A stretch of DNA of 64,000 nucleotides from Cystobacter fuscus (GTDB lineage: Bacteria; Myxococcota; Myxococcia; Myxococcales; Myxococcaceae): positions 12,028,001 to 12,092,000 of the forward strand of contig NZ_CP022098.1 of the NCBI RefSeq assembly GCF_002305875.1. The letters are read 5' to 3'. The notes beneath the pieces are model-generated. The model was not told the origin of the DNA and did no database searches. It was given only the letters and a program-made list of their open reading frames with translations. Within the stretch, counting starts at the first letter, position 1; every line of letters begins with the position of its first letter. A program made the translations under genes and the position numbers. This document shows positions 1 through 64,000 of the stretch, in pieces.

Positions 1-148
1 TCTCGGTGGAGCCGGTGTGCACCTCGCCCATGGCGTGGATGCGGCCGGTGAAGAAGAGGATGCGCTCGGTGAGCGTGGTCTTGCCCGCGTCGATGTGGGC
101 CATGATGCCGATGTTGCGATAGCGCTCGATTCGGGTGTTGCGAGACAT
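1..148 (-). CDS. fusA: Elongation factor G, N-terminal fragment
   Basis: This is the first 49 codons of translation elongation factor G, the ribosomal translocase GTPase; the rest lies left of the window. The start [18 protein letters not shown] is followed by IDAGKTT, so the P-loop (G1) AHIDAGKT is at residues 17-24. The stretch [19 protein letters not shown] that follows is the usual EF-G continuation into switch I. The ATG is at 148. No other str-operon gene lies upstream, so here fusA is either a solo gene or preceded only by the small ORF at 385-513. An EF-G paralog is the only realistic alternative. Confidence 0.95.
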
Positions 149-384
149 AAAGGTTTCCCGTTCCCGGCGGAGGAAGCCTCCGCGGGTTGAAGACAGACAC
201 TGGTTGGAAATGGAGGGAGCAGCGGACCCGGCGAGTGGACGCACGCATGCCCGGAGCGACCCCTCGGGGCGGCTCAGGACGACGTGCGGACACACGAGGG
301 CCCGGCGGGATCAGGGGCGGAACTCAGACTCCAGGGCTCGCGGGAACCAGCCACCCGCACACCCGGAGCACCGAGTCCGCCTGA

Positions 385-513
385 TCAAATGTCGAGCAGC
401 ACCTTGTTGCGGGGGGCCAGACGCACGTCCACCGTCGGCGCGGAGACGCGCTCGGACGACACACCCAGGATGGTGGAGACGGGCTTCATGACCAGGACAT
501 ATTGCAACAGCAT
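385..513 (-). CDS. Possible 42-aa small protein or leader peptide upstream of fusA
   Basis: A short open frame reads MLLQYVLVMKPVST, continues with a Val/Arg-rich middle, and ends in NKVLLDI before TGA. A second ATG at 489 would give 34 residues starting MKPVSTILGV. Third codon positions are nearly all G or C, as in real genes nearby. It lies on the same strand as fusA, whose start is 236 nt further on. No recognisable domain or strong ribosome binding site was seen. It could be a small gene, an uORF in a long fusA leader, or chance. The remaining leader, 149-384, shows no other feature. Confidence 0.3.
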   Translation of the reverse strand: MLLQYVLVMKPVSTILGVSSERVSAPTVDVRLAPRNKVLLDI

Positions 514-596
514 CCCCGTTTGTCAATCCCGCGCGTGTCTGGAGTAGAAGTCCGGTGCGTGCCGGCCATCCGCCGCACGCACCGGAGTCTTCGCCC

Positions 597-1151
597 ATGC
601 ACAAAGCCCTCGCCCTGCCCGCCCTCTGCCTCGCGCTCGCGAGCCCGGCCCACGCGCAGGAAGTCACCTACGAATACACCGACATGGAGACCTGTCCCCG
701 CGTGGTCGAGAAGGTCGAGCTCAAGCCCGGGGAGGACGAGGCTCCAGAAGGAGATGATCCGCCCATCGAATGCAGGGGCCCTGGCGGCGAGTACTCGCTG
801 GTGGAGTCCTACAACCTCTTTGACTACTTCCGGGACATCCGCATGAAGGGAGACCCCAACTTCTCCGTCTCCCTGCGTCCGTCGAAAGCGACGTGCCCGG
901 CGGCCCGCTTCGGCCCCAAGCTGGAGTGGCGCATGAAAGGAGGAAAGCCCTTCGCGGTGATTCAGCGCGTGACGTGCTACGCGGTCGATGAGCGTGATGG
1001 CGTATCCAAGCACGGCAAGAAGCTGGGCGAGTACCTCGTGGTGAAGGGCCTCAAGGGTTACACGTCGATTGACGGCGAGGTGCCCACGAAGACGAAGGAC
1101 GCGAACGACAAGGCCCGCGCCATCGCCGACGCGGGGCGCCAGAAACACTGA
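597..1151 (+). CDS. Exported hypothetical protein
   Basis: A 184-residue protein of unknown function. A signal peptide is visible (MHKALALPALCLALA then SPAHA|Q, cleavage near residue 20), so it should be periplasmic or secreted. The mature part is hydrophilic with five cysteines and no recognised domain. The ATG at 597 was chosen over upstream starts because it begins the signal peptide exactly and a GGAG-like site precedes it by about 9 nt. It is divergent from the fusA side and convergent with the gene ending at 1239. Confidence 0.6.
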   Translation: MHKALALPALCLALASPAHAQEVTYEYTDMETCPRVVEKVELKPGEDEAPEGDDPPIECRGPGGEYSLVESYNLFDYFRDIRMKGDPNFSVSLRPSKATCPAARFGPKLEWRMKGGKPFAVIQRVTCYAVDERDGVSKHGKKLGEYLVVKGLKGYTSIDGEVPTKTKDANDKARAIADAGRQKH

Positions 1152-1238
1152 AGCTCCACGCGGGAGACGCGAGCACGTCCGCCTCGCTCGGTCTCCAGCT
1201 CGACGCCCCATGGGATGGATGCAAAGCCCCCTCTTTCT

Positions 1239-1598
1239 TCAATGACCAAAAGCACGAAAAATATCCGCGAGGGTGGTTGATGCAGTGAGATCACGAGATC
1301 CTGTCATGCTCTCGTCACAGAAGGTGGCGGGTTCGCCAGGGGGCAGAAGCTCACGGCACCACAGCGTGAAGTCGGCACAATCCTGAAGGTCTCCGATGAA
1401 TGCGATGGAGCATCCCTCGCGATTGAGCGAGCCCGTGACTTCCCCATGAAGCATGGGGACACTGAACTCCAACACATGACTGCTCGCGGGATTTCGCACC
1501 TCCTTGAGGGTAGCCACTGGCCAGCGCGACCTCATCGACAGGGTAAATGCCGAGGCTGTGATGACCGCCTGCCGTTCGGTGATGACGAAGTAGTTCAT
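1239..1598 (-). CDS. Hypothetical 119-aa protein, last gene of accessory cluster
   Basis: A 119-residue cytoplasmic protein beginning MNYFVITERQAVITASAF. The opening resembles the strand-rich start of PH-like small domains (YFVIT.R..), but that is only an impression. There is no signal peptide or membrane segment. The ATG at 1598 has GGGGGAC about 6 nt upstream, so it was preferred to an upstream in-frame start at 1685 that would run into the previous gene. It follows the 1625-2455 gene by 26 nt and is probably co-transcribed with it. It could be an immunity or accessory factor for the lipoprotein at 2455-3519, but nothing in the sequence proves this. Confidence 0.5.
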   Translation of the reverse strand: MNYFVITERQAVITASAFTLSMRSRWPVATLKEVRNPASSHVLEFSVPMLHGEVTGSLNREGCSIAFIGDLQDCADFTLWCRELLPPGEPATFCDESMTGSRDLTASTTLADIFRAFGH

Positions 1599-1624
1599 GG
1601 AGATGTCCCCCGGGCGCGAATGAC

Positions 1625-2455
1625 CTACTGCCGTCCTGATTGACGATCCCATGAGTACAGCAGCGCGAGCAGATCCGACGTGCACGCACCGGACACGCGC
1701 TCGAACGCAGGTGGAGGGAGCTCGGCGAGACGTTCGCGCTGGAAAGCAGGATCGGCTACCACATCCCGATGCTTCAGGTTGCGTGCGAAGGAGAGTGCAT
1801 GGGGCATTTGCCGCAAGATGGCCTCGATGCAGTCATCCCGGGTCGCCCGTGCCATGCGCTCCGCCGCTGTCGCCAGGCGCTCGCGCACGGAGGTTTCTCC
1901 TCCTGGGCACCATGCATCCATGGCCCAGTCACAAGCCGCCCCCATCAGGTCCTCCAAGGTGAGCGGAGCACCAAGAGTCTTGAAGAGGTAGCGCGCCCCC
2001 TGGAGTGGCTCCCAGAAACGCAGCACCGCCAGGAGGCGCAATGCCGTGCGCTCAGCACTCACCGGGACCATGGCCGAAGTGGCGAAGTACAGCGCGCCCC
2101 AGGAGGTGTCGAGGAAGCGCGCCTCGTACGCATCTCTGGCGGGAAATGGGTTCTGCCCCTCCAGTGCTTCGGACAAACCGCTCATGACATGGGAAACCAT
2201 GTGCAGCCGCCAGGCTGAGCGCTCGTGCTGTAGATCCGCTCCCTCGTGCGTCAGCACCACATCGCCGAGTGGGACCTCCAACATCCGAAGAGGAACAGGA
2301 AAAGAGCCGTCCTTCCCGTACAGCTCGCCACACCGAAGGCCCTCTTTCCGCGTCTTCTGCTGCACCGATGAGAAGGTGCCCTGCAGGAAGAACGGCAGTT
2401 GTAGTGAAGCATGCGGTCCGGGCGTCATGACGCGCGTCCTATCAAACCGGGTCAT
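1625..2455 (-). CDS. Hypothetical 276-aa protein, coupled to upstream lipoprotein
   Basis: A soluble 276-residue protein with no recognised family. It has an N-terminal beta-rich part (residues 1-90), a Trp/Phe-rich middle (TSWGALYFATSAM) and a helical C-terminus. No signal peptide is seen. Its ATG at 2455 overlaps the stop of the lipoprotein gene by one base (TGATG), which strongly suggests translational coupling and a shared job. Codon use is somewhat AT-richer than the flanking housekeeping genes. Candidate partner or immunity protein for the lipoprotein; unproven. Confidence 0.55.
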   Translation of the reverse strand: MTRFDRTRVMTPGPHASLQLPFFLQGTFSSVQQKTRKEGLRCGELYGKDGSFPVPLRMLEVPLGDVVLTHEGADLQHERSAWRLHMVSHVMSGLSEALEGQNPFPARDAYEARFLDTSWGALYFATSAMVPVSAERTALRLLAVLRFWEPLQGARYLFKTLGAPLTLEDLMGAACDWAMDAWCPGGETSVRERLATAAERMARATRDDCIEAILRQMPHALSFARNLKHRDVVADPAFQRERLAELPPPAFERVSGACTSDLLALLYSWDRQSGRQ

Positions 2456-3519
2456 CAGCGAGAAAGAGGCATGCTCGCGGCGGCGGGCACTCGCGATGGG
2501 GTCGCAGCAGGTGTCGGTCGCGCTGGAAAAGGGACGATCTGTCCACCGCCCTGGTGCGGGGGCTGTTGAGTCCCTGGGCCCGAACTCATCCGGCCCAGAA
2601 TCGCACTCGAGAAGAACCCCGTCGCGGCAGTGCCGACGACCTCAATGACGATGCCGACCACACCGCTCAAGGTAGCGAGCCTTTCGCGCCGGCTGACCAG
2701 TCCTTCCACGGCCTGTCCAACCCACCCACCGTACTGCCTCATCTCCTGTTCGGTGAGCACCACCCACTGCCCAGCATCATATGCCGCGACTTCGGACTCG
2801 AAGCGCTGCTGGCTACGAGTCCATCGGTACTGGACCACCCCTGGCTCGTTGGTCCGCCACTCCAGGCGCCAGATGTATTGCCCTCGCTCGAAACGTATCA
2901 GGACCTCGCCTTGGAACTCCGTTCCCCCCAAGAAGCTCGCTTCTGGAGAAACGGCCCGGTTCAGCACGGCCAGATAGATTTGCACTTCCTGTCGGCCTTC
3001 CAGGAGACCCTGCTCATTCCAGGGCTTGATCTCGAAGACATACAAAGCAGTGACATCGGTGATGTCCGGGCGGAGCTTGCGCTCATTCGGGAGCAGCCGG
3101 TACTTGTCCCCAAGCCTCGCTTCATCGAGGATGGCATCGATTGTCTTTGTATTATAGAATGCGCGATTCTGCGGGTAATGTACCCCGTACATATATGCAA
3201 TCAGCCTGTGCGCGGCGTTGCCGAGGAAGAACTCCCAAGGCATTTCTGAGTTCGGATTGCGTCCAGGGACGTTGTAGCCCGCTGGCGGCGGACGGGAAGA
3301 TTCGCCACCTGCCTCCGAGCCTTCGCTCATAGCCAGCAGAAGTCGCGGCGACGCAGCGGGTATCGATGAAGGAATGAAGTGTTCCCCCTCCACGATTCGG
3401 GCAGGAAGAAACTGAGTGCCAGAGGTCGTGGCACAGCCGACAAGCATCCACGCGAGAAGGAGGACCACCCAACAACACGCGGCCCGAAGCCTGATCAGAC
3501 TCCTGATGCAGACACCCAC
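2455..3519 (-). CDS. Lipoprotein with PD-(D/E)XK nuclease-like motif
   Basis: A 354-residue lipoprotein: positively charged start, hydrophobic segment and lipobox LVGC with Cys at residue 29. The centre carries RPDI (150-153), then YVFEIKPW with E163 and K165, then GRQEVQIYL near 175-183. This D...ExK...Q spacing is what PD-(D/E)XK folds, including restriction-like toxin domains of polymorphic toxins, usually show. A hydrophobic stretch (VVGIVIEVVGTAATGFF) and a Pro-rich tail follow. The GTG at 3519 has GGGAGG 5 nt upstream and sits directly before the signal sequence; an upstream start at 3591 is less likely. AT-rich patches (about 3140-3200) differ from neighbours and hint at transfer. The function is inferred from one motif set only. 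Confidence 0.55.
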   Translation of the reverse strand: MGVCIRSLIRLRAACCWVVLLLAWMLVGCATTSGTQFLPARIVEGEHFIPSSIPAASPRLLLAMSEGSEAGGESSRPPPAGYNVPGRNPNSEMPWEFFLGNAAHRLIAYMYGVHYPQNRAFYNTKTIDAILDEARLGDKYRLLPNERKLRPDITDVTALYVFEIKPWNEQGLLEGRQEVQIYLAVLNRAVSPEASFLGGTEFQGEVLIRFERGQYIWRLEWRTNEPGVVQYRWTRSQQRFESEVAAYDAGQWVVLTEQEMRQYGGWVGQAVEGLVSRRERLATLSGVVGIVIEVVGTAATGFFSSAILGRMSSGPGTQQPPHQGGGQIVPFPARPTPAATPSRVPAAASMPLSR

Positions 3520-3664
3520 GAACACCTCCCACTCCTCCGCCGGACAGGCGTGAAGGCAGGAAGCAGTAGAATCAGAGAGCCCATAGGGCACGCCAGAGGA
3601 TTCCCAGGAAGCAACCGGCTCCCGGCCCGGGTGACGAACGGGTTCCTGCGGAGTTCCTCTGCGC

Positions 3665-5140
3665 TCACGGCCGGGCCGGTTTGACGCGGGGCGTGCCCTC
3701 CTCGTGTCCCTCGCGGCTGCGCGGGTGCTCGTCGCGCGAGTCCCGGACCACGCTCACTCCCCCCGAGTCCCGCAGCACCGTACGCCACGAGCCCTGGGGC
3801 GCCAGCACGTCCGCTTCGCTCGGCCCCCAGGTGCCCGGCTCGTACTCGTACACCCGGCTGCCATCGTCGAGAATGGGGTCCACCACCCGCCACGCCTCCT
3901 CCACGCTCTCCTGGCGCGCGAAGAGCGACACGTCCCCCCGCATCGCGTCCCCCAGCAGCCGCTCGTAGGGCTTCACCACCACCTCGGGCAGCTCCCTCGC
4001 CACCAGGTCCACGTCCTCGCCCTCCATCGTGCTGCCCGGCTTCTTCGCCCTCGCCCCGAGCGAGATGCGCACGTCGGGGCCCAGCCGGAAGCGCACGAAG
4101 TTGGGCGACGCCTGCGTCGGCTCCTCGAAGATCGGCCGCGGCGGGTGGTTGAGCTCGACGAAGACCTCGGTCGCGTCGGTGGGCAGGCACTTGCCGGCGC
4201 GGATGAAGAAGGGCACGTCCGCCCATCTCCACGAGTCGATGAACAGCCGCACCGCGGCGAACGTCTCCACATTGGACGTGGGTGACACCCCGGGCACCTG
4301 CCGGTAGCCGCGGAACTGGCCCCGCACCACGCTGTCCGGCGTGAGCGAGCGCATCGCCTTGAAGACCCGCGCCTTCTCGTCGCGCAGCGCCTCCGCGGAC
4401 GAGCAGAAGGGCGCGTCCATGGCGAGCAGCGCGACGATCTGCAGCAGGTGGTTCTGCAACACGTCCCGGATGGCGCCCACCTCGTCGTAGAAAGCCCCAC
4501 GGCCCTTGATGCCGAAGCTCTCCGCGAGCGTCACCTGCACGCTGCGCACGTGCTGCCGGTTCCAGATGGGCTCCAGGAAGACGTTGGCGAAGCGGAAGAA
4601 CAGCAGGTTCTGCACCGGCTCCTTCCCGAGGAAATGGTCGATCCGGAAGATGGAGGACTCGGGCAGGTAGCGCAGCAGCGTCGCGTTGAGCTCGCGCGCC
4701 GAGGCCAGATCGCGCCCGAAGGGCTTCTCCACCACCACGCGTGCCTCCTGGAGGCAGCTCGACTTCGACAGCCCCTCCACCACCGTGCCGAACATGCTCG
4801 GGGGGATGGCCAGGTAGTGCAGCGGACGCTGGGCCTTGCCGAGCGCCTCGCGCACCAGGGCGAAGGTCTTGGGGTCTCGATAATCCCCATCCACGTAGCG
4901 CAGGAGCTGGCACAGGCGCTCGAGCGAGGCCGGATCGTCCTGGCCATGCGCCTGGATGCTCTCTCGGGCACGCTGCCGCAGCCGCTCCAGGTTCCAGTCC
5001 GCCTTGGCCACGCCGATGATGGGCACGGACAGGTTCTCGCGCGCCACCAGCGCCTGGAGCGCGGGGAAGATCTGCTTGAAGGCGAGGTCTCCGGTGGCGC
5101 CGAAGAACACGAGGGCATCGGACAAGGGCTGAGCGGCCAT
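3665..5140 (-). CDS. zwf: Glucose-6-phosphate 1-dehydrogenase
   Basis: Catalyses NAD(P)+-dependent oxidation of glucose 6-phosphate to 6-phosphogluconolactone, the entry step of the oxidative pentose phosphate pathway. The 491-residue length is normal. The nucleotide-binding motif GATGDLA is at 14-20, EKPFGRD at 137-143, and the active-site signature RIDHFLGKE at about 166-174, with the catalytic histidine present. The C-terminus has an extra Arg/Glu-rich tail ([17 protein letters not shown]). It lies 3 nt after the gnd stop on the same strand, so the two pathway enzymes are one operon. The ATG at 5140 is unambiguous. Confidence 0.97.
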
Positions 5141-5143
5141 GAC

Positions 5144-6163
5144 TCACCCGCCTCCTTTCTTCTCCAGGTGGCCACCGAAGGCGAAGCGCATGGCGGACTG
5201 GACCTTGTTGGCGAAGTCCGCCTCCCCCTGGCTGGTGAAGCGCGAATAGAGGGCACTGGCGAGCACCGGCGTGGGCACGCCCTCGTCGATGGCGGCCTGC
5301 TGCGTCCACCGCCCCTCTCCCGAGTCGGACACGCGGCCGGAGAAGTCACTCAGCTCGGGATTCTTGCCCAGCGCCTGGGCCGTCAGGTCGAGCAGCCACG
5401 AGCCGATGACGCTGCCGCGCCGCCACACCTCGACCACGTCGGGCAGGTGGAAGTCGTACAGATAGGCGCCGGGCTCGCGCAGCGGGGCGGTCTCCGCGTC
5501 GGCCTTGGGGGGATGGCGGCCCACGTTGGCGTGGTGGAGCACGGCGAGCCCCTCGGCGTAGGCGGCCATGAGGCCGTACTCGATGCCGTTGTGCACCATC
5601 TTCACGAAGTGGCCCGCCCCATTGGGACCACAGTGCAGCCAGCCCTGCTCCGCGGAGGACGGGGGGCCCTCGCGGCCCGGCGTGCGGGGCGCGGAGGCGA
5701 CTCCCGGGGCCAGCGCGGAGAAGACGGACTGCAACCGGTGCACGGGGCCCGGCTCGCCACCAATCATCAGGCAGTACCCCCGCTCCTGGCCCCACACCCC
5801 GCCGCTCACGCCCACGTCCACGTAGTGCAGGTCCCTCGCTCGCAGCTCCGCCGCCCGGCGCAGGTCATCCCGGTAATGGGAATTGCCACCCTCGATGATC
5901 GTGTCTCCCGGCTCGAGCAGGGCCGCCAGGTCGCGCAGCGTGCTGTCCACCACGCCCGCGGGCAGCATCAGCCACACCGAGCGCGGCGCGGGAAGCTGGC
6001 GCACCAGTTCCTTCAGGGAGGAGGCCCCCACGGCGCCGTCGCGCTGGAGCCATTCCACGCTCTCGCGGCGCACGTCGTGCACGACGCAGCGGTGTCCCGC
6101 CCCGAGCAGCCGACGCACCATCGAGGAGCCCATCCGGCCCAGCCCGATCATTCCCAATTCCAT
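5144..6163 (-). CDS. gnd: 6-phosphogluconate dehydrogenase, decarboxylating (short type)
   Basis: Oxidative decarboxylation of 6-phosphogluconate to ribulose 5-phosphate. The 339-residue length fits the short GndA/YqeC-type enzymes (about 300-340 aa) rather than the 470-residue dimeric type. The Rossmann motif GLGRMG is at 7-12; GGNSHYRDD and KMVHNGIEYG are the substrate and active-site signatures. A Pro/Gly-rich insertion (around APRTPGREGPPSSAEQG) sits just before the catalytic segment. The ATG at 6163 has GGGGAGGA a few bases upstream; the in-frame extension to 6352 is not needed. First gene of a gnd-zwf operon. Confidence 0.95.
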   Translation of the reverse strand: MELGMIGLGRMGSSMVRRLLGAGHRCVVHDVRRESVEWLQRDGAVGASSLKELVRQLPAPRSVWLMLPAGVVDSTLRDLAALLEPGDTIIEGGNSHYRDDLRRAAELRARDLHYVDVGVSGGVWGQERGYCLMIGGEPGPVHRLQSVFSALAPGVASAPRTPGREGPPSSAEQGWLHCGPNGAGHFVKMVHNGIEYGLMAAYAEGLAVLHHANVGRHPPKADAETAPLREPGAYLYDFHLPDVVEVWRRGSVIGSWLLDLTAQALGKNPELSDFSGRVSDSGEGRWTQQAAIDEGVPTPVLASALYSRFTSQGEADFANKVQSAMRFAFGGHLEKKGGG

Positions 6164-6338
6164 CGCAGTCCTCCCCGCTTCCAGGCCGCCCGGACGCTCA
6201 CCGTCTGACGGGTGCTGTCCTTCACACTGCACACGCGGCGGCCTCCTGGCAGGACGCTCATCGGACCCGGGTCCAGGCAGGCAGGCGATCCGCGCATCCG
6301 CGTTGCCAGGGGCCCGACGGCAACCAAGCTTGAAGCCA

Positions 6339-8171
6339 ATGTCTTGGCTCATCGAGGACTACGCCCTCATCGGAGATACGCAGACAGCGGCGCTGGTGGG
6401 CCGGGACGGCTCCATCGACTGGCTGTGTCTGCCCCGTTTCGACTCGGGCGCGTGCTTCGCGGCCCTGCTGGGGCATCCCGAGCATGGCCGTTGGAAGCTC
6501 GCGCCCGCGGGCCGCCGGGTACCCCGGGTGCGGCGGCGCTACCGTCCGGACAGCCTCGTGCTGGAGACGGAGTTCACCACGCCGGAGGGGGTGGTGCGGG
6601 TGGTGGACCTCATGCCGCCGCGCGACCGCACTCCGGATGTCGTCCGCGTGGTGGAGGGCGTGCGGGGCCGGGTGCCCATGCACATGCAGCTCGTCATCCG
6701 CTTCGACTATGGCTCGGTGGTGCCCTGGGTGACGCGCGAGGCGGGCGAGTGGCGCGCGGTGGCGGGCCCGGACGCGCTCAGCCTCTACACGCCCGTGGCG
6801 GTGCACGGCCACCACCTCACCACCGTGGCGGACTTCACCGTCTCCGAGGGTCAGCGCATCCCCTTCGTCCTGCGCTGGCACCCCTCGCACGAGCCCGCGC
6901 CCACGCCCCTGGATGGCCTGGAGGCGCTCGCGGACACCGAGGACTGGTGGAGGGAATGGTTCAGCCACTGCACCTACCAGGGAGCCTGGAGCGAGGCGGT
7001 GCGCACGTCGCTGATGACGCTCAAGGCGCTCACCTACGCGCCCACGGGGGGAATCGTCGCGGCGGCCACCACGTCGCTGCCCGAGCGGCTCGGCGGTCAG
7101 CGCAACTGGGACTACCGCTTCTGCTGGCTGCGCGACGCCACCTTCACCCTGTATGCGCTGTCGCTCGGGGGCTTCCGGGAGGAGGCCGAGGCGTGGCGCT
7201 CCTGGCTCATGCGCTCGGTGGCGGGCGATGCGTCCAAGCTGCAGATCATGTACGGCGTGGGCGGTGAGCGGCGGCTCCCGGAACTGAACCTGGGCTGGCT
7301 GCCGGGCTATGGGCACTCGCGGCCGGTGCGCGTGGGCAACGCCGCGGTCAGTCAGCTCCAGTTGGATGTCTATGGCGAGGTGATGGACGCGATCCACCAG
7401 GCGCACCGCATGGAGCTGAGAGATGACCCGCGCTCCTGGGACGTGGCGCTCGTGCTCATGGACTTCCTCGAGTCTGGCTGGAAGCAGCCCGACTCGGGCC
7501 TGTGGGAGGTGCGCGGGCCTCCCCAGCACTTCACCTACTCGAAGGTGATGGCGTGGGTGGCGTTCGATCGCGCGGTGAAGACGGTGGAGCGCTACGGCAT
7601 GGAGGGGCCGGTGGAGCACTGGCGCGAGGTGCGCGACGCCATCCACCGCGAGGTGTGCCAGCGCGCCTACGACCCGAAGCGGCGCACCTTCACGCAGGCC
7701 TACGGCTCGGACAACCTGGACGCGAGCCTGCTGCTGCTGCCCCTGGTGGGCTTCGTGTCACCGAGGGATCCGCGCATGGTGGGCACCGTGCGGGCCATCG
7801 AGCAGGAGCTCATGTACCGGGGGCTCGTGCGGCGCTACCACACCCACGAGACGGATGACGGACTGCCGCCGGGGGAAGGACTCTTCCTCGCCTGTTCCTT
7901 CTGGCTCGCGGACAACTACGTCCTGCAGGGCCGCAGGAGGGAGGCGGAGGCGCTCTTCGAGCGGTTGCTCGGGCTGCGCAACGACGTGGGGCTGCTGGCC
8001 GAGGAGTATGAGCCCTCGTTGCAGCGCCAGCTCGGCAACTACCCCCAGGCCTTCTCGCACGTGGGGCTCGTCAACACGGCGTTCAACCTCGAGAGCCACC
8101 GCATCGGCCCCGCGCTGCACCGGCGCGAGAATCACGTCGGGGAGCCGGAGGCCGAGGCCCCCGCCCCGTGA
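6339..8171 (+). CDS. Glycoside hydrolase family 15 protein (trehalase/glucoamylase-like)
   Basis: A 610-residue cytoplasmic GH15 enzyme. It opens with MSWLIEDYALIGDTQTAAL and GSIDWLCLPRFDS, the standard start of bacterial GH15 proteins, several of which are trehalases. Further family blocks are NWDYRFCWLRDATFT, LNLGWLPGYG, and EEYEPSLQRQLGNYPQAF near the C-terminus, which includes acidic residues of the barrel's active site. The substrate cannot be told from sequence: trehalose, maltose or glucan ends are all possible. It is divergent from gnd (175 nt gap), fitting a role in feeding glucose to the pentose phosphate pathway. Confidence 0.9.
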   Translation: MSWLIEDYALIGDTQTAALVGRDGSIDWLCLPRFDSGACFAALLGHPEHGRWKLAPAGRRVPRVRRRYRPDSLVLETEFTTPEGVVRVVDLMPPRDRTPDVVRVVEGVRGRVPMHMQLVIRFDYGSVVPWVTREAGEWRAVAGPDALSLYTPVAVHGHHLTTVADFTVSEGQRIPFVLRWHPSHEPAPTPLDGLEALADTEDWWREWFSHCTYQGAWSEAVRTSLMTLKALTYAPTGGIVAAATTSLPERLGGQRNWDYRFCWLRDATFTLYALSLGGFREEAEAWRSWLMRSVAGDASKLQIMYGVGGERRLPELNLGWLPGYGHSRPVRVGNAAVSQLQLDVYGEVMDAIHQAHRMELRDDPRSWDVALVLMDFLESGWKQPDSGLWEVRGPPQHFTYSKVMAWVAFDRAVKTVERYGMEGPVEHWREVRDAIHREVCQRAYDPKRRTFTQAYGSDNLDASLLLLPLVGFVSPRDPRMVGTVRAIEQELMYRGLVRRYHTHETDDGLPPGEGLFLACSFWLADNYVLQGRRREAEALFERLLGLRNDVGLLAEEYEPSLQRQLGNYPQAFSHVGLVNTAFNLESHRIGPALHRRENHVGEPEAEAPAP

Positions 8172-8175
8172 AGCC

Positions 8176-8190
8176 CCGGCTCAGAGCCGG
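8176..8190. terminator. Small hairpin at a convergent junction
   Basis: CCGGCT-CAG-AGCCGG lies between and into the ends of the two convergent genes (stops at 8171 and 8181). There is no T-tract, so at most a weak bidirectional terminator. Confidence 0.3.
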
Positions 8191-8711
8191 AAGGGCACGG
8201 CGTGCACGGGGGGCCAGAGCACGCGGGGCTCGCCCTCCTCGGGGGCGGTGGCGAAGATGGCGCCCTCGAGCAGCTCCTCGCTCTCGAGCGCCTCGCGCAG
8301 GGTGCTCAGGGCGATGTCCACGTCCATGACGCGGAAGAAGATGTTCATGCGTCCGGGCTGGGACTCGGCGCCCTCGACCTCGCCGTTGCCCGTCCAGCCG
8401 AGCGTGTCGGAGATGACGGACTCGACGGTGTGGCGCTTCTCGAAGTCCTGGCCACTGCCCTTGCCGTGCAGGGCGTACTGGACGACGAGCGGCGTCATGG
8501 CATCGAGTTCGGGCTCGTCATAGCCCGCGTCCACGAGGGGCTCGGCCTGCTGGGCGATGACCATGTCCGGATCCTCGTCGGCGGGCAGGGGCAACACCTT
8601 CTCCTCGCCCGTCTGTCCGACGATGCCCCAGTGCACGGTGACCGACTCCTCATGCACCCAGGCTTCCCAGTAGCGCAGGGTGTCGCCTTCCTTCTTGTAG
8701 AGCCTCAGCAC
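8181..8711 (-). CDS. Hypothetical protein with WGR-like N-terminus
   Basis: A 176-residue soluble acidic protein. The first 35 residues (LYKKEGDTLRYWEAW, then VTVHWGIVGQTGEE) resemble a WGR domain, where a Trp-Gly motif sits in a beta-rich fold found in PARP and MolR-like proteins; here the motif reads HWGIVG. The rest has no recognised domain. The start is a GTG at 8711 with no strong ribosome binding site. It converges with the GH15 gene and precedes nothing in an obvious operon. Family assignment is tentative. Confidence 0.6.
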   Translation of the reverse strand: MLRLYKKEGDTLRYWEAWVHEESVTVHWGIVGQTGEEKVLPLPADEDPDMVIAQQAEPLVDAGYDEPELDAMTPLVVQYALHGKGSGQDFEKRHTVESVISDTLGWTGNGEVEGAESQPGRMNIFFRVMDVDIALSTLREALESEELLEGAIFATAPEEGEPRVLWPPVHAVPFRL

Positions 8712-8736
8712 GGGCGCACTCTACACGCCCGGCGCA

Positions 8737-9507
8737 TCAGAAGGCGCGGCCCTGTCCGCCATCGACGGGGAGGGTGGCGCCCGTCACCCAGCGTGCGCCC
8801 GCCGAGCACAGGAAGACGACCACGTCGGCCACCTCCTCGGGGGTGCCGAAGCGGCCCCAGGGCAGCTCCTCGCGAACCATCTTCTCCACCTTCTCCGGGT
8901 TGGCCTGACGGCGGCGATCCCAGCTCCCGCCGGGGAAGAGGATGGCGCCCGGGGCCACGCCGTTGACGCGGATGCGGTGGCGCGCCAGGTCCACGGCCAT
9001 CTCCTTGGTGAGCGCGGTGACGGCCGCCTTGGCCGCGGTGTAGGGGGCGCTGGTGGCGTACTCGCGGCCGAAGATGGAGTTGATGTGCACGATGCAGCCG
9101 CCGCCCTGGGCCTTCATCCGGGCCACGGCGTGCTGGCTGCACCACACGGTCGCGAGCAGGTTGCTGTCCAGCACGTCCTTCCACTGTCCGGCCGTGGCCA
9201 CGTCGAAGGAGCCCGCGCCCCCGCTGCCGCCCACGTTGTTCACCAGGATGTCGAGCGAGCCGAACGCCCGCACGGCCGCGTCCACCGCCGCCTGGGCCCC
9301 GTCGGGGGTGGCCACGTCCCCCGCGATGGAGGCCACCTCGGCGCCGGAGGCACGCAGCTCCGCCGCCACCGCCTCCAGCCCCGGGGCTCCTCGAGCGCTC
9401 AGACAGACACGGACGCCCTCTCGTGCCAGGGACAGGGCGATGGCCCGTCCGATTCCCCGACTGCTGCCCGTGACGAGCGCGCTCTTGCCCTTGAGTTCCA
9501 GCTCCAT
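8737..9507 (-). CDS. SDR-family oxidoreductase
   Basis: A 256-residue classical short-chain dehydrogenase/reductase. The cofactor motif TGSSRGIG is at 13-20, NNVGG follows strand 4, and the catalytic YTAAK has Tyr156 and Lys160 with an upstream serine in INSIFG. The C-terminal VTGATLPVDGG is typical of FabG-like members. Length and motifs fit a 3-oxoacyl reductase or sugar/alcohol dehydrogenase, but the substrate cannot be assigned. No fatty-acid synthesis genes lie nearby. The Arg after the glycine motif suggests NADP(H) preference (inference). Confidence 0.9.
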   Translation of the reverse strand: MELELKGKSALVTGSSRGIGRAIALSLAREGVRVCLSARGAPGLEAVAAELRASGAEVASIAGDVATPDGAQAAVDAAVRAFGSLDILVNNVGGSGGAGSFDVATAGQWKDVLDSNLLATVWCSQHAVARMKAQGGGCIVHINSIFGREYATSAPYTAAKAAVTALTKEMAVDLARHRIRVNGVAPGAILFPGGSWDRRRQANPEKVEKMVREELPWGRFGTPEEVADVVVFLCSAGARWVTGATLPVDGGQGRAF

Positions 9508-9549
9508 GGAGGCGCGTTCTACACCGGCACGGGCCCGGGGGATGCGCTT

Positions 9550-10170
9550 TCACTTCTTGCGCGTGGCCTCGAGGATCTTCACGGACGGGGTGAGCTGCTG
9601 ACCCCGGGCGGGGGCCTGCTGGATGGCGCGCACCACGTCCATGCCCCGCACCACCCGGCCAAAGGCCCCGAACCCCTGCCCATCCGGGTTGCGCTTGCCA
9701 CCGAAATCCAGCTCGGGCTGATCGCCAATGCAGATGAAGAAGTCGGACACCGCCGAGTCGGGCGTGTCCCGGGCCATGGAGACCGTGCCGTCCTTGTGCC
9801 GCAGGCCGGTGACGCTCGTGCGCTCCAGGGCGATGGGGGCGCGCAGCTCGGCCTTGCGGGATGGATCGGCGCCACCCTGGATGACCTCGATCTTCACCGG
9901 GTTGTTCGGCTGGTTGCCGGGCGTCACGGTGCGGTGGAACACCCCGCCCTTGAACAGCCCCGAGTCCACGTAGCCGAGGAAGTTGCGCACGGTGGTGGGA
10001 GCATGGGCCTCGTCGAGTTCCAGCTCGATCTCTCCCTTCTCCGTGCGCAGCACCACGTTCACCTTGCCCGCGGGCGCGGGAGGAGCCTTCTCCTTCTTCG
10101 GCGGATCGGCGAGGGAAGCGGAGGCGAGCAGCACCAGGACGGCACAGCACGAGGACACAATCGACTTCAT
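9550..10170 (-). CDS. Exported cyclophilin-type peptidyl-prolyl cis-trans isomerase
   Basis: A 206-residue cyclophilin that isomerises X-Pro bonds, here probably in the periplasm. A signal peptide (MKSIVSSCCAVLVLLASASLA) is followed by a Lys/Pro-rich linker and a cyclophilin core with VFHRTV, GGADPS, RDTPDSAVSDFFI and a C-terminal FGRVVRGMDVV block. A CC pair inside the signal sequence makes lipidation possible but there is no clean lipobox. The ATG at 10170 has GGAG 6 nt upstream and is preferred to the ATG at 10176. It follows the mlaD-like gene by 79 nt on the same strand and may join that operon. Confidence 0.9.
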   Translation of the reverse strand: MKSIVSSCCAVLVLLASASLADPPKKEKAPPAPAGKVNVVLRTEKGEIELELDEAHAPTTVRNFLGYVDSGLFKGGVFHRTVTPGNQPNNPVKIEVIQGGADPSRKAELRAPIALERTSVTGLRHKDGTVSMARDTPDSAVSDFFICIGDQPELDFGGKRNPDGQGFGAFGRVVRGMDVVRAIQQAPARGQQLTPSVKILEATRKK

Positions 10171-10249
10171 CGGCATCTCCAGGTCACGAGGGAACCCGGA
10201 GGGCAGTGAAGCGCGGTGGCCCCTCGCGAGGGAAGGGCCGTGCTTCCGC

Positions 10250-11491
10250 TCAAGGCGCCTTGCCCGGCAGCGGCGCGACCACCGGCACCGGGGGAGCGTC
10301 ACCGGGGGACGGCGAGTCCGGACCCGCGCCGCCGATGGCCCGCTGGGAGCCCTCGTCCTTGGGCTGCTTGAGGGGCACGCCCACGTATTGGACGTTGTCG
10401 TTGTTGTCGATGGCGAAGCGCACGAGCGCGCGCAGCACGCGGTTGCGCTTCACGTTGCCCACCACCTGCCGCAGGTCCTCGTACACGGTGGGGTCGGTGA
10501 TGATGCCGCCCAGAGAGCCCTCGCCGCGAGCGACCATGGAGGTGATCTGCTTGATGTCGGCGGCGGCGCTGCCCAGGTCGGCGAGCATGCCGCCCGCGCT
10601 GCCGTACACGAGCTGGTGCACGGCGCCATCGGGGTTCTTCTTCGCGTCCTCGAGCAACCCGGCGAGCTGGCCCGCGGCGGAGCCCAGCTCCTTGAGGGCG
10701 TTGGCGCCGTCCTGGCCGTAGATGAGGGCGTGGGCGGTGCCGTTGCCATGCTCCACCTCGCCGAGCAGGGACTCGACGTGGGCCACGGCCTTGTCCATGC
10801 GCATGGCGGTCTGGGAGGCATTGGCCACGAGCGCGCGCACGTCGCGGCCGGTCTGCTCGTCATAGATGAGGGCGTGCAGGGTGCCGTTGCCCTTCTCGAT
10901 CTCCTCGAGCATCAGGCGCAGGCTGCGCACGCCCGCGGCCACGTCCTGGGCCATCTTGGGGTCGGCGTACACGGTGACCGCCTTGCGCAGCTCGCCGCTC
11001 ACGGCCACGGCGTCATCGAGCACCTTGCTCGCGCTGCGCATCATCGCGCTCACGTCCCCGCTGGTCTCGGAGGGAATCTCACCGCCCTCGGGCACCTCGG
11101 GCTGGTCCAGGGAGCCGAGCGAGATGTCCACGGCCTTGTCCCCGAGCACGCCGAGGCTCGACAGGCGGGCGACGGAGTCGGCGCGCACGCGCTGGGCGTA
11201 CTCGGTGCTCAGGCGCAGGCGCACCTCCATGCGCTTCTCGCCGGGCTTGGAGGGGAAGCCCACGGCCTCCACCCGGCCCACTTCCAGGCCGTTGAGCCAC
11301 ACGGGCGAGTGACTGGAGAGCCCTTCCACGCTCGCGAAGTAGGCGCGGTAGCTGACCTGCTTCTCGAACAGGTGCGTCTTCTGGCCGATGAAGAAGACGA
11401 CGATGCCCGCCAGCACGAAGGCCATCGCCACGAAAGCGCCCACCCGGAGGGCGAGCCGTTGATCCTTGGATGTCTGTGTGAAGATGCTCAC
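10250..11491 (-). CDS. mlaD: MCE-domain phospholipid transport substrate-binding protein (MlaD-like)
   Basis: A 413-residue protein with one N-terminal membrane helix (about 13-33) and an MCE domain (about 40-115; VWLNGLEVGRVEAVGF and SLGVLGDKAVDISLGS). A long helical C-terminal region with repeats of the type GNGTLHALIYDEQ / GNGTAHALIYGQD / PDGAVHQLVYGS follows. In Mla systems MlaD sits in the inner membrane and passes lipids across the periplasm; the long C-terminal region suggests a needle-like channel as in longer MCE proteins. The start is a GTG at 11491 forming a GTGA overlap with the ATPase stop, so the pair is translationally coupled. The tail is Pro-rich. Confidence 0.92.
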   Translation of the reverse strand: MSIFTQTSKDQRLALRVGAFVAMAFVLAGIVVFFIGQKTHLFEKQVSYRAYFASVEGLSSHSPVWLNGLEVGRVEAVGFPSKPGEKRMEVRLRLSTEYAQRVRADSVARLSSLGVLGDKAVDISLGSLDQPEVPEGGEIPSETSGDVSAMMRSASKVLDDAVAVSGELRKAVTVYADPKMAQDVAAGVRSLRLMLEEIEKGNGTLHALIYDEQTGRDVRALVANASQTAMRMDKAVAHVESLLGEVEHGNGTAHALIYGQDGANALKELGSAAGQLAGLLEDAKKNPDGAVHQLVYGSAGGMLADLGSAAADIKQITSMVARGEGSLGGIITDPTVYEDLRQVVGNVKRNRVLRALVRFAIDNNDNVQYVGVPLKQPKDEGSQRAIGGAGPDSPSPGDAPPVPVVAPLPGKAP

Positions 11492-12297
11492 GACGCCGCC
11501 CTCCCCAACTCCTGCCCCCGGGCGTCCAGGAAGGCCCGCACCTCGGGCACCTTGGAACGCCGGATTTCCTCCGTGGTGCCCACCTGGACGATGCGCCGGT
11601 TGGCCAGCATGGCGATCCGGTCGGACACCGACAAGGCACTCACCATGTCGTGCGTGACCACGATGGACGTGCACCCGAGCTGCTTTTGCATGGAGCGGAT
11701 CATCTGATCGATCGTCTCCGTGGTGACGGGATCCAATCCCGTGGTGGGCTCGTCCCAGAGGATGACCTCCGGGTTGGTGGCGATGGCGCGCGCCAGGCCC
11801 ACGCGCTTGCGCATGCCACCGGACAGGTCCGCGGGCCGCATGTTCTCGATGCCCGGCAGCCCCACGAGCGCGAGCTTCTCGGCCACGCGCTCGCGCACCT
11901 GGGCGGGCGTCATCTCCGGGAAGTGCTCGTGCAGCGGGTAGGCGACGTTCTCCCCCACGCTCAGCGAGTCGAACAGGGCCGCGCCCTGGAACACCATGGC
12001 CACGTGGCGGCGCAGGTGGATGAAGTCCTCCTCACCGCACTCGGTGAGATCCTGCCCCTGGAAGAAGATGCGCCCGGCGTCATGGCGCAGCAACCCGATG
12101 AGGCACTTGAGCAGCACGCTCTTGCCCGTGCCCGAGCCACCAATGACGGTGAGTGTCTCACCCGCGTACACGGAGAGCATCACGTCATCATAGATGCGCT
12201 TGGAGCCGAAGGCCTTGCGCAGGTGCTCGAAGCGGATGAGTTCCTCGCCGGCCTTGGGCGGTTGGAAGCGAAGACGGGGGGACGGGCGGGAGAACAT
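11488..12297 (-). CDS. mlaF: ABC transporter ATPase of Mla-type lipid transport system (MlaF-like)
   Basis: A 269-residue ATPase that powers the MCE lipid transporter. Walker A GGSGTGKS is at 53-60, the signature is LSGGMRKRV, and Walker B is EVILWDEP followed by TTGLDP, with the switch histidine in VVTHDM. The MVFQGAALFDSLSVGEN block is characteristic of MlaF/Mkl ATPases. It lies 18 nt after mlaE and overlaps mlaD by 4 nt. Confidence 0.95.
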   Translation of the reverse strand: MFSRPSPRLRFQPPKAGEELIRFEHLRKAFGSKRIYDDVMLSVYAGETLTVIGGSGTGKSVLLKCLIGLLRHDAGRIFFQGQDLTECGEEDFIHLRRHVAMVFQGAALFDSLSVGENVAYPLHEHFPEMTPAQVRERVAEKLALVGLPGIENMRPADLSGGMRKRVGLARAIATNPEVILWDEPTTGLDPVTTETIDQMIRSMQKQLGCTSIVVTHDMVSALSVSDRIAMLANRRIVQVGTTEEIRRSKVPEVRAFLDARGQELGRAAS

Positions 12298-12315
12298 GGC
12301 GTGGGAAGCAGTGCG

Positions 12316-13143
12316 TCAGAGGGAGAGCGTGAGCTTGGTGATGAAGAAGTCGGCCAGACACACGGTAACGGAGGTGATGGCGACGGTCTCGGTGGTGGCG
12401 CGACCCACACCCTCGGTGCCGTTCTGCACGGTGAGCCCCTTGAAGCAGCCGACGATGCCGATGATGCCGCCGAAGACGAAGCCCTTGAAGACGCCGGAGA
12501 CGAAGTCGCTCATGAGGACGACGTCGAGCGCGCCCTTGAAGAACAGATTGAAGCCGATGCCGTATTGGGCCTTCACCACGAGCGCGCCGGCGAGCATGCC
12601 GATGACGTCGGCGAGGATGGTGAGCGTGGGGCCGAGCACGAAGCAGGCGAGCACGCGCGGCACCACGAGCTTGCGCAGGGGATCGGCGCCGAGCGCGCGG
12701 ATGGCATCCACCTGCTCGGTGACGGTCATGGAGCCCAGCTCCGCGGCGATGCCCGAGCCCACGCGCGCGCCCACGGTGAGGGCGATGAGCACGGGGGACA
12801 GCTCGCGGAAGAGCGTGAGCACGACGACGCGGCCCACGGTGTACTGCACGCCGAAGCGCGCGAGGAAGAAGCCGAACTGGAGCGAGATGACGAGTCCGGC
12901 GAAGGTGGCGGTGAGCAGGGCGATGGGCAGCGAGCGCACGCCCAGCGCCTCGAGCTGGTAGATGAAGGCGGTGGGCGAGAAGGGCGGGCTGACGGCGCGG
13001 GTGAACACCTGACCGGTCATCACCGCGAGCGAGCCCAGGCGCTCGAGCCGCACGAGGAAGCGGCCCCAGAGCGAGTCGTCCTCACCGGAGGAGGCATCGG
13101 GCGCGGGAGGAGCGGCGGGCGCGAGGTCCACGTCGGTGCTCAT
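12316..13143 (-). CDS. mlaE: MlaE-family permease of lipid ABC transporter
   Basis: A 275-residue integral membrane permease. Several hydrophobic helices surround the MlaE signature region (GARVGSGIAAELGSMTVTEQVDA, quoted in part, with IRALGADP following). It would form the inner-membrane channel with MlaF and MlaD, usually moving phospholipid between inner and outer membranes. The direction of transport cannot be judged from sequence. The N-terminus carries an Ala/Pro-rich cytoplasmic extension. The start ATG overlaps the upstream lipoprotein stop by 4 nt (ATGA). Confidence 0.95.
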   Translation of the reverse strand: MSTDVDLAPAAPPAPDASSGEDDSLWGRFLVRLERLGSLAVMTGQVFTRAVSPPFSPTAFIYQLEALGVRSLPIALLTATFAGLVISLQFGFFLARFGVQYTVGRVVVLTLFRELSPVLIALTVGARVGSGIAAELGSMTVTEQVDAIRALGADPLRKLVVPRVLACFVLGPTLTILADVIGMLAGALVVKAQYGIGFNLFFKGALDVVLMSDFVSGVFKGFVFGGIIGIVGCFKGLTVQNGTEGVGRATTETVAITSVTVCLADFFITKLTLSL

Positions 13144-13646
13144 GAGGGGTTCTCCACGTGGAAGCCGCCCACGAGCGCATCCAGATCCTCGACCCGGTCC
13201 TGCAGGTGGCCCAGGGGGGCGACATAGGTGAAGTCGTAGACGCAGCGATCCTTCTTGAGCACGACCAGGAGCAGTTCCACGGGCACCCCATCGAGCTTGG
13301 CCTGGAAGTGCGAGCGCAGGGCCTCGCGCTCGTCGACGACCTCGGCGCGCTGCATCAAGGAGACGCGCTCGGTGAAGCCCTCGAGCAGGTGACGCGTGAG
13401 CACCTCGAGCGAGGCGTCGTCGTGCTCGCGGCAGGTGGAGTTGACGGACAGGGCGTGGCCGGTGTCCTCGGTGAACCAGGCGAGATCATTCTCGGAGAGC
13501 TTGACCTGGGACCAGACGGGGGGGAGCGCCCCGACGCGGTAGCGCACGCCGGGCTTGGAGAACACCTGATCCTCGAAGCGCACACCGCGGTGGCACCCGA
13601 GCGCCACGAGCAACAGTGCTGACAGGATGACTCGATTCGACCTCAC
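13140..13646 (-). CDS. Lipoprotein leading the Mla-like operon
   Basis: A 168-residue predicted lipoprotein (ILSALLLVALGC, lipid Cys18). The mature domain has a strand-rich layout with LSENDLAWFTEDTGHALSVN and a single later cysteine pair; no known domain was recognised. It is the first gene of the operon and overlaps mlaE by 4 nt, so it is probably a dedicated periplasmic or outer-membrane partner of the lipid transporter, taking the place of MlaA/MlaC (inference). The start is GTG at 13646. Confidence 0.7.
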   Translation of the reverse strand: MRSNRVILSALLLVALGCHRGVRFEDQVFSKPGVRYRVGALPPVWSQVKLSENDLAWFTEDTGHALSVNSTCREHDDASLEVLTRHLLEGFTERVSLMQRAEVVDEREALRSHFQAKLDGVPVELLLVVLKKDRCVYDFTYVAPLGHLQDRVEDLDALVGGFHVENPS

Positions 13647-13834
13647 GACGCCAGGGTAGGCACCCCCCTCCGACCCGGTGAGTTGCAGGGGCGGGGGAGC
13701 TGTTCATTCCTGAGCAGAAGAGGGGGGCGAGCGGGCATAGCGGGGGCCCGCCGAGGAGGGTGTTCCGCGGGGGATGAGCGTGCCGATGTTGAGAGATGAA
13801 CCCTCGACCCCGAGCACGACGCGGGAGGCCCCCG

Positions 13835-14206
13835 ATGGACGGCGGATTGGGAATTTTTGGACTGGGATTGTTCCTGTTATCGATTGCCCTGCTCTATGCC
13901 CGGGAGGCGTTCGGGCTGGCATGGCCCCTGCTGGGGCTGTCGCTCATCTCGATGGGCTTCGCCATGTCGGAGAGCCCGCGGCGGCGGGACGTGGCGTTGG
14001 GTATAGGGGTGGCATGCCTGGTGGCGGCGCTGGTGAGCCTGGCCTTCTCGGTGTCGTGGTGGTGGGTGGTGGCCACGGCGCTGTTCGGTGTGGCCTACAT
14101 GGTGCTGTGGGCGGAGTTCCGCTTCGCCTTCTTCCAGCACCTGCCCCAGGAAGCGGGAGGGCGGGCCGGCCACGACTCGAGGCACCTCGGCTCGCGCCGG
14201 CCGTGA
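13835..14206 (+). CDS. Small membrane protein, three or four helices
   Basis: A 123-residue protein from ATG 13835, which has GGGAGG 7 nt upstream; an in-frame ATG at 13796 would add 13 Arg/Pro-rich residues. About four hydrophobic segments are visible: LGIFGLGLFLLSIALLY, AWPLLGLSLISMGFAM, a Val/Ala-rich helix and WWWVVATALFGVAYMVLW. The C-terminus is hydrophilic. No family was recognised. Confidence 0.6.
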   Translation: MDGGLGIFGLGLFLLSIALLYAREAFGLAWPLLGLSLISMGFAMSESPRRRDVALGIGVACLVAALVSLAFSVSWWWVVATALFGVAYMVLWAEFRFAFFQHLPQEAGGRAGHDSRHLGSRRP

Positions 14207-14215
14207 GGCGCGAGG

Positions 14216-14581
14216 CTACAACCCGCCCGTCTGCCCGAGCACCCAGAGGGTGACGGCGATGGGGTCCGGGCAGTCGGAGAGCCGCTGGGCGTCGGCCACG
14301 GAGGCCCAGCGGGAGGCGCCGCGGTAGATGACCCCGTCTTCCAGGGTGGCCACCCGCAGGCCATTCACCTCGATGTCGTAGCCATTGCCCCGGCGCACGG
14401 CGCGACCCCGGGGGTTGCCCCCCTTGTCGATGGCCACGTCCATGCCGGACCTGCGCACGGTGTATTGGGTGACTCCCGCCTTCTCCACGCGATTGCCGGT
14501 GCACTTGTAGTCCGAGGCGGCGGCGTGGGTGGTCCCCAGCAAACAGAGCACGGCGAGTAGCGGCGACGACCTCATCTTCAC
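14216..14581 (-). CDS. Small exported hypothetical protein
   Basis: A 121-residue secreted or periplasmic protein with a signal peptide (MKMRSSPLLAVLCLLGTTHAA). The mature part is short and strand-rich with two cysteines (DYKCTGNR and LSDCPDPI), which may form a disulfide. GTG at 14581 is preceded at 6 nt by GGAGG, so it was preferred to ATG 14575. It converges with the membrane protein gene ending at 14206. Function unknown. Confidence 0.6.
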   Translation of the reverse strand: MKMRSSPLLAVLCLLGTTHAAASDYKCTGNRVEKAGVTQYTVRRSGMDVAIDKGGNPRGRAVRRGNGYDIEVNGLRVATLEDGVIYRGASRWASVADAQRLSDCPDPIAVTLWVLGQTGGL

Positions 14582-14684
14582 GGCACACCTCCAGGCGACG
14601 GGACGCGGTGGTCCCACGCTGTGGACCCAACGTGACACGCCTGTCTGACATGGCGCGTCATCGTGGGGGGGGAGGCGTCTGGGT

Positions 14685-15563
14685 TCAGGACGAGGGGGCG
14701 AGCGCGAGGAGGGCGGTGATGAGGGGATTGGGTTGGGGGGCGCGGCGCCAGGCGACGTAGAGGGGGAACTGGCGAGCGGGCTCGGAGAGGGGGAGCGCGG
14801 TGACGCCGGGAACGCGGGGACCGCGGGGCTCCACGGAGGCCAGGAGCGAGTAGCCGAGCCCGGCGGCCACGAAGCCGAGGATGGTCTCGGCGGAGTCGGC
14901 CGCGTAGATGCGCCGGGGGACGACGCCGAAGTGGGCGAGCGCGGCGAGTTGCAGGTCGCGCAGGTAGGTGTCGGAGCTGTAGGAGATGAAGGGCTCGTCG
15001 CGCCAGGGCTCGGGGGTGACGGGGCCCTTGAGGTGGGGCCGGGGGAGCGAGGGAACGACGAGGAAGGGGCGGGTCTGGCCCACCTGCCGTGCTTCCAGGT
15101 CCTGGGGAACCTCGGGCAGATGGTCCACGAGGAGCTCCGCCTCACCGGAGCGCAGGGCGGCGACGGCGGGAGTCTTGGCCTCGAAGAGGGCGACCTCGAT
15201 GTCGGGTCGTTGTCCGCGCAGGCGGCGCAGCCACGGGGGCAGGAGGTGGCGCATCACATGACCCGAGGCATGGATGCGCAAGCGTCCACCGATCTCTCCC
15301 GAGAGCAGGGAGCGCTCCAGGGCGGGCAGACCTTCGTAGAAGGGGGCGATGGCGTCGTAGAGGATGCGGCCCTGGGGGGTGAGGACGACGCGATCCTTGC
15401 CGATGCGCTCGAAGAGGCGCACCCCGAGCTCGGCTTCCAGCCGTCGCACCTGCTGATGCACGCCGGGTTGGGTGATGGGGTAGGGAAAGGCGCGGGCCGC
15501 GCGGGCGTACCCTTCACATCGCGCGACCCAGTAGAAGCCCTCGAGGCGCTGGAGCTGAATCAT
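14685..15563 (-). CDS. LysR-family transcriptional regulator
   Basis: A 292-residue LTTR. The N-terminal winged helix-turn-helix (residues 3-60: LEGFYWVARCEGYARAAR, then ITQPGVHQQVRRLEAELG and LFERIGKDRVVLTPQG) is followed by a periplasmic-binding-like effector domain. It differs from the usual FxxVxxxgS..AA start by an F-Y-W core. It reads away from the YiaA/B gene at 15682, so the 118-nt intergenic region may hold its operator; the target is unknown. The ATG at 15563 gives the correct HTH start. Confidence 0.93.
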   Translation of the reverse strand: MIQLQRLEGFYWVARCEGYARAARAFPYPITQPGVHQQVRRLEAELGVRLFERIGKDRVVLTPQGRILYDAIAPFYEGLPALERSLLSGEIGGRLRIHASGHVMRHLLPPWLRRLRGQRPDIEVALFEAKTPAVAALRSGEAELLVDHLPEVPQDLEARQVGQTRPFLVVPSLPRPHLKGPVTPEPWRDEPFISYSSDTYLRDLQLAALAHFGVVPRRIYAADSAETILGFVAAGLGYSLLASVEPRGPRVPGVTALPLSEPARQFPLYVAWRRAPQPNPLITALLALAPSS

Positions 15564-15681
15564 ACACGGCAGCTTATCGATGCTCGGGCTCTTCGTTCCA
15601 TGCGGTTTGCGATGGAGCCCGGTAGGGTGTTGCTCATGCGGCGCTCCAACACGGGGCGCCCCCCAACGAACGGAGCGCACC

Positions 15682-15975
15682 ATGTCCCGCCCATCAGCCA
15701 ATACCTCGCAGGATCACAGTGGAGCCTGGGTCATCCAGACGTGGGTGTCGTTCATCCTGTCGGTGGCGGTGACGGCGGTGGGCATCTACCACCTGCCGGT
15801 GGACGGCTGGCAGAAGGCCTTCCTGAGCATGGGGTTGCTCTTCACGGTGGGCTCCACGTTCACGCTGTCCAAGACGGTGCGAGACCAGCACGAGCAGCAG
15901 CGGCTGACGGCGCGCATCGACGAGGCGCGGGTGACGAAGCTGCTGGCCGAGGTGGACCCGGTGGTCCTCAAGTAG
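15682..15975 (+). CDS. YiaA/YiaB-family two-helix membrane protein
   Basis: A 97-residue inner-membrane protein with two helices (AWVIQTWVSFILSVAVTAVG and AFLSMGLLFTVGSTFTL) and the family's LSKTVRDQ motif after the second helix. The function of the family is unknown. It is divergent from the LysR gene and 25 nt upstream of the AAA ATPase, so it may begin an operon with it. Confidence 0.8.
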   Translation: MSRPSANTSQDHSGAWVIQTWVSFILSVAVTAVGIYHLPVDGWQKAFLSMGLLFTVGSTFTLSKTVRDQHEQQRLTARIDEARVTKLLAEVDPVVLK

Positions 15976-16000
15976 AGGGGGCTGGTAGGCTGGGGCGGGC

Positions 16001-17557
16001 ATGACGACCCGCTCCGCGATTCCGCGCTCCGCCCCGTTCGCCGCGTGGTTGGAGGAGCTCGATCTGCTCATCCGCGCGCGCTATCCGCTGCTCTATCTGG
16101 TGTCGTGGGAGGAGCACCGGGTGGAGACGCTGCTCGGGGAGGTGGCGAGGGCACACGGCAAGGTGCTGCTCACCTGGTCGGTGCGCCGGGGCCTGAGGCA
16201 CGTGGGGAGCACGCGGGGTCCGGTGCTGCCCGAGGACACCCGGAATCCGCTGGAGGCACTGGCCGCCATCGAGAAGCTGTCCGAGCCGGCGCTGGTGGTG
16301 CTCGAGGACTTCCCGCCCTACCTGGAGGAGAAGCCGCTGGTGAGGGCGTTGCGCGAGCTGGCGCACTCGCTCAAGAGCACGTTCACGACGGTGGTGCTGC
16401 TATCGCCCACGCTGCGGTTGCCCGAGGAGTTGGAGAAGGAAGTGTCGGTGCTGGACGTGCCGTTGCCGGGCTTCGAGGAGCTGACGCAGCTGCTCAAGGA
16501 GATCGTGGCGGTGGTGCGGCGGGGCAACAAGGCGAGCATCGAGCTGACGCGCGAGGAGGCCGAGCAGCTCATCAAGGCGGCGCAGGGGCTGACGTTGTCG
16601 GAGGCGGAGAACGCGTTCGCCAAGGCGATCGCGAAGGACGGCAAGCTGAGCGCGGAGGACATCCGGCGGGTGCAGGACGAGAAGCGGCAGGTCATCCGCA
16701 AGAGTGGGCTGTTGGAGTACTACCCGCCGGGGGAGGACCTGGGGAGCGTGGGGGGGTTGCGCGAGTTGAAGCAGTGGCTGGACCGGCGCACGGCGGCGTT
16801 TGGCGAGCGGGCGAGGCAGTTCGGGTTGCCCGAGCCGCGAGGGGTGTTGCTGTTGGGGGTACAGGGGTGCGGCAAGAGCCTGACGGCGAAGGCGATCGCG
16901 GCGCACTGGAACCTGCCGTTGTTGCGGCTGGACATGGGGCGAATCTTCAGTGGGCTGGTGGGCTCGTCGGAGGAGAACCTGCGCAAGGCCATCCACGTGG
17001 CGGAGAGCATCGCGCCGGTGGTGTTGTGGGTGGACGAGGTGGAGAAGGGCCTGTCGGGGGTGGCCTCGTCGGGGACGACGGATGGAGGCGTCACGGCGCG
17101 GGTGTTCGGAGCGCTCCTCACGTGGCTGCAGGAGAAGACGGCGCCGGTGTTCGTGGTGGCGACGGCCAACCGGATCGAGGGACTGCCGCCCGAGCTGCTG
17201 CGCAAGGGGCGGTTCGACGAGATCTTCTTCATCGATTTGCCGGAAGTGGCCGAGCGCCGGGAGATCTTCCGCATCCATCTGGAGCGCAGGGGGAGGAAGG
17301 CGGGGGGTTACGACCTGGGGGCGTTGGCGGAACTGGCGGTGGACTTCAGCGGGGCGGAGGTGGAGCAGGCGGTGATCGCCGCGCTCTACGAGGCGTTTGG
17401 CGAGGGGGTGGAGCTGGAGCAGCGTCACCTGATGCGAGCCATTCAGGAGACCTTCCCGCTCGCGGTCACGCTGAGGGATGAGATTCTGCGGTTGCGCGAG
17501 TGGGCGCGGGGACGAACGCGTCCGGCGTCGCTGGCGGGTGAAGCACGAAAGGAGTAG
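16001..17557 (+). CDS. AAA+ ATPase, Ycf46-like
   Basis: A 518-residue AAA+ ATPase. The N-terminal half (1-240) resembles the degenerate first ATPase domain of Ycf46-type proteins (ARYPLLYLVSWEEHRVE). The C-terminal half has Walker A GVQGCGKS (285-292), Walker B VVLWVDEVEKG and sensor-1 ATANR, then the classic AAA LRKGRFDEIFF box. Ycf46 proteins occur in cyanobacteria and many bacteria and are linked to CO2 responses in one lineage; no role can be asserted here. The next gene starts 3 nt after its stop, so they are co-transcribed. Confidence 0.85.
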   Translation: MTTRSAIPRSAPFAAWLEELDLLIRARYPLLYLVSWEEHRVETLLGEVARAHGKVLLTWSVRRGLRHVGSTRGPVLPEDTRNPLEALAAIEKLSEPALVVLEDFPPYLEEKPLVRALRELAHSLKSTFTTVVLLSPTLRLPEELEKEVSVLDVPLPGFEELTQLLKEIVAVVRRGNKASIELTREEAEQLIKAAQGLTLSEAENAFAKAIAKDGKLSAEDIRRVQDEKRQVIRKSGLLEYYPPGEDLGSVGGLRELKQWLDRRTAAFGERARQFGLPEPRGVLLLGVQGCGKSLTAKAIAAHWNLPLLRLDMGRIFSGLVGSSEENLRKAIHVAESIAPVVLWVDEVEKGLSGVASSGTTDGGVTARVFGALLTWLQEKTAPVFVVATANRIEGLPPELLRKGRFDEIFFIDLPEVAERREIFRIHLERRGRKAGGYDLGALAELAVDFSGAEVEQAVIAALYEAFGEGVELEQRHLMRAIQETFPLAVTLRDEILRLREWARGRTRPASLAGEARKE

Positions 17558-17560
17558 CCC

Positions 17561-18223
17561 ATGTCCTCTCGATTCAACCGTTTCCTGCACATCGAGCATC
17601 CGCGAGGAGAGAAGGAGTCGGCGGACGGGCCGGTGTCGCTCCGGGATGGGGGACGCTTCGAGTCGCCCGGCGAGGCGGGCGCCCTCCCCTCCCCGGCGGT
17701 GCCAGAAGCCCATCTGGAGCGCTTCAAGCAACAGGGGCAGACGCCGCTGGTGATGGATGACGGGCCCCCGAGCGGACAGCACTTCTCGCGCTGCATTCGC
17801 TGTGAGACGGAGAATGGCCGATTCGCCGTCGTGTGCACGACGTGCGGAGCGGATCTGCGGGCACCTGAGCAGCGGGCGGAGGACGAGAAGCGCGGGCGCG
17901 AGCGCGCGCGGGCGGAGGAGCGGGAGAGGGAGGAGATGAGGGTGCGCCAGACGATGCCGGCCGAGCGTCCCACGTGGCACACCGAGGAGGAGGAAGAGGG
18001 AATTCCCCCGGTGTTCGAGCCTTCGCTGGGCGTGGGGCTCTTGCGGCGCATCCAGAATCCCACCGCGAGGTGGTTGAGCGTGGGGGGAGCGGTGGGGCTG
18101 CCATTGCTGCTCACGCGAGCGGGGCACGGGCCGCTCTGGGCGCTTGGCATGTACCTGGGCGTCTTCGTGGCGGCGAGCTTCGTGCCCAGTGCTTTCTGGA
18201 TGATGCGGAGGCGCGACGAGTAG
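17561..18223 (+). CDS. Zinc-ribbon membrane protein of unknown function
   Basis: A 220-residue protein. A zinc ribbon is formed by C78, C81, C92 and C95 (CIRCETEN...CTTCGAD). A highly charged Glu/Arg helix follows (about 100-130), then two C-terminal hydrophobic segments (LSVGGAVGLPLLLTRAG and ALGMYLGVFVAASFVPSAF). It is probably anchored in the inner membrane with the ribbon in the cytoplasm. AAAGGAG precedes the ATG, and it lies 3 nt after the AAA ATPase, suggesting a functional pair. Confidence 0.65.
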   Translation: MSSRFNRFLHIEHPRGEKESADGPVSLRDGGRFESPGEAGALPSPAVPEAHLERFKQQGQTPLVMDDGPPSGQHFSRCIRCETENGRFAVVCTTCGADLRAPEQRAEDEKRGRERARAEEREREEMRVRQTMPAERPTWHTEEEEEGIPPVFEPSLGVGLLRRIQNPTARWLSVGGAVGLPLLLTRAGHGPLWALGMYLGVFVAASFVPSAFWMMRRRDE

Positions 18224-18235
18224 CCCCCGGGCGTG

Positions 18236-19405
18236 TCAACCGGGTTCGCCGTCTGGGGGAGGAGGAAGGCCGGCGGGGGCCTCTCCGGGAGGAGCGAGGG
18301 AAACATCACCCGCGCGAACGCCCATCCACAGGGTGTCCTGGGCGGCGGCGGCGCGCACGAGGCTGGCGTCGGTGGTGGTGAGGAAGACCTGGGCGCCGCT
18401 CTCGGCGAGGTAGCGCATCAGGTAGGCATTGCGTTCAGGGTCCAACTCGCTCGAGACATCATCGAGCAGGAGCAGGGGCAGAAAGCCCGTGGCCGCCTCG
18501 AGGTTCTCGATCTCGGCGATCTTCCATCCCAGCACGAGCGCGCGCTGCTGGCCCTGACTGGCGTAGGCGCGAGCGCTGCGTGAGCCCAGGGTGACGGAGA
18601 CATCATCGGCGTGGGGGCCCACGGAGGTGAAGCCCCGATCGAGGTCTCTTCGGGAGCGGGACGCGAGCGCTTCGCGGAGCGCATTGGCCAGGGCCGTCTC
18701 ATCGGCCTGGGCGAAGTCGAGGTCGCCCAGATGGGCGGGGCGGTACCCATAAGAGGCGGGGTCGGGGGTGCGCCCGATGGAGGCGAAGGTGGCCTGGGCA
18801 CGGGGTGCGAGCTCGGCCATGAGGGCCCGTCGCCGGGCATAGACGCGGGCGCCCGCCTTGGCGAGGGTCTCGTCATAGGCCTCGAGGTAGACGGAGTCCA
18901 CCGGGCCCGTGCGCAGCAGACGATTGCGATTCTTCAGGGCCCGAGCGTACTCACGGCTCTCACGCAGGAAGGCGGGGAAGCGGTTGAAGACAGCGCGATC
19001 CAGGAAGCCCCGGCGCGAATCCGGGCCACCCTTGACGACCTCCAGATCATCCGGCGTGAAGGCCACCACCGAGACGCCGCCGAAGTACTCTTCCAGGCTG
19101 GGGGCCTTCTTCCCATCCACGAAGGACTGACGGACGCCACCGGACACCTCCACGGAGATCTCGCGTTCGGCACCCTTGAGGAGGAAGCGGCCCGTCACCC
19201 GCGCGGCCGGAGAGCCCCACCGGACGAGCTCCGACAACCGGCCCGCGCGCAGGGGCTTGAGTGTGGCGAGGAAGTAGAGGGCTTCCAGCAGGTTGGTCTT
19301 TCCCTGGCCGTTCTGCCCCACCGCGATGGTCGCGTGCGGGCTCGGCGACAGGGAGACCTGGCCGAGGTTACGGAAGTCCTGAACATGGAGTGCCAACAGG
19401 CGCAC
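18236..19405 (-). CDS. recF: DNA replication and repair protein RecF
   Basis: A 389-residue SMC-like ATPase that loads RecA at gaps with RecO and RecR. Walker A GQNGQGKT is at 30-37; ASQGQQRALVLGWKIAEIE is the signature region and PLLLLDDVSSELDPER holds Walker B. GTG at 19405 (MRLLALHVQDFRNL) was chosen because GGAGAAAGG lies 6 nt upstream and family members start here; ATG 19423 is an alternative. It is not beside dnaN or gyrB, unlike in many bacteria. It lies 46 nt downstream of the unknown gene ending at 19452, on the same strand. Confidence 0.95.
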   Translation of the reverse strand: MRLLALHVQDFRNLGQVSLSPSPHATIAVGQNGQGKTNLLEALYFLATLKPLRAGRLSELVRWGSPAARVTGRFLLKGAEREISVEVSGGVRQSFVDGKKAPSLEEYFGGVSVVAFTPDDLEVVKGGPDSRRGFLDRAVFNRFPAFLRESREYARALKNRNRLLRTGPVDSVYLEAYDETLAKAGARVYARRRALMAELAPRAQATFASIGRTPDPASYGYRPAHLGDLDFAQADETALANALREALASRSRRDLDRGFTSVGPHADDVSVTLGSRSARAYASQGQQRALVLGWKIAEIENLEAATGFLPLLLLDDVSSELDPERNAYLMRYLAESGAQVFLTTTDASLVRAAAAQDTLWMGVRAGDVSLAPPGEAPAGLPPPPDGEPG

Positions 19406-19451
19406 GGGAGACCTTTCTCCCATCCGTTCAGGTGAGCGTCCAGGTGAAAGC

Positions 19452-20672
19452 CTATCTCCGGCGACGTTCGGCGGCAGGGCGTCCGGCCGCGGTCCGGGCC
19501 AGGAGGACCAGCCCGGGGAGATCCGCCAGTTCCTCGGCAAGGGAGGGAGGCGTGAAACCGGAGAGGGAGCGCTCGCGGCCCACGGAGAAGAAGCGCGCGG
19601 GCGTCTCGCGCTGACCCCGCAGGCGGATGAAGAGGTGCAGGGCGTCGCACAGACACTCCATGTCAGGTCCCTGATCTCCCTTCGCGCGGTGGGCGGCGCG
19701 CTCCAGTCGAGCCCAGGCGGCCTCCTCGTTCCAGGCGCCAACCGGGCGGGAGTGGGACAGGGAGGCCAGCTCCGCCGCGACCTCGAGCAATCCGGCCCGC
19801 CCCTCGCTCAACACGTCCGAGGCGCTCAACCGGGCGTCGGGCGACCCCTCGCGCTCCACCAGCCAGCCCAGCAGCTCGGGCCATTCCCGCTCGGGGGGGC
19901 GGACGGGTGAGAACCGGGCATCGAGGAGGGTGTGCAACCGGGAGTTGGCCAGATCGGTCCAGAAGACGGCATGGAGGAACAACTCGGGACCACTGCGCGG
20001 GGTGTGCACGGGCACACGCCTGGCTCGCTTCTCCAGGAAGTCCGTCAGACGTCCCGAGGGATCGAAGCGATGCACGCGACTCCACAAGGCCTCCATCGCC
20101 GTGTCGGCCAGGGGCAGGGCGCGTCGGACCTCATCGGCTTCCGCCGGGCTGAAGGGCAAGGCCCCCTCGGGGGCGGGACGCTTGAAGACACGCTCGAAGA
20201 TTTCCGCGGCCACGCAGGCGGCGCGAAGCTCCGGCAGGTTGCGCGGAAGCAGATCCACCGCCTGAGCCCACGAGCGCCGCCCCAACAACGGACCCTCGGC
20301 GAGCAGCTCTTCTTCCAGGAGCAGCAGGGCCCCCGCGAGGACAGTGGGCTTGGTGGGAGTACGCAGCCTCCGGGCGACCAATTGAACGAGCTCCTCGCGC
20401 AACCGGGACACGTCGGCCAGCAGCACCATGGAAGCAGAGTCCTCGGGCCACTCCTCCGCCGCCGCCCGCCGACAGACAGAGGCCAGCGTGATGTCCACTT
20501 CAGACTGGTCGCAGACCACCTCCCGCAGCAGCTCGAGGTTGGTGCGAAGCGTATCCCGCCAGAAGAAACCCCGGAGCATCAGCCGCAGCGCCCGGTAACG
20601 AAGGCGGGCAGCCTCGAGCAGATCCGCGCGGTCCTCGAGCCGCGCCCGTAGGGTGTCGGGAGAAGTGGCCAC
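19452..20672 (-). CDS. Hypothetical helical protein upstream of recF
   Basis: A 406-residue protein, rich in Leu, Arg and Glu and probably all-helical, with no membrane segment or recognised domain. The likely start is GTG at 20672 (VATSPDTLRARLEDRADLL); an in-frame start at 20777 would add 35 residues that look non-coding. It shares a strand with recF and may be co-transcribed with it. Its upstream side lies behind the rRNA operon terminator. Confidence 0.6.
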   Translation of the reverse strand: MATSPDTLRARLEDRADLLEAARLRYRALRLMLRGFFWRDTLRTNLELLREVVCDQSEVDITLASVCRRAAAEEWPEDSASMVLLADVSRLREELVQLVARRLRTPTKPTVLAGALLLLEEELLAEGPLLGRRSWAQAVDLLPRNLPELRAACVAAEIFERVFKRPAPEGALPFSPAEADEVRRALPLADTAMEALWSRVHRFDPSGRLTDFLEKRARRVPVHTPRSGPELFLHAVFWTDLANSRLHTLLDARFSPVRPPEREWPELLGWLVEREGSPDARLSASDVLSEGRAGLLEVAAELASLSHSRPVGAWNEEAAWARLERAAHRAKGDQGPDMECLCDALHLFIRLRGQRETPARFFSVGRERSLSGFTPPSLAEELADLPGLVLLARTAAGRPAAERRRR

Positions 20673-20796
20673 GGTCAGGAGGACTATAGGCCCATCCGGG
20701 ACCGATGACAGGTGGCCTCGGGACCGGGGGGCCGAAGAGTCAACGATTGGATGACCCCTGAGCGGAAAAGAACACACGGCGAAGCCCGCAAAGGCG

Positions 20797-20838
20797 AAGG
20801 CCCCGAGTCGACACCTGACGGTGCGGACTCGGGGCCTT
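20797..20838 (-). terminator. rRNA operon terminator hairpin
   Basis: A perfect 13-bp inverted repeat (AAGGCCCCGAGTC / GACTCGGGGCCTT, loop 16 nt) lies 10 nt after the 5S gene in the direction of transcription. A run of Ts lies just before the hairpin (20842-20848 on the opposite strand) and a weaker T-containing stretch after it. Confidence 0.7.
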
Positions 20839-20847
20839 CAGAAAAAA

Positions 20848-20964
<117 letters not shown>

Positions 20965-21132
20965 AAAACAGGACAGTTCATACGAAGGGTATGTGAAACC
21001 AACTTCCACTGCGAAGTGCTCGTGCCTTCTTCCGGGCCCGGCGTCGCGCTGTCGCGCTCGCTCGGGGCCTCGACCCTGGCCTCGACTCTCGTACCACCCA
21101 CCGCTCCCGGTGGGGCTGCTGAGAGATTGAGG

Positions 21133-24105
<2,973 letters not shown>

Positions 24106-24305
24106 ATCCCTCACCAGCCCGCCTCCCGGCGAGTGGCCTTGAAACTCGAGACCAAGGTCCAGGCCCCGGCTCTTCGCCGCGGACCCGAAAGAATTCACTT
24201 GATTGCGTCGTGAGGTTCACCGCCAGGCCGCTATCGCAGCCGAGCTGTCACCTCAATCGACGCTGAGAACTTCTCAGCAGAAATTGATTTCTACCCTTCG
24301 TATGA

Positions 24306-24320
24306 ACTTGTCAAAGAACG
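24306..24320 (-). promoter_or_regulatory. boxA-like antitermination site before 23S
   Basis: The minus strand reads CGTTCTTTGACAAGT, close to the boxA core (TGCTCTTTGA) bound by NusB-S10. It lies between tRNA-Ala and 23S, where a second boxA is common. Confidence 0.55.
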
Positions 24321-24348
24321 TCCTGACTCCAACTTCGTCAGTAAACTG

Positions 24349-24421
24349 TGGAGCTGGACGGGATCGAACCGACGACATCCAGCTTGCAAAGCTGGCGCTC
24401 TCCCAACTGAGCTACAGCCCC
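24349..24421 (-). tRNA. tRNA-Ala (TGC)
   Basis: 73 nt from GGGGCTGTAGCTCAG to the discriminator A. The anticodon stem-loop CAGCTTTGCAAAGCTGG has anticodon TGC; the T-arm GGTTCGATCCC is intact. CCA is not encoded (next bases are CAG), so it must be added after transcription. Confidence 0.96.
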
Positions 24422-24486
24422 TGAATGTGTCACTGTCCCTCCACCTGCCGGCTGTCGTCGCGTCCCCAATCTCCCCGGTGGGAAAT

Positions 24487-24563
24487 TGGTGGGCCTAGGT
24501 GGACTTGAACCACCGACCTCGCGCTTATCAGGCGCGCGCTCTAGCCAGCTGAGCTATAGGCCC
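24487..24563 (-). tRNA. tRNA-Ile (GAT)
   Basis: 77 nt including an encoded CCA. It starts GGGCCTATAGCTCAG, has anticodon GAT in CGCCTGATAAGCGCG and T-arm GGTTCAAGTCC. It is the usual first tRNA in 16S-23S spacers, preceding tRNA-Ala. Confidence 0.96.
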
Positions 24564-24585
24564 AGTGGATTTCCAGCTACCGTCT

Positions 24586-24599
24586 CTTTCAAAGAACCG
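24586..24599 (-). promoter_or_regulatory. boxA-like site in 16S-23S spacer
   Basis: The minus strand reads CGGTTCTTTGAAAG, matching the leader boxA at 26441-26454. It lies between 16S and tRNA-Ile. Confidence 0.55.
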
Positions 24600-24616
24600 A
24601 GCCACCTTCGCTCGGC

Positions 24617-24640
24617 CTCTCAAAACCAGACAGCAAACCC
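24617..24640 (-). other. Pre-16S processing stem, 3' arm
   Basis: On the minus strand this arm reads GGGTTTGCTGTCTGG followed by TTTTGAGAG. It is complementary at about 21 of 24 positions to the leader arm at 26427-26450, so the two arms can pair across the 16S gene as the RNase III stem. Confidence 0.65.
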
Positions 24641-24732
24641 TCGACAGTTGCAGAAACGTTGACCTGGTTGACCTAAGGCCACCGAAGTGGCTGGTACACC
24701 CTGTGGCGCCGAAGCGCTCACCGTGTACCCGG

Positions 24733-26278
<1,546 letters not shown>

Positions 26279-26426
26279 ATTTTTGAAGGGTTGAACCGGC
26301 TTGGCCAGGGCCCGGCTAAGGGGACACCTGACTTCGCTGTTCATCGGTTTCTCGCCAATCGACTCCCGCCGACTCGCTGAAGAACCCGTCTTAGAATTGA
26401 CTGCGGTTTCCGCAATCTGTCTTCTT

Positions 26427-26454
26427 GGGTTTGCTATCTGGTTTTCAAAGACCG
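26427..26454 (-). promoter_or_regulatory. rRNA leader: boxA and pre-16S stem 5' arm
   Basis: The minus strand reads CGGTCTTTGAAAAC then CAGATAGCAAACCC. The first part is a boxA antitermination core; the overlapping part is the 5' arm that pairs with 24617-24640 around 16S. Confidence 0.6.
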
Positions 26455-26527
26455 AGCCGCTTGTACCGGCTGTCCTGCTGTGCTACTGTCCTGCTCGACC
26501 TCACCGCTTCGACTCAGCGGGGCGGCC

Positions 26528-26556
26528 CTTTTATTCTGAACCGTTTCGGCTGTCAA
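26528..26556 (-). promoter_or_regulatory. Promoter nearest to 16S (best match of the array)
   Basis: The minus strand has TTGACA (26551-26556), a 17-nt spacer and TAAAAG (26528-26533), followed by the GC-rich discriminator GGCCGCC. It lies about 250 nt upstream of 16S. The -35 and spacing are consensus for the main sigma factor. Confidence 0.65.
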
Positions 26557-26626
26557 GCGGCCGTTGCCGCTTCGCTTTTCCGGTTCACCGCGAAGGAGAG
26601 CTGCTTTTCTCTTTCGTGGGGCGCGG

Positions 26627-27201
26627 AACCTACTGCCGTTCCGCCCGTCGTGTCAACCCGCTTCGTCGACTCGTTTCTTCCCACCCACCGCGTCGGGTCG
26701 CCTGCGCGACTTCTTCGGCTTCGGGGGAGGCGGCTTCTACCACCACCGCGTTTCGAGTCAACCTCGCTGCGTCGACTTTTTATTTCGTCTCTCTCTGCTG
26801 CGCTCGTCCAGAGGTCCCCACCGCCAGTGCGGTTTCGCCTTCCCGTCCGAGGGGGCGCGGCTTCTATCGCCTCGCCCTGGATGAAGTCAACTGCCCTCAT
26901 CCACTTCTTCATCCCCGCTCACCGCTGTTGCCACCGGTTCGTGGGGGCGCGGCTTCTACCACCACCGCGTCTCGAGTCAACACCGCTTCGTCGACTCTTT
27001 CTTCCCACTTCGCCGCCTCGATCGCCTGAGCGGTCTCACCGGTTCGTGGGGGCGCGGCTTCTACCACCGCCGCGTCTCGAGTCAACATCACTTCGTCGAC
27101 TCCCTATTTCGTCTTTCTCGCCCAGGTGTCCCACCGCCAGCGCGGCTTCGCCTTCCTGTCCGAGGGGGCGCGGCTTCTACCACCGCCGCGTCTTGAGTCA
27201 A
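26627..27201 (-). repeat. Tandem array of six further rRNA promoter-like repeats
   Basis: Each unit on the minus strand has a -35 TTGACT/A, a 16-18 nt spacer, a -10-like TAGAAG or TAGGTT and usually a GC-rich discriminator CCGCGCCCC. The -35 boxes are at 26651-26656, 26756-26761, 26885-26890, 26975-26980, 27080-27085 and 27196-27201; matching -10 boxes are at 26627, 26734, 26861, 26953, 27058 and 27174 (left ends). Spacers are 18, 16, 18, 16, 16 and 16 nt. GTCGACGAAG precedes the -35 in several units, with short A/G-rich tracts further upstream. Units recur every 90-130 bp. The GC-rich discriminators fit stringent control. Open frames across this region are shadows of the repeat. Confidence 0.6.
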
Positions 27202-27385
27202 CAAGCTCCGCCGCTTTTTTTCTTCCTGCCTGTCCGCGCGGGGCTGGGAGGCACCGGCCCCTCATGGGTCTCGCCCAAAGGAGGAGGCTCCGTCCCTCAC
27301 GACAGAGAGCTAATGCAGCCCCCAGCTCCGTGCCAACCCCCGTTCATAAACTCTGGCGAGGCCCGCCAGGCCGCCAGGTCCTTGC
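27202..27385. other. Spacer between the promoter array and the GH13 gene
   Basis: C/T-rich on the plus strand, no gene, clear hairpin or further promoter repeat seen. The GH13 gene reads into it from the right and its terminator was not identified. Confidence 0.4.
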
Positions 27386-30300
27386 TCAAGCCTCCACTCG
27401 CTTGAGCACCACGTATCCCGCCGCAGGGATGTTCACCTTCGCGTTCCCGCCCCCCAGGCTGCCCCCGCCATTACCGAAGTTCCCCCCGCCGTACGCCGCG
27501 GCGTCGCTGTTCAGCACTTCCTTCCAGTTCCCCGGAGGCAGCGGCAGCGCGTAGCCCTCGAGGTTCTGGCGGTTCATGCTCCCCACCACCAGGTACTCCT
27601 CCCCGCCCGACTTGCGAGTGAACGCCATCACCGAGTCGTCGTTGTGCGTGTACACCCGCTTCACCTCCGCATCCGCTCGGAAGGCCGGACTCGACTGCCT
27701 CAACGCGATCGCGTCCCGATAGAACTGGAAGCTCTGCTTCTTCGTGATGTCCAACATCGCGTCCGTCCGCTGATTCGCCGGCAGCGCCGCCAGGCGCTCG
27801 AAGACCTTCCGGTCCTCCGCCGACAACCCCTGGTACGCCGCGTCCTTCGCTCGCGTCTCCGGCGGCAGCGTGAACAGCCGCTCGTAGTCCTTCTTGCGCG
27901 CGTCGTTGAACGTCACCTTCTCCCAGTTCCAGTCCTTCCCCAACGACTCCCAATCCCAGTCACTGTCCCACGTGGACGGATTGCCCCAGCGGAAGTCGTT
28001 CTGCGCTCCGAACTCGTCCCCCTGGAAGAACATCGGGATGCCGGGCCCCGCCATCCCGATTCCCGCCGCGAACCTCGTCGCGCCTCGCGACCACTGGTCC
28101 GGGAACTCCGTGGGCGTGGCCCCCTCGGCCGTGTTCATCGTCCGCTCCGCGTTCCCCACCTCGTCATGGTTCGAGATGATGGACAGCGCGATCTTCCACC
28201 CGTCGAGCCCCCGCGGGTTCGTCATCATCGACATGAACGCGTCCATGTCCGTCTTCATCCCCCTCGCCGCCGCCTGGATGATTCCCGGTTTGTCGTTGTC
28301 TCGCACCAGCCGGTGCTGGAACTCCGTGTACCACTGCGCGTCGAAGCCCCCTCCCGTGCCGTCCGCCCGCGCCGGCTGCGTGATGCTCGGGTCGTAGTCG
28401 AACTGCTCCGCCACCGTCCACGCGTCCGGGTTGTAGAAGTGCACCTGCCGGTTGATCTCCCGCAGCAGTTCCCACCCGTCCTCGCCCCCCGTCCCCTTGA
28501 TGGGTTCGGTGAAGTCGAAGCGCAGCCCGTCGAAGTGCAGCTCCTCCATCTGCGCCACCGCGTGGTCCACGAAGAACTGCTTCACCTTCGGGTTGGAATA
28601 CGCCGGCACCGCCCCCCACGGCGTCTCCCGCTGCTCGTACCCGCCCGAGTCCTGCTCCCAGTTGAAGTACGGGTTGTCCTCGCCCCCCACGTTCCACAGG
28701 CCGTTGTAGTCGCCGAACACGTGGTTGTAGACCACGTCAGAGATGACGTTCAGCCCCTTCTTGTGCGCCTCGTCGATGAAGCGCTTCATCGCCTCCGGCC
28801 CGCTCACCCACCTGCCGTTCTCGTCCTCGAAGCCCAACGCGCTCTCCGTCGCCAGGCTGTTCACCCCGAGATAGCCCCAGTTGCGCGCCCCCTCCACCTC
28901 GTTCACTGGCAGGAGCTCGAGCGTGTTCACCCCCAGCTCCTTGAAGTAGTCCAGCTTCGCCGTCAGGTCCTCCAGCGTCGAGCGGTTCGCGTTGCCCGCC
29001 TTCCCCAGGAAGCTGCCCGCGTGCAGCTGGTACACCACCCACTTCGCCTGGTCCTTCTCCCGCGGCACGCTGTCGTGCTTCCACTCGAAGCTCGTCGGGT
29101 CCGTGATGACCGAGCCCCGGAACGTCACGCCACTGCCCTCGGTGATGCGGTCGCTCCAGGGATCGTTGATGGGCGCGCCCACGCGCTCCGCGTCGCTCAG
29201 CCGCCCATCCCCATTGCCGTCATGGCGCAGCTTCAACCGCCCCTGCGCGTCCTTCTCGTAGACCTGGAACTCGTAGCGCAGGCCCACCAGCTTCGCCGGG
29301 TCGTTCACCAGCGTCGTCCACGCGCCCCCCTGGTTCGTCATGCGGATGCGCCCGTCCGCCTCGATGTTCTTCGACCAGAAGTCGTTGGCCCCCCCAGCCC
29401 GCAGCTTGTCCACCAGCGTGGTGTCGAAGTCGCCCAGCCGCGCCAGGAGCTCGTCCTTCTTCAACGTCCTGCCATTCGCGTCCTTCAACACCAGGTACGC
29501 GCGCTCCGCGTCCCCATGATCGTCGATGTCGAAGCGCATCAGCTCCCGCGCTCCCGACGCGTAGCGGTTCACCTCCTGCCCCGTCCTCGCATCCAGGTAC
29601 ATCCGGTCCAGCCCCCGCTGCTCCCCCATCATCTCCCGCGCGTAGGGGTCCGGCCGCTCGCTCGTGGCGCCCGCCGAGTCCACCACCTCGTAGACGTAGG
29701 ACTTGCCCAGCAGCTCCTTCCACCGGCCCGGAACCTGCGTCGACCAGTTGCCCTCCTCGTCCCGCGTCATCGGGAAGCGCTCCACCCGCCCCTGCCGGTC
29801 CGTCACCTTCACCTGCACGCTCCTCGCGTTGCCCGCGTAGAACGTGAACGCCGCGTCCTCCCCCGAACGCCGCGCCCCCATCTTGTGGTACGTCGTCGGC
29901 GCATAGCTGGCCGTGGGCTTCGTCACGTCCAGCTTCAGGTTGTCCTCCCCCATCACCGCCCACTGGCCCTTGCCCGAGGGGCCATCCGCGATCACCCCCC
30001 ACTCCCAGTCGTGGGGCAGGCCATCGTCGCTCAGCTCCACCGTCACGCCCCACTTGCCCTCCCCCAGCGGCTTCATCGCGAGGGGGCGCTCGTTCCACTG
30101 CGCGCTGTACTTCCCGCTCGCGTCCCAGCTCCCCTTCACCTGCAGGTTCGTGAGCTTGCTGTGCGGACCCGCGTCGTAGACCAGCGTCACCGTGCGCTTC
30201 ACCGGCACGCTCCGCGGCGCCTTGTTCACCGCCACGGCCGCCGCCGCCCCCACCCCGCTCCCGCCCTTCCTCGACAGCGCCTCGAACGAAGACGTGTCCC

Positions 30301-30478
30301 GGCCCCCCACCGCGCGCGGCGACGCATCCGACGCCGCCCGAGTCACCAACGCCTTCCCCTCGGTCTTTCCCCCGGGCAGCACCGTGTTCGCCGGACGAGC
30401 CCCTCCGGCGCCTCCCCCTGCGTCCTTGAGGCCAGAAGTCCCATTCCTCTGCGAGGGATTGATCTTCGACGTGCTCAT
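27386..30478 (-). CDS. GH13-family alpha-glucan-active enzyme with an embedded EF-hand
   Basis: A 1030-residue GH13 enzyme resembling glucan branching enzymes or alpha-amylases. The first 100 residues are Gly/Ala/Ser-rich and disordered. Beta-sandwich (CBM48/E-set-like) domains follow at about 100-200 and 220-290. A canonical calcium-binding loop DGNGDGRLSDAE is at about 419-430. The catalytic barrel has region I DVVYNHVFG (~580), region II GLRFDFTEP (~653, nucleophile Asp), region III VAEQFDYD (~690, acid/base Glu) and region IV SNHDEV (~770). No signal peptide is visible. The ATG at 30478 fits the start; the extension to 30568 was rejected. The reaction (branching or hydrolysis) is undecided. 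Confidence 0.88.
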   Translation of the reverse strand: MSTSKINPSQRNGTSGLKDAGGGAGGARPANTVLPGGKTEGKALVTRAASDASPRAVGGRDTSSFEALSRKGGSGVGAAAAVAVNKAPRSVPVKRTVTLVYDAGPHSKLTNLQVKGSWDASGKYSAQWNERPLAMKPLGEGKWGVTVELSDDGLPHDWEWGVIADGPSGKGQWAVMGEDNLKLDVTKPTASYAPTTYHKMGARRSGEDAAFTFYAGNARSVQVKVTDRQGRVERFPMTRDEEGNWSTQVPGRWKELLGKSYVYEVVDSAGATSERPDPYAREMMGEQRGLDRMYLDARTGQEVNRYASGARELMRFDIDDHGDAERAYLVLKDANGRTLKKDELLARLGDFDTTLVDKLRAGGANDFWSKNIEADGRIRMTNQGGAWTTLVNDPAKLVGLRYEFQVYEKDAQGRLKLRHDGNGDGRLSDAERVGAPINDPWSDRITEGSGVTFRGSVITDPTSFEWKHDSVPREKDQAKWVVYQLHAGSFLGKAGNANRSTLEDLTAKLDYFKELGVNTLELLPVNEVEGARNWGYLGVNSLATESALGFEDENGRWVSGPEAMKRFIDEAHKKGLNVISDVVYNHVFGDYNGLWNVGGEDNPYFNWEQDSGGYEQRETPWGAVPAYSNPKVKQFFVDHAVAQMEELHFDGLRFDFTEPIKGTGGEDGWELLREINRQVHFYNPDAWTVAEQFDYDPSITQPARADGTGGGFDAQWYTEFQHRLVRDNDKPGIIQAAARGMKTDMDAFMSMMTNPRGLDGWKIALSIISNHDEVGNAERTMNTAEGATPTEFPDQWSRGATRFAAGIGMAGPGIPMFFQGDEFGAQNDFRWGNPSTWDSDWDWESLGKDWNWEKVTFNDARKKDYERLFTLPPETRAKDAAYQGLSAEDRKVFERLAALPANQRTDAMLDITKKQSFQFYRDAIALRQSSPAFRADAEVKRVYTHNDDSVMAFTRKSGGEEYLVVGSMNRQNLEGYALPLPPGNWKEVLNSDAAAYGGGNFGNGGGSLGGGNAKVNIPAAGYVVLKRVEA

Positions 30479-30657
30479 GGTCCTGCCTCTCGAGTGAAGG
30501 ACGCGTGCTACATGCGCCGATGCACCCGATTGTCGGAGGCTGTAACCAAGAGTTTCCCAACAGCGCACTCCAGCGCCCTTTTCAACCCCAGGTGAGATGA
30601 ATCGTCACAAGGCGTCCGAGAAGGAGGGCGTCCGGGTGCGCGAGCCCGCAAAAGCCA

Positions 30658-30689
30658 AGGGCTCCGAGGAGCCTGCTCCCCGAAGCCCT
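30658..30689 (-). terminator. Rho-independent terminator after the CsbD-like gene
   Basis: Arms of 15-16 bp (GGCTTCGGGGAGC against GGCTCCTCGGAGCC, with G-U pairs) are followed on the minus strand by TGGCTTTTG. It lies about 25 nt past the CsbD stop. Confidence 0.65.
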
Positions 30690-30712
30690 GGTTGTCGGAT
30701 GCCGTCCAATCG

Positions 30713-30901
30713 CTACGGCTCGTTGCGCCGCGGCTCACCCTCCACCGCGTCCTTGATGACGCGCTTGGCGTCCTCGATCTTCTCCTTCACGTGGCCCTTG
30801 AAGGTGTCCTTCTTGCCCTCGGCTTCCAGCTCACGGTCTCCCGTGGCCACACCGACGGTCTCCTTCACCTTCCCCTTCGTCTTGTCCGTCCACTCACCCA
30901 T
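30713..30901 (-). CDS. CsbD-family stress protein
   Basis: A 62-residue hydrophilic protein starting MGEWTDKTKGKVKETVGVAT, the CsbD signature; Lys/Glu-rich repeats follow (KEKIEDAKRVIKDAVEGE). In other bacteria CsbD-like proteins are induced by general stress; their biochemical role is unknown. The ATG at 30901 has GAGGAGG about 5 nt upstream, while the longer frame to 31051 is non-coding. Confidence 0.85.
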   Translation of the reverse strand: MGEWTDKTKGKVKETVGVATGDRELEAEGKKDTFKGHVKEKIEDAKRVIKDAVEGEPRRNEP

Positions 30902-31025
30902 GGCTGCCTCCTCGTGTTGGCGTACAGGACTGACTTCGCCTCGACACGAAGAAGCTAGGTACCCAGGGACATGGGGGACAACCGTCGGGCGCTCGTTCGC
31001 TCGGCCGCCACGGGGGCTAACGCAG

Positions 31026-31068
31026 GGCCTGACGGACGGGAAGCCCGACACCTCCCGTCCGCCAAGCC
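31026..31068 (-). terminator. Strong hairpin after glnII
   Basis: Arms of 16 nt (GGCTTGGCGGACGGGA / TCCCGTCCGTCAGGCC, two G-U pairs, loop 11) start 39 nt beyond the glnII stop. There is no T-tract, so factor-dependent or structural. Confidence 0.5.
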
Positions 31069-31106
31069 AGCGCCTCCTTACCCCAAGGAGTCCTTTGGAG
31101 CCGATC

Positions 31107-32123
31107 TCAGCTGCAGATCGTCTCGAGCATGATGCGGCAGACCTCGTACGGGTCGCAGTTGGCGGCCGGACGACGATCCTCGAAGTAACCCTTGCCCTCG
31201 TTCACCGTCCCCATCGGGATGCGGATGGACGAGCCGCGGTCACTGTTGCCGTAGCGGAAGACATTGATGGGCGCCGTCTCGTGCAGGCCCGTCAGGCGCT
31301 CCACGTTGTGCGCGCCGTACACCGCGATGTGCGCCTCGTGCCGCGCGCGCAGCTTCTCGCACGCCGCCTCGATGACCTTCAGGCCACCCGGCTCGCGCAT
31401 CGCCTTGGTGCTCACGTTGGTGTGGCAGCCCGCCCCGTTCCAGTCACCCTTCACCGGCTTGGGGTGCAGCGTGGCGCTGATGCCGAAGTCCTCGCCCATC
31501 CGGTAGAGCAGCCAGCGCGCGAACCACAGCTCGTCGCCCATCTCCAGCGCCGTGATCGGGCCAATCTGGAACTCCCACTGCGCGGGCATCACCTCGGCGT
31601 TGGTGCCGTTGAGGTGCAGGCCCGCGCGAAGACACGCCTCGGCGTGCGCCTCCACCAGCTTGCGGCCAAACACCTCGTCACTGCCCACGCCACAGTAGTA
31701 GCCGCCCTGCGGCGCCGGGAAACCCTTCTCCGGCCAGCCCAGCGGGCGGTTGCCCTCGAAGAGCGTGTACTCCTGCTCCAGGCCGAACCACGTCTCGAAC
31801 GAGGCGTACTTCTCCGCCACCGCGCGCAGGGGCGCGCGCGTGTTGCTCGGATGGGGCGAGCCATCCTGATGCATCACCTCGCACATCACCAGCACGTCCG
31901 GCGTGCCCGGGCGCAGCGGGTTGGGGATGTAGCGCACCGGCTTGAGCTGGAGGTCGCTCTTCTTGCCCTCGGCCTGGTAGGTGCTCGACCCATCGAAGCC
32001 CCAGTCCGGCAGGTCCGAGAGGCTCTTGATCTCCGGAAGCTCCACCACCTTCATCTTGGAGCGCAGCTTCGCCGTCGGCTTCTGACCGTCGATCCAGATG
32101 TACTCCGCCATCACCTTGCGCAT
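31107..32123 (-). CDS. glnII: Glutamine synthetase, type II (eukaryotic-like)
   Basis: Makes glutamine from glutamate, ammonia and ATP. The 338-residue length and the motifs FDGSSTYQAEG, FGLEQEYTLFE, GDWNGAGCHTNVST and SDRGSSIRIP are those of GSII, not the 470-residue GSI. GSII lacks the adenylylation loop, so control should be transcriptional, in line with the -24/-12 promoter at 32198-32213. The ATG at 32123 has GGAGG upstream; ATG 32111 is an alternative. It is divergent from a NifA-like activator that probably controls it. Confidence 0.95.
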   Translation of the reverse strand: MRKVMAEYIWIDGQKPTAKLRSKMKVVELPEIKSLSDLPDWGFDGSSTYQAEGKKSDLQLKPVRYIPNPLRPGTPDVLVMCEVMHQDGSPHPSNTRAPLRAVAEKYASFETWFGLEQEYTLFEGNRPLGWPEKGFPAPQGGYYCGVGSDEVFGRKLVEAHAEACLRAGLHLNGTNAEVMPAQWEFQIGPITALEMGDELWFARWLLYRMGEDFGISATLHPKPVKGDWNGAGCHTNVSTKAMREPGGLKVIEAACEKLRARHEAHIAVYGAHNVERLTGLHETAPINVFRYGNSDRGSSIRIPMGTVNEGKGYFEDRRPAANCDPYEVCRIMLETICS

Positions 32124-32197
32124 TTCGGACTTCCTCCGGCCCTGTCGGGGGGCCTCTTGCTCCTGGACCCGCGAGGGCCCTGCTGCCTGAGCTTCAT

Positions 32198-32213
32198 TGC
32201 AGATGTGATGCCA
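32198..32213 (-). promoter_or_regulatory. Sigma-54 promoter of glnII
   Basis: The minus strand reads TGGCATCACATCTGCA, with GG and GC separated by exactly 10 nt as RpoN promoters require. The transcription start would be near 32186, giving a leader of about 60 nt before the glnII ATG. Confidence 0.75.
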
Positions 32214-32298
32214 GCCGGTTTCCCCGCCCCTGAATCGAGGCAAGTCCGCTGAATCCTTGGAAATGAACCCCTTCAACCCCTCCCCTCTCCCCTGGATT

Positions 32299-32344
32299 CC
32301 TACGTTTTTGTCGGCTCCCCGGCTCTTTCCTACAAAATTGTCGG
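32299..32344. promoter_or_regulatory. Operator pair 1, enhancer-like sites for glnII
   Basis: Two 16-bp dyads, CCTACGTTTTTGTCGG (32299-32314) and CCTACAAAATTGTCGG (32329-32344), start 30 bp apart, that is, three helical turns on one DNA face. Half-sites are CCKAC with a 6-bp A/T-rich centre. They lie about 113-158 bp upstream of the predicted glnII start, the usual distance for binding a sigma-54 activator. Confidence 0.65.
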
Positions 32345-32532
32345 AACTCTCGGCCCCCAAGAAGCCCCGCGCCCCTCCATCCCTCTCCTCTTCCCACATC
32401 CTCGAGCCTCCACCTACCGCTCGGTCGGTCCGGTCTTCTTCGCTTGATTAGAATCCGACGCGCTCGGCCCTGCTGACGCCCGCTGACGGACAGAGATGTG
32501 GGCAACCTCCTTCCAGGAGCGCCCTTCCCCTA

Positions 32533-32578
32533 CCTACAATTTCGTAGCTCTTGGCTTTCGGGCCGACAAAAATGTAGG
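32533..32578. promoter_or_regulatory. Operator pair 2, mirror image of pair 1
   Basis: CCTACAATTTCGTAGC (32533-32548) and CCGACAAAAATGTAGG (32563-32578) again start 30 bp apart. Read on the minus strand they repeat the order of pair 1: T-rich dyad, 14-bp spacer, AAATT dyad. They end 75 bp before the regulator's ATG, suggesting autoregulation. Confidence 0.62.
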
Positions 32579-32579
32579 A

Positions 32580-32597
32580 AAGAGTCTTTTGACTCTT
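32580..32597 (+). promoter_or_regulatory. Hairpin overlapping a -35-like TTGACT before the regulator gene
   Basis: AAGAGTC-TTTT-GACTCTT is a perfect 7-bp inverted repeat starting two bases after operator pair 2. It includes TTGACT (32589-32594), a possible -35 box for the activator gene; no good -10 was found. Confidence 0.35.
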
Positions 32598-32652
32598 CAG
32601 TCGATCAGGAAGGCTTTCCGGAGAGGCGGCTTTTTCCGGAAGAGGGGCGTGC

Positions 32653-34200
<1,548 letters not shown>

Positions 34201-34230
34201 TCCCCCTCGGAAGCCCTCCCAGGTCTGCGC

Positions 34231-35016
34231 TCAGTTGCGCCGCGTGGGGTCCGCCAGCGCCCGCTCCACCTCGCGCATCAGCTCCTCCTCGTCGCCCCCC
34301 CTCGGACGCACCGCCGCCTCCCCCAGCTCGGAGGACCACGGCCCCACCGAGTCCGCCGCCTGCTGCGAGGCACGCTCGGTCAGCTTCTGGATGCCCCGCG
34401 CATCCACCACGTTCGTCGGATCCAGTTGATCCAACGGCGTCTGCTCCAGCCGCCCCAGCGACATCCGCTCCAGCCGGAAGCCCAGGAGCTCGGTGCCCAC
34501 CTCGACGCCCACGTGGTCGATGAAGAGGCCCCGGTCCGCCACCAGCTCGTCGAAGTTGAACGTGCTCACCGACTGCGCCAGCGCGCACGCGAAGCGCTCC
34601 TCCAGCAGCGCATGCACCTCGCCGGGCTGGTTCGCCCTCGCACACCCCACCTCCCGCGCTACCCGCAGCACGCCCGCCTCGTCGCGCGGCACCTTCACCA
34701 GGAACGTGGCCCGCAGGTCCACCCGGATGCCGTCCCGGCATGACAAGCCCTGTCCCCCCCGGCGCTCCACCACCACCTTGCGCACCGAGAGGTCCAACAC
34801 CTCCGCGCGCTCCACCACCGGCCACACCCACGTGCCCCCGAAGCGCACCCGAGTGGGCTCGCCTCCGCGCACCAGCACCAGCGCCTCGCCCTCTCGCGCC
34901 CGGCGGTAGCACCCCAGCACCAGCGCGCATACGCCCGCCACGCCGAGAACAGCGCACAGGACCACGGTTTCCACGGTGAAGCCACTCCTGGGTAGGCAGG
35001 CGGAGGCCCAATCCAT
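34231..35016 (-). CDS. SPFH/Band 7 domain membrane protein
   Basis: A 261-residue protein with one N-terminal hydrophobic helix (TVVLCAVLGVAGVCALVLG, about 18-36) and an SPFH-like domain (EGEALVLVRGG, RKVVVERRGGQG, IRVDLRATFLVKVP, ELLGFRLERMSLGRLEQTPLD, in parts). The C-terminus is short and acidic, much shorter than in true flotillins. It is probably a membrane scaffold. The start is ATG 35016 or the preceding GTG 35019; GGAGGGGGAG lies upstream of both. Confidence 0.75.
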   Translation of the reverse strand: MDWASACLPRSGFTVETVVLCAVLGVAGVCALVLGCYRRAREGEALVLVRGGEPTRVRFGGTWVWPVVERAEVLDLSVRKVVVERRGGQGLSCRDGIRVDLRATFLVKVPRDEAGVLRVAREVGCARANQPGEVHALLEERFACALAQSVSTFNFDELVADRGLFIDHVGVEVGTELLGFRLERMSLGRLEQTPLDQLDPTNVVDARGIQKLTERASQQAADSVGPWSSELGEAAVRPRGGDEEELMREVERALADPTRRN

Positions 35017-35066
35017 CACGTCTCCCCCTCCTCACGCCAGAGGGGGGTCCTCCCAGCCCCGCTCGC

Positions 35067-35582
35067 CTACTCGTCCGCGTTCTTCCGGCGCGCGAGCGCC
35101 TTCTGCAGCTTCTTCATCTTCTCCATGGCCAGGCCCCGCTTGAGCCCCGACAGCAGATCCACGAAGACGAAGCCGTCCAGGTGGCCAATCTCGTGCTGCA
35201 GCACGTGCGCCAGCTTCCCCTCCGCTTCCAGCTCGTGCCACGCCCCCGTCCGGTCCTGGTACTTCACCTTCACCTTGTGGAAGCGCGGCGTCTTCTCGAA
35301 CAGGTCCGGCACCGACAGGCACCCCTCCTCCAGCGTCACCGGCCCCGACTTCTCCAGAATCTGGGGGTTGATGATCTCGAAGAACGACCCGTCCTCCCGG
35401 CCCACCCACGACAGGCGCAAGGGCACCCCGATCTGGTTGGCCGCGATGCCAATGCCCTCCGCCTCCTTCATGGCCGCGAACATCTCGTCCAGCAGCTTCG
35501 TGAGGCTCTCCCCGAAGTCCGTCACGGGTTTGGTCGGCGTGCTGAGAACCTTGTTCGGCCAGATGACGATGTCGCGTGCCAT
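35067..35582 (-). CDS. def: Peptide deformylase
   Basis: Removes the formyl group from nascent polypeptides using a metal ion. The 171-residue protein has motif I GIGIAANQIG (43-52), motif II EGCLS (86-90, metal ligand Cys88) and motif III HEIGH (130-134, His130, Glu131, His134). Two positions differ from the common forms: Asn for Pro in motif I and Gly for Asp within HExxH. A Lys-rich C-terminal helix extends beyond the core. It stands alone; fmt is not adjacent. Confidence 0.95.
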   Translation of the reverse strand: MARDIVIWPNKVLSTPTKPVTDFGESLTKLLDEMFAAMKEAEGIGIAANQIGVPLRLSWVGREDGSFFEIINPQILEKSGPVTLEEGCLSVPDLFEKTPRFHKVKVKYQDRTGAWHELEAEGKLAHVLQHEIGHLDGFVFVDLLSGLKRGLAMEKMKKLQKALARRKNADE

Positions 35583-35697
35583 GCGGTGTGTCTCTCCCTG
35601 AGCGCTCGCGCGTGAAACGTCCTTGTACACCGCGCCCGCCTCCCCGCCAGCCCCGAGTGACAGGCCTTGTTCCCCACACACCGCCCCGGCGCGTCCC

Positions 35698-37188
35698 TCA
35701 GCGCCCGGAGGTGGAGCGCTCCCCCTCCCGCAGCGCCGCCTGGAGCAGCGCCTGGGTGTCCAGCTCCGTGCGCCGCACCTCGCTCGCCCCCGCGAAGGCC
35801 TCCTTGTAGCCCCCCGCCACGAAGGCCTGGAAGTCCGTGGTCGCCACCCGGTAGCGCCCCTCGGGCCGCACGGGCTCCTCCCCCGCCCCCGGATCCGCCG
35901 CGTCGCGCAACACCCTCAGCTCCTCCACCCTCCCCTCGCGCACCCGGTAGCTCACCCCACTGCGCTGGCTGTAGCCGTCCGTCCCCCGCTTCGACTCGCT
36001 CAGCGCCACCCAGTCCGCCAGTTGCTGCCCCGTCATCTCCGCCGTCACCAGCACGTTGCGGTAGGGAAACGCCCCCTCGAACTCCTCCCGCGTCACCTCC
36101 CCCGCGGGCAGCCCCGCCCGAAACCCCGCCGCCATCGCGAAGAAGGCCCGCGCCCCCGCCGCCCGCCGCCACACCTCCGTCGCCCAGGTGCCCACCTCCG
36201 CCTCCCCCGTCGTGAGCCCCTCGTCCCCCAGGGGCCTCGACAGCCGGCCCACCCCCACGAAGCGCTCCGGCCGCTTCTCCCTCAACGCGCGCCCCAACTC
36301 CTCCACCCTCGCCGCCGTCTCCGCGTCCTCCGGCCGCGTCCCGTCCAGCTTCACCAGCCCTCCCTCCACCCCCACCAGCCGCCGTCCCTGGAAGCGCAGC
36401 CGCACCTCGGACAGGTACGCCAGGTACTGGTAGGAGGACACCGTGTACGTCCTCGTCCCCGGCACCACCCGCAGGTCCTCCCGGGCATGCGAGTGCGAGC
36501 CCAGGATGAGATCGATGCCCGGCACCGCCCGCGCGAGCGCCTCGTCGTCCTCGCGCAGCTGATGGCCGATGAGCACCACGGCGTCCACCTGCTCACGCTC
36601 GCGCAGGGCGCCCACCACCGCCCGCGCCGCCTCCGTCGCGTCCGTCCACCGCGTCCCCTCGGGCAGCCGCTCCGCCTTCACCAGCCGCTGCATGTCCGGC
36701 CCCGCCACCGCGAAGAAGCCCAGCCGCACGCCCCCCACCTCCCGCACGAGGTAGGGCCGCCCCTCCACCTGGAAGTGCGGCGCGCCGTCCGCTCCCACCA
36801 GGTTCGCGCACAACACCGGGTAGTCCACCGCCGCCCGGCAGCGCGCGAACGCCTCCGCCCCGTAGTCCAGGTCGTGGTTGCCCAGCGCCATCATGTCCAC
36901 CAGCCCGTTGAACCACGGCCACTCCACGCACCCGTACTCGTCACTCCACGCGGGCACGCCCTTGTTCACCCAGTCGCCCCCGGATACCCCCAGCGTGTCC
37001 GGCCTCGCCTTCGCCGCCCGGAAGTACGCGAGCGCCCGCGCCACCCCTCCCTGGCCCGGCTCCCCCTCCGAGTAGAAGGGCTCCGCGTGCGAGTGGTAGT
37101 CCGTCATCCCCACCAGCGTCACCGTGTGCGTCGTCTGGCAGGCGGGCAGGAGCAGGAGACTCGAGAGCAGGGCGAGGCGCTTGTTCAT
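35698..37188 (-). CDS. Lipoprotein metallophosphatase / 5'-nucleotidase (UshA-like)
   Basis: A 496-residue lipoprotein (lipobox LLPAC, Cys17). The N-terminal calcineurin-like domain shows DYHSHAEPF, GGDWVNKG, GNHDLDYG, VLIGHQ and GSHSHARED, the ordered metal-binding motifs of 5'-nucleotidases; the first motif reads DYHSH rather than DFHG. The C-terminal domain (from about 300) has FPYRNVLVTAEMTGQQL and RYRVATTDF, matching the substrate-binding domain. It probably hydrolyses nucleotides or similar phosphates at the cell surface. The ATG at 37188 starts the signal sequence. Confidence 0.9.
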   Translation of the reverse strand: MNKRLALLSSLLLLPACQTTHTVTLVGMTDYHSHAEPFYSEGEPGQGGVARALAYFRAAKARPDTLGVSGGDWVNKGVPAWSDEYGCVEWPWFNGLVDMMALGNHDLDYGAEAFARCRAAVDYPVLCANLVGADGAPHFQVEGRPYLVREVGGVRLGFFAVAGPDMQRLVKAERLPEGTRWTDATEAARAVVGALREREQVDAVVLIGHQLREDDEALARAVPGIDLILGSHSHAREDLRVVPGTRTYTVSSYQYLAYLSEVRLRFQGRRLVGVEGGLVKLDGTRPEDAETAARVEELGRALREKRPERFVGVGRLSRPLGDEGLTTGEAEVGTWATEVWRRAAGARAFFAMAAGFRAGLPAGEVTREEFEGAFPYRNVLVTAEMTGQQLADWVALSESKRGTDGYSQRSGVSYRVREGRVEELRVLRDAADPGAGEEPVRPEGRYRVATTDFQAFVAGGYKEAFAGASEVRRTELDTQALLQAALREGERSTSGR

Positions 37189-37267
37189 GCGCGCCCCTTC
37201 ACACCCCCTCCCCGCCACGTCAAGCCAAGCTCCCCCCTCTCATCCCCGGCGAGGGGGCTCGGACGGC

Positions 37268-37891
37268 CTACTCCCAGGACAGCACGTACTCGCTGTCCAG
37301 CACGTCCACGCGCGAGCCCACCACCTCCACCCCGCGCGCATGGGTGGACTCCAGCACGGCCCGCAGCAGGCCCTCGTGGAAGGAGCACGGCATGAAGTCG
37401 CGCCGCATGATGACGCGGCCCCGGCTGAAGCCCTCCCACGCCACCGTGCGCTCCCCGTGGTTCACCGCCGCCCGGTACGCCGAGGGCAGGTTGCCCACCA
37501 GCCGCCTCGTCTCGCACCGCGACAGCAACAGCAGCGCCTTGCCCGCCGCCGACGCGAGCAGATCCGCCGCCGCCCGCTGCCCCAACAGCCGCTGGGCCGC
37601 GTCCCAACCCCCACACCCCGGCGCCAGCTCCCACGCCGCCGCCGCGTTCACCCTCATGAAGGCGCCCAACGGATAGTTGAAGAACTCCTTGAAGCGCGGC
37701 TCGCCCCCCGCATCCACGCAGCGCAGCATCGCCGCCTCCCCCGCCCACGCGCGCACCGCGTCCAGCGTCCCCAGGAAGAGCGAGCCCCTCACGGTGTCCC
37801 CGGGGATCGCCAGCGCCAGGCGCCGCGCCAGGTCCTCGGCCGCCTCCACTCGCACCGGACCCACATCCACCGCACAGGCACTCGTCTGCAT
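37268..37891 (-). CDS. DUF2378 (TIGR02265) family protein
   Basis: A 207-residue protein with the blocks of this mostly myxobacterial family: GTLDAVRAWAGEAA, RFKEFFNYPLGAFMRVN, GGWDAAQRLLGQRAAADLL, LPSAYRAAVNHGERTV and RRDFMPCSFHEGLL. The fold resembles haem/NO-binding-like proteins but no ligand is established. The ATG at 37891 has GGAGGGG about 8 nt upstream. It is divergent from the PilZ activator at 38225. Confidence 0.85.
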   Translation of the reverse strand: MQTSACAVDVGPVRVEAAEDLARRLALAIPGDTVRGSLFLGTLDAVRAWAGEAAMLRCVDAGGEPRFKEFFNYPLGAFMRVNAAAAWELAPGCGGWDAAQRLLGQRAAADLLASAAGKALLLLSRCETRRLVGNLPSAYRAAVNHGERTVAWEGFSRGRVIMRRDFMPCSFHEGLLRAVLESTHARGVEVVGSRVDVLDSEYVLSWE

Positions 37892-38224
37892 GACACCACC
37901 CCTCCCGCCAAAGGACGCCAGGTCGCACGCCTTCGACACCCCACCCTAACCACGTCTCTCCCAACCGACAGGGGGCCCCCCCCTCGCTCCTCCACGCTTT
38001 TTCCAGCACGCCCCATCTTCCCTTGCCCCTCGCCCACCTCCAGCGCCCACCACGTTACACTTCGCGGAAGCTCCACCCCCTCCACGCGTGCCCTCCCGAG
38101 GTGTCCTCACGGACAGCCAGCCCCCTGCCCACCTCGACTGTGGTTCTCTGGACAATGTTGGTCTTTCTTGATTTTTCTGGAATCACCACCCGGGTTTCAC
38201 GTTCGACGCGATGGAGCCCCCCGC
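37892..38224. other. Divergent intergenic region
   Basis: About 330 nt between the DUF2378 gene and the PilZ-AAA activator. It is C-rich with one A/T-rich patch (38160-38190, TTGGTCTTTCTTGATTTT). No spacing typical of a sigma-54 promoter and no repeat was found. Promoters for both genes must lie here but none was recognised. Confidence 0.4.
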
Positions 38225-40036
<1,812 letters not shown>

Positions 40037-40165
40037 GGCCCCAGGCACGCGCGCTCATGCGCTCCATGACCAGACGTCATGCCACCGACAACCCGGCGGG
40101 TCTCCCGGGCCCCTGGCTTTGCATGCGTCCCCGCTTCATGCCAGCGTGAACCACCCACCGCTCTC

Positions 40166-41980
40166 GTGCCCAAGCCCAAGCACATCGTCCAGACCTGGAG
40201 TCCCCTCGGCTCGGGGGCGGCGTTCGTGCTGCTGTATGGGCTCGGCACCTGGCTGGGCATGGGGCTGTCCCCCCAGGACGAGCAGCTGTCGGCCATCTGG
40301 CCCCCCTCGGGCGTGCTGCTCACGGCGCTGCTGCTGGCGCGCTGGCGCCACTGGCCCGTGCTGCTGCTGCTGGCCGTGGTCGTGGGGCCGTTCACGAGCA
40401 TGCCCGGACACTGGCCCAACACCCGCACCCTCCTGATGTCCGCCTGCAACGGGCTGGAGGTCTTCGTGGGCGCCTTCCTCCTGCGCCGCTACGCGGGCCT
40501 CAACCCCTCGCTGGAGCGGGTGCGCGACGTGCTCGCGCTGCTGGCCGTGGCGCTCGTCAGCCCCGTGCTCAACGCCACCCCCGGCGTCACCCTGCTCGCG
40601 CTCCACGGGAAGATTGCCTGGGAGCAGTGGTGGGCGCAGTGGCGGGTGTTCTGGGTGGGCGACGCCATGGGCCTGCTGCTGGTGACGCCGCTGCTGCTCA
40701 CCTGGGGCCAGCTCGACCAGGTGTTCTGGAGCCGCCCGCGCGCGCGGGAGTTCGCCGTGCTGCTGCTGGGGCTCGTCTCCACCCTGCACCTGGGCTTCCA
40801 CTGGATTCCCCACGGCATCAGCCCCCACCACCCCATCACCTACACGGCCTTCCCCTTCATCCTCTGGGCGGCGCTGCGCTTCGAGGCCCGGGGCACCAGC
40901 CTCGCCCTGCTCGCGCTCGCCGCGGTGTCCATCCTGCACACCATCACCGGCAGCGGCCCCTTCGTCCTGGAAGCCCACGGCGCCGCCTCCTCCCGCGCGA
41001 GCCTCATCTACCTCCAGTCCTTCCTCGCGGTGATCGGCGCCTCGGGGCTGCTGCTCGCCGCGGCGGTGAGCGAGCTGCGGCGCGCGCGCGAGAAGAGCGA
41101 GCGGCTCAACGCGGAGCTGCGCGCGTCACTCGAGGAGCTGGCCGCCACCCAGCGCGAGCTCGTGCACCGCGAGCGCATGGCCGCAGTGGGCGAGCTGTCC
41201 GCCAGCGTGGCCCACGAGGTGCGCAACCCCCTGGGCGTCATCGCCAACGCCGTGGCCGCCCTCACCCGCAGCGCCCAGCCCGACGCCAACAGCACCACGT
41301 GGCAGTTGCTCGGCGCCATGGGCGAGGAGGTCGGGCGGTTGGATCTCCTCATCACCGGACTGGTGGACTTCGCCCGGCCCCTCGAGCCGCAGCTGCTGTT
41401 CCAGCCGCTGGGTCCGGTGGTGGAAGGAGCGCTGGAGTCCGCGCTGAGCGCCGAGCCCCGGCCCAGCACGCTCCAGGTGACGCGCGCGATGGATCCCTCG
41501 CTGCCCGACATCCCCCTGGATGCCCAACTCCTGCACCGGGCGCTCCACAACCTCTTCCTCAACGCCCTGCAGGCCATGCCCCAGGGCGGCTCGCTCCGGG
41601 TGGAGATGTCCCACCAGGTGAAACCGCCGGGCCTGCCCCACGCCCTCGTCTCCATCACCGACACCGGCCCGGGCATCCGCCCCGAGGTGATGCAGCGCCT
41701 CTTCGATCCCTTCTTCACCACCAAGGCCCTGGGCACCGGCCTGGGGCTGCCCATCGTGCGCGGCATCGTGGAGGCGCACCGCGGTCAGGTGGAGGTGAAC
41801 AGCACCCTGGGGCAAGGCACCACCATCACCCTGCGCCTGCCGCTGTCCTCCACCTCGCGCGGCTTCACGACGACCCGGCTCCCCTCCCAGAAGGAAAACG
41901 ACGTCCCTGCCCAGCCGGGAGCCGGCCCCCCTCCTCAGAAGGGAATGTTGTCGTCGTCGCCGCCGCCACCACCGCTGTAG
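40166..41980 (+). CDS. MASE1-type sensor histidine kinase
   Basis: A 604-residue membrane kinase. About eight hydrophobic helices in the first 300 residues match the MASE1 sensor domain (IWPPSGVLLTALLLARW, ALVSPVLNATPG, FWVGDAMGLLLVTPLLL). A coiled coil leads to the H-box SVAHEVRNPLG with His350, then N, G1 and G2 boxes (LHNLFLNALQAM, DTGPGI, GTGLGLPIV). No receiver is attached; the upstream activator at 38225 may be its partner. The start is uncertain: GTG 40166 sits just before the first helix, and ATG 40079 is an alternative. Its last 46 nt overlap the convergent gene at 41935. Confidence 0.88.
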   Translation: MPKPKHIVQTWSPLGSGAAFVLLYGLGTWLGMGLSPQDEQLSAIWPPSGVLLTALLLARWRHWPVLLLLAVVVGPFTSMPGHWPNTRTLLMSACNGLEVFVGAFLLRRYAGLNPSLERVRDVLALLAVALVSPVLNATPGVTLLALHGKIAWEQWWAQWRVFWVGDAMGLLLVTPLLLTWGQLDQVFWSRPRAREFAVLLLGLVSTLHLGFHWIPHGISPHHPITYTAFPFILWAALRFEARGTSLALLALAAVSILHTITGSGPFVLEAHGAASSRASLIYLQSFLAVIGASGLLLAAAVSELRRAREKSERLNAELRASLEELAATQRELVHRERMAAVGELSASVAHEVRNPLGVIANAVAALTRSAQPDANSTTWQLLGAMGEEVGRLDLLITGLVDFARPLEPQLLFQPLGPVVEGALESALSAEPRPSTLQVTRAMDPSLPDIPLDAQLLHRALHNLFLNALQAMPQGGSLRVEMSHQVKPPGLPHALVSITDTGPGIRPEVMQRLFDPFFTTKALGTGLGLPIVRGIVEAHRGQVEVNSTLGQGTTITLRLPLSSTSRGFTTTRLPSQKENDVPAQPGAGPPPQKGMLSSSPPPPPL

Positions 41981-42429
41981 TCGTCATCCCCGTGCGGGGG
42001 CGGCTCGTGCCCGCCTCCCCCGTCGCCGCCGCCCCGCTGCCGGGTGATCTCCGCTTCGATGGAGGCCAGCAGCGCGCGCTCGCGGTCGTGCCAACGCGAC
42101 TTGCTCGGGTCGCCCAGCGAGCGCCGCGCGCCATTGGCGTAGTACTCCAGGTCCTGCATCGTCGCGCCCTGGATGGGCGCCCCCTTGCTGCGGCCATAGT
42201 TGGGGAACACCGACACGTCCCCGCCACCGCCGCCACCACCGCCGCCGCCCGAGGAATAGGCGCGCCGGGGCGCCGCCGCCGGAGCCGCGTCGGGCGACGA
42301 GCCGATGCTCATCTCCCCCAGCTTCAATGTGAAACCCTCACCGTTGCGGACCGCCGTCCCCACACGCACCTGTTCCACCCGCCCATCCGGGCGCCGCACT
42401 GCCACCGTCACCGGAAACTGATCGCTCAT
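41935..42429 (-). CDS. Small protein with an SSB-like C-terminal tail
   Basis: A 164-residue protein. The start (MSDQFPVTVAVRRPDG) is strand-rich, then come a Gly linker, a compact central block (FPNYGRSKGAPIQGATMQDLEYY) resembling the ExoX C-terminal-like module, and a Gly/Asp-rich disordered tail ending DDDNIPF. That end closely copies the acidic DDDIPF tip by which SSB recruits repair and replication proteins. It is not SSB itself since no OB fold is seen. A role in DNA metabolism is inferred. The 3' end overlaps the kinase gene tail-to-tail by 46 nt. Confidence 0.7.
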   Translation of the reverse strand: MSDQFPVTVAVRRPDGRVEQVRVGTAVRNGEGFTLKLGEMSIGSSPDAAPAAAPRRAYSSGGGGGGGGGGDVSVFPNYGRSKGAPIQGATMQDLEYYANGARRSLGDPSKSRWHDRERALLASIEAEITRQRGGGDGGGGHEPPPHGDDDYSGGGGGDDDNIPF

Positions 42430-42519
42430 GCCCGCCGGAAATCACCCCTGGCCCGAGGTGTCAATGACTCGCCAGGGGGGCGAACCCCTCGCCACCCCCG
42501 CCGCCGGGCATCCGCGCGC

Positions 42520-43302
42520 TCAGTGCAGCGGCGCGACAGAGTCCTTCGCGCCCTTCTTGCGCACCCACACCTTGGGCTTGGGCGGCTCGGGACGCACGGG
42601 CGCGGCGGGAGCGGGCGCGGGAGCCTCCCCGCGCGCCTTCGAGGCCGCGCGGCCCCGGGGCAGCACCACCTCCGCCACGGACTGGGACGGAGCATCGTCC
42701 ACCCAGCTCGCCGGGCGCCGGCCGCTCTTCACCAGCAGACGCAGCTTCTGGTAGTGCGCCGAGCAATAACCCTTCGAGCGCGCCGGACGCTTGCAGCCAA
42801 TGACGGCGCAGCGACGGCCTCCCTCGCTCACGCGCGCGCTCGGGGCCTCGGCGGCGGCCCTGGCCGGAGGACGGCCCCGGGGAGCCGGCGCGGGGCTCGG
42901 AGCGGGCTCGGGCTTGTAGACGGGCGCCGCCGTGGTCGGCAGCGCGTAGCGGCTCGTGGGATAGGACAGGGGAGGCCGGGCGGGCGGCGTCGGAGCCGCG
43001 GGCGGAGGCGGAGGCGCGGCCTGCCGGGGCGCGGGCGCGGCCTGCCGGGGCGCGGGCGCCGGAGCGGGCGGAGGCGCCACGGGCTGCTTTCCCCGGCCCT
43101 GGATGGGAAGTCCAATGCCCGGCAGCGCCATCTGCAACGTCTGCATCCGCGTGGCCATGGGCGCCAGCCGGTGGATGATATCCACGATCTCGGCGATGAC
43201 GCCCAGGCGCGCATCCATGCGCGCGATGGCCTTGTGCATGGGTGCCAGACGGGTCTTCAGCTCCGCCTGCACCATTTCCCGCAACGGTTTCTCGATCGAC
43301 AT
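42520..43302 (-). CDS. Pro/Ala-rich protein with a CCCH zinc-like motif
   Basis: A 260-residue protein. A helical N-terminus (1-60; LAPMHKAIARMDARLG) is followed by a long Pro/Ala linker. A possible zinc site C165-C170-C180-H183 (CAVIGCKRPARSKGYCSAHY) and then a basic stretch (QKLRLLVKSGRRP) suggest nucleic-acid binding. It ends with another Pro/Ala-rich tail containing WVRKKG. No signal peptide. Function unknown; the layout suggests an adaptor or DNA/RNA-binding regulator. Confidence 0.65.
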   Translation of the reverse strand: MSIEKPLREMVQAELKTRLAPMHKAIARMDARLGVIAEIVDIIHRLAPMATRMQTLQMALPGIGLPIQGRGKQPVAPPPAPAPAPRQAAPAPRQAAPPPPPAAPTPPARPPLSYPTSRYALPTTAAPVYKPEPAPSPAPAPRGRPPARAAAEAPSARVSEGGRRCAVIGCKRPARSKGYCSAHYQKLRLLVKSGRRPASWVDDAPSQSVAEVVLPRGRAASKARGEAPAPAPAAPVRPEPPKPKVWVRKKGAKDSVAPLH

Positions 43303-43455
43303 ACACGCCCATATGCCACCCCGGCGGCCCCACCGCCAGTCCGACCCGCCTTATCGAGTCACTCTGTCGACCCGGGCACGCCCTCCGGGCGAATCCTGCG
43401 GCACTCCCGGTCCTCTTGGGGCATGGTCCTGGCCCAAATTCAGGAGTCCCAAGAC

Positions 43456-45510
43456 ATGCCACACGATCCCACCGATTGGCTTTGCATCAACACCATCCGC
43501 ACCCTCGCCATGGACGCGGTGGAACAAGCCCACTCGGGCCACCCGGGCGCGCCCATGGCGCTCGCCCCCGTGGCCTACCAGCTCTGGCAGCAGGAGCTGC
43601 GCTACGACCCCACCCAGCCCGTCTGGCCCAACCGCGACCGCTTCGTGCTCTCCAACGGGCACGCCTCCATGCTCCTCTACGCGCTCCTGCACCTCACGGG
43701 CGTGCGCCGCGTCACCGGCGAGGACTCCGTGGAGCAGCAAGTGGCCGTCTCGCTCGAGGACATCAAGAAGTTCCGCCAGCTCGACAGCTCCACGCCCGGC
43801 CACCCCGAGTACCGCTGGACGAGCGGCGTGGAGACCACCACCGGCCCCCTGGGGCAGGGCGTCTCCAACTCGGTGGGCATGGCCATGGCCAGTCAGTGGC
43901 TCGCCAACCACTTCAACCGCCCGGGCTTCGAGCTGTTCGACTACGACGTGTGGGCCATCTGCGGCGACGGCGACCTGATGGAAGGCGTGGCCAGCGAGGC
44001 CGCCTCCATGGCCGGCCACCTGAAGCTGTCCAACCTGTGCTGGATCTACGACAGCAACCACATCAGCATCGACGGCAGCACGGAGCTGGCCTTCACCGAG
44101 GACGTGGGCCGGCGCTTCGAGGCCTATGGCTGGCGCGTGCTGCGCGTGGCGGACGCCAATGACCTGGAAGCGCTCTCCAGCGCCTTCCGCGCCTTCAAGC
44201 AGGAGCGCGGCCAGCCCACGCTCATCATCGTGCACTCGCTGATTGGCTTTGGCGCGCCCAAGAAGCAGGGCACCGCGAGCGCCCACGGCGAGGCCCTGGG
44301 CGAGGCGGAAATCAAGGGCGCCAAGAAGAACTACGGCTGGCCCGAGGACGCGAAGTTCCTCGTGCCCGACGGCGTGCGCGAGCGCTTCGCCCAAGGCGTG
44401 GGCGCGCGCGGCCACAAGCTGCGCACCGAGTGGGAGGCGAAGCTCGCCGAGTACAAGAAGCAGCACCCGGAGCAGGCCGAGCAGCTCCAGCGCATGCAGC
44501 GGCGCGAGCTGCCCGAGGGCTGGGACAAGGAGCTGCCCACCTTCCCCGCGGACCCCAAGGGCCTGGCCTCGCGCGACTCCAGCGGCAAGGTGCTCAACGC
44601 CCTGGCGAAGAACTACCCGTGGCTCGTGGGTGGCTCGGCGGACCTGAACCCCTCCACCAAGACGTACCTGACGTTCTCCGGCCCCATGCGGCCCGGGGAC
44701 CTGTCCGGACGCAACATCCACTACGGGGTGCGCGAGCACGCCATGGGCGCCATCACCAATGGCCTGGCCCTCAGCCGGCTGCGCGCCTACAGCGCCACCT
44801 TCTTCATCTTCAGCGACTACGAGCGGCCCGCCATCCGCCTGTCGTCCATCATGGAGATTCCCTCCATCCACATCTTCACCCACGACTCCATCGGCGTGGG
44901 CGAGGACGGCCCCACGCACCAGCCCGTCGAGCAGCTCGCCAGCCTGCGCGCCATTCCCGGCCTCATCGTGCTGCGCCCCGCCGACGCCAACGAGGTGACC
45001 GAGGCGTGGCGCGTCATCGCCCCGCTCACGCACCAGCCCGTGGTGCTCGTGCTCACGCGCCAGGCGTTGCCCACGTTGGATCGCACGAAGTACGGCCCGG
45101 CCTCGGGGCTGGCCAAGGGCGCCTACATCCTCGCCGACAGCGAGGGCACGCCGGACGTCATCCTCATCGGCACCGGCAGCGAGGTGCACCTGTGCGTGGA
45201 GGCGTACGAGAAGCTCAAGAGCGAGGGCATCAAGGCGCGCGTGGTGAGCATGCCCTCGTGGGAGCTGTTCGAGCAGCAGGACGAGGCGTACCGGGAGAAG
45301 GTGCTGCCCCGCGCCGTCACCGCGCGCGTGGCCGTGGAGCAGGGCGCGGCGTTCGGCTGGGAGCGCTGGGTGGGCCTGAGCGGCAAGGTCATTGGCATGC
45401 GTACCTTCGGCGCGTCCGCCCCGCTGAAGAACCTGCTGCAGAAGTTTGGCTTCAACACGGAGAAGGTCCTCGAGACCGCCCGTGAGGTGCTGAAGTCCGC
45501 GAAGCAGTAG
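43456..45510 (+). CDS. tkt: Transketolase
   Basis: Thiamine-diphosphate enzyme of the non-oxidative pentose phosphate pathway, moving two-carbon units between sugars. The 684-residue length is typical. HSGHPGAPMALAP, the TPP motif GDGDLMEGV (170-178), and the second-domain blocks YGVREHAMGAI and HDSIGVGEDGPTHQPVEQ are all present, so the active site looks complete. ATG 43456 has AGGAG about 10 nt upstream; ATG 43422 in frame is less likely. It works with zwf and gnd of this window though not in the same operon. Confidence 0.97.
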   Translation: MPHDPTDWLCINTIRTLAMDAVEQAHSGHPGAPMALAPVAYQLWQQELRYDPTQPVWPNRDRFVLSNGHASMLLYALLHLTGVRRVTGEDSVEQQVAVSLEDIKKFRQLDSSTPGHPEYRWTSGVETTTGPLGQGVSNSVGMAMASQWLANHFNRPGFELFDYDVWAICGDGDLMEGVASEAASMAGHLKLSNLCWIYDSNHISIDGSTELAFTEDVGRRFEAYGWRVLRVADANDLEALSSAFRAFKQERGQPTLIIVHSLIGFGAPKKQGTASAHGEALGEAEIKGAKKNYGWPEDAKFLVPDGVRERFAQGVGARGHKLRTEWEAKLAEYKKQHPEQAEQLQRMQRRELPEGWDKELPTFPADPKGLASRDSSGKVLNALAKNYPWLVGGSADLNPSTKTYLTFSGPMRPGDLSGRNIHYGVREHAMGAITNGLALSRLRAYSATFFIFSDYERPAIRLSSIMEIPSIHIFTHDSIGVGEDGPTHQPVEQLASLRAIPGLIVLRPADANEVTEAWRVIAPLTHQPVVLVLTRQALPTLDRTKYGPASGLAKGAYILADSEGTPDVILIGTGSEVHLCVEAYEKLKSEGIKARVVSMPSWELFEQQDEAYREKVLPRAVTARVAVEQGAAFGWERWVGLSGKVIGMRTFGASAPLKNLLQKFGFNTEKVLETAREVLKSAKQ

Positions 45511-45517
45511 TCCCCTC

Positions 45518-45547
45518 GGGGCCGCGGGGTGGCTCCCCCGCGGCCCC
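45518..45547 (+). terminator. Hairpin after tkt
   Basis: A perfect 12-bp stem (GGGGCCGCGGGG / CCCCGCGGCCCC, loop 6 nt) begins 8 nt after the tkt stop. No T-tract follows. Confidence 0.6.
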
Positions 45548-45863
45548 ACCCCAACGCCAGACAGTCCCGTCCGGTCGCAGCCCGAGCGGACACCAGGGAA
45601 GCGACCGCCCCACGTCCGGGCGTGGCCCTCTCGCGCCTCCCATTGACGCCCACGCCCTCCCGACACAGGGCCCCGACCGGTCCGCGACGGGGCATCCACC
45701 CCGCCCCACTGTGACCCGTCCTGGCAACCTGTCCCCAGGTGCCATCGATGTAGGTCGTGAGGATGTTGTGTCGGGAGGAGACTGACATTGTGGTCTGAAG
45801 ACAAGACAGACGCGCTCAGCCCCCGGGGCCTTCCCCTACCCGATTCGCTCGCGGACGCCGCTC
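45548..45863. other. Intergenic region before the hybrid kinase
   Basis: About 315 nt without a gene. Small inverted repeat CCTGGCAACCTGTCCCCAGG near 45720 and an A/T-richer patch at 45750-45810 are the only structures noticed. No confident promoter. Confidence 0.35.
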
Positions 45864-47510
45864 ATGGGTGATCTCGCGACAGTGCTCGAGGATCGGCGCG
45901 AGGAGTTGCTGCGCCGCTGGAGCGAAGCCCTGCACCGGAGCCTGCCGCGGGCCGCCCCTGGGGAGCTGCCCTCGCCCTCCGAGCTGTCCGAGTTGTTCCA
46001 CGGACTGACTCGCGCGCTGGACGAACATCCCGCCTCCGGAGGCGCTCCCCCTCCGCCCTCCTGGCTCGCTCGGAGAGACACCCTCCCGCTCGCGCTCGCC
46101 GTCCATGAGTCGCTGGGCGAGGCGGTGACGGACCTGCTCCAGGAGGAAGGCGGCGTACTCACCCCGGGCGAGGCGCGCGTCCTCACCCGCTTCATCACCT
46201 CGGGCATCACGGCCGCCGGGACGCCGCGTGAGCGGCCCTCGCGCGACGCCGAGGGGCGACTGCTCCCGGAGGCCCTCCCCTCTCTCGACGCCCGCGGCGA
46301 GCACGAGTGGGAACGGCTGCTCGCGAGCGAGAAGGCCGCGCGCCAGGAAGCCGAGGAGGCCAACCGCCTCAAGGACGAGTTCCTCGCCACGGTGAGCCAC
46401 GAGCTGCGCACCCCCCTCACGGCGATGCTCGGCTGGGTACAGGTGCTGCGCAATGGCAACCTGCCGCCGGAAAAGCACGAGCGGGCCCTGGAGACGGTGG
46501 AGCGCAACGCCCGGGCCCAGGGCCAGCTCATCGAGGACCTGCTCGACGTGAGCCGCATCATGTCCGGCAAGCTCAAGCTGGACGTGGAGCCCGTGGAGGT
46601 GAGTGACGTGGTGCAGCAGGCGCTCGACTCGGTGCGCCCCGCCGCGGACGCCAAGGGCCTGCGGTTGCAGACGGCGCTGGACTCCACCGGCCACGTCATG
46701 GGGGACGCGCACCGGTTGCAGCAGGTGGTGTGGAACCTCTTGTCCAACGCGGTGAAGTTCACCCCCAAGGGCGGGCGCGTCCAGGTCTTCGTCGAGCGGC
46801 GGGACTCGGCGGTGGAGATCACCGTGGCGGACACGGGCCCGGGCATCGCCCCGGAGTTCCTCCCCCACGTCTTCGAGCGCTTCCGCCGGGCCGACGGGCC
46901 CCTCTCCCGGAGGACCGGCGGACTCGGACTGGGCCTGTCCATCGTCAAGCAGCTCGTGGAGATGCACGGCGGCACCGTGGCCGCCTTCAGCGAGGGCGAC
47001 GGCAAGGGCGCCACCTTCATCGTGCGCCTGCCCCTGTCCGTGGCCATGCGCCGCGAGGCCACCCTCCCGCCCTCGCTGCAACGCGCCTACCCGGGCATTC
47101 CCTGTCCGCCGGAACTCACGGGCCTGCGCGTGCTCGTCGTGGATGACGAGCAGGACACACGCGAGCTGCTGCGCACCCTGCTGGAGGAATGCCACGCCGA
47201 GGTGAGCACCGCCGCGTCCGTGGCCGAGGGCCTCGAGCGGCTCAAGGAGGAGCGGCCCGACGTGCTCATCTCCGACATCGGCATGCCGGGCGAGGACGGC
47301 TTCACCCTCATCTCCCGCGTCCGGGCGCTCCCCCCCAAGGAGGGCGGCCGCACCCCCGCCGTCGCGCTCACCGCCTACGCGCGCGTGGAAGACCGGACCC
47401 GGGTGCTGCTCGCGGGCTTCCACAGCCACGTGCCCAAGCCCGTGGAGCCCGTGGAGCTGCTCGTGGTGCTCGCCTCGCTGTCGGGCCGCTTCGGCGCCGC
47501 GAGGACCTGA
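45864..47510 (+). CDS. Hybrid histidine kinase with C-terminal receiver
   Basis: A 548-residue soluble hybrid kinase. An N-terminal helical domain (1-150; LEDRREELLRRWSEALHR) resembles RsbRD-type sensory domains. After a coiled coil the H-box is ATVSHELRTPL with His179, followed by the ATPase motifs (WNLLSNAVKFTPKGG, DTGPGIAPEF, GGLGLGLSIVKQLVEMHGG). The C-terminal receiver has the acidic pair VVDDEQ near 428 and phospho-acceptor Asp471 in ISDIGMPG, with Lys in HVPKPVE. It would pass phosphate from His179 to Asp471 and on to an unknown phosphotransfer partner. No output domain is present. Confidence 0.92.
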   Translation: MGDLATVLEDRREELLRRWSEALHRSLPRAAPGELPSPSELSELFHGLTRALDEHPASGGAPPPPSWLARRDTLPLALAVHESLGEAVTDLLQEEGGVLTPGEARVLTRFITSGITAAGTPRERPSRDAEGRLLPEALPSLDARGEHEWERLLASEKAARQEAEEANRLKDEFLATVSHELRTPLTAMLGWVQVLRNGNLPPEKHERALETVERNARAQGQLIEDLLDVSRIMSGKLKLDVEPVEVSDVVQQALDSVRPAADAKGLRLQTALDSTGHVMGDAHRLQQVVWNLLSNAVKFTPKGGRVQVFVERRDSAVEITVADTGPGIAPEFLPHVFERFRRADGPLSRRTGGLGLGLSIVKQLVEMHGGTVAAFSEGDGKGATFIVRLPLSVAMRREATLPPSLQRAYPGIPCPPELTGLRVLVVDDEQDTRELLRTLLEECHAEVSTAASVAEGLERLKEERPDVLISDIGMPGEDGFTLISRVRALPPKEGGRTPAVALTAYARVEDRTRVLLAGFHSHVPKPVEPVELLVVLASLSGRFGAART

Positions 47511-47521
47511 ACACGGGGGAG

Positions 47522-48385
47522 TCAACGCGGCGCGTCGGCCTGCGCGAGATGTTCGAGCAGCAGCGTGTTGATGCGTCCGGCGTGTTGAATGGTCACCCCG
47601 TGGGAGGCGCCGGGGAACTCCACGTAGCGCGCCCCGGGAATGCCCTCGCCGAGCACCCGGCCCAGGCGAGGAGGGGCGATGGGATCCTCCGTGGCGCTCA
47701 CCACCAGGGTGGGCAGGCCCGCGAGCTCCTGGAGCCGGGGCGTGGAGTCATAGGCCCCCATGGCCGCCATCTGCCGCATCGCCACCGGGGGCGAGTCCGC
47801 CAGGTCATGGCCGAAGAGGTGCGCGAGGCGGCCGGCGAGCGCGTCGGGGTCCTCCTGGAGGAAGGCGTCGGGCGGCATCACCATGCGAAGGAAGGCGCGG
47901 CGGCGCCAGGCGCGCGGGCCCACGCGCGAGCGCAACCCCAGCCACATCATGCGGAGCGAGGGCACCGTCACATGACGGCCCCGGGCGAAGGTGCACAACA
48001 GGGACAGGCTGCGCACGCGCGCACGCTCGGTCAGCGCGAGGTGCTGGGCGATGAGCCCTCCCAGCGAGTGCCCGACGACGTGCGCCGAGTCCCAACCTTG
48101 CGCGTCCAGCAGGGCGCGGACGTCCTCGGCCATCTGGGCGACGCTGAGCGCGACGCCCAGGGGCTGGCTGCGGCCGAGTCCCCGGTTGTCGAACCACAGG
48201 CAGCGGTGGTGCGCCGTGAGCCCGTCGAGCTGGGGGCGCCAGGCCTCGCCCTGCACGGCCACGCCCTGGATGAGCACCACCGGAGTACCCGAGCCCTCCA
48301 CGCCATACGAGAGACGGCAGCCCTGGTGCTCCAGCGACGAGATGCCAATCCCGGGGACGACTCCTGGCTCATCACGCATCGACAT
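47522..48385 (-). CDS. Alpha/beta-hydrolase fold protein
   Basis: A 287-residue alpha/beta hydrolase. The nucleophile elbow is GHSLGG with Ser107; the oxyanion region is IQGVAVQGEAW, the acid is probably in SATEDPIAP, and the histidine in GASHGVTI. The FDNRGLGRS block is typical of esterases and lactonases. A cap domain with RSRVGPRAWRRRAF lies between. The substrate is unknown. It starts at ATG 48385 with AGGAG upstream, and converges with the kinase gene 11 nt away. Confidence 0.88.
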   Translation of the reverse strand: MSMRDEPGVVPGIGISSLEHQGCRLSYGVEGSGTPVVLIQGVAVQGEAWRPQLDGLTAHHRCLWFDNRGLGRSQPLGVALSVAQMAEDVRALLDAQGWDSAHVVGHSLGGLIAQHLALTERARVRSLSLLCTFARGRHVTVPSLRMMWLGLRSRVGPRAWRRRAFLRMVMPPDAFLQEDPDALAGRLAHLFGHDLADSPPVAMRQMAAMGAYDSTPRLQELAGLPTLVVSATEDPIAPPRLGRVLGEGIPGARYVEFPGASHGVTIQHAGRINTLLLEHLAQADAPR

Positions 48386-48470
48386 TCATCTCCTGGGTGA
48401 CTCAATGACGGCCGGGTCGGTTGCATCTGGAACGAGCCACCTCAAATTGAGTGTCAAGGAGGGTGCCCTC

Positions 48471-48878
48471 ATGCCCCGTGGAGACAAGAGCAAATACACC
48501 GACAAGCAGAAGCGCCGCGCCGAGCATATCGAGAAGAGCTACGAGCAACATGGGACGGACAAGAAGGAGGCCGTGCGCCGGGCCTGGGCCACGGTGAACG
48601 CCGAGTCCCACGGCGGAGAAAAGCCCGGCGGCTCCGGCTACGGCAAGCCCGAGACCCACCAGTCCTCCCGGCGCGGCGGTCAGCGCAGCATGTCCAAGCG
48701 CACCACCGCCCAGCGCTCCACCGCCGCCAAGAAGGCCGCGGCCACACGCAAGAGCAAGGCCGTCAAGCGCACCGCGGCCGCCAAGCGGGGAGCGGCCAAG
48801 CGCACCACCGCCAGGCGCGGCACCACCACCAAGCGCGCCACGGCGAAGCGCTCGAGCAGCCCGCGCAAGCGCTCGTGA
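48471..48878 (+). CDS. Histone H1-like Lys/Ala-rich DNA-binding protein
   Basis: A 135-residue very basic protein. The first 60 residues (KYTDKQKRRAEHIEKSYEQH, AVRRAWATVN and GGSGYGKPE) match small proteins often labelled plasmid stabilisation. The last 70 residues are Lys/Arg/Ala/Thr repeats (AAKKAAATRKSKAVKRTAAA) like histone H1 and bacterial Hc1/HupB tails, expected to bind and compact DNA. AAGGAGGGTGCCCTC precedes the ATG at 48471, a near-perfect ribosome binding site predicting high expression. Confidence 0.8.
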   Translation: MPRGDKSKYTDKQKRRAEHIEKSYEQHGTDKKEAVRRAWATVNAESHGGEKPGGSGYGKPETHQSSRRGGQRSMSKRTTAQRSTAAKKAAATRKSKAVKRTAAAKRGAAKRTTARRGTTTKRATAKRSSSPRKRS

Positions 48879-48916
48879 GCCGCGGGAACACGAGGCACGT
48901 GGAGCACCCCGGACGC

Positions 48917-48940
48917 GCCCGGCTCAGCGAGGAGCCGGGC
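48917..48940. terminator. Bidirectional hairpin between convergent genes
   Basis: GCCCGGCTC-AGCGAG-GAGCCGGGC is a perfect 9-bp stem overlapping the end of the acetyltransferase gene and 39 nt past the histone-like gene. Confidence 0.5.
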
Positions 48941-49505
48941 CGTGCATCCGAGCGAACGGGAAGGTGAGGTGCGCCCGGCGCGCTTCCCACTCGGGCCGCA
49001 AGAGACCCCAGACCTGTTGATCCTTACGCCGCCCCTCGATGAGGAAGTGCCCGCGCATCAACCCCTCCTGGGTGAAGCCGAGCTTGCGCGCCAGGGCCTG
49101 TGACGCGAGGTTGTCCTCCGCCGTGGTGAGCCAGACGCGGTGCAGGAAGGGCCAGGCGTCGAAGAGGCCCGCCACCACGCCCGCCACCGCGCGCGTGCCC
49201 AGCCCCTGCCCGTGAAAACCGCTCGAGAGCATGTAGCCAATCTCCACGCGCCCGTGGAAGCGCGACAGCTCCCGCGCGGACACCGTGCCGACGAGCCGTC
49301 CGTCCCACTCCACCATCCACCGGAAGCTCGTGGCCGTGGGGTGACCCAGGTCATGCGTCGCCGCCTGGAGCCGCTCGAGCAGGGACTCGCGCGACGAGGG
49401 CTCCAGGGGCACCAGCCGCCGGGAGACGGGCTCCTCGCGCAGGGCCCTCCACATGTCCACGTGCTCGGGCAGCGCGGGCACCAACCGGAGTTCGGGAGAG
49501 GTCAT
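48924..49505 (-). CDS. GNAT-family N-acetyltransferase (RimJ/RimL-like)
   Basis: A 193-residue acetyltransferase. MTSPELRLVPALPEHVD is the usual start; IGYMLSSGFHGQGLGTRAV is the acetyl-CoA motif and LHRVWLTTAEDNLASQALARKLGF the following helix-strand. It could acetylate ribosomal proteins, antibiotics or small molecules. The long frame to 50024 is an artefact, since ATG 49505 gives the whole domain. Confidence 0.9.
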   Translation of the reverse strand: MTSPELRLVPALPEHVDMWRALREEPVSRRLVPLEPSSRESLLERLQAATHDLGHPTATSFRWMVEWDGRLVGTVSARELSRFHGRVEIGYMLSSGFHGQGLGTRAVAGVVAGLFDAWPFLHRVWLTTAEDNLASQALARKLGFTQEGLMRGHFLIEGRRKDQQVWGLLRPEWEARRAHLTFPFARMHGPAPR

Positions 49506-49622
49506 GGCCGGGCACCCTACTCCACCCCACCGAACAGGGCGGCCTGACGGGCAGCCGTTCGCTGCACGCGACTCGGGGACTCCGCACCTTCCGCCCAGCA
49601 CGACAACAGGGAGGGAAGACAC

Positions 49623-50018
49623 ATGACGAAGACGAAACTTCTGCTGGCGGGGCTTCTCACGGGGGCGGTGGCGTTCGGGACCGCGTGCAAGACGGACACG
49701 GCCACCACGAGCCCGGAGCCGATGACGCCGGCCACGACCGAGGACGCCGGCACGGGTGGCACGGGCTTCGACACGCCCCAGCCCGCTCCGCTGCCCGATG
49801 ACGGTATCCGCGAGCGCGAACCGGACGTGCACAACACACCCATCGACGAGCCCGGCACGGGTGGCTCCGGTCTGGAGCCGGACGGCATGACGCCTCCTCC
49901 GGACGCCATCGGCAACGAGCCCATCGACGAGCCGATGAAGACCACGCCGCCCATCGACTCGTCCATGGACGACGACGACACCATGACCGAGGACATGCAG
50001 CCCATGCCCAAGCAGTAG
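49623..50018 (+). CDS. Acidic Pro/Thr-rich lipoprotein
   Basis: A 131-residue lipoprotein (lipobox GTAC, Cys22). The mature part is low-complexity, rich in Pro, Thr, Asp and Gly, with repeated TPxDEPGTGG-like segments and Asp runs (DDDDT); it is probably disordered and surface-exposed. GGGAGGG lies before the ATG. Function unknown. Confidence 0.65.
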   Translation: MTKTKLLLAGLLTGAVAFGTACKTDTATTSPEPMTPATTEDAGTGGTGFDTPQPAPLPDDGIREREPDVHNTPIDEPGTGGSGLEPDGMTPPPDAIGNEPIDEPMKTTPPIDSSMDDDDTMTEDMQPMPKQ

Positions 50019-50040
50019 GCACACGGGCCGCGGGACCCGT

Positions 50041-50072
50041 CGGGCCTCCGGGCATCACTCCCCGGGGGCCCG
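50041..50072. terminator. Terminator-like hairpin
   Basis: CGGGCCTCCGGG and CCCGGGGGCCCG form a 12-bp stem with one G-U pair and an 8-nt loop, between two convergent lipoprotein genes. No T-tract. Confidence 0.55.
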
Positions 50073-50093
50073 TCGTGTCTGACGGGGAGCCCC

Positions 50094-50306
50094 TCAGCGA
50101 GGCGGCTTGAGGTGCTCGGGCAGGCCCTTCCCCTCGGGGGGACGCTCCATGCTGGAGCCAGGGGTGGGTGGCCGCAGCTCCGAGGGCAACCCGGACGCGG
50201 AGGCCGGTGGCGTTCCCGAGTCACCCGGACCGGGATCCACGGTGCCCGCGGGGCAGGCCAGCGACAACGACGACAGCGCGATCACGACGAGCCAGGGACG
50301 TCTCAC
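50094..50306 (-). CDS. Small Pro-rich lipoprotein
   Basis: A 70-residue lipoprotein (lipobox SLAC, Cys18) with a Pro/Gly/Ser-rich mature part and no domain. The start is GTG 50306. It lies 12 nt after the YcnI-like gene on the same strand, so it is probably co-expressed with it and may be its lipid-anchored partner. Confidence 0.55.
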   Translation of the reverse strand: MRRPWLVVIALSSLSLACPAGTVDPGPGDSGTPPASASGLPSELRPPTPGSSMERPPEGKGLPEHLKPPR

Positions 50307-50318
50307 GGTCAGCCTCGC

Positions 50319-51026
50319 TCAGTACCGGACCCAGATCTCGGTCCCGGGGTGGATCTGCTGGAGCACCTGGGTGTTCGGCTCCTGGGCGATGAGGCCGGAG
50401 ATGTAGTCGCTGGGGCTGTAGGCGGCACTGCCCGCCCAGACGATTTGAGCGTCCTTGAAGACGCTCAGGTCATGCACGTGCTGCGTCACCGTGTACTTGT
50501 TCCACCCGGGCGTGCGCGACGGCACGATGACGAGGGAGGGCGCCGGCAGCTCGGTGGAGCCCTCGGCCAGGTGGCCGTGCTCGCCGGAGGTGCTCACCCA
50601 CTCCGCGACCTTCTCGGTGCCGTCCGGCGCGCGGCAGGTCTGGATCGTCGGGAAGTACAGCGCGGTGAAGGGGGCATTGGGCAGGCTGGCGCGCAGGGTC
50701 ACCTTGTAGAACTGGGTGTCCTCGGGCAGCACGCTGGCCTCGGGCTTCGTCCACGTCACCGCCTTCACCCGGCCCGTGTCATCCTTGGTCACCACGGCCC
50801 GGCCGAACGCCGAGTCCAACGGCCGCACGCCGCCCACGCCCTCGGGGATCCGCACCTCGATGCGGTAGGTGTCCAGGCCGTCGCAGCCATGACCCACCAG
50901 GAAGGACAGCTCCTGGGTGGTGGCCGCGATGGGCTGTGCCGTGGTGGACAGGCCGATATGGGCCTCGGCGGTGTGGCACAGCAGGAAGGCCGCGATGGCC
51001 GACAGCGTCCGCGATGAAACCTTCAT
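50319..51026 (-). CDS. DUF1775 / YcnI-like periplasmic protein
   Basis: A 235-residue exported protein with signal peptide ending HTAEA|HIG. After cleavage the mature N-terminus would be histidine (His23), the copper ligand position reported for YcnI. The DUF1775 core is seen in HIGLSTTAQPIAAT, GCDGLDTYRIEVRIPEGV and SLPNAPFTALYFPTIQ. The C-terminal 60 residues (DAQIVWAGSAAYSP...VRY) are an added domain. Usual partners YcnJ/CopCD or PCuAC are not adjacent. ATG 51026 has GGAGGAG 7 nt upstream. Confidence 0.8.
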   Translation of the reverse strand: MKVSSRTLSAIAAFLLCHTAEAHIGLSTTAQPIAATTQELSFLVGHGCDGLDTYRIEVRIPEGVGGVRPLDSAFGRAVVTKDDTGRVKAVTWTKPEASVLPEDTQFYKVTLRASLPNAPFTALYFPTIQTCRAPDGTEKVAEWVSTSGEHGHLAEGSTELPAPSLVIVPSRTPGWNKYTVTQHVHDLSVFKDAQIVWAGSAAYSPSDYISGLIAQEPNTQVLQQIHPGTEIWVRY

Positions 51027-51061
51027 CTGAACTCCTCCAGGCGACGGGCGAGGAGTGCCTT

Positions 51062-51958
51062 CTAGGAGCCGGCCCCCGTGCCCGGAATGAGACATGTTGT
51101 CGCACCATCCACGGCCAGACGTTTCCAGGCCGCGCGGGCCTCGTCCACGCCCACCGCGGCGAAGCGCACCGTCTCGCCGGGCCGGCGCGAGGCCAGCAGG
51201 CCCCAATCCGCGCGGATGACCACCGCGAGCACCGGGTAGCCCCCCAGGGTGGGATGGTCCGGCCCGAGCACGATGGGCTCACCGGAGGCGGGCACCTGGA
51301 GGGCGCCGCGCACCATGGGGCCCGACACGCCCGAGCCCGTGTCCGCATGGGCCAGGTGGGGCCCGCGCAGCCGCATCCCCACCCGATCGCTCGTGGGCGA
51401 GACCGTGAAGCGCCCCGAGAGCAACGCCTCCTGGGCCCCCGGATCGAAGCGGCCCGGCTCCGGCCCCCACACCACGCGAATCACCTCCCCGGGTGACTCG
51501 ACGAGCTTCGGCGCGAGCCGCTCACTTCCCCCCACGCCCAGGGGCAACACGTCCCCGGGCCGCAGCATCCGACCCTCCCAGCCACCGAGCCGCGCCACCG
51601 GCAACAGGCCCCGCCCTCCGAGCACCTCGGGCACGGCGAGCCCTCCTTCCACGGCCACGTAGCGCACCACGCCCCGCTCGGGCGCGGACACGCGGAAGGA
51701 CTCCCCGTCGGCCACCTGGAAGGCCTCGCCCCCCACCGACACCCACGCACTCCGGCCCGTCACCCGCAAATCCAGCCGCCCGTAACACTCGAGCGCCGCC
51801 GCGCTCCACGCGTTGCCCACCGCGCGGTTGGCCGCGGCGAGCCACTCCGGCACCAGCGCGCCTCCCGGCGGCACGCCCTGGTGCATGCGGCCCGGGCGGC
51901 CTCCGTCCTGCACGGCCACCGGCCCCCGAACGTCGAGCACCTCCAATCGCGCGTCCAT
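51062..51958 (-). CDS. pxpC: 5-oxoprolinase subunit C
   Basis: A 298-residue PxpC/KipA-family protein (biotin-dependent carboxyltransferase-like fold). VQDGGRPGRMHQGVPPGG near the N-terminus, GPEPGRFDPGA, SPTSDRVGMRLRG and HPTLGGYPVLA are typical blocks. PxpABC converts 5-oxoproline to glutamate using ATP. The ATG directly follows the stop of the pxpAB fusion (TGAATG), so expression is coupled. It ends 35 nt before the YcnI-like gene, on the same strand. Confidence 0.92.
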   Translation of the reverse strand: MDARLEVLDVRGPVAVQDGGRPGRMHQGVPPGGALVPEWLAAANRAVGNAWSAAALECYGRLDLRVTGRSAWVSVGGEAFQVADGESFRVSAPERGVVRYVAVEGGLAVPEVLGGRGLLPVARLGGWEGRMLRPGDVLPLGVGGSERLAPKLVESPGEVIRVVWGPEPGRFDPGAQEALLSGRFTVSPTSDRVGMRLRGPHLAHADTGSGVSGPMVRGALQVPASGEPIVLGPDHPTLGGYPVLAVVIRADWGLLASRRPGETVRFAAVGVDEARAAWKRLAVDGATTCLIPGTGAGS

Positions 51959-53245
51959 TCAGTCCACCCGCTCGAAGAGCACCCGGTCCCCGAGCCGCAA
52001 ACGCGCCCCGCTGCCGGGATGAAAGGGAGAAAAGTCCACGGCGGTGGCGATGAGGTTCCACCCCCCCGGCGAGGCGAAGGGATAGATGCCGGTGCGCCGC
52101 CCGGCGATGCCCACCGCGTGCTCCGGAACCACGGGCCTCGGCATGGCCAACCGGGGCACCTCGATGCGCGCATCCACCTCGCCCAGGTAGGCGAAGCCGG
52201 GCATGAAGCCCACCGCGCGCACCGTGTACTCGCACGAGGAATGCAGCAGCGCCACGTCGTCCACCGCCAGCCCCACCCGCTCCGCCACCGCCTCGAGGTC
52301 CGGCCCGTCGTAGCGCACCCGGACGATGACGAGGGGCCGCTCCTCGGGTGACACGAGTCGGCCCGCGCTCCGGCCCAGCACGCGCCGGGGCTCCTCCGGA
52401 GGCGCCGCCGGATCGAAGTACACGCAGGCATGCGCCTCGCCCACCACCACGTCCAGCACGCCCGGGATGGCCTGGAGCGCCTCCAGCACCCCGCGCCGCT
52501 CCAGCCGCTCGGGCAGCACGAGCCGCAGCGCCCCTTCACCCAGGGGCTCGGTGCGCATGGCCAGCACGTCCAGCACCGCGCGCACCTCGCGCGCCATCTC
52601 CACCGCGCCCGGCGAGTCCCCATGCACGCACAGTGTGTCCACCGCGCCGCCCAGGCTCAGGCGCAGCGCGTTGTCGCGCGCCACCCCGGGGTCGGTCAGC
52701 ACCGCGCCCGGCTCGCCCCGGGGGATGAGCGACCCATCCGGCCGCGTGCCCCGGTCCGCGAAGCCCTCGCGCGCATAGGCGAGCCCCGCCTCCCGTGCCG
52801 CCTCGCGCAGCGCGCCCGTGGCCGGCCCCACGAAGACCGTCCCCGAGCCCAGTGCCTCCACCACCCCGTCCACCACGGCGCGGGCGAGCGCGGGGTCGCG
52901 GTTGGCCGCGTGGTACAGGGCGCCGTGCGGCTTGGCCGAGTACACGGGCACTCCCACCTCCGCGGCCAGGGTCGCCAGCCGGGCACACTGCGCGGCCACC
53001 TGGGAGCGCAGCAGCTCGGGGGCCACGGTGAGCTCCCGGCGGCCGAAGTGTTCCCGGTCCTCGAAGGAGGGATGCGCTCCGGCGCGCGTGCCGTGGCGCG
53101 CGCACGCCTCGAGTGCCCGGCGCATGGAGGCCGTGTCGCCCGCATGCCCTCCGCAGGCGATGTGGGCCACTTGCGCGTGGACGTAGAGCCGCTCGTCCTC
53201 ATCCGGCAGCTCGCCCAGATCGATGTTCAGCAGACACTCCACCAT
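51959..53245 (-). CDS. pxpAB: Fused 5-oxoprolinase subunits A and B (PxpA-PxpB)
   Basis: A 428-residue single reading frame joining two proteins that are usually separate. Residues 1 to about 225 are PxpA/YcsF (LLNIDLGE, HIACGGHAGD, SAKPHGALY, AREGFADR). Residues about 230-428 are PxpB/KipI (LPERLERRGVLEALQAIPG, VRYDGPDL, FMPGFAYLGEVD, AVGIAGRRTGIYPFASPGGW). No frameshift or stop lies at the join, which falls around LDVLAMRTEPLGEGALRLV. With PxpC it would form 5-oxoprolinase, recycling 5-oxoproline to glutamate. The fusion fixes a 1:1 ratio of A and B. Confidence 0.92.
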   Translation of the reverse strand: MVECLLNIDLGELPDEDERLYVHAQVAHIACGGHAGDTASMRRALEACARHGTRAGAHPSFEDREHFGRRELTVAPELLRSQVAAQCARLATLAAEVGVPVYSAKPHGALYHAANRDPALARAVVDGVVEALGSGTVFVGPATGALREAAREAGLAYAREGFADRGTRPDGSLIPRGEPGAVLTDPGVARDNALRLSLGGAVDTLCVHGDSPGAVEMAREVRAVLDVLAMRTEPLGEGALRLVLPERLERRGVLEALQAIPGVLDVVVGEAHACVYFDPAAPPEEPRRVLGRSAGRLVSPEERPLVIVRVRYDGPDLEAVAERVGLAVDDVALLHSSCEYTVRAVGFMPGFAYLGEVDARIEVPRLAMPRPVVPEHAVGIAGRRTGIYPFASPGGWNLIATAVDFSPFHPGSGARLRLGDRVLFERVD

Positions 53246-53447
53246 GGCACCCCCGAACCGAGCCTGGCCGAGCCTAGCGCAGCCCGCCCCGCTCTCCGGC
53301 CGAGCAACCCCGAGAACCTCTTATGGGTGAACATCCGGACGGGCGCGTGGGCTCGAATAAAAAGACAGAGCCGCCGTCCGAGCCCGCGTTGCCGAGAAAC
53401 GGCGACTCCCTTCCTTTACGACCTTACCCTCTCCAGGAGAATCCACC

Positions 53448-54038
53448 ATGAAGCGCCTTGGCTCCGCAGTGCTCGCCGCCGTCCTCTTTTCCGCGGGGGC
53501 CGCCTCCGCCCAACCCCGCGAGCGCGCGCAGAACCGCCAGGAGGACCGGCAGAACAAGGCGGAGATGCGCGATGACCGCTATGACGTGCGCGAGCTGGAG
53601 GACGTGCTGCGGCGCTTCGACAGCGCCCAGGCCCGGCGCGACGAGGGCGCGATGCGCGACGTGGAGACGCGGCTGCGCGACCTGATGCGGGCCGAGCTGG
53701 CCGAGGGCCGCCAGGAGCTGACCGCGGACCGGCGGGAGATCCGCCGCGATGAGAGAGACCGGGGGGGGTGGGATGATCGCCGCGACCGGCGCGATGACGT
53801 CCGGGATGCCCGGACGGAGGCGGCCTCGATGTCGGCCCGCTCGTCCATCGCCCGGGAGCTGTCCTCGCTCGTGGGCAGCCGCAGGCCGGCCGACCTGCAC
53901 CGCACGCGCACCCTCATCACCCAGCTCATCCAGATGGGGCGCCAGGAGATCCGCGACAACAAGCAGGAGATGCGCGAGGACAAGCGCGAGCGTCAGGAGG
54001 ACCGCCGCGAGTGGCGCGATGACCACCGCCGCTACTGA
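53448..54038 (+). CDS. Exported Arg/Asp/Glu-rich helical protein
   Basis: A 196-residue exported protein (signal peptide ending AASA|Q, residue 21). The mature protein is extremely charged, with heptad-like repeats such as ENRQEDRQNKAEMRDD-type and RQEIRDNKQEMREDKRERQ, so it is probably a long helix or coiled coil in the periplasm. AGGAG lies 8 nt before the ATG. Loosely resembles Spy-like or Hsp-type periplasmic helices; not assigned. Confidence 0.6.
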   Translation: MKRLGSAVLAAVLFSAGAASAQPRERAQNRQEDRQNKAEMRDDRYDVRELEDVLRRFDSAQARRDEGAMRDVETRLRDLMRAELAEGRQELTADRREIRRDERDRGGWDDRRDRRDDVRDARTEAASMSARSSIARELSSLVGSRRPADLHRTRTLITQLIQMGRQEIRDNKQEMREDKRERQEDRREWRDDHRRY

Positions 54039-54167
54039 GCCGCGCGCCCCGGTGTGAAGGGGGAAGACCCGACAGAACGCCCCCCGGGCCCGCTCCCGGG
54101 CTGACAGGCGGGCGACGCTTCCGACCCCGGTAGCGCCAGACAGGAGGGATTCTCCGCCAGGACCGGT

Positions 54168-55460
54168 ATGGTGGAGCCCTCGCCCATGGCCCAAAAGACT
54201 TCCCTGCTCCAGATCCTCGCCAGTCCCCGCGCGTGGCTCCTCGTCGCGCTCGGCTTCGCCTCCGGGCTCCCGCTGCTGCTCGTGGGCGGCACGCTGTCGG
54301 CCTGGATGACGAACGAGGGCATCAACCTGAAGACGATCGGCGTCTTCACCCTGGTGGCCACGCCCTACACCTTCAAGTTCATCTGGGCGCCCTTCATGGA
54401 CCGCTACGCGCTGCCCTTCCTCGGGCGCAGGCGCGGATGGATGCTGGTCACGCAGCTCGGGCTCATGGTCGCCATCGCCACCATGGGACTGGTCAACCCC
54501 AAGGACTCGCCCCTGGCCATGGCGAGCCTGGCGCTGCTCGTGGCGTTCCTCTCCTCCAGCCAGGACGTCGTGTCGGACGCGTGGCGCACCGACACCCTCT
54601 CCGAGGCCGAGCGCGGCTTCGGCGTGGCCACCTTCGTCATGGGCTACCGCTTCGGGATGATCGCCGCGGGGGCGGTGGCGCTCAGCCTCTCGCAGTTCAT
54701 CGGCTGGCCGCGCACCTACTGGATCATGGCGGCGCTCATGCTCGTGGGCGTCATCGCCACGCTCGTCGCCGCCGAGCCCCAGGGCCAGCGTCCCCCCCGC
54801 ACCCTCGCCGAGGCCGCCGTCGTCCCCTTCGTCGACTACTTCCGCCGGGACGGGGCGCTGCTCGCGCTGCTCTTCCTGCTGCTCTACAAGCTCGGCGACG
54901 CCATCGCCGGGGGCATGACCACGCCCTTCTTCCTCAAGATGGGCTTCTCCAACCTGGAGGTGGGCACCATCAGCAAGGGCGTGGGCATGGCGGCCACCAT
55001 CGTCGGGGCGCTCTTTGGCGGCATGCTGCTCGCGCGCATGGGCCTGCGCCGCAGCCTCTTCGTCTTCGGCGCCCTGCAGGCCGTCACCAACCTCACCTTC
55101 CTCGCGCTGGCGCTGGTGGGCAAGAACCACGCGGTGCTCGCGCTCGCCATCTGCTCGGACAACATCTGCGGCGGCATGGCCACCACGGCGTTCGGCGCCT
55201 TCACCATGTCGCTGTGCAACAAGCGCTTCAGCGCCACCCAGTTCGCCCTGCTCTCGGCGCTGGCCAACTTCGGCGGACGCATGCTCTCGGCCACCTCGGG
55301 CTTCCTCGCCGAGGGCATCGGCTGGGCCGGCTTCTTCGGCCTCACCGTGGTGCTCGCCCTGCCCGCCCTCGTCCTGCTCGCCTTCCTCCCCGAGGGCATC
55401 GCCCAGCCCGTCGAGGAGCCGCCCCCCGCCTCTCCCCCCGCGCCCGCCACCGCCGCCTGA
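54168..55460 (+). CDS. AmpG-like MFS permease
   Basis: A 430-residue membrane protein with about 12 helices. The block FLSSSQDVVSDAWRTD and YTFKFIWAPFMDRY are characteristic of AmpG, which imports anhydromuropeptides from the periplasm for cell-wall recycling. The C-terminus is Pro/Ala-rich. ATG 54168 (AGGA upstream) was taken; ATG 54186 would remove six residues. No ampD or beta-lactamase gene is adjacent. Confidence 0.85.
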   Translation: MVEPSPMAQKTSLLQILASPRAWLLVALGFASGLPLLLVGGTLSAWMTNEGINLKTIGVFTLVATPYTFKFIWAPFMDRYALPFLGRRRGWMLVTQLGLMVAIATMGLVNPKDSPLAMASLALLVAFLSSSQDVVSDAWRTDTLSEAERGFGVATFVMGYRFGMIAAGAVALSLSQFIGWPRTYWIMAALMLVGVIATLVAAEPQGQRPPRTLAEAAVVPFVDYFRRDGALLALLFLLLYKLGDAIAGGMTTPFFLKMGFSNLEVGTISKGVGMAATIVGALFGGMLLARMGLRRSLFVFGALQAVTNLTFLALALVGKNHAVLALAICSDNICGGMATTAFGAFTMSLCNKRFSATQFALLSALANFGGRMLSATSGFLAEGIGWAGFFGLTVVLALPALVLLAFLPEGIAQPVEEPPPASPPAPATAA

Positions 55461-55556
55461 CGTCCCTCCGCCCGCCTGCCCTCCCTGCGGGCACGATCGC
55501 CTGGTTGCTGGTGGGAAGAAGCCTGCCGAAGTTATGGGGACGGAGGCACGACCATC

Positions 55557-55868
55557 ATGGCGAAACGCGAGACGCAGGCTCCCCCGAAGCAACCCGCCGA
55601 GGACATGTTCGGGCGTCCCATGAGCGCGCGGGACGAAGAGAAGTCCGACGCCGGACGTGAGGCACAAGGGGCCCACCAACTGCCCGAGCACGAGCGCAAG
55701 GCCCGGCCCGGCATGGAGGAGGAAGAGGAGGAAGCCGAGCGGGAGCGGGCCAGCGGAGGCGTGGGCGCGCTCCCCGATGGGGATGGGGTGCGCAGTGACC
55801 AGGGCACCAATCCGCTCCCCTCGAGCTATTGGGCGGCCTATGCGGATCAGAAGCCCGAGACGGACTGA
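55557..55868 (+). CDS. Small acidic hypothetical protein
   Basis: A 103-residue hydrophilic protein with Glu-rich segment GMEEEEEEAERERA and a C-terminal NPLPSSYWAAYADQKP. No signal peptide or domain; probably mostly disordered. GGAGG lies upstream of the ATG. Unknown function. Confidence 0.6.
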   Translation: MAKRETQAPPKQPAEDMFGRPMSARDEEKSDAGREAQGAHQLPEHERKARPGMEEEEEEAERERASGGVGALPDGDGVRSDQGTNPLPSSYWAAYADQKPETD

Positions 55869-55931
55869 GCCGTCCTCCCCTCCCCGCGAAGCGGATTGAC
55901 ACACGTGCGTGGCGGTCCATTCTCACCGCCC

Positions 55932-56744
55932 ATGCGCGTTCATCATTTGAATGGCTCGACGCTGTGTCCGGTGGGCCGGGGCCTGCTGTTGGGAGACCCG
56001 AACGGGTGCCTGGTGTGCCACTGCCTGCTCATCGAGACGAGCGAGGGGCTGGTGCTGGTGGACACGGCCCTGGGGCTGGAGGACATCCAGGCACCCTCCC
56101 ACCAGAGCGTGCGCCGGGGCATGGGCCCCATGGGCCCGAGGTGGAATCCCGAGCAGACCATGGCGCGGCAGGTGGAGAAGCTCGGCTTCCGGCGCGAGGA
56201 CGTGCGCCACATCGTGCTCACCCACCTGGACCTGGACCATGCCGGAGGACTGCCGGACTTCCCCCAGGCGCGGGTCCACGTGTACGCGACGGAGCACGCG
56301 GCGGCCCGGGACAAGCGCGCCTTGCGCGAGCGCCAGCGCTACCAGGACGTGCAGTGGGCCCATGGCCCGGACTGGAAGCTCTACGAGACGACCCGGGGCG
56401 AGCCGTGGTTCGGCTTCGAGTGCGTGCGCCAGTTGGAGGGCCTGCCGCCGGAGCTCCTCCTCGTGCCGCTGGTGGGCCACACGCGCGGCCACTGCGCGGT
56501 GGCGGTGGACACGGGCGCGCGGTGGCTCCTGCACGCGGGCGACGCCTACTTCTTCCACGGGGAGATGGAGCCCACGGATCGCTGCCCGCTCGGGCTGCGC
56601 CTGATGCAGAGCGCCCTCCAGATGAAGGGCCCGGAGCGGCTGCACAACCGCGAGCGGCTGCGCGAGCTGGTGCGCACCCAGTCCGACCGGGTGCGGGTGT
56701 TCTGCGCCCACGACGAGAAGGAATGGCGCGCCCTGGCCGGGTAG
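55932..56744 (+). CDS. Metallo-beta-lactamase fold hydrolase
   Basis: A 270-residue MBL-fold enzyme. The metal motif THLDLDHAGGLPDF gives the HxxxDH-type site; VPLVGHTRGHCAVAV and HAGDAYFF supply further ligands and CAHDEKEW the last. The start MRVHHLNGSTLCPVGRG and the NPEQTM loop suggest a lactonase-like member. It ends exactly where the convergent gene at 56745 begins. Confidence 0.88.
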   Translation: MRVHHLNGSTLCPVGRGLLLGDPNGCLVCHCLLIETSEGLVLVDTALGLEDIQAPSHQSVRRGMGPMGPRWNPEQTMARQVEKLGFRREDVRHIVLTHLDLDHAGGLPDFPQARVHVYATEHAAARDKRALRERQRYQDVQWAHGPDWKLYETTRGEPWFGFECVRQLEGLPPELLLVPLVGHTRGHCAVAVDTGARWLLHAGDAYFFHGEMEPTDRCPLGLRLMQSALQMKGPERLHNRERLRELVRTQSDRVRVFCAHDEKEWRALAG

Positions 56745-56963
56745 CTACTTCTTCTTCGGCGGCGCGAAGCGCTCCAGGCTGGCCGCGAAGCTCTTGCGGT
56801 TCGGATTGAGCGAGGCGTTCATCCCCCGCTGCTCGCGCACCTGATCCGTGGGGGACTCGGGAGCGCCCTCCTGGGCCTCCTTGTCGAACTGATCCTGGCC
56901 GCTGTTCACCCGGCCCAGCGGCCGAGAGCCGTAGATGCGCCGATTGGGATCCCTGCCCGCCAT
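56745..56963 (-). CDS. Small hydrophilic hypothetical protein
   Basis: A 72-residue protein (MAGRDPNRRIYGSRPLG, tail RFAPPKKK), probably disordered. GGAGG lies 6 nt before the ATG at 56963. It shares a boundary with the MBL gene with no spacer between the two stops. Confidence 0.55.
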   Translation of the reverse strand: MAGRDPNRRIYGSRPLGRVNSGQDQFDKEAQEGAPESPTDQVREQRGMNASLNPNRKSFAASLERFAPPKKK

Positions 56964-57142
56964 GGACGACCTCCAGGTAAGGGGTTTCCGGAGAGCATAA
57001 GCCGGACTTCCCACCCCTTGCACCGCGCACCCACCTGTTTTCCCCTCGCCCGCCTTCCGGGCGGGCACGGCCTTGCTCCCGAGAGGTTTCCGAGCGATCA
57101 CCCGGCCACCGGATTACCCTGCACGGGTCTCGCCCCTCCCCC

Positions 57143-59077
57143 ATGTCTTCCTCGTCGACCGCACCGCTCGCCCCCGAGACGGCTCTGCTCCACGTCCCTC
57201 CGCTCGAGGAGACGCCCCTTCGCCGCGCGGAGCTGCGCCTGCAAGAACTCCTCGCGGAGATCGACGCCCTGGACGCGGAGATCGACGCGCTCGGGGGAGA
57301 ACTGGAGCGCTTCGCCCGGGCCTACGAGGACACCCTCTCCGCCGCCTCCGAGACGGTGAGCCGCTCCGAGCGGCTCCTGCGCCGGCTGCGCCACCTCCAG
57401 GACGCCACCAGCGCCCTCATCCGCCTGTTGGAGCAGCCCCCACAGCCCCCCACCCCCGCGGACGCGCGGCACGCTCCCGCTCCCACCTCCCCGCGTGTGT
57501 CCACCCCTCCCCCGCCCGAGGACGAGGACGAAGACACCGAGGACTTCGAGGACGAGGACGACGCCCTGCCCGAGGGCGAGCGCTCCGCCGGAGCGGACTC
57601 GGGCGAAGGGGCCGAGGACGAGGCCGTGGATCTCAAGCGGCTGCGGCGGCGCCTGGCGCGGCTGCTGCATCCGGATCTCGCGCAGACGGACGAGGAGCGC
57701 GAGCGGCTGGACGGGCTCATGGCGCGCGTCAACGCGGCGTACTCGGCGGGGGATCGCGCCACGATGGAGCTGCTCGCCGCGCGGGTGGGGGCAGGCGAGC
57801 CCGAGGACACGCTCACCGAGGACGCGCGACTGGCGCACCTCGAGCGGCGCATCCAGGTGCTCTCCACGGCGGCCCACTCCCTGCGCGAGCAGCGCGAGCG
57901 CCTGCGCTCCACCGCCACCGCGCGCCTGTACGAGGAGGCCCTGCGCCGCGAGGCCGAGGGCCGTAACTACCTCACCGAGACGCGCGCCGAGATGGAGGAG
58001 GAAGTCCAGGAGCTCGCGCGGGATGCCCGCGCCCGAATGCGTCAGCTCGAGCGCGCCGCGCGCGCCCTGACATCCCTGAGGAACAAGCGCATGAACACGC
58101 TCATCAAGAGCGGCAAGGGCCGCAAGCTGCGCGTCTTCGATCCGGTGCTGGAGAGCCCCCTGGTGCGCCAGGGAGTGCTGCGCCTGGAGCGGCAGCGGGC
58201 CACCCCCGCCGCGAGGGAGCTCGCCCGCTGGCTGGAGGACGCCGTCACCCAGGAGCCCTGGCAGGTGGCCCTCACCCTCATGGCCTTCTTCGCCGAGTCG
58301 GCCGGCCGCCCTCCGCCGGGACTCGACACCAGCGACGCCTGGGCCGAGCGCTACGAGTTGCTGCGCGAGCTCGACATGCCGGAGGCGCCCCCGTTCGACG
58401 AGGCCCTCACGCGACTGCCGCGCCACCTGGAGCCAGGCCTGCGGGTGATGAAGAAGAAGAAAGAGGTGCACTTCGGCCTGCAACTGCGCGAGTCCGAGCT
58501 GCTCGCCGCCGTACCGCTGGCGCTCCAGCGGGCGGACGTGGCCGAGCGGGGCCGCTCGGTGCTGGCGGTGATCGGCCCGCAGGAGCAGTGCAAGCGCTGT
58601 GGCGAGGAGGTGCTGTTGCAACACCTGCTGCGCACGCGGGGGCTCGACGAGCGCCATGGCCAGCTCTGCCCACTGTGCGCCCATCCACAGAAGAGCTACT
58701 GGCTCTACAGCCGCACCGAGGGCCAGGAGGCGCTGCTGCCGCACGCGCTGCGGCTGGGCACGGTGGTGGAGCAGGCGGTGCGGCTGGCGCGCACGAGCGT
58801 GAGCTTCCAGATGCTGCCCGAGGAGCGCGAGGCGCTCACGGCGGCCCAGTTGCGCCAGCGCTTCGTGGACCTGTACCTGCAACCCTACGGCGTGGAGCTG
58901 GCTCCCGAGCACGTGCGGCTCGTGCAGGCGGGACAGGTGCTCGACGGCGAGGCACGCGTGGACCGGGGCGCCGTCACCCTGAAGCTCGCCCCCGAGGCGG
59001 GCCAGAGCGAGGCGCAACTGTTGGAGCTGTTGCGCTCACGCATCGAGCGGCGCTTCCGGCCCGACCCGGCCCGGTAG
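57143..59077 (+). CDS. Large coiled-coil protein with J-like motif and zinc ribbon
   Basis: A 644-residue protein. An N-terminal coiled coil (25-95) leads to a Pro/Glu/Asp-rich linker. At about 160-215 RLARLLHPDLAQT, with HPD at 176-178, and MARVNAAYSAGD resemble a J domain, which stimulates Hsp70. A second coiled coil (about 235-320) follows. A later ordered region ends with a zinc ribbon, C483/C486 and C509/C512 (CKRC...CPLC). It has no signal peptide or membrane segment. It may be a co-chaperone-like scaffold; other parts are unrecognised. Confidence 0.65.
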   Translation: MSSSSTAPLAPETALLHVPPLEETPLRRAELRLQELLAEIDALDAEIDALGGELERFARAYEDTLSAASETVSRSERLLRRLRHLQDATSALIRLLEQPPQPPTPADARHAPAPTSPRVSTPPPPEDEDEDTEDFEDEDDALPEGERSAGADSGEGAEDEAVDLKRLRRRLARLLHPDLAQTDEERERLDGLMARVNAAYSAGDRATMELLAARVGAGEPEDTLTEDARLAHLERRIQVLSTAAHSLREQRERLRSTATARLYEEALRREAEGRNYLTETRAEMEEEVQELARDARARMRQLERAARALTSLRNKRMNTLIKSGKGRKLRVFDPVLESPLVRQGVLRLERQRATPAARELARWLEDAVTQEPWQVALTLMAFFAESAGRPPPGLDTSDAWAERYELLRELDMPEAPPFDEALTRLPRHLEPGLRVMKKKKEVHFGLQLRESELLAAVPLALQRADVAERGRSVLAVIGPQEQCKRCGEEVLLQHLLRTRGLDERHGQLCPLCAHPQKSYWLYSRTEGQEALLPHALRLGTVVEQAVRLARTSVSFQMLPEEREALTAAQLRQRFVDLYLQPYGVELAPEHVRLVQAGQVLDGEARVDRGAVTLKLAPEAGQSEAQLLELLRSRIERRFRPDPAR

Positions 59078-59083
59078 CACGCG

Positions 59084-59701
59084 CTACTGCTGCCGACCCT
59101 CGATGGCGCACAGGAGCACGGCCGTCGCGATGCCCAGACGGCGATCCAACCGCCGCGAGCGGTCCATCCCGAAGTCGAGCGAGATGCGCTGGATGAAGGG
59201 ATTGAAGTGCTGGCGGAAGGAGAACACGGGCTCGTTGCTCACCCTGGCCGTGAAGGTCTGCGGCACGAGGTTGGAGAGGAAGCGGCGCACCAGGGCCAGC
59301 AGCATGCTGTCCTCCTGGATGAGGCCCACCTCCTGGTCGCGCGCGTCGAGGATGAGCCACTCGTCGCGCAGGATGGACTTGAGCCCCTTGCGGCGCAGCG
59401 CGCCCAGCTTCTCGCCCGTCTTCGCGTCCGTGACGTCGTACGTGGCGCTGATGTCGAGGATGTTGCGCGCCTTGATGGTGAGCACCTCCTCGTTCATGTC
59501 CTCGCTGGTGAAGACGCGGATGTCCTCCTTCAGCTTGAAGGCCTTGAGCTTCGAGTAGAAGAGGACCTGACCCGCCTCGTCGTAGATGTGGAAGGCGTCG
59601 CCGAAGATCTTGAAGAACTTGCGGCGGATGACGTAGCGGCTCTGGCCGAAGCGGCCGGAGGCCAGCTCACTGCTCGGACGAGGCTGAAGCGCGGTGCTCA
59701 T
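59084..59701 (-). CDS. LURP-one-related / scramblase-like domain protein
   Basis: A 205-residue soluble protein. RYVIRRKFFKIFGDAFHIYD, VLFYSKLKAFKLKEDIRVF and the later DAKTGEKLGALRRKGLKS block match the LOR/DUF567 (Tubby-like) fold, whose members may bind membranes or lipids. The C-terminus holds Arg-rich DRSRRLDRRLG then a hydrophobic tail. GGGGGGAG lies 8 nt before ATG 59701. Confidence 0.78.
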   Translation of the reverse strand: MSTALQPRPSSELASGRFGQSRYVIRRKFFKIFGDAFHIYDEAGQVLFYSKLKAFKLKEDIRVFTSEDMNEEVLTIKARNILDISATYDVTDAKTGEKLGALRRKGLKSILRDEWLILDARDQEVGLIQEDSMLLALVRRFLSNLVPQTFTARVSNEPVFSFRQHFNPFIQRISLDFGMDRSRRLDRRLGIATAVLLCAIEGRQQ

Positions 59702-59776
59702 GTGGTAACTCCCCCCTTGGGGTTCGAAACATGGAACCCCCTCTATAGCGTACCTGAGCAAGGAGTCCGACCCACC

Positions 59777-60292
59777 ATGACCGCCCTCACCCTGTTGTGC
59801 CTCACGCTGTTGAGCGCCCCCCCGAACACGGGAGCGAAGCCCTCGGCGGCGCCCCCCGCCGCGGCCACGGCCGCGGTGAACGCGGTGTTGGACGACTGGC
59901 ACCGGGCGGCGGCCCAGGCGGACGAGGCGCGCTACTTCGCCCACTTCACCCCGGACGCGGTCTACCTGGGCACGGACGCCACCGAGCGCTGGACCCGGGA
60001 CGAGTTCCGCGCGTGGGCCCATCCCTACTTCGCCAAGGGCAAGGCCTGGGACTTCACACCCTCGTCGCGACACGTGAGCCTGTCCAGGGACGGCACCCTG
60101 GCGTGGTTCGACGAGGTGCTCGCCACGCCCAACCTGGGGCCCGCGCGCGGCTCGGGGGTGCTGGTGAAGGAGGCGGGGACGTGGAAGATCGCCCAGTACA
60201 ACCTCTCCATCCCCATCCCCAACGACGTGCTCGACGACGTCAAGGCGCGCATCGAGCAGTACGAGAAGAACAAGGCGAAGCCGGGCAAGTAG
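59777..60292 (+). CDS. SnoaL/NTF2-like (DUF4440) exported protein
   Basis: A 171-residue protein with a short signal-like N-terminus (MTALTLLCLTLLSAP). The NTF2-like cone fold is suggested by AVNAVLDDWHRAAAQAD, YFAHFTPDAVYLGTDATERW and FRAWAHPYF. No catalytic residues can be assigned. It runs tail-to-tail into the NYN gene. Confidence 0.75.
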   Translation: MTALTLLCLTLLSAPPNTGAKPSAAPPAAATAAVNAVLDDWHRAAAQADEARYFAHFTPDAVYLGTDATERWTRDEFRAWAHPYFAKGKAWDFTPSSRHVSLSRDGTLAWFDEVLATPNLGPARGSGVLVKEAGTWKIAQYNLSIPIPNDVLDDVKARIEQYEKNKAKPGK

Positions 60293-60319
60293 CCTCGTCC
60301 CCGCCCGGCGCCGGCCCGC

Positions 60320-61228
60320 TCAGTCGTCGATGGGATCCGGGTAGACCTCTTCCTCGTCCTCGTCGTGGCGCGCGTGCTTGCCACCACGCGGAGGGGACGA
60401 AGGGGCCTCGGGGGCCGAGTCGGGCGCCACCACGTACCACTGCCGGCCCTGCTGCACGCGCTTGAGCAGACCATCGTGCTCCATGGCCGCCAGGAGCTTG
60501 GCGAAGGTGGAGAAGCCGTGGTCGCGCTCGTCGAAGTCCGGCTCCTTGCGCACGATGGCTTCCTTGATGAGGGACGGATTGACCGAGCCCGTGGCGCGCG
60601 AGAGCAACCGCTGCACCACCTCCAGGGCGATCTCCGGCACCTCCGCCTTGGCCCGGGACGAGGGGGCGGACGCGGACTCCTTGCCGTGCTTGCGGCCCTT
60701 GTCCTCCGAGCGCTTGTCCTTCTTGTCCTTGTCCTCGCGCCGCTCGTCCTTCTTCTCGTCCTTCTCCTTGTGGCGGGGACGCAGGTAGATGAACTCGTCG
60801 CAGGCCTTGACGAACAGGGGGCTGGTCGCCTCCTTCACACCCAGCCCGATGAGGGTGCGGCCATTCTCGCGCAGCTTGTAGGCGAGCGGGCAGAAGTCGC
60901 TGTCGCCCGAGGCGATGGCGAAGGTGTCGATGTGCTCGCGCGCGTAGCACAGCTCCAGCGCGTCGATGACCATGCGCATGTCCGCGCCGTTCTTGCCCGA
61001 GCGCGTGGAGGGGGGCACGTCGATGAGCTCGACGCCGAAGCCGTGCAGGTTGCCCTTGGCCTCCTTGAAGCGCGACCAGTCGCAGTAGGCGCGGCGGAAC
61101 ACCACCTTGCCGCGCTCCAGCAGGCGGTCCATGGCCGGCTGCAAGTCGAAGTTGTTGGGGGAGATCCCGGTGTTCGTCACCAGGTTCTCGAAGTCGAGGA
61201 ACAGCGCGATGCGGTGCTCGTTGTCCAA
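60320..61228 (-). CDS. NYN-domain nuclease-like protein with LOTUS/OST-HTH domain
   Basis: A 302-residue protein. The N-terminal NYN (PIN-like) domain shows LFLDFENL (9-16, first acidic ligand), NGADMRMVIDALEL, and IASGDSDFCPLAYKLRENG, the conserved metal-binding acids of LabA/DUF88 RNases. A Lys/Glu/Asp-rich linker (150-200) leads to a LOTUS-type winged helix (about 205-270; GFSTFAKLLAAME). This pairing is typical of RNA-binding ribonucleases. The start is TTG at 61228 with TGAGG upstream, which is unusual. It lies 7 nt after the aminotransferase stop, so they are co-transcribed. Confidence 0.85.
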   Translation of the reverse strand: MDNEHRIALFLDFENLVTNTGISPNNFDLQPAMDRLLERGKVVFRRAYCDWSRFKEAKGNLHGFGVELIDVPPSTRSGKNGADMRMVIDALELCYAREHIDTFAIASGDSDFCPLAYKLRENGRTLIGLGVKEATSPLFVKACDEFIYLRPRHKEKDEKKDERREDKDKKDKRSEDKGRKHGKESASAPSSRAKAEVPEIALEVVQRLLSRATGSVNPSLIKEAIVRKEPDFDERDHGFSTFAKLLAAMEHDGLLKRVQQGRQWYVVAPDSAPEAPSSPPRGGKHARHDEDEEEVYPDPIDD

Positions 61229-61235
61229 ATACGCC

Positions 61236-62360
61236 TCAGCGTTGGAAGAAGGTGCTGCAGAAGCGCTCGAGTCTCACGAGCGCGTCGGGCAGGTTCGTAC
61301 GGCCCAGCCCCAGCCGGAAATGATTGCCCGGGAAGTCATACACGTCTCCTGGCAGGAGCAACACGCCTTCCTGCTCCACCAGTCGCTCGCAGAACGTCGC
61401 CACGGGAACGTCACTCCTCAGCCGGGGAAACGCCACGCTGCCGGCCCGGGGACGCACCCAGCCGAAATGTTCCGCGTACCTCGAGAAGAACCCCTCCACG
61501 CGCGCCAGGTTGTCCGAGACGATCGCCCGGCTGCGCGCGAGCACCCGCTCGCGCGCCCGGAGCGCCATCAGCGCCAGCACCTCGCTCGGCGCCGCGTTGC
61601 TGATGGTCGTGTAATCCTTGTACGCCGCGCACCGGGAGAGAATTCCCGAGTCCCGGCACGCCAGCCACCCCACTCGCAGGCCCGCGAGCCCATAGCTCTT
61701 GGACATCACCCCCAGGCTCACCCCCCGAGCGGACAGCTCCACCGCCGCGGGCAGGGTGTCGCGCGTGTCGTACTCCATGAGCCGGTAGACCTCGTCGGAC
61801 AGCACGTACACGCCCCGCGCCTCGGCGAGCGCGAACAGCTCCCGCCACGTGTCCGCGTCCGGCAGCGCCCCCGTGGGGTTGTGCGGGAAGTTGACCACGA
61901 GCAGCTTCGTGTCCGGCCGCAGCGCGCGCTCCAGCTCGGCCAGGTCCAGCCGCCAGCCATCCTCCTCGCGCAGCCGCAGCAGCGTCACCTCCGCCCCCGT
62001 GGCCCGAGCCACCTCGTACAGCGACTGGTAGCCCGGCCACGTCACCACCGCGTGGTCCCCCGCCCCCAGGAGCACGTTCACCAGGATGAAGATCGCCTCC
62101 TGCGCGCCCGCGAACGTCAACACCTGATCGGGCCGCACCCCGGGGTAGAGCCCGGCCAGCTCCTCGCGCAGCACCGGCAGCCCCGGCGTCTCGGTGTAGC
62201 CCAGCGTCAACTGCTCCCAGCGCTCGCGGGCGTCCGCGTCCGCCAGCGCGAGCAGCTCGCTCATCCGCCACCCCTCGATGTCCGAGGAGCACAGCAGGTA
62301 GGGCGCGCGGAACTCCCACTTCGAGAAATACCGCTCCAACTTGAACTCGGGAATGCGCAT
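61236..62360 (-). CDS. Class I/II PLP-dependent aminotransferase
   Basis: A 374-residue fold-type I aminotransferase. NFPHNPTGALP, the aspartate in LSDEVYRLMEYD and MSKSYGLAGLRVGW with PLP Lys221 are present, followed by HFRLGLGR near the end with the carboxylate-binding arginine. It resembles alanine/aspartate-type enzymes; the amino donor is not predictable. ATG 62360 is the family start; the longer frame to 63182 is antisense to other genes. Confidence 0.92.
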   Translation of the reverse strand: MRIPEFKLERYFSKWEFRAPYLLCSSDIEGWRMSELLALADADARERWEQLTLGYTETPGLPVLREELAGLYPGVRPDQVLTFAGAQEAIFILVNVLLGAGDHAVVTWPGYQSLYEVARATGAEVTLLRLREEDGWRLDLAELERALRPDTKLLVVNFPHNPTGALPDADTWRELFALAEARGVYVLSDEVYRLMEYDTRDTLPAAVELSARGVSLGVMSKSYGLAGLRVGWLACRDSGILSRCAAYKDYTTISNAAPSEVLALMALRARERVLARSRAIVSDNLARVEGFFSRYAEHFGWVRPRAGSVAFPRLRSDVPVATFCERLVEQEGVLLLPGDVYDFPGNHFRLGLGRTNLPDALVRLERFCSTFFQR

Positions 62361-62468
62361 ACCCCCCGTGTTACCGCGCTCCGGGTGCTCGATGAACGGG
62401 AAGATGTGTGCGACACTCGGGCTCCCAACCGCTTCACCGCCATCCCCCCGAGAGAGAGGAGCTTCATC

Positions 62469-63089
62469 ATGGGCGACTACCGTATCCGCTCCGGCGACAC
62501 CCTGAGCAGCATCGCGCAGCGCTACAACACCAGCGTCGACGCCTTGATGAAGGCCAACACGCAGATCAAGGACCCCAACCTCATCCTCGCGGACGACAAG
62601 CTCAACATCCCGGGCGCCAAGGACGAGTTCGTGCAAGGGGGCCCCCAGGGCACCCTTCCGCCCGGCCAGCAGCTGCACGCGCAAGGTCCCGAGTCGGTGG
62701 AGGGCCCCCAGGAAATCGGAGAGATGCCCGAGGGCCAGGTGGGCGATTGGATCCGCCAGGCGACGGAGAAGCTCAAGGCGGCGGGCGTGCCCGTGGAGAA
62801 GATGAACCCCCAGGACATCGCGAAGATCATCCAGCACGAGTCCAGCGGCAATCCCAACGCCATCAACCTCTGGGATGACAACGCCAAGCGCGGCACGCCG
62901 TCCATCGGCCTGATGCAGACCATCCAGCCGACGTTCGACGCGTACAAGCTGCCCGGCCACGACAACATCCGCGACCCGGTGGACAACATCATCGCGGCGG
63001 TGCGCTACTCCATCGACCGCTACGGCTCGGTGTCCAACGTGCCCGGCCTCCAGTCCATGAACGGCGGCGGCGGCTACGTCGGCTACTGA
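62469..63089 (+). CDS. LysM-domain lytic transglycosylase
   Basis: A 206-residue protein. The N-terminal LysM repeat (YRIRSGDTLSSIAQRYNTSV, then ILADDKLNIPG) binds peptidoglycan. The C-terminal SLT-like domain has IIQHESSGNPNAIN with the catalytic Glu, SIGLMQTIQPTFDAY and a Gly-rich end. No signal peptide precedes the LysM, so export is unexplained; holin-like, autolytic or injected-effector routes are possible. GAGAGAGGAG precedes the ATG. Confidence 0.88.
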   Translation: MGDYRIRSGDTLSSIAQRYNTSVDALMKANTQIKDPNLILADDKLNIPGAKDEFVQGGPQGTLPPGQQLHAQGPESVEGPQEIGEMPEGQVGDWIRQATEKLKAAGVPVEKMNPQDIAKIIQHESSGNPNAINLWDDNAKRGTPSIGLMQTIQPTFDAYKLPGHDNIRDPVDNIIAAVRYSIDRYGSVSNVPGLQSMNGGGGYVGY

Positions 63090-63097
63090 GGCGCCCA

Positions 63098-63122
63098 GGG
63101 CCGCCCTCCCGAGCGGCGGCCC
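63098..63122 (+). terminator. Hairpin after the LysM gene
   Basis: GGGCCGCC and GGCGGCCC form an 8-bp stem with a 9-nt loop, 9 nt after the stop. C-rich, no T-tract. Confidence 0.5.
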
Positions 63123-63307
63123 CCCTGGTTGGAGCCGCGAGGACACCGCTTCCCGGGCCCCCTCCATTGGCCCTTTCGCCACGGGTGCGATTTGGTGCTA
63201 CGATATCCTCCATCGTGCTCCTTTTTGATTCACCCTTCGTTCCCAACAGGCCGCCCCCCCTCTCGAACCCGGGGGCCGGCCGCTTCCCACTGGGGGGCGG
63301 CATCGTC

Positions 63308-63733
63308 GTGGAAGACACGCTCTGGCCGCTGCTGACGGTGCGGTTCGGGGCGGGCCTCTCGGGCGAGACGTTCGACGCCTACCTGGACTGGCGTACCGAG
63401 TGCCTCCAGCGGTGTGAGCCGCACGTGAGCATCATCGACGCGCGCGCGGTGCCCATCCGCGTGGCCCCCTACCGCCAGCGCTACATCGACTGGCTGCGCG
63501 AGCACGAGTGTGCCCTGCGCGAGTGGATGATCGGCTCGGCGTACGTGCTCAACTCCCCGGAAGGGCACATGCTCGCGAGCCTCATCCGTCACGGGGCCGC
63601 GCTGCACACGCCCTTCGTCGTCACCCGCACGCTGCCGGAGGCGGCCACCTGGGCCGCGGGACAGTTCCAGGAGCGGGGGCTCGGCGAGGCCGCGCGGCGG
63701 GTGCGCGCCCACTACGCCCTGCCCACGAGTTGA
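63308..63733 (+). CDS. STAS-like hypothetical protein
   Basis: A 141-residue protein. [23 protein letters not shown] and [17 protein letters not shown], plus [15 protein letters not shown] at the end, are blocks I associate with a small myxobacterial family of STAS/SpoIIAA-like proteins. The fold is suggestive only. GTG 63308 was taken, with a G-rich site about 8 nt upstream; GTG 63215 or TTG 63167 would add a Pro-rich stretch. Confidence 0.6.
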
Positions 63734-63821
63734 GCCCGGCATCACTTCGGCGCTTGCCTCGGGAGCGCACGGCGGGAAGAGTGGCCGCCCACGCCCATTC
63801 CCCCACGCCCGGAGCTCCGCC

Positions 63822-64000
63822 ATGTCGCCTTCCCCCACCCCGGTCATCGGCATCATCGGAGGCAGTGGCCTCTACCAGATCGACGGCCTGGAGAACGTCG
63901 TCTGGCGTGAGGTGAGCACGCCCTTTGGCGCGCCCTCGGACGCGCTGTGCTTCGGCACCCTCGAGGGCACGCCCGTGGTGTTCCTGCCGCGCCATGGCCG
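63822..64000 (+). CDS. mtnP: S-methyl-5'-thioadenosine phosphorylase, N-terminal fragment
   Basis: The first 59 codons are visible: [20 protein letters not shown], then [15 protein letters not shown] and [17 protein letters not shown] and the PFG.PSD and FLPRHG blocks identify the MTA/purine nucleoside phosphorylase family (methionine salvage). The rest lies beyond the window. GGAG lies 7 nt before the ATG. Confidence 0.93.

Follow-up and report, generated by a model that had tools for sequence, protein, structure and literature searches.

How many promoters can drive a single ribosomal RNA operon? The question is raised by a window of 64,000 nt, the whole stretch of DNA analysed here, from the genome of Cystobacter fuscus, a slow-growing, fruiting soil bacterium, in which an initial annotation had described seven tandem promoter-like units upstream of 16S. 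All seven were found. The operon (operon A) is encoded on the minus strand and comprises the 16S rRNA gene (24742–26277), tRNA-Ile (GAT) and tRNA-Ala (TGC) (24348–24563), the 23S rRNA gene (21133–24099) and the 5S rRNA gene (20848–20964). The seven sigma-A-type units lie on the same strand, 283–928 nt upstream of 16S, and share one design: TTGAC[T/A], a spacer of 16–18 nt, a TAGAAG-like -10 box and a C-rich discriminator, repeated at a pitch of 90–129 nt.

The units are numbered here from the most distal to the 16S-proximal one, the higher coordinate of each being the first base of its -35. Units 1 (27165–27201), 2 (27049–27085) and 3 (26944–26980) have the form TTGACT-N16-TAGAAG-CCGCGCCCC with an extended -10 (TGG in unit 1). 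Unit 4 (26852–26890) is TTGACT-N18-TAGAAG-CCGCGCCCC without the TG, and unit 5 (26725–26761) is TTGACT-N16-TAGAAG-CCGCCTCCC with an extended -10. Unit 6 (26618–26656) is TTGACA-N18-TAGGTT-CCGCGCCCC. Unit 7 (26519–26556), TTGACA-N17-TAAAAG-GGCCGCCCC, is the positional counterpart of P4rrnD of Myxococcus xanthus (PMC4182748). Start-to-start distances from unit 1 to unit 7 are 116, 105, 90, 129, 105 and 100 nt. The -10 box is thus TAGAAG in five units, TAGGTT in one and TAAAAG in one, and its final T is missing in all but unit 6. The discriminators had been described as identical, which holds for five of the seven (units 1–4 and 6) and fails for units 5 and 7. The sequence upstream of the -35 had likewise been called repeated; units 2, 3 and 6 contain an exact copy of GTCGACGAAG and unit 5 a copy with one mismatch, and units 1, 4 and 7 lack it. 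In units 2, 3 and 6 we also observed, around 13–17 nt 5' of the -35, a TTGACG or GTCGAC box that resembles a second or former -35; boxes of the same type occur in two other upstream regions, L021 (at -630 from 16S) and L023 (at -858).

Downstream of all seven units lies a common leader. It contains a boxA-like sequence, CGGTCTTTGAAA (26443–26454, minus strand), assigned by pattern match only, and its region 26285–26506 (minus strand) is predicted to pair with the 16S–tRNA-Ile spacer as a processing stem of the RNase III type. The energy of this duplex is -148 kcal/mol, compared with a mean of -115 and a best value of -131 kcal/mol in 100 shuffles. No terminator-like sites were found between the units on the rrn strand, so that transcripts of every unit would enter the same leader. 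The upstream neighbour is an alpha-amylase-family gene of 1060 aa on the rrn strand, with its end at 27386. The features that mark tandem sigma-A rRNA promoters, namely two or more -35/-10 pairs on one strand with 16–18 nt between the boxes, directly before 16S, an array free of internal terminators, and a common leader with a boxA-like match and a stem, are all present.

A weight-matrix scan recovered seven units on the rrn strand of the 963-nt region, no match on its opposite strand, and no match scoring 10 or more in the 56 kb of the remaining window; first-order Markov shuffles gave 0.000–0.005 matches per shuffle. Since the matrix was trained partly on the units of the array itself, these figures measure specificity rather than blind discovery, and the weight falls on an exact-pattern count and on comparative data. 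The exact pattern TTGACN-N15-20-TAGAAGCCGC has 14 matches in the 12.35-Mb genome, all of them upstream of the four rrn operons, and its reversed-pattern control has none in the same 12.35 Mb. A generic sigma-70 consensus scan found no unit of the array, because that consensus demands T at the last position of the -10. We also considered whether the core is used more widely in C. fuscus, beyond rrn, and discarded this: a shorter pattern gave 26 matches against 21 in the control, and those beyond the rrn promoters and 23S are only at about chance level.

Tandem repeats are prone to mis-assembly, and the array might be suspected of being an assembly artefact, or a set of chance repeats in GC-rich DNA. 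The probability of either is negligible. The shuffle, opposite-strand and rest-of-window controls are all empty, the assembly of C. fuscus DSM 52655 combines PacBio and Illumina reads in one contig (PMC5658505), and the comparative data contradict this explanation. An assembly error within the array itself appears unlikely because the assemblies of two other species also show seven units at the syntenic operon. The original description of promoter-like units that drive the rRNA operon as a tandem array is supported, and the units are confined to the rrn strand.

To what extent are these units built as promoters? We examined 144 distinct rrn cores, in which counts are not phylogenetically independent. 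Spacers of 15 and 19 nt were allowed and none occurred; the lengths found were 16 nt (49 cores), 17 nt (45) and 18 nt (50). An extended -10 (TGn) is present in 49 of the 49 units with a 16-nt spacer and in none of the 95 with a 17- or 18-nt spacer. TAGAAG is the -10 box in 94 of the 144, and the base at -7 is G in 122 (85%), A in 15 and T in 7. To our knowledge, the -7G bias and the strict link between the 16-nt spacer and TGn are apparently new. The discriminator averages 91% G+C over nine nucleotides, in a GC-rich genome background. At positions outside the matrix, A is enriched 24–19 and 10–6 nt before the -35; this enrichment is conserved and fades further upstream into unconserved linker. 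UP elements are recognized by A/T tracts at around -59 to -38 to which the alpha C-terminal domain binds, and the stretch here is purine-rich, with A enriched at the positions given, rather than composed of such tracts. The pattern fits the footprint of a polymerase together with a weak element of the UP type.

One of the seven units can be connected with experiment. In M. xanthus, P4rrnD is used by RNAP-sigma-A, its open complexes resist heparin in vitro only when CdnL is present, and CdnL binds P4rrnD in vivo, as determined by ChIP (PMC4182748). In Myxococcus genomes, including G078, the published P4rrnD primers map to the unit next to 16S, one primer covering the -35 and the spacer, and the 16S-proximal units of Cystobacter and of a further genus (g3) cluster together. 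The 16S-proximal unit of C. fuscus is orthologous to P4rrnD, and hence one of the seven units has functional support through orthology.

What regulates these promoters? In Rhodobacter, the absence of T at -7 has been associated with a requirement for CarD (PMC8407463), and six of the seven units here have a -10 without the final T, a mark of CdnL/CarD dependence. The C. fuscus genome encodes members of this family of CdnL size (165 aa) and CarD size (326 aa), and we infer that the array depends on CdnL. A GC-rich discriminator, a mark of stringent control by ppGpp/DksA, is also present, and DksA-family proteins are encoded in the genome; ppGpp control of the array is plausible by extrapolation from E. 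coli. CdnL is the better documented regulator of these promoters in the Myxococcaceae.

The initial annotation had proposed a comparison of repeat number among rrn operons and relatives. The four rrn operons of C. fuscus (L001–L004) have seven (A), seven (B), four (C) and five (D) units, and arrays are present in relatives. The genome paper speaks of 12 rRNA operons (PMC5658505); as four 16S upstream regions were found, 12 rRNA genes were probably meant. By flanking sequence, operon A is syntenic with operons of seven and seven units in two other genomes of the genus Cystobacter, operon B with a seven-unit operon, operon C with operons of four and four units in the genus and five in another genus, and operon D with operons of six and seven. 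The number of units is conserved between species and specific to the operon.

Myxococcaceae operons have 0–8 units and those of other Myxococcota 0–3, the counts being lower bounds for some related genomes in which 16S is masked or unassembled. Where the upstream stretch was long enough to judge, members of the family have 0–7 units, mostly 3–7 in the genera closest to Cystobacter. Members of the same order have 2–3 and other families of the phylum 0–2, and the reverse-strand control in these same-order and other-family stretches gave no match. The longest array seen (L216, G073:C19) has eight predicted units, two of them weak, before one rrn leader. A scan for a 20-base core in 84,980 species genomes returned 82 stretches, nearly all from Myxococcus, Corallococcus, Pyxidicoccus, Archangium, Hyalangium, Citreicoccus or Myxococcaceae bins. 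Lone matches in one alphaproteobacterial, one clostridial, one deltaproteobacterial and one unclassified metagenome bin, with one unit each and no 16S start nearby, were taken as chance. Two side observations concern other genomes. The BNCN01 records titled Comamonas sp. KCTC 72670 (L149, L151, L183 and L193) contain rrn promoter arrays of the Myxococcaceae, and the title appears to be mistaken. In genus g3, paired arrays of rrn type lie 13–16 kb apart (G006:C1 at 2676394 and 2692687; G007:C1 at 581862 and 594545), which suggests neighbouring rrn operons.

The units had been thought to have arisen by duplication, and this is borne out by the likeness of the distal units both to one another and to the corresponding units of sister operons. 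In comparisons across genera, each of the two units closest to 16S groups with units of the same position, and the distal units for the most part group with one another, as within-array duplication would predict. The duplications are old: a count of seven is common to three Cystobacter species at the syntenic operon. Compared with operon A of a diverged species (G034), that of C. fuscus has 91% identity in the cores, 81% in the spacers and 57% in the linkers; core and linker identities are 0.90 and 0.58 in operon B, 0.86 and 0.59 in C, and 0.92 and 0.66 in D. Units 1–4 of operon A (ranks 7–4 from 16S) have cores 95% identical each, and distal units are conserved no worse than proximal ones. 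The 16S-proximal core (26519–26556) is the least conserved or among the least (57–86% against G034), and yet it is the sole unit with experimental support by orthology. Conservation of the cores could in part reflect homogenisation between copies and not selection on each.

These patterns bear on a reading in which the operon is driven from only the one to three units closest to 16S, and the distal ones are decaying duplicates that do little and are kept by slippage and gene conversion. We regard this as unlikely. It would account for the retention of identity across genera by the two units nearest 16S, for the mutual likeness of the distal units and for their variable number (five, six and seven at the D operon), and promoter use is highly uneven in the published arrays of mycobacteria, one Mycobacterium fortuitum rrn promoter giving <1% of pre-rRNA (PMC2443159). 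However, decaying copies are hard to reconcile with distal cores conserved at least as well as proximal ones (95%, against 57% for linkers) or with the maintenance of array length at syntenic operons across species.

Alternatively, the distal repeats may be binding sites for polymerase or a factor, enhancer-like or forming a holding array, rather than sources of transcripts. Complete cores with A-rich segments upstream would indeed bind polymerase, and a pitch with a median of 113 nt, never below 86, leaves room for one polymerase each. We nevertheless consider this highly improbable: helical phasing of the pitch is absent (R 0.06 at 10.5), neither terminators nor any other obstacle to escape are present, and the distance between -35 and -10 stays within the functional range.

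Tandem promoters are familiar from E. coli, in which rrn P1 and P2 form unstable open complexes and have UP elements; there are two units. The same holds for B. subtilis rrn P1 and P2 (PMC7824091), again with two units, and in neither species is there an array derived from repeats. The closest known counterpart is M. xanthus rrnD, from the same family, with a consensus -35, an 18-nt spacer, sigma-A dependence and stabilisation by CdnL (PMC4182748); the name P4rrnD implies at least four promoters there, compared with seven at two C. fuscus operons, and the same matrix finds 3–5 units in the operons of M. xanthus AM003. Mycobacterial rrnA has a hypervariable multiple promoter region, with tandem promoters whose number differs from species to species and reaches five in M. 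chelonae (PMC10218544), and CarD/CdnL stabilises open complexes at mycobacterial rRNA promoters, as CdnL would in C. fuscus. However, the mycobacterial promoters differ in sequence and are fewer, murA rather than an alpha-amylase-family gene lies upstream, and no relation by descent is suggested. According to a passage in PMC4983044, which cites Dennis 1985, five tandem promoters of unequal strength precede one rRNA operon in Halobacterium cutirubrum, whose archaeal transcription machinery makes this an analogy only. CarD-activated promoters of Rhodobacter and other Alphaproteobacteria also lack the final T of the -10, for which CarD/CdnL is proposed to compensate (PMC8407463), but this is a different phylum with the -7 base spread about evenly, whereas myxococcal rrn cores have G in 85%. 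In the literature searched, mostly papers available without subscription, no rRNA promoter array of seven or eight units was described, and we found no publication on the M. xanthus rrn array itself or any longer one. The C. fuscus array is a longer version of the tandem rRNA promoters known from other microbes, which number two to five, five being the highest count among the papers found. The earlier view that about seven is high is sustained, as it exceeds the published cases found (five, five and at least four).

Taken together, the region is very probably a row of seven RNAP-sigma-A promoters, all aimed at one rRNA operon. This reading is founded on sequence, strand, conservation, synteny and the orthology of the proximal unit; that the other six are active, and that their activities add up, we infer. 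Each unit, with its near-consensus -35, mostly -7G -10, C-rich discriminator and purine/A-rich upstream stretch, would capture polymerase readily and form short-lived open complexes, which CdnL would stabilise and starvation signals (ppGpp/DksA) would destabilise. Transcripts of every unit would run into one leader with its boxA-like sequence and processing stem, and the extra promoters would raise the flux of initiation and leave mature rRNA unchanged. Some units may be nearly silent, as the M. fortuitum rrn promoter mentioned above suggests, and transcription from upstream could occlude downstream units. The array probably grew by tandem duplication, mostly at its distal end, with units near 16S homogenised between operons and array length kept per operon.

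A rather improbable extension is that promoter number acts as an inherited, operon-specific dial (7, 7, 5 and 4), and that CdnL-dependent, short-lived complexes make total rRNA synthesis drop unusually steeply with increasing ppGpp, which would help to fix the nutrient threshold at which fruiting bodies develop. The strict link between the 16-nt spacer and the extended -10 offers a ready test of how far sigma-A tolerates short spacers. The near-identical units, conserved in number per operon, form a natural series in which the additivity of tandem promoters, their occlusion and their control by CdnL or ppGpp could be measured directly.

Follow-up and report, generated by a model that had tools for sequence, protein, structure and literature searches.

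The 64,000-nucleotide stretch of Cystobacter fuscus DNA analysed here (the window) carries, between divergent genes for a type II glutamine synthetase (glnII) and a NifA-like enhancer-binding protein, a set of paired operators whose sites, pitch, accompanying sigma-54 promoter, conservation and repeated linkage to nitrogen-assimilation genes can be read directly in the genomes compared. On this evidence it is highly likely that the NifA-family regulator, which combines GAF, AAA+ and HTH domains, is the protein that binds these operators and activates sigma-54-dependent transcription of ammonium-assimilation genes, probably while also controlling its own gene. The locus is very probably a switch that governs ammonia assimilation through sigma-54 in a bacterium without nifH.

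The two divergent genes enclose 529 bp (32124-32652), in which the original prediction had placed four 16-bp dyads, arranged as two pairs with starts exactly 30 bp apart and 14-bp spacers, and a GG-N10-GC promoter on the glnII side. Both elements were recovered by direct reading, the promoter being a sigma-54 element that lies 86 bp from the nearest dyad (D1). The features of the locus are listed below.

31107-32123, minus strand: glnII, type II glutamine synthetase (reading frame with ATG at 32123; NF041605 GlnII, 515.5 bits, cut-off 500)
32198-32213, minus strand: sigma-54 (-24/-12) promoter of glnII, TGGCATCACATCTGCA (consensus match; kept in 10 of 10 orthologous regions)
32299-32314: dyad D1 of the glnII-side pair, CCTACGTTTTTGTCGG (read directly; genome motif search; orthologue conservation)
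32329-32344: dyad D2 of the glnII-side pair, CCTACAAAATTGTCGG (read directly; start 30 bp from D1)
32413-32428: fifth dyad, with a GC core, CCTACCGCTCGGTCGG (exact match to CCKAC-N6-GTMGG)
32444-32460: conserved block, TTGATTAGAATCCGACG (distance to D3 constant within 1 bp in 10 of 10 genomes, other distances variable)
32533-32548: dyad D3 of the regulator-side pair, CCTACAATTTCGTAGC (ends in GC, a final C for G, hence one mismatch to CCKAC-N6-GTMGG)
32563-32578: dyad D4 of the regulator-side pair, CCGACAAAAATGTAGG (read directly; start 30 bp from D3)
32653-34200, plus strand: NifA-like enhancer-binding protein of 515 aa (ATG at 32653; TIGR01817, 538.3 bits, cut-off 528.85)

The proposed consensus CCKAC-N6-GTMGG holds for D1, D2 and D4, whereas D3 departs from it at its last base and the fifth match at 32413 had been overlooked. 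This fifth dyad, situated exactly 120 bp (4 x 30) before D3, is kept in four genomes of the window's genus and is absent from the orthologous glnII/regulator regions compared in a second genus of the same family (g8). It had also been claimed that the two pairs form a mirror-image, symmetric duplication. The order of the dyads is formally as described, with the T-rich core first and the A-rich core second on either strand, but this look arises because each pair is nearly its own reverse complement; the two pairs have unrelated spacers, more distant relatives do not preserve the core order, and the idea of a mirror-image duplication was therefore rejected.

Throughout the 12.35-Mb genome, exact matches to CKACRWWWTTGTMG are confined to D1-D4, a result to be read as a test of uniqueness rather than of significance because the motif was drawn from these very dyads. 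Likewise, the paired pattern CKAC-N6-GTMG-N16-CKAC-N6-GTMG with zero mismatches occurs only twice genome-wide, both times within 32299-32578. Only exact pair matches were used, since a looser search that tolerates three mismatches drowns in chance hits (2378 genome-wide versus 2680 in the control). Conservation among orthologues is stronger evidence than this genome-wide uniqueness.

The comparison set comprised ten fully readable divergent glnII/regulator regions, namely the window, three from the same genus and six from g8, and the dyads proved to be conserved in all of these related myxobacteria; the loss of conservation that, according to the original prediction, would have refuted it was thus not seen. 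Two pairs are present in each region, all 20 pairs having a pitch of exactly 30 bp, and the distance from D2 to D3 varies between 162 and 228 bp. A promoter of the form TGGCAY-N5-CTGCA, whose left end lies 101-104 or 114-115 bp from D1, accompanies them in 10 of 10 regions; a conserved match to the sigma-54 type (TGGCAC-N5-TTGC, with GG/GC at -24/-12) was found at all ten glnII promoters and also at amtB promoters. Identity between the genera amounts to 85% in the dyad columns and 87% in the promoter as compared with 36% in the 14-bp spacers and 38% in the remainder, and the dyad identity was reached by none of 20000 random block sets (permutation P < 1/20000). The length of the spacer is thus constrained while its sequence is free, as expected if two protein dimers were to make contact along one face of the helix. 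In an eleventh genome (G006) the region is divided between contigs, with one pair at the glnII contig end and another at the regulator end of a different contig, and the same promoter. Within the family, each of the 11 genomes in which GlnII was found also carries the regulator; among the 195 Myxococcota genomes searched, the regulator was found in 22, GlnII in 23 and both in 13, these being raw counts that ignore relatedness. The joint conservation of operators and -24/-12 promoter in the ten regions agrees with the predicted link between a sigma-54 activator and glnII.

Beyond glnII, what stays with the pair is the regulator gene, which has one in front of it whether the neighbour is glnII, amtB or neither. 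In family f7, where regulator identity is 68-69%, an amtB-type ammonium transporter gene takes the place of glnII as the divergent neighbour, again with two pairs at pitch 30, and a sigma-54 promoter is present in three of its genomes (G057, G050 and G046). In one of these (G057, L040 3171-4417) a second, apparently frameshifted copy of the regulator lies between two amt genes. An Acidobacteriota contig (L057; regulator identity 56%) combines amtB, a sigma-54 promoter and one pair at pitch 30, and in G080 and G081 a single pair precedes the regulator gene by 35-43 bp with neither glnII nor amtB adjoining. No pair was detected by matrix scan beside the regulator genes of the orthologues L056, G187 and G029, and orthologues below about 50% identity (L058, L063, L065-L067), which show single or ambiguous sites, were left out of the counts.

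Arrays also occur away from the regulator gene. They precede amtB together with a sigma-54 promoter in G006, G080 and G083, the operon of G080 being amtB-glnK-glnA, and two pairs at pitch 30 stand before amtB in four g8 genomes. At amtB in G030 and G010, sigma-54 candidates were read by eye (TGGCTCACCGGTTGCA, TGGCCCGCCCGTTGCA), a scripted scan around the first listed site only giving no confirmation; in G102 and G103 the search for amt arrays used the exact pattern alone. Two pairs, of pitch 30 and 29, precede the urea transporter gene urtA in G009 (L044 11737-11869), and two pairs at pitch 30 lie in G029 (L189 3746-3909) beside ORFs read as uroporphyrinogen-III synthase and nitrite reductase, probably a nitrite/siroheme locus. 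Outside the Amt search, the names amtB, glnK, glnA, urtA, synthase and reductase were assigned by eye from the translations. Over 18 genomes the exact pair pattern gave 25 matches, as against 2 in the reversed control. Chance clearly accounts for some of the 25, and the isolated matches in L168, L169, L180 and G001:C17 were treated as chance hits. The view that the protein is a dedicated activator of glutamine synthetase consequently holds at most for the window genome, given the relatives' arrays before amtB, amtB-glnK-glnA and urtA. The only amt and PII genes of the window genome have no arrays, so that the regulon there looks like a single locus.

The rigidity of the pitch was further assessed with a matrix built from two genera only, scoring pitches of 17-60 in held-out regions against 400 Markov samples. 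Nine of these regions had a positive pair score, and pitch 30 was best in eight, each unmatched in the 400 samples, with 31 best in the remaining one (G075). Although 48 pairs at pitch 30 were listed overall, they were collected by scanning at that pitch, and the unbiased evidence is therefore that of the ten regions and the held-out scan.

The sites relate to a known type of recognition sequence. Among 80 half-sites, the C of the central AC is present in all 80 and the A in 79, and the base before it is T in 45 and G in 34. The AnfA consensus is TAC-N6-GTA and the VnfA site is GTAC-N6-GTAC (PMC7294313; PMC9542535), so that the centre AC-N6-GT is common to both and to the dyads described here. 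AnfA (Rhodobacter capsulatus and other alpha-proteobacteria) and VnfA (Azotobacter) are also GAF-AAA+-HTH sigma-54 activators of the NifA kind, and they need two neighbouring sites for full activity (PMC7294313; PMC9542535), a parallel to the pairs found here. On the other hand, they serve alternative nitrogenases, unlike the putative targets glnII, amtB and urtA, and the present dyads differ by their conserved outer CC/GG and by the T or G at position 3; the full TAC-N6-GTA occurs in only one dyad per region in the ten regions, the outer CC/GG being extra. The proposal of a new binding code therefore survives only in part: as judged from the sites, the code is a variant of the known AnfA/VnfA-type code, not wholly new because its centre is their core, and the outer bases and the tolerated T-to-G change set it apart. 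The claimed difference from the NifA site, which is TGT-N10-ACA (PMC7294313), was borne out, as this sequence is absent from all ten intergenic regions.

The regulator itself consists of a GAF domain (PF13185), an AAA+ sigma-54 interaction domain (PF00158) and a Fis-type HTH (PF02954), the same domain order as NifA, and it narrowly clears the curated NifA equivalog cut-off. Its recognition helix, however, differs at several positions from that of Rahnella NifA (TPRQIAYRIQIM), and the best nifH match in the complete window genome scores 27.7 bits against a cut-off of 394. With no nifH found in the genome, no TGT-N10-ACA in the ten regions and a recognition helix that departs from NifA, the protein has the architecture of NifA but is not a nif regulator here. 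A comparable arrangement is that of NtrC at glnA, where two dimer sites about three turns apart lie some 110-140 bp upstream of a sigma-54 promoter and where NtrC also controls its own gene. The likeness extends to the paired sites before the sigma-54 promoter of a glutamine-synthetase gene, but NtrC has a phosphorylated receiver domain, whereas the present regulator has a GAF domain and no receiver. Nlh1 of Aquifex aeolicus, also a NifA-like GAF activator, has been speculated to act in nitrogen assimilation instead of fixation (PMC9866876), and its GAF domain (4g3k) is related by sequence. Nla28 of Myxococcus xanthus is likewise a sigma-54 activator in myxobacteria, acting on starvation genes, but it recognizes an 8-bp direct repeat, CT(C/G)CG(C/G)AG (PMC9765219). 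The open literature searched yielded no publication on the regulator of the present locus or on its sites.

In the mechanism proposed, each 16-bp dyad would be bound by one dimer of the regulator, two dimers being placed next to each other at a distance of about three helical turns. The glnII transcription start can be placed near 32187, with the centres of D1 and D2 at about -120 and -150, positions that suit enhancer looping, and the regulator on this pair would loop to sigma-54 RNA polymerase at 32198-32213 and switch glnII on. In relatives, the same protein and the same arrays would control amtB, amtB-glnK-glnA and urtA. The GAF domain may read nitrogen status, through either 2-oxoglutarate or PII; 2-oxoglutarate, which is bound by NifA of A. 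vinelandii (PMC9866876), would be the obvious candidate signal.

For the regulator-side pair, autoregulation is the most likely function, with a possible additional contribution as a second enhancer. The suggestion that the activator also controls itself is compatible with sites beside its own gene: the pair ends 74 bp 5' of the regulator start codon in the window and lies 48-74 bp from it in ten genomes. No consistent plus-strand candidate for a sigma-54 promoter of the regulator gene was found in the ten regions, and D3/D4 are too close to the start codon to be the enhancer of such a promoter; the block TTGATTAGAATCCGACG is possibly the regulator's promoter or the site of another factor. A different reading is that D3/D4 act on glnII only, as the distal half of an enhancer that holds four dimers. 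Two-pair arrays also precede amtB genes beside which no regulator gene was found (G006, G080 and four g8 genomes), so that two pairs seem to be the standard enhancer of the regulon, and for this reason D3/D4 may also belong to that of glnII. Nevertheless, a purely distal role seems unlikely, though it deserves to be taken seriously, since the single pair before the regulator gene in G080 and G081, where glnII and amtB do not adjoin, is hard to explain save by autoregulation, and since, across the ten genomes, the regulator-side pair stays near the start codon and at a fixed distance from the block but not from the glnII promoter. Autoregulation is preferred as the probable role of D3/D4.

As to the identity of the binding protein, an inverted repeat with an A/T core would by itself suit many repressors too, and the dyads could belong to some other regulator with the same type of recognition. 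A different dimeric regulator (e.g. NtrC or a one-component repressor) might be responsible, and the NifA-like protein be a chance neighbour or a target. This is improbable, because a pair is found next to the regulator gene in different genera and families and even in a second phylum, although the neighbouring genes differ, and because the dyad core matches the sites of the related AnfA/VnfA proteins. Paired sites with a three-turn pitch about 85-150 bp upstream of sigma-54 promoters are moreover typical of enhancer-binding proteins, a pattern to which the spacing and position found here conform. The TIGR01817 score could be taken to point to a true NifA, its nif genes having been lost or being located elsewhere, with glnII as a side target. 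The absence of nifH from the complete genome and of TGT-N10-ACA from the ten regions and the fact that the targets found are assimilation genes make this highly improbable, and a true NifA with nif targets was rejected. The preferred binder remains the NifA-family regulator encoded beside the dyads.

These arrays provide a ready, testable nitrogen-control regulon for large-genome myxobacteria and link a NifA-family activator to assimilation rather than fixation. They also carry the AnfA/VnfA-type recognition core into further phyla, where it follows a strict rule of pairing at 30 bp. More tentatively, and with rather more doubt than confidence, they could represent an undescribed nitrogen-control system, common to some members of the Myxococcota and Acidobacteriota, in which ammonium assimilation is governed not by NtrC but by a NifA-type protein acting on two-pair (four-dimer) operators. 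Such a system may be similar to the ancestral function out of which NifA, AnfA and VnfA were drawn into nitrogen fixation. Some 3 kb downstream of the regulator gene, the window also contains a frame (37124-40036) encoding a second sigma-54 activator with AAA+ and Fis-type HTH domains, whose N-terminal part appears PilZ-like by eye.
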